Source: a bacterium (GTDB lineage: Bacteria; JALSQH01). From it: a DNA stretch of 11,166 bases. This document shows, in pieces, positions 1-11,166 of the stretch. Position 1 is the stretch's first letter; each line of letters begins with the position of its first letter. The notes below the pieces were generated by a model, which did not search any database, was not told the origin of the DNA, and saw nothing but the letters and a program-made list of their open reading frames with translations. The position numbers and the translations under genes were made by a program. Location: positions 1-11,166 of the forward strand of contig JALSQH010000145.1 of assembly GCA_026985515.1 (NCBI GenBank), in the 5' to 3' direction.

Positions 1-2574
1 GAGCCGTCCATGGTAACCAATCATATTGATTCTCTCACCCACCGTACCCCCCGCCACATGAGTTACAGGGGCTCGATAATAGGGTATCACTACCCCCTCT
101 GAATAATTGGGTACTTCATCAGAGGTGTAAAAGGCATAATACCAGAGGGTATCTGGAGGTTGAGTGACCATTAAACTGCTTCCCTTCCCTCTGAAGAGAA
201 CCTCCCCATCATTATGAGAAAGGGGTACGCCAGTTTTATTTACAATAACTGTGACACCAGCAAAATCATTATTCGGAGGATTTATCCAGGTTATCCTGAA
301 ACTATCCGTTGTAAATGGATCGTGGAAGTTTATGTGGGTCACTTCTCCAGGTGGTTGAACATCTTTAACCTCCACACTAAAAGAGACCGGTTTGGAAAAA
401 TTGTTATTATAATCGTAGGCATAAATGGCATAGTAATAAACATTCCCGGATACCACAGATAGATCAGTAAATTCAGAACTCATCCCCCTCAGCAGAATTA
501 CCCCTTCTGGATCAGTTGGTGAAACTGGATAACCTCCAGTTTTCCTGATAACCTCAACACCTGCAAGATCAGGATCCGAAGGCAGACTCCAGAAGATTTC
601 TACCATGTTACCATCAGGGTCAGAATAGTATGTCACATCCGATACAGGAGATGGAGGCTGACTGTCAAAGGACCTAACTGTTATCTCATACGGTAAAGAA
701 TAATTCTGCCACTCATCGTAAACACAGAAGGTATAGTTATAGTAGGCACCCGAGGCACCGGTGAGGGTGGAATCAAGGAAGGAATCTTCAGGATAAAATA
801 CAGATGCTATCTCATTATCGTTGCATGGGAGAAAGTAATCATCATCTGGACTCTCTGCCATTCTCCGAAGAATCTTCACTCCCTTAACATCGGGATCACC
901 CGGATAAGTCCAGTTAAAGAAGATACTCCCGTCTCTCAATGATTCTGCCTCAACAGAAACAAGGGGATGAGGGGGAGTTGTGTCAATAACTGTGACTGTG
1001 GTTACAGCGGCGGGAGCAAGATTACCCGTTTCATCTCTTGAAGACACAGCGTAACAGAGGTGAGCCCTGTCTGAGGGAAGAGGAGGATTCCTGTCCACAT
1101 ATTCTGATCCCTCCCCTGTCAGAACCACAGGATACCCTTCAGCACTCAGGGACTCAAGCTCATCAGGAGTATACAGATTTTTTCTGCACTTTCCATCAAT
1201 AACATAAAGATTCACCCCTGCAAAGTCTGAATCTCCGGGATTTAACCACTGCAGGTAGACATACCCCTTTTCATCTGAAGAGGCGGTTAGAGAAGTAACA
1301 GGAGAGGGAGGTACGCTGTCATGAGGAATAACAATAGATGTTACCCCTTCACTGTAATTGTATGAAGCATCAAGTGCGTATGCGGTATAGCAGTATTTCC
1401 TGTCATTTATACAACCACCACCGCCGCATGAAAGATCCGTATATGTTGTTGAGGGTCCCGCATAAACAAGCATCCCACTCATGTAAGTTGGACAGGAATC
1501 TGGTGCAACGTAAATCTCAACAAAGGCGAAGTCAGGATCAGATGGATTTTTCCACTCAAGAATTGAACCATTTCCAGGAGGATAGGGTCTGCCGCTAAAA
1601 TTTTCTACAGGAGATGGGGGAACCGTATCAGCCACAACCGGGACAGTAACACTTTTCGTCAGTCCCGTGGTACAATTTTCATACTGATCACAGGAAGTTA
1701 TATGATAAGAAATCGTTTCACCTGTCACGACACCCGTGTCAATATAGACCTCCTCAGTACCGGATGAAGTAAAAAGCAAATTTCCATCTCTGAACAGTTC
1801 AATATGATCAAAATCTGGATCCTCCGGATTAACCCACGAAACCACCACCCTGTCAGTTGCAGGTGAGACATAAAAAGCTTCAACATCTGGTGGAGGAGTA
1901 ATATCAAAGGGTTCAGCCCAGACCATGACTCCGGAGGAATAGTTCCCCGAATCGTCGTAGGTAAACAATCCGTAACAGTATCTGTGAAAATTTTTCACAT
2001 CTCTATCTGTAAATCCTGTCAGCACTCCGTTGTAAAGCACCTCTCCATCTTCGTAACTCTGGGGACAGGAGCCCTCCCTCTTTACCACAATTACACCTTT
2101 AAAATCTGGATCCGGCGGATTTCTCCAGACAATTTTCACAAAGTTCTCCCCCTCTGTAACAGAAACATCATACACCTCTCCCGGTGGAGTGAGATCTGGT
2201 GGAATCTGTGGAATGGCCTGAACCATCACTCCTTTTGAAAAATGTTTACCATCACTGGTGAAAATTTTGTAGTAATAAAGGACACCATTTGAAACTGCGT
2301 CATCATACACTGAGGTGGTGAGGTCAGAGAAATAGATCTCGGTACCATCTGTCACACCCTCTACAGGATAATTCTCCTTCCTTCTCACCATTATCTTCTT
2401 AACATGGGGATCATCGGGAAGAATCCATGAAATCAGGACAAATCTGTCACCCGTCTCAACATTGACCGCTATCACATCTTTCAGTTTCGGAGGAGGAGAA
2501 GGCTTCTCCTTCTCTTTGCCGCAGGAAGAAACAAAAAACACCAGGAAAAGAAGAAAGATTAAAACTCTCTTCAT
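1..2574 (-). CDS. FN3-repeat surface lipoprotein, C-terminus off the left edge
   Basis: The minus-strand frame is open from an ATG at 2574 to base 1 (858 codons, no stop), so the C-terminus is missing. Residues 1-18 form a lipoprotein signal: MKR, a hydrophobic core of Leu, Phe, Ile and Val, then VSSC with the lipidated Cys at 18, followed by GKEKEK. A Pro-rich linker leads into eight FN3-like modules of about 92-112 residues (30 to about 832), joined by hinges such as TPPGEV, VPPSPV and QPPGEV. Most modules have an early W, then NP.DPDF.GV, and a late Y-rich strand ending in D..NYS. From about residue 835 the sequence leaves the repeat pattern, so another domain may follow. Family knowledge and inference: it is exported, lipid-anchored and probably displays an adhesive or binding C-terminal domain. 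The start is supported by the lipobox and a G-rich stretch (GGGGGTG) just upstream. It is transcribed divergently from ffh. The ligand is unknown. Confidence 0.85.
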   Translation of the reverse strand, partial: MKRVLIFLLFLVFFVSSCGKEKEKPSPPPKLKDVIAVNVETGDRFVLISWILPDDPHVKKIMVRRKENYPVEGVTDGTEIYFSDLTTSVYDDAVSNGVLYYYKIFTSDGKHFSKGVMVQAIPQIPPDLTPPGEVYDVSVTEGENFVKIVWRNPPDPDFKGVIVVKREGSCPQSYEDGEVLYNGVLTGFTDRDVKNFHRYCYGLFTYDDSGNYSSGVMVWAEPFDITPPPDVEAFYVSPATDRVVVSWVNPEDPDFDHIELFRDGNLLFTSSGTEEVYIDTGVVTGETISYHITSCDQYENCTTGLTKSVTVPVVADTVPPSPVENFSGRPYPPGNGSILEWKNPSDPDFAFVEIYVAPDSCPTYMSGMLVYAGPSTTYTDLSCGGGGCINDRKYCYTAYALDASYNYSEGVTSIVIPHDSVPPSPVTSLTASSDEKGYVYLQWLNPGDSDFAGVNLYVIDGKCRKNLYTPDELESLSAEGYPVVLTGEGSEYVDRNPPLPSDRAHLCYAVSSRDETGNLAPAAVTTVTVIDTTPPHPLVSVEAESLRDGSIFFNWTYPGDPDVKGVKILRRMAESPDDDYFLPCNDNEIASVFYPEDSFLDSTLTGASGAYYNYTFCVYDEWQNYSLPYEITVRSFDSQPPSPVSDVTYYSDPDGNMVEIFWSLPSDPDLAGVEVIRKTGGYPVSPTDPEGVILLRGMSSEFTDLSVVSGNVYYYAIYAYDYNNNFSKPVSFSVEVKDVQPPGEVTHINFHDPFTTDSFRITWINPPNNDFAGVTVIVNKTGVPLSHNDGEVLFRGKGSSLMVTQPPDTLWYYAFYTSDEVPNYSEGVVIPYYRAPVTHVAGGTVGERINMIGYHGRL
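79..2487 (-). repeat. Eight tandem fibronectin-III-like modules
   Basis: These are protein-level repeats in the lipoprotein. The Pro-Pro hinges begin at residues 130, 227, 319, 422, 534, 640 and 741, giving periods of 97, 92, 103, 112, 106 and 101. The first module starts after PSPPPK at about residue 30. Recurring blocks are W.NP.DPDF.GV (seen as DPDFKGV, DPDFDHI, DPDFAFV, DSDFAGV, DPDVKGV, DPDLAGV and NNDFAGV) and D..NYS near the end of each module. The modules have diverged well beyond recent DNA duplication. Confidence 0.8.
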
Positions 2575-2591
2575 AAGCACCCCCGCTTTAT

Positions 2592-2627
2592 AGTATAGCA
2601 ATAAACGTGCCTTGTAGAAAAGGTCAA
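2592..2627 (-). promoter_or_regulatory. Candidate promoter for the FN3 lipoprotein
   Basis: On the minus strand, TATACT (2597-2592) is preceded by TGC, giving an extended -10 element. TTGACC lies at 2627-2622, but it is 24 bases from that -10, too far for a standard pair. An alternative -10, TTTATT, lies 16 bases after TTGACC. Transcription would begin a few bases before the ATG at 2574. The call rests on consensus matching only. Confidence 0.4.
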
Positions 2628-2639
2628 TTTTTGTATAAT
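2612..2639 (+). promoter_or_regulatory. Possible second upstream promoter with perfect -10
   Basis: TATAAT at 2634-2639 matches the -10 consensus exactly. A poor -35 (TTGTAG, 2612-2617) sits 16 bases upstream. Initiation would fall near 2646, which is where the short upstream reading frame begins. The weak -35 and AT-rich surroundings keep confidence low. Confidence 0.25.
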
Positions 2640-2645
2640 GAAACC

Positions 2646-2735
2646 ATGATACTGGAATCAGGAATTTTTTGTATTGACTTTGCTGACCTTTCTGAAGTAT
2701 TATTTATATTATTTAGAAAGAAGAGGAGAGAATAA
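2646..2735 (+). CDS. Possible 29-residue leader peptide abutting ffh
   Basis: An ATG at 2646 opens 29 codons and stops with TAA at 2733-2735, directly before the ffh ATG at 2736. The predicted peptide begins MILESGIF, has a hydrophobic stretch VLFILF and ends in the basic tail RKKRRE. There is no Shine-Dalgarno before its ATG. It could be translated only from a nearly leaderless transcript starting at the TATAAT at 2634. If the promoter at 2674 is the one used, the frame is not transcribed whole and is a chance ORF. The exact stop/start abutment is what makes it worth listing. No homology is recognised. Confidence 0.2.
   Translation: MILESGIFCIDFADLSEVLFILFRKKRRE
2674..2703 (+). promoter_or_regulatory. 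Sigma-70-type promoter for the ffh operon
   Basis: TTGACT (2674-2679) and TATTAT (2698-2703) are separated by 18 bases and lie just upstream of ffh. Initiation would fall near 2710, leaving a leader of about 25 bases. That leader contains the Shine-Dalgarno GAGGAG (2723-2728), seven bases before the ATG. This is the best plus-strand promoter match in the divergent region. Confidence 0.5.
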
Positions 2736-4073
2736 ATGTTTGATCAGCTTTCCGACAGGCTAAACAGTGTAGTAAAGTATCTCAAAGGTCAGGGGAAAAT
2801 AAAGGAAAGCAACATAGAAGAGGCTCTGCGAGAAGTAAGAATCAGTCTCCTTGAAGCCGATGTAAACTACGAAGTTGTTAAGCAATTCGTTGAAGATGTA
2901 AAAAAGAAGGCCCTTGGTCAGGAAGTAATAGGCAGTTTAACACCGGCCCAGCAGTTCATAAAAATTGTTTATGACGAACTTGTGGAAATAATGGGAGGAG
3001 AAACCTCTCTCCCCATGATTTCAGTTTCCCCACCGGCAGTGATAATGCTCGTTGGACTTCAGGGTTCAGGTAAAACAACCACAGCGGCAAAGCTTGGAAT
3101 CTATCTCAAAAAGAAACATAAAAGAACCCCACTGCTGGTTCCTCTTGATGTTAGAAGACCCGCCGCTATTGAACAGTTAAAAGTTCTCGGGAACCAGGCA
3201 CGGCTCTCAGTTTATGATACAGATCCATCAATGAATCCAGTTGAAATAGCAGAAAAGTCAAAAGAATATGCTCTCATGAGAGGTTACGATACAGTCATCT
3301 TTGACACTGCAGGACGTCTCCATATAGATGAAGAATTGATGAAGGAATTGGAAGAGATTGAAAAGGTCTCTGACCCGGCAGAGGTGCTTCTTGTGGCAGA
3401 TGCCATGACGGGACAGGATGCGGTGAATATTGCAAGGGAGTTTGATCAGCGACTGAATCTGACAGGAGTAATTCTCACAAAGGTAGACGGTGACACGAGG
3501 GGTGGAGCAGCCCTGTCAATTAAAGCTGTAACTGGCAAGCCCATTAAATTTATTGGTACAGGAGAAAAGCTGGAAGATATAGACCTGTTCCACCCGGATA
3601 GAATTGCTTCAAGAATACTGGATATGGGAGATATTCTCACCCTTGTGGAAAAGGCTCAGGAAAAGGTGGATCAGAAAAAAGCAGCAAAACTGGCAGAAAA
3701 GATGCTGAAGAATGAGTACACCCTCGAAGATTTCCTCGAACATATTCAGCAGATAAAGAAAATGGGTCCCCTTGAGGATCTGCTCAAGATGATCCCCGGT
3801 GCCAGGCAGATGATGAGGCAGATGAAAAATGCCATACCACCTGATAAAGAACTGAAAAAAATAGAGGCAATCATTCTCTCAATGACAAAAGAGGAGAGAA
3901 GAAATCCGTCAATCATCAATGGATCAAGAAGACAGAGAATAGCACGGGGAAGTGGTACCACCGTTCAGGATGTCAACAGGGTGTTGAAAAGTTTTGTAGA
4001 AATGAGAAAATTAATGAGAAGGATTAACAAAAAGGGACTCAAAGGTATCCCGAGAGGAATGTTACCATTTTAA
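2736..4073 (+). CDS. ffh: Signal recognition particle GTPase SRP54 / Ffh
   Basis: This is the protein subunit of the bacterial signal recognition particle. It binds 4.5S RNA and hydrophobic nascent chains, then docks with FtsY to deliver membrane proteins to the Sec translocon. At 445 residues it has the usual length. The helical N domain covers about 1-95. The G domain shows GLQGSGKT (107-114), DVRRPAA (138-144), DTAGR (190-194) and [10 protein letters not shown] (248-257). The Met-rich M domain covers about 300-435 and carries the RNA-binding motif [11 protein letters not shown] (397-407). The ATG is supported by GAGGAG seven bases upstream and by the typical N-terminal MFDQLSDRL. It is the first gene of the operon, 19 bases before rpsP. 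No key residue is missing. Confidence 0.97.
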
Positions 4074-4092
4074 AAAGGAGGTTACAGGATCA

Positions 4093-4362
4093 ATGGCAGT
4101 AAAGATCAGATTGATGAGGATGGGTGCAAAGGATCAGCCATTTTACAGAATTGTGGCTGCTCACAGTGAATCCCCGAGGGATGGGAGATTTCTGGAAATC
4201 ATAGGATACTACGATGTAAAAAAAGATCCACCGGAAATTAAATTTGATGTGGTAAAATTAAAAAAGTGGCTTGACAATGGAGCAATTCCGACTAAAATTG
4301 TAAAGGATCTGATGAAAAAGGCGAAGGTCAAAGAAAAACTGAAAGAACTGGAGAGCAGGTAA
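4093..4362 (+). CDS. rpsP: 30S ribosomal protein S16
   Basis: S16 is a small-subunit protein that binds 16S rRNA early in assembly. The 89-residue product has the family's N-terminus (MAVKIRL.RMGAK..PFYRIV), then SPRDGRF.E.IGYYD, and the C-terminal W(L)..GA.PT..V block. Its length is typical. A strong Shine-Dalgarno AAGGAGG (4075-4081) lies 11 bases before the ATG, immediately after the ffh stop codon. It is followed 21 bases later by khpA, the common bacterial order. The very basic C-terminal tail [15 protein letters not shown] is normal for the family. Confidence 0.96.
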
Positions 4363-4383
4363 AATCAAACGGGAAGGTGGAAG

Positions 4384-4623
4384 ATGAGCGAATTGAAGGA
4401 ACTGGTTGAATTCATTGCAAAGAAACTGGTTGACAAACCTGACGAAGTAAAGGTAACAGAGGTAAATGCTGAAAGAACAACTGTTATTGAACTGAGAGTT
4501 GCCAAAGAAGACCTTGGCAAAATAATCGGAAAAGAGGGTAAAACTGCCAAGGCGATAAGAACCATTCTGAGTGCAGCTTCTGCGAAACTGAACAAGAGAG
4601 TTTTTCTGGAAATTATTGAATAA
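4384..4623 (+). CDS. khpA: KH-domain RNA-binding protein KhpA (YlqC type)
   Basis: This is a small, single KH-domain RNA-binding protein. In Firmicutes, KhpA pairs with KhpB and acts as an RNA chaperone, which is family knowledge and not shown here. The 79 residues contain the KH signature GKIIGKEGK at 45-53, with the RNA-contacting GxxG loop as GKEG (49-52), followed by the helix TAKAIRTIL. Length and position directly after rpsP are both typical. The ATG is preceded by AAGG (4374-4377), six bases upstream. The usual next gene, rimM, is absent. The gene is instead followed by a hairpin and trmD. Confidence 0.92.
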
Positions 4624-4624
4624 A

Positions 4625-4657
4625 GGAGGAGGGGGTTTACCCTCTTTCCTCTTTTTT
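4625..4657 (+). terminator. Terminator- or attenuator-like hairpin between khpA and trmD
   Basis: Bases 4625-4633 (GGAGGAGGG) can pair with 4640-4648 (CCCTCTTTC) as a nine-pair stem including two G-U pairs, around the loop GGTTTA. The pyrimidine tract CTCTTTTTT follows at 4649-4657. A shifted pairing with a TTTA tetraloop is also possible. Stem plus T-tract is the form of an intrinsic terminator, but only four bases separate the tract from the trmD ATG, so partial termination (attenuation) is more likely than a full operon end. The stem also buries the only AGGAGG in the gap. Confidence 0.5.
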
Positions 4658-4661
4658 ACCC

Positions 4662-5399
4662 ATGATTTTTCATGTATTGACAATTTTCCCTGAGTATTTT
4701 TTATCACCTCTTTCTGTAAGCTTTCTAAAAAGAGCCATTGAGAGGCATATCATCACAGTTAATCTTGTTGACATAAGAAGTTACTCATCAGACAGGCATA
4801 GAAAAGTAGATGATGAAATATATGGGGCAGGGACGGGAATGCTCTTTCAGCCTGAGCCCGTTGCAAGAGCCATTGAAAATAATTTTGAGGGGAAAAATGG
4901 CATAAGAATATTCCTCACACCATCGGGGAAAGTTCTTACTCAGAAGATATGTGAGGAGCTATCCAGTTATGAGGAGATACTTCTTCTCTGCGGCAGGTAT
5001 GAGGGTATTGATCAGAGGGTAATAGAAGAATACATTGACCTGGAAATTTCTGCAGGAGATTTTGTCCTTCCAGGAGGAGAATCAGCGGCTTTAATTGTAA
5101 TGGAATGTGTCACCAGGTTGATTCCGGGAAGCGTGGGAAAGGAAGACTCGGTCAGAAACGACTCCTTTACCACTGGACTGCTCGAGGGACCACACTACAC
5201 ACGACCATCAATCTGGAGGGGCAAAAAAGTACCGGAGGTCCTCCTGAGTGGAGATCATGGAAGAGTTGAAGAATGGAGATTAAAAGAAGCCCTGAGAAAA
5301 ACCTACCATTTGAGACCTGATCTGCTTCTCCAGAAAAAACTCTCTCCCTTAGAGAAAAAATTGCTCAAAGAGATCTGGTATGAAGATTGGGGAAAATGA
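4662..5399 (+). CDS. trmD: tRNA (guanine-37-N1)-methyltransferase
   Basis: TrmD transfers methyl from S-adenosylmethionine to N1 of G37 in tRNAs with G at position 36, preventing +1 frameshifting. It is a homodimeric SPOUT (trefoil-knot) enzyme. The 245 residues show an N-terminal TIFPE, GAGTGM.FQPEP (55-66; the family usually has GGG.GM), LLCGRYEGID (108-117), and the knot segment EISAGDFVLPGGE (128-140). NDSF (166-169) contains the expected catalytic Asp at 167. HYTRP and VPEVLLSGDH follow. The length is typical. The ATG is fixed by the conserved N-terminus, yet no Shine-Dalgarno lies at normal distance: AGGAGG (4624-4629) is over 30 bases upstream and inside a hairpin. It may depend on coupling to khpA. 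Confidence 0.95.
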   Translation: MIFHVLTIFPEYFLSPLSVSFLKRAIERHIITVNLVDIRSYSSDRHRKVDDEIYGAGTGMLFQPEPVARAIENNFEGKNGIRIFLTPSGKVLTQKICEELSSYEEILLLCGRYEGIDQRVIEEYIDLEISAGDFVLPGGESAALIVMECVTRLIPGSVGKEDSVRNDSFTTGLLEGPHYTRPSIWRGKKVPEVLLSGDHGRVEEWRLKEALRKTYHLRPDLLLQKKLSPLEKKLLKEIWYEDWGK

Positions 5400-5955
5400 A
5401 TCAAAAAATCTTTACATTGCCCTTGTTCACCATCCGGTTTATGATAAGGAGAGAAGGATCATATCCACATCAATTACAAATTACGATCTTCATGACCTCT
5501 CGCGTCTTGCAAGGACCTACTCTCTGGGTGGATTTTATCTGATTACACCACATCAAAAGCAGATAGAATTGATGGAAAAAATAAAGAAGCACTGGATAGA
5601 GGGAAAGGGGAAAATCCTTCATCCAAACAGAGGGGAAGCGCTGAAGCTTTCAGTTTTTGTTCATTCAATAGAAGAGATGATAGAAGATCTCGAAACCAGG
5701 TACAGGGAAAAAATCATCACAGTTGGAACAACAGCAAGGGAAAATTACAAATATGTACCTCCTGAAAGGATCAGGAAAATGTTGATGGAACAGAAAAAAG
5801 TTGTTATAATTTTTGGTACTGGATATGGGCTGACAGATGAGACCTTAAAATCCCTTGATGACATTATTGAGCCAATCAGAGGAGTTGGAGAATTTAATCA
5901 TCTGTCGGTCAGGTCGGCAGCCTCAATAATAATTGACAGAATTTTTAATTGCTAA
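5380..5955 (+). CDS. SPOUT-superfamily RNA methyltransferase (Methyltrn_RNA_4 / TM1570 type)
   Basis: This is a predicted S-adenosylmethionine-dependent RNA methyltransferase of the knotted SPOUT class. The RNA target of the family is, as far as I know, not settled. The 191 residues carry the family's distinctive blocks: LVHHPVYD (15-22), TNYDLHD (33-39), ARTY (44-47), HW..G.G (71-77), TTAR (117-120), FGTGYGL (145-151) and the C-terminal FNHLSVRSAAS (172-182), which includes the knot. The only ATG giving this frame lies inside trmD, a 20-base overlap, so translation is probably coupled. A nearby ATG at 5396 is out of frame. I recall Thermotoga TM1570 as a structural representative, and fusions of such domains to TrmD. 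The overlap here suits that link. Confidence 0.88.
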   Translation: MKIGENESKNLYIALVHHPVYDKERRIISTSITNYDLHDLSRLARTYSLGGFYLITPHQKQIELMEKIKKHWIEGKGKILHPNRGEALKLSVFVHSIEEMIEDLETRYREKIITVGTTARENYKYVPPERIRKMLMEQKKVVIIFGTGYGLTDETLKSLDDIIEPIRGVGEFNHLSVRSAASIIIDRIFNC

Positions 5956-5967
5956 AAGGAGACGGAA

Positions 5968-6324
5968 ATGATAATTGAAGGGGTTGAAGAAAAGTACATG
6001 AGGAAAGACCTTCCCGAAATTCATCCCGGTGACACCGTAAGGGTATATTTCAAAGTAAAAGAGGGGAACAAGGAGAGAATCCAGCCTTTTGAAGGGATAG
6101 TCATTGCAATCAGAGGAGAAGGAGTAAAAAAGACCTTCACAGTAAGAAAGATCTCCTTTGGGATCGGAGTGGAAAGGATCTTCCCCTATCACTCACCTCT
6201 GATAGAAAAAATCGAGATAAAACAGAGGGGAAGAGTCAGAAGAGCCAAACTCTACTACCTCCGTGGCAAAGTTGGGAAAGCTGCAAAAGTAAAGGCCCTG
6301 AGGAACTTCAAAAAAGAAAGTTAA
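5968..6324 (+). CDS. rplS: 50S ribosomal protein L19
   Basis: L19 is a large-subunit protein at the 30S-50S interface. The 118 residues match the family throughout: PGDTVRV....EG.KERIQ.FEG near 20-45, [17 protein letters not shown] in the middle, and the basic [20 protein letters not shown] at the end. A clear Shine-Dalgarno, AAAGGAGA (5955-5962), overlaps the stop of the upstream methyltransferase gene and sits five bases before the ATG. In most bacteria it ends the rpsP-rimM-trmD-rplS cluster. Here the next gene is an ATPase, starting only nine bases after its stop. Confidence 0.96.
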
Positions 6325-6333
6325 ACATTTTGA

Positions 6334-8250
6334 ATGGAGTTAAAAGAATTTTTCGTTCAGAGTGTTGGGCCATTTTACTCAGCGACAAAATTCTCTTTTA
6401 AAAAGGGACTGAATGTAATCTATGGAAGAAATGGTACCGGGAAAACCACTCTCTCTGTAACTCTCCTCTCCCTCTTCGATGAAGAATTTTCACTTAAAAA
6501 TCGTGAAAAATTGAAACCATGGGTTCCACAGGATACCCCTCCCCGTGCTGGAATTATCTTCACCCGTGAAAACAGGGTGTTCAAATACCTGAAGGATTTT
6601 GAATCTGGTGGATCAATTCTCCAGGAGAAAAAGGATGGTAAATTTACCCCTGTTGCCAGAGGAAAGGAAATAGAAAATCTTTTCATTGATGAGCTGGATC
6701 TTCCCATAGCAGGGGATCTGAGAGAAATGATTTACATACCTGAAAAAATTGAATTTCCTGTGACAGTGGAGAGTTCCACACCTGCCTTTGAATCTTCACC
6801 CTTTGAGGGCTTTGAAATGGCTTCAGAACCTCACCCCTCAGAAAACAGGGAGGAGAGACTGAAAATTTTGAAAGAGGAGCTGGAACGAGCCGAGAGAATA
6901 GAAGAACTTGAATTCAAGATGGAGGGACTTGAACAGAAGCTCTTTGACCTCAATGAAAAGGTGGGTGAAATCAAAGAAATAGAAAAAGAGGTGGAAAAAT
7001 TAAATGCCTTCATTAATAAGTATTCAGAAATTCAGAACTTTCCGGTGGATTTTAAAGAAAAACTTTTAAAGGTAAAAGATCTGGAAAGGGAAGCTGAGGA
7101 GTTAGAGGAGGAACTTAAAGAAAAAGAAGAGGAACTGGGAGAAGAAGTTGAAAGCATCAAATCCTCATTCAAAAAGTATCAAAGGGATCCAAAATTTATT
7201 GCTGCCGTGGTTGTCACCCTTCTGGGATTTATTCTTCCCAATGTAACTCATCTACCGGGATGGTTTGTATTCTTTGGACTTGGCGGAATAGTTTTTACAG
7301 TCTACCTTATAACAGTCTTCTATCCCTCTCATGAAAAGACGATAAAAGAGAAAGAGGAAAATGCAAAAACAATTCTTGACGAAGAAAAGAAAAAGATAAA
7401 AAGCATCAGAGACGAAGTGAAGGTTTTCTATGAACTGGGAGAGTATCTGGGCGTCAGCGATCCCAAGGAGATTGGAAAATTGATTGATGGATTCTGGGCA
7501 TCGGTGAGAAAAAGGGAAGAGCTTGAAAAGGAGTTGCAGAGAAAAAAAGAGGAAATTAACTACGAGGAAGTTGAGGAGAAAAGGAGGGAAATAGAGGAGG
7601 AAATATCGAGAATAAAAGAGGAACTTCAGGAACTTGGAAGACCAACCATGGACATAAACACACTGAAACAGGAAATTGCAAAACTGGAGGGGAAGAAAGA
7701 AGCCCCTGAAACTACCCCGGATGTGGGATTTTCCACCTTTTCGGACCAGGGCTTCGAAGCCATGCCGGTGGAGGAGAACAATGAAGCTCCACAGGTGTTT
7801 AAAAAGTTGCTTCAGTTAGGAGAAAAACTCTCCAGAAGAACAACTGATCAGTTAATTGCAGGGGTTCAGGACCGCTTTGACAGGTATCTCACCTTTCTCA
7901 GCAACAGAAGATTTATCAAAGCGACAATAGAAGAGGATTACTCCATAACCTTTACCTGTGCTCCTGCAGACAGAGAAGTGAGGTGGCATCTTCTATCTGA
8001 AGGGGATCTTATGATAATTTACCTTGCCCTATATCTCAGCATTGTTGAACTGGTTTCCCTCAACAGGAATCTTCCCCTCATCGTGGATAATTCCTTCAGT
8101 CAGTTAGATGACTCAACTTTTACCCTTCTCCTGAAGTTACTGAGAAAAATGGGTGAAAAGATCCAGATTATCCTCTTTTCCGGGAGGGAAATTGCTTTAA
8201 AGGCAGCTCACCATTCACTGAAATTGGGAGATCTATCCGGTGCTGTTTAA
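6334..8250 (+). CDS. SMC/RecF-like ABC-type ATPase with a transmembrane hairpin in its coiled coil
   Basis: The 638-residue protein has a split ATPase head. The N-terminal lobe carries Walker A GRNGTGKT (31-38). The C-terminal lobe carries a signature-like LSEGD (554-558), Walker B LPLIVDN (580-586) and D-loop SQLDD (589-593). Between the lobes are Glu/Lys-rich coiled coils (about 165-285 and 332-455), separated by two hydrophobic segments (about 288-304 and 309-329). The ends of the coiled coil are therefore membrane-anchored. The architecture resembles YhaN, an SbcC-like protein with central membrane segments, but it is shorter and no SbcD-like nuclease is nearby. The usual Walker B Glu is Asn here. 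No good Shine-Dalgarno precedes the ATG, although the N-terminus fits the fold. It lies nine bases after rplS and overlaps rnhB by 11. A role in DNA maintenance or at the envelope is inference. Confidence 0.75.
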   Translation: MELKEFFVQSVGPFYSATKFSFKKGLNVIYGRNGTGKTTLSVTLLSLFDEEFSLKNREKLKPWVPQDTPPRAGIIFTRENRVFKYLKDFESGGSILQEKKDGKFTPVARGKEIENLFIDELDLPIAGDLREMIYIPEKIEFPVTVESSTPAFESSPFEGFEMASEPHPSENREERLKILKEELERAERIEELEFKMEGLEQKLFDLNEKVGEIKEIEKEVEKLNAFINKYSEIQNFPVDFKEKLLKVKDLEREAEELEEELKEKEEELGEEVESIKSSFKKYQRDPKFIAAVVVTLLGFILPNVTHLPGWFVFFGLGGIVFTVYLITVFYPSHEKTIKEKEENAKTILDEEKKKIKSIRDEVKVFYELGEYLGVSDPKEIGKLIDGFWASVRKREELEKELQRKKEEINYEEVEEKRREIEEEISRIKEELQELGRPTMDINTLKQEIAKLEGKKEAPETTPDVGFSTFSDQGFEAMPVEENNEAPQVFKKLLQLGEKLSRRTTDQLIAGVQDRFDRYLTFLSNRRFIKATIEEDYSITFTCAPADREVRWHLLSEGDLMIIYLALYLSIVELVSLNRNLPLIVDNSFSQLDDSTFTLLLKLLRKMGEKIQIILFSGREIALKAAHHSLKLGDLSGAV

Positions 8251-8860
8251 AAAGCCTGGAATAAGTTTTGAGTGGGAAGATTACCTGATCTCCAGAGGAT
8301 TAACGCCTGTTGCAGGAATAGATGAAGCTGGAAGGGGTCCCCTCGCAGGGCCTGTGGTGGCAGCAGCGGCAATAATACTTGACAGAGAAAGTATCATCAA
8401 ATCGGGTATCAATGATTCAAAACAACTGGACAGAGAAAGGAGGGAAGAACTTTTTGAGTGGCTGATAAACTCAGAAGTTCTCATATGGGGAGCAGGAGCT
8501 GCAAGTGTAAGGGAAATTGAGAAATTTAACATTCTCAATGCCACATTCATTGCCATGAAAAGGGCAATAAACAATCTCCCCCTCAAACCAGGTGCGGTCC
8601 TTATAGATGGTAACAGAAAAATTCCCGACCTTACCATTTTTCAGGCCACCGTTGTAAAGGGAGACAGTAAGAGCTACTCCATTGCGGCAGCATCCATTAT
8701 TGCAAAGGTTCTGAGAGACAGACTGATGAGAAAGCTGGCAAATTTCTACCCACAGTACGGATGGGAAAGAAATGTGGGGTATCCCACGAAGGACCATAAG
8801 AGAATGATAAAAAAAATTGGAATAACTCCCCACCACAGAAAGAGCTTCATACATGAATAA
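8240..8860 (+). CDS. rnhB: Ribonuclease HII
   Basis: RNase HII cleaves the RNA strand of RNA-DNA hybrids and starts removal of single ribonucleotides from DNA. The 206 residues have the family motif GIDEAGRGPLAGPV (26-39) with catalytic Asp28 and Glu29, then INDSKQL (57-63), LIDGN with Asp123, KGDSKS.SIAAASI.AKV (140-157), and RD with Asp160. GYPTKDH and HHRKSF close the domain. The length is typical. The start is GTG at 8240, inside the end of the ATPase gene (11-base overlap), with GGGAG (8226-8230) nine bases upstream. No better in-frame start lies before the conserved core. It overlaps yraN by 8 bases, and the rnhB-yraN pairing is common. Confidence 0.95.
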   Translation: MLFKKPGISFEWEDYLISRGLTPVAGIDEAGRGPLAGPVVAAAAIILDRESIIKSGINDSKQLDRERREELFEWLINSEVLIWGAGAASVREIEKFNILNATFIAMKRAINNLPLKPGAVLIDGNRKIPDLTIFQATVVKGDSKSYSIAAASIIAKVLRDRLMRKLANFYPQYGWERNVGYPTKDHKRMIKKIGITPHHRKSFIHE

Positions 8861-9218
8861 CAGGGAAAAGGGAAGAATTGCTGAAAATCTCGCTGAGGCA
8901 TACTACAGATTCAGGGGTTACAGGGTGGTTGCCAGAAATTTTCATTCACATTATGGTGAAATTGATCTGATACTGGAGAAAGGAAGAGAATTGAGAATTG
9001 TGGAGGTAAAATCCTCCTGGTACAGAATAAGAGATAGAAATGAACTGGGTAACAGAGTAACAAGAAGAAAAATCAGACACTTAGCTTTTGCACTTGAGAA
9101 ATTCCTTTCAATCAATGGAAGTAACTTTGAGAACAGAAGCTTCATCTTTGAAGTTCTTTTCGTGCTGGTGGGAAGGGAACATATTGAATTCCTCCCCTTC
9201 TCAGCTCCCGCAATTTAG
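8853..9218 (+). CDS. yraN: YraN family protein (UPF0102), nuclease-fold
   Basis: This is a small conserved protein with an endonuclease-like fold, whose role is poorly defined and perhaps lies in DNA processing. The 121 residues show G..AE..A..Y (7-17), RGYRVVARNFHSHYGEIDLI (21-40) and IVEVKSS (49-55). Together these give the E..D...E.K arrangement of restriction-endonuclease-like enzymes (Glu36, Asp38, Glu51, Lys53). Family members commonly have EVK.R here; Ser-Ser replaces the usual following residues. The length is typical. The ATG overlaps the end of rnhB by 8 bases, so translation is probably coupled. It is the last plus-strand gene of the operon in this window. Confidence 0.9.
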   Translation: MNNREKGRIAENLAEAYYRFRGYRVVARNFHSHYGEIDLILEKGRELRIVEVKSSWYRIRDRNELGNRVTRRKIRHLAFALEKFLSINGSNFENRSFIFEVLFVLVGREHIEFLPFSAPAI

Positions 9219-9303
9219 CATATTTTTGCAATGGACATTACCCCCTACCCCAATTCCTGCTTTATCATGAATTACCATGAATCTGGTTAAAGAGGGAGTC
9301 ACT

Positions 9304-11166
9304 TTACCCCTTTTTCGCCTCCTGAGATCTGGCCTTCTCCATTTTTACTCTTTCCTGCTCTCTGAGCCTCTCCTCAGTCACCTTCAACATATCTGATATG
9401 GCTCCAATATGCTCTCTGAAAATTGAAAGGAAATTCTCTTTGTCAAGCCATAACAACTTACAATCTGTTACAGCCCTGACAGTTGCAGTCCTTGGTACAT
9501 CTTTAAGGAGTGCAATTTCGCCAAAATAGGAGCCAGGTCCAAGTTCAGCCAGCTTTATCTCCCTGTAATAATCATCAGTTATCTGCTCAAGAATGACCTC
9601 AACTTTCCCTTCCTGGAGGAGATAAAACTTATCTCCCCTTTCTCCCTGTTTAATGATGGTTGTCCCCGCAGAAACTTCCATTGGTTTCATTTTACTTACA
9701 ATTTCCAGAAGTTCTCTTGAGGAAAAGTCGCTGAAAAGGGGTAACCTTCTGAGAAATTGAGAGGTTCTGATGATAAATGTGATCTTCTCCCCGGGGCCAA
9801 AAGTTCCCATCAGGTACTTCCTGAAGGGCTCTTTTTCAAGTGAGATCAGTTCAATATCTGTTTTTGCTCTAACAGTTGCCGTTCTCTTTACATTCTCAAT
9901 GAGGGCTATTTCACCAAAGCAATCTCCCGGTCCAAGTTCCGCCACCACATGCTCCAGTCCGCTCTTCTCTTCATATATGACATCTGCGTAACCTGATCTT
10001 ATAGTGTAGAACTTGTCCCCTTCCTCACCCTGAGTAACGATGTTCCTGCCTGCAGGGAATTTCTCAACCCTGAGAAACTTCATAATTTCACGAAGTTCAC
10101 TTTCAGGAAGGGCGGAAAAGAGGGGAACCTGTTTCAATTCCTCAAGCATTTCCGGCTCAAAAGGTCTCACTATCCCCTTACCTGACTGAAATCTGAGCAT
10201 GGCCTCTTTTATCACCGAAACCACAAGAGCCACAAATCTGATAATCAGATAGGCAATCAGAAGCACGGCAAGAATTACAGCGGGGAGGAAGAGAAGCACA
10301 GTGAATACCCTGTAACCAGGAGGTTCAAAAATGAAGATGTCACCAAAGGCTGGATTAAGATAATACACACCTTCAATGGCGTCATAGAGGAAAATTATGT
10401 TGAAAATCTTAAAAGAAACATAACCGAGGAGAACAAGCCAGAGGAGTCCATAAAGTCCCACCAGTGTATAAATCAGCTCCTCTCTGTAAGATTCCTTTGA
10501 AAGTTCCATCTTTCCCAGGAAAAAACGCCTTCTGAAAAAGGTGATGGTCCTCAGCCTGAGCTGGGAGATGTTGAAAATCTCCTCAAAAAGTTTTACTCCA
10601 TCACTTTCAATAAACGGAATTGTTTGCAGAAAAATCATCAGAAGGGAGGTAAAAGTTGTCAATGATGCTATCTGGATGTATGAATTCCATTCACCCTGAT
10701 AGAAAATAAAAAATGGTGCCATAACAGCAATCGGGAAGAGATAGGAGATGAAAACCCCGGAATAATAAAATACCTTTTCTCTCCTTGACGACATTATTAC
10801 ATCAGCATCATCAACTCGGGGGAAAATCAAGCCATACAGAAAGTACAATTCAAGATTGAGAACACTGCGTTCCACAGCCTTCAGGCCAAGTCCTTTTATA
10901 AAAGCACGGTTAAAAAAGAGGAAAAGTACTACAAAGTAGGTAATAGTAAAACCCAGACCATACGACTCATTAACCTGAAAAAGATAATGGGGGACAGAGG
11001 ACATTTCACTGAAAAAGAGAATTATTCCCAGTACAGCAAGAATAAGAATGAGAGAGATCATGAAGGGACTGAAAACAAACTTCCCCATAAAATTGTACAG
11101 AGACTCAAAAAAGCCTTCAGCTGCATAGTAACCTGTCTGAAAGAACTTTATTCCTCTGAATAACTC
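9304..11166 (-). CDS. M50-metalloprotease-like membrane protein lacking HExxH, fused to two cyclic-nucleotide-binding domains; N-terminus off the right edge
   Basis: The frame stays open past the first visible ATG (11088) to the window edge, and those 26 extra residues (FFQTGYYAAEGFF and so on) read as protein, so the true start is outside. Residues below count from that Met. The membrane part (1-290) has several hydrophobic segments and aligns by eye with M50-type peptide zinc metalloproteases: YFLYGLIFP.VDDADV (82-97), SSRREKV..Y.GV (100-112) and IPFIESDG (157-164, the usual NP..P.DG.Y region). The HExxH position reads NRAFI (60-64), and no HExxH occurs anywhere visible, so the protease is probably inactive. 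Two cyclic-nucleotide-binding domains follow (323-426 and 451-558), each with an intact phosphate-binding cassette. The tail is charged and helical. Inference: a membrane receptor for cAMP/cGMP-like ligands. The M50 relationship is the less certain part. Confidence 0.8.
   Translation of the reverse strand, partial: ELFRGIKFFQTGYYAAEGFFESLYNFMGKFVFSPFMISLILILAVLGIILFFSEMSSVPHYLFQVNESYGLGFTITYFVVLFLFFNRAFIKGLGLKAVERSVLNLELYFLYGLIFPRVDDADVIMSSRREKVFYYSGVFISYLFPIAVMAPFFIFYQGEWNSYIQIASLTTFTSLLMIFLQTIPFIESDGVKLFEEIFNISQLRLRTITFFRRRFFLGKMELSKESYREELIYTLVGLYGLLWLVLLGYVSFKIFNIIFLYDAIEGVYYLNPAFGDIFIFEPPGYRVFTVLLFLPAVILAVLLIAYLIIRFVALVVSVIKEAMLRFQSGKGIVRPFEPEMLEELKQVPLFSALPESELREIMKFLRVEKFPAGRNIVTQGEEGDKFYTIRSGYADVIYEEKSGLEHVVAELGPGDCFGEIALIENVKRTATVRAKTDIELISLEKEPFRKYLMGTFGPGEKITFIIRTSQFLRRLPLFSDFSSRELLEIVSKMKPMEVSAGTTIIKQGERGDKFYLLQEGKVEVILEQITDDYYREIKLAELGPGSYFGEIALLKDVPRTATVRAVTDCKLLWLDKENFLSIFREHIGAISDMLKVTEERLREQERVKMEKARSQEAKKG
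9415..10122 (-). repeat. Tandem cyclic-nucleotide-binding domains
   Basis: Two homologous domains occupy residues 323-426 and 451-558 of the membrane protein, counted from the Met at 11088. Shared blocks are PLFS at the start, AG..I..QGE.GDKFY, ELGPG..FGEIAL and RTATVRA. Each cassette keeps the Glu (FGE) and Arg (RTATV) that bind the ribose and phosphate of cyclic nucleotides in CAP/PKA-type domains. Confidence 0.9.

Follow-up and report, generated by a model that had tools for sequence, protein, structure and literature searches.

A predicted M50 pseudoprotease core attached to tandem cyclic-nucleotide-binding domains in a bacterial membrane protein

In animals, rhomboid-type pseudoproteases act in signalling. 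In the M50 family, this kind of protein is already known from plants: EGY3, an M50 pseudoprotease of the Arabidopsis chloroplast, is devoid of HExxH and keeps a cellular role according to the accessible part of its description, in which neither a PqqD domain nor cyclic-nucleotide sensors are mentioned (PMC10978774). RiPP pathways contain RRE-dependent intramembrane peptidases (daptide MpaP, represented by NCBIfam NF041824, and YydH/LiaK) in which an RRE/PqqD-like domain is combined with an M50 core. MpaP cleaves off leader peptides (PMC10036551), and domains of the PqqD/RRE type serve for peptide binding in these pathways. Finally, PKA regulatory subunits and PKG contain two tandem cNMP-binding domains with intact phosphate cassettes. 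In the open-access literature, nothing was found on an M50 core joined to cNMP domains, nor on any bacterial pseudo-M50 linked to cyclic nucleotides.

A gene showing likenesses to each of these systems was analysed at the right end of contig JALSQH010000145.1, whose 11,166 nucleotides are referred to as the window. The reading frame overruns the contig end, and its upstream sequence was recovered by searching the same genome with the membrane part of the ORF. The contig obtained, G000:C146, starts with 135 bases which correspond to the window end with one mismatch, the last 127 being identical, as an assembly graph would produce. After joining at the overlap, the full protein has 747 amino acids and is composed of a PqqD-like domain, an M50-like membrane core and two tandem cNMP-binding domains. 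The features are the following (window positions unless the contig is named).

9304..11166, minus strand: C-terminal 620 residues (128-747) of the PqqD / pseudo-M50 / cNMP-cNMP protein; the ORF overruns the right contig end.
G000:C146, 136-516, minus strand: first 127 residues of the 747-aa protein, located on the adjoining contig of this genome.
10513..11082, minus strand: predicted pseudo-M50 membrane core (residues ~156-345), from the active-only HMM and NF041824.
10894..10908, minus strand: former HExxH, RAFIK (residues 214-218), from MAFFT and HMM alignments; EALTR in the sister genus.
10798..10815, minus strand: VDDADV, equivalent of the VDTSD scaffold motif; its second Asp (249) is shared by every member compared.
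10774..10791, minus strand: SSRREK block, following the VDTSD equivalent; it has Lys at position 258, where active members invariably have Arg.
10597..10608, minus strand: ESDG, corresponding to LDG, the third-ligand motif; Asp316 is kept, and the sister has ESPG, with Pro.
10168..10512, minus strand: hydrophobic segments behind the core, and the linker leading to the sensors (residues ~346-460), from hydropathy.
9781..10134, minus strand: cNMP-binding domain 1 (residues 472-589), PF00027.
9871..9927, minus strand: phosphate-binding cassette 1, GDCFGEIALIENVKRTATV, Glu and Arg intact.
9397..9750, minus strand: cNMP-binding domain 2 (residues 600-717), PF00027; PKA-R and PKG chains in the PDB.
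9478..9534, minus strand: phosphate-binding cassette 2, GSYFGEIALLKDVPRTATV, intact.

We consider, with a probability of about 0.62, that the protein is a dead relative of the RRE/PqqD-type M50 intramembrane proteases, the core of which survives as a scaffold joined to a tandem cyclic-nucleotide sensor resembling that of PKA. If true, the linkage of an M50 pseudoprotease to a second messenger in a bacterium would mean that proteases have been reused here along the path known from animal rhomboids and plant EGY3. NF041824 (daptide biosynthesis intramembrane metalloprotease) is the closest curated family model, but with 379 positions it is too short to include cNMP sensors and it describes active proteins, whereas the window protein is deprived of the zinc site. 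Compared with PKA and PKG, the sensors have no kinase partner and are attached to a membrane core. EGY3 shares with the window protein the absence of HExxH from an M50 homologue but is a plant chloroplast protein, and the two losses would be separate events. The same domain order, core and tandem sensors are encountered in active PqqD-M50-cNMP proteins (L011/G044, L018/G088 and L113/G669), presumably cNMP-controlled intramembrane proteases; these differ in that HExxH and LDG are kept, the longer ones having extra membrane segments between core and sensors. Beside the active gene of G044 (L011:4270-7227(+)) lies a gene for a protein which reads as FHA-GGDEF-like (3218-4147(+)).

The homology of the membrane part was assayed with a profile restricted to 65 active members and to a 162-position core, the PqqD and cNMP regions being left out; since only active members entered the profile, the test is free of circularity. 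The window protein scored 46.1 bits and was aligned end to end over the 162 positions, whereas 500 window shuffles reached 7.7 bits at best and 139 unrelated ORFs 6.3 bits. The sister protein from a second genus scored 29.5 bits, and two other relatives devoid of HExxH, L037 and L122, scored 36.0 and 142. The family profile matches the solved M50 protease 3b4r (MJ0392) from HExxH through DG (E=3.1e-4). Residues 1-460 of the window protein match NF041824 with 26 bits (E=4.7e-6), below the curated cut-off of 300 bits, the active relatives giving E-values of ~1e-41 to 1e-44. PF02163 (Peptidase_M50) did not match above the Pfam gathering cut-off in scans of the window protein; it is matched by 8 of 12 aligned family members, and PF05402 (PqqD) by 5 of the 12. 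The N-terminus of the window protein aligns with those of its relatives and is itself below any PqqD model. The blocks on which the earlier note had based its M50 assignment (YFLYGLIFP-VDDADV, SSRREKV and IPFIESDG) are all present in ORF 9304-11166(-) and align with the active PqqD-M50-cNMP proteins nearly without gaps. The spacing of roughly 100 residues that it had reported is also borne out, with 102 residues from the first former His to the Asp in the window protein (214 to 316) and 100 in the active G044 protein. The profile scores show that the membrane part is homologous to M50. AlphaFold2, run twice on the two-sequence alignment of window and sister proteins, gave models of low confidence (pLDDT 34 and 44) for want of a deeper alignment, and the M50 fold is predicted from sequence homology. 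By a crude hydropathy method, about six hydrophobic stretches were counted in the membrane part; an even number would leave both ends of the protein, PqqD-like domain and sensors, on one side of the membrane, presumably the cytosolic one.

In the HExxH columns, the active relatives read HELAH, HEGAH, HELSH and similar sequences. The earlier note had placed NRAFI at this position, which is off by one residue, as the MAFFT and HMM alignments agree in placing RAFIK in these columns. Its central statement holds: the metal-binding His and the catalytic Glu are gone in the window protein as well as in its sister. An HExxH motif was absent throughout the window ORF and the recovered 127-residue N-terminus, the then missing part in which such a motif could have been hidden and which encodes the PqqD-like domain. 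The Asp of the third-ligand region, numbered Asp163 from the ATG at 11088 and corresponding to Asp316 of the full protein, is kept as had been claimed, but it is not conserved, the sister having Pro. At the position of the second zinc His, Lys is found in the window protein, Arg in the sister and Lys in G189. Among the 45 columns conserved in at least 75% of the active members of the clade, the window protein keeps 15 and the sister 11, compared with 35-45 in active members. The losses include the two zinc His and the catalytic Glu, together with the Asn that precedes NP and the LAGP Gly-Pro; the residues kept in both proteins are mostly those of the scaffold (Gly174, Lys223, Arg227, Val229, Asp249, Pro311, Glu314, Gly317, Leu330, Arg331 and Phe337). 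Such a pattern is that expected of an old pseudoenzyme rather than of one recent mutation.

The sister gene is nearly full length and is located on contig JALTID010000192.1 of G001, the other of the two genomes of this phylum that were compared. The first 460 residues of the two proteins are 56% identical; by part, identity amounts to 65% for the PqqD-like domain, 55% for the core and 77 and 80% for the cNMP domains, which are thus the most conserved part between the two genera. The ORF is intact in both, and dN is ~0.15-0.40, synonymous changes being saturated or nearly so, for which reason only the contrast dN < dS was used. The gene is read as a maintained pseudoprotease because its ORF is intact in two genera and dN is lower than dS. 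A database scan for close relatives with the single protein retrieved none, and the same scan with the two-sequence alignment retrieved the sister contig alone; a scan of viral contigs gave none. The gene neighbours are not conserved between the two genera; among 51 neighbours from 17 loci, no family was present at more than two.

To what extent HExxH has been lost was surveyed by searching ~840 genomes and inspecting ~110 family members at the motif. The earlier note had asked whether the loss is clade-wide; this is so for the two genomes of the phylum, which both lack HExxH, but not for the wider family, where the motif is kept in nearly all members. The six without it are the window protein (RAFIK), its sister (EALTR), L037 of G189 (YCLGK), L122 of G541 (YQVAQ), L030 of G269 (QELGH, in which the first His is lost and a stop occurs before LDG) and L024 of G085 (HQLVH, in which E to Q is the sole change in the motif). 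Five of the six have cNMP domains, in numbers too small and among members too related to establish an association. On the tree, HExxH must have changed independently three times or more. In the full tree L037 groups with the window clade, a placement for which the program flags meeting long branches, so that this joining is uncertain; when L037 was left out, the window clade was found with the active L013 (G044) and L018 (G088), with an SH-aLRT of 98. The L037 protein (L130:2629-5439(+)) is a PqqD-M50-like-cNMP-cNMP protein with PSDG kept and both cNMP cassettes intact, and G189 and the active G044 belong to one two-genome phylum. In another phylum, L122 (L131:4148-6379(-) of G541) is a second PqqD-M50-cNMP-cNMP pseudoprotease, with LDLDG kept; no active paralogue of it was found in G541. 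Among the other members, L067 (G454) reads HDLGH, with Glu changed to Asp, and FNSDG, its activity being putative, and L149 (G549:C257) carries three cNMP domains ahead of an active core.

The earlier proposal that the core is attached to cNMP-binding domains was confirmed by the two tandem domains downstream of it. In the Pfam scan of the window part, PF00027 matched in two stretches (E=7.9e-47), these being the sole significant matches. The solved relatives of these domains are headed by PKG and PKA regulatory chains, with RI-alpha matching across both (E ~1e-36). Both cassettes of the window protein, FGEIALIENVKRTATV and FGEIALLKDVPRTATV, are intact, and so are those of the sister. Two class III cyclases were recognized in the same genome by reading their sequences, one with FHA- and GAF-like parts and the other with a CHASE2-like part. 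Both display a Lys...Thr pattern, which we take to be usual in class IIIb adenylate cyclases, and this makes cAMP the likeliest ligand of the predicted sensors. At L132 of G269 (6028-7716(-) and 7716-9626(-)), the degenerate cNMP-cNMP-PqqD-M50 gene reading QELGH has a gene for a CHASE2-class III cyclase as its immediate neighbour, in the same orientation. The active members of the G060 clade (L012, L143 and L144) have intact HExxH and LDG, and the cNMP phosphate-cassette motif was not found in them, the reverse of the window protein; protease and sensor therefore seem to decay independently. Active protease with intact sensors, active protease with decayed sensors (G060 clade) and dead protease with intact sensors (window) form a natural comparison set, with which the effect of the sensor on the membrane core could be addressed.

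Since the cutting residues are lost and the two cyclic-nucleotide sensors are intact, the protein is likely to sense cAMP and to hold a partner that it does not cleave, and the gene product would probably be under cAMP control. In the proposed mechanism, cAMP would bind the two cytosolic sensor domains and shift the conformation of the membrane core and of the PqqD-like arm. As the zinc site is gone, a partner, either a peptide or a membrane protein, would be reversibly captured or released rather than cleaved. The earlier note spoke of a receptor, and such a role may be supposed. In a more specific and tentative version, the protein would be a signalling receptor of a cyclic-nucleotide-gated pseudo-intramembrane-protease type: cAMP would switch, in one direction or the other, the access of a membrane peptide to what was the M50 substrate groove, and the Lys or Arg at the second zinc-His position would perhaps replace the charge of the lost zinc. 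We regard as rather unlikely an iRhom-like regulator, whose dead core would bind, under cAMP control, clients or subunits of the active M50 proteases of the genome. Rhomboid pseudoproteases do act by binding protease clients, as stated in the accessible part of PMC3149277, and the genome contains three ordinary M50 matches over the Pfam cut-off; these are distant, however, and an active member of the PqqD-M50-cNMP subfamily was not found in the genome itself, in the sister, in G189 or in G541.

Other explanations deny the scaffold role of the core. The retention of only 15 of the 45 highly conserved core positions in the window protein and 11 in the sister could reflect a rotted protease gene without function, the ORF of which is still unbroken. 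This is very improbable and largely refuted by the intact sister gene: the ORF has survived in two genera, and the dead core has kept 55% identity while synonymous sites are saturated, with 77-80% in the sensors. Slightly less credible still is an enzyme using another metal site or another chemistry in the same pocket, for which Asp316 and nearby acidic residues are available in the window species; the candidate ligands are not common to the sister (RAFIK versus EALTR, ESDG versus ESPG). The absence of a Pfam M50 match to the window protein would suit a chance resemblance among hydrophobic segments, the membrane part not being M50 at all. We give this next to no weight, since the active-only profile gave 46 bits end to end where no composition-matched shuffle exceeded 7.7, and since the PqqD-like domain lies ahead and the cNMP domains behind, as in the M50 relatives. 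A dead M50 core maintained as a scaffold is the reading that we retain.

Two other genes of the window were noted. At its left end, the ORF 1-2601(-), truncated by the contig end, is lipoprotein-like and contains repeated segments of the fibronectin type. Between rplS-like and rnhB-like genes, 6334-8250(+) encodes an ATPase-like protein of 638 amino acids with GRNGTGKTT near its start and a long coiled-coil middle.
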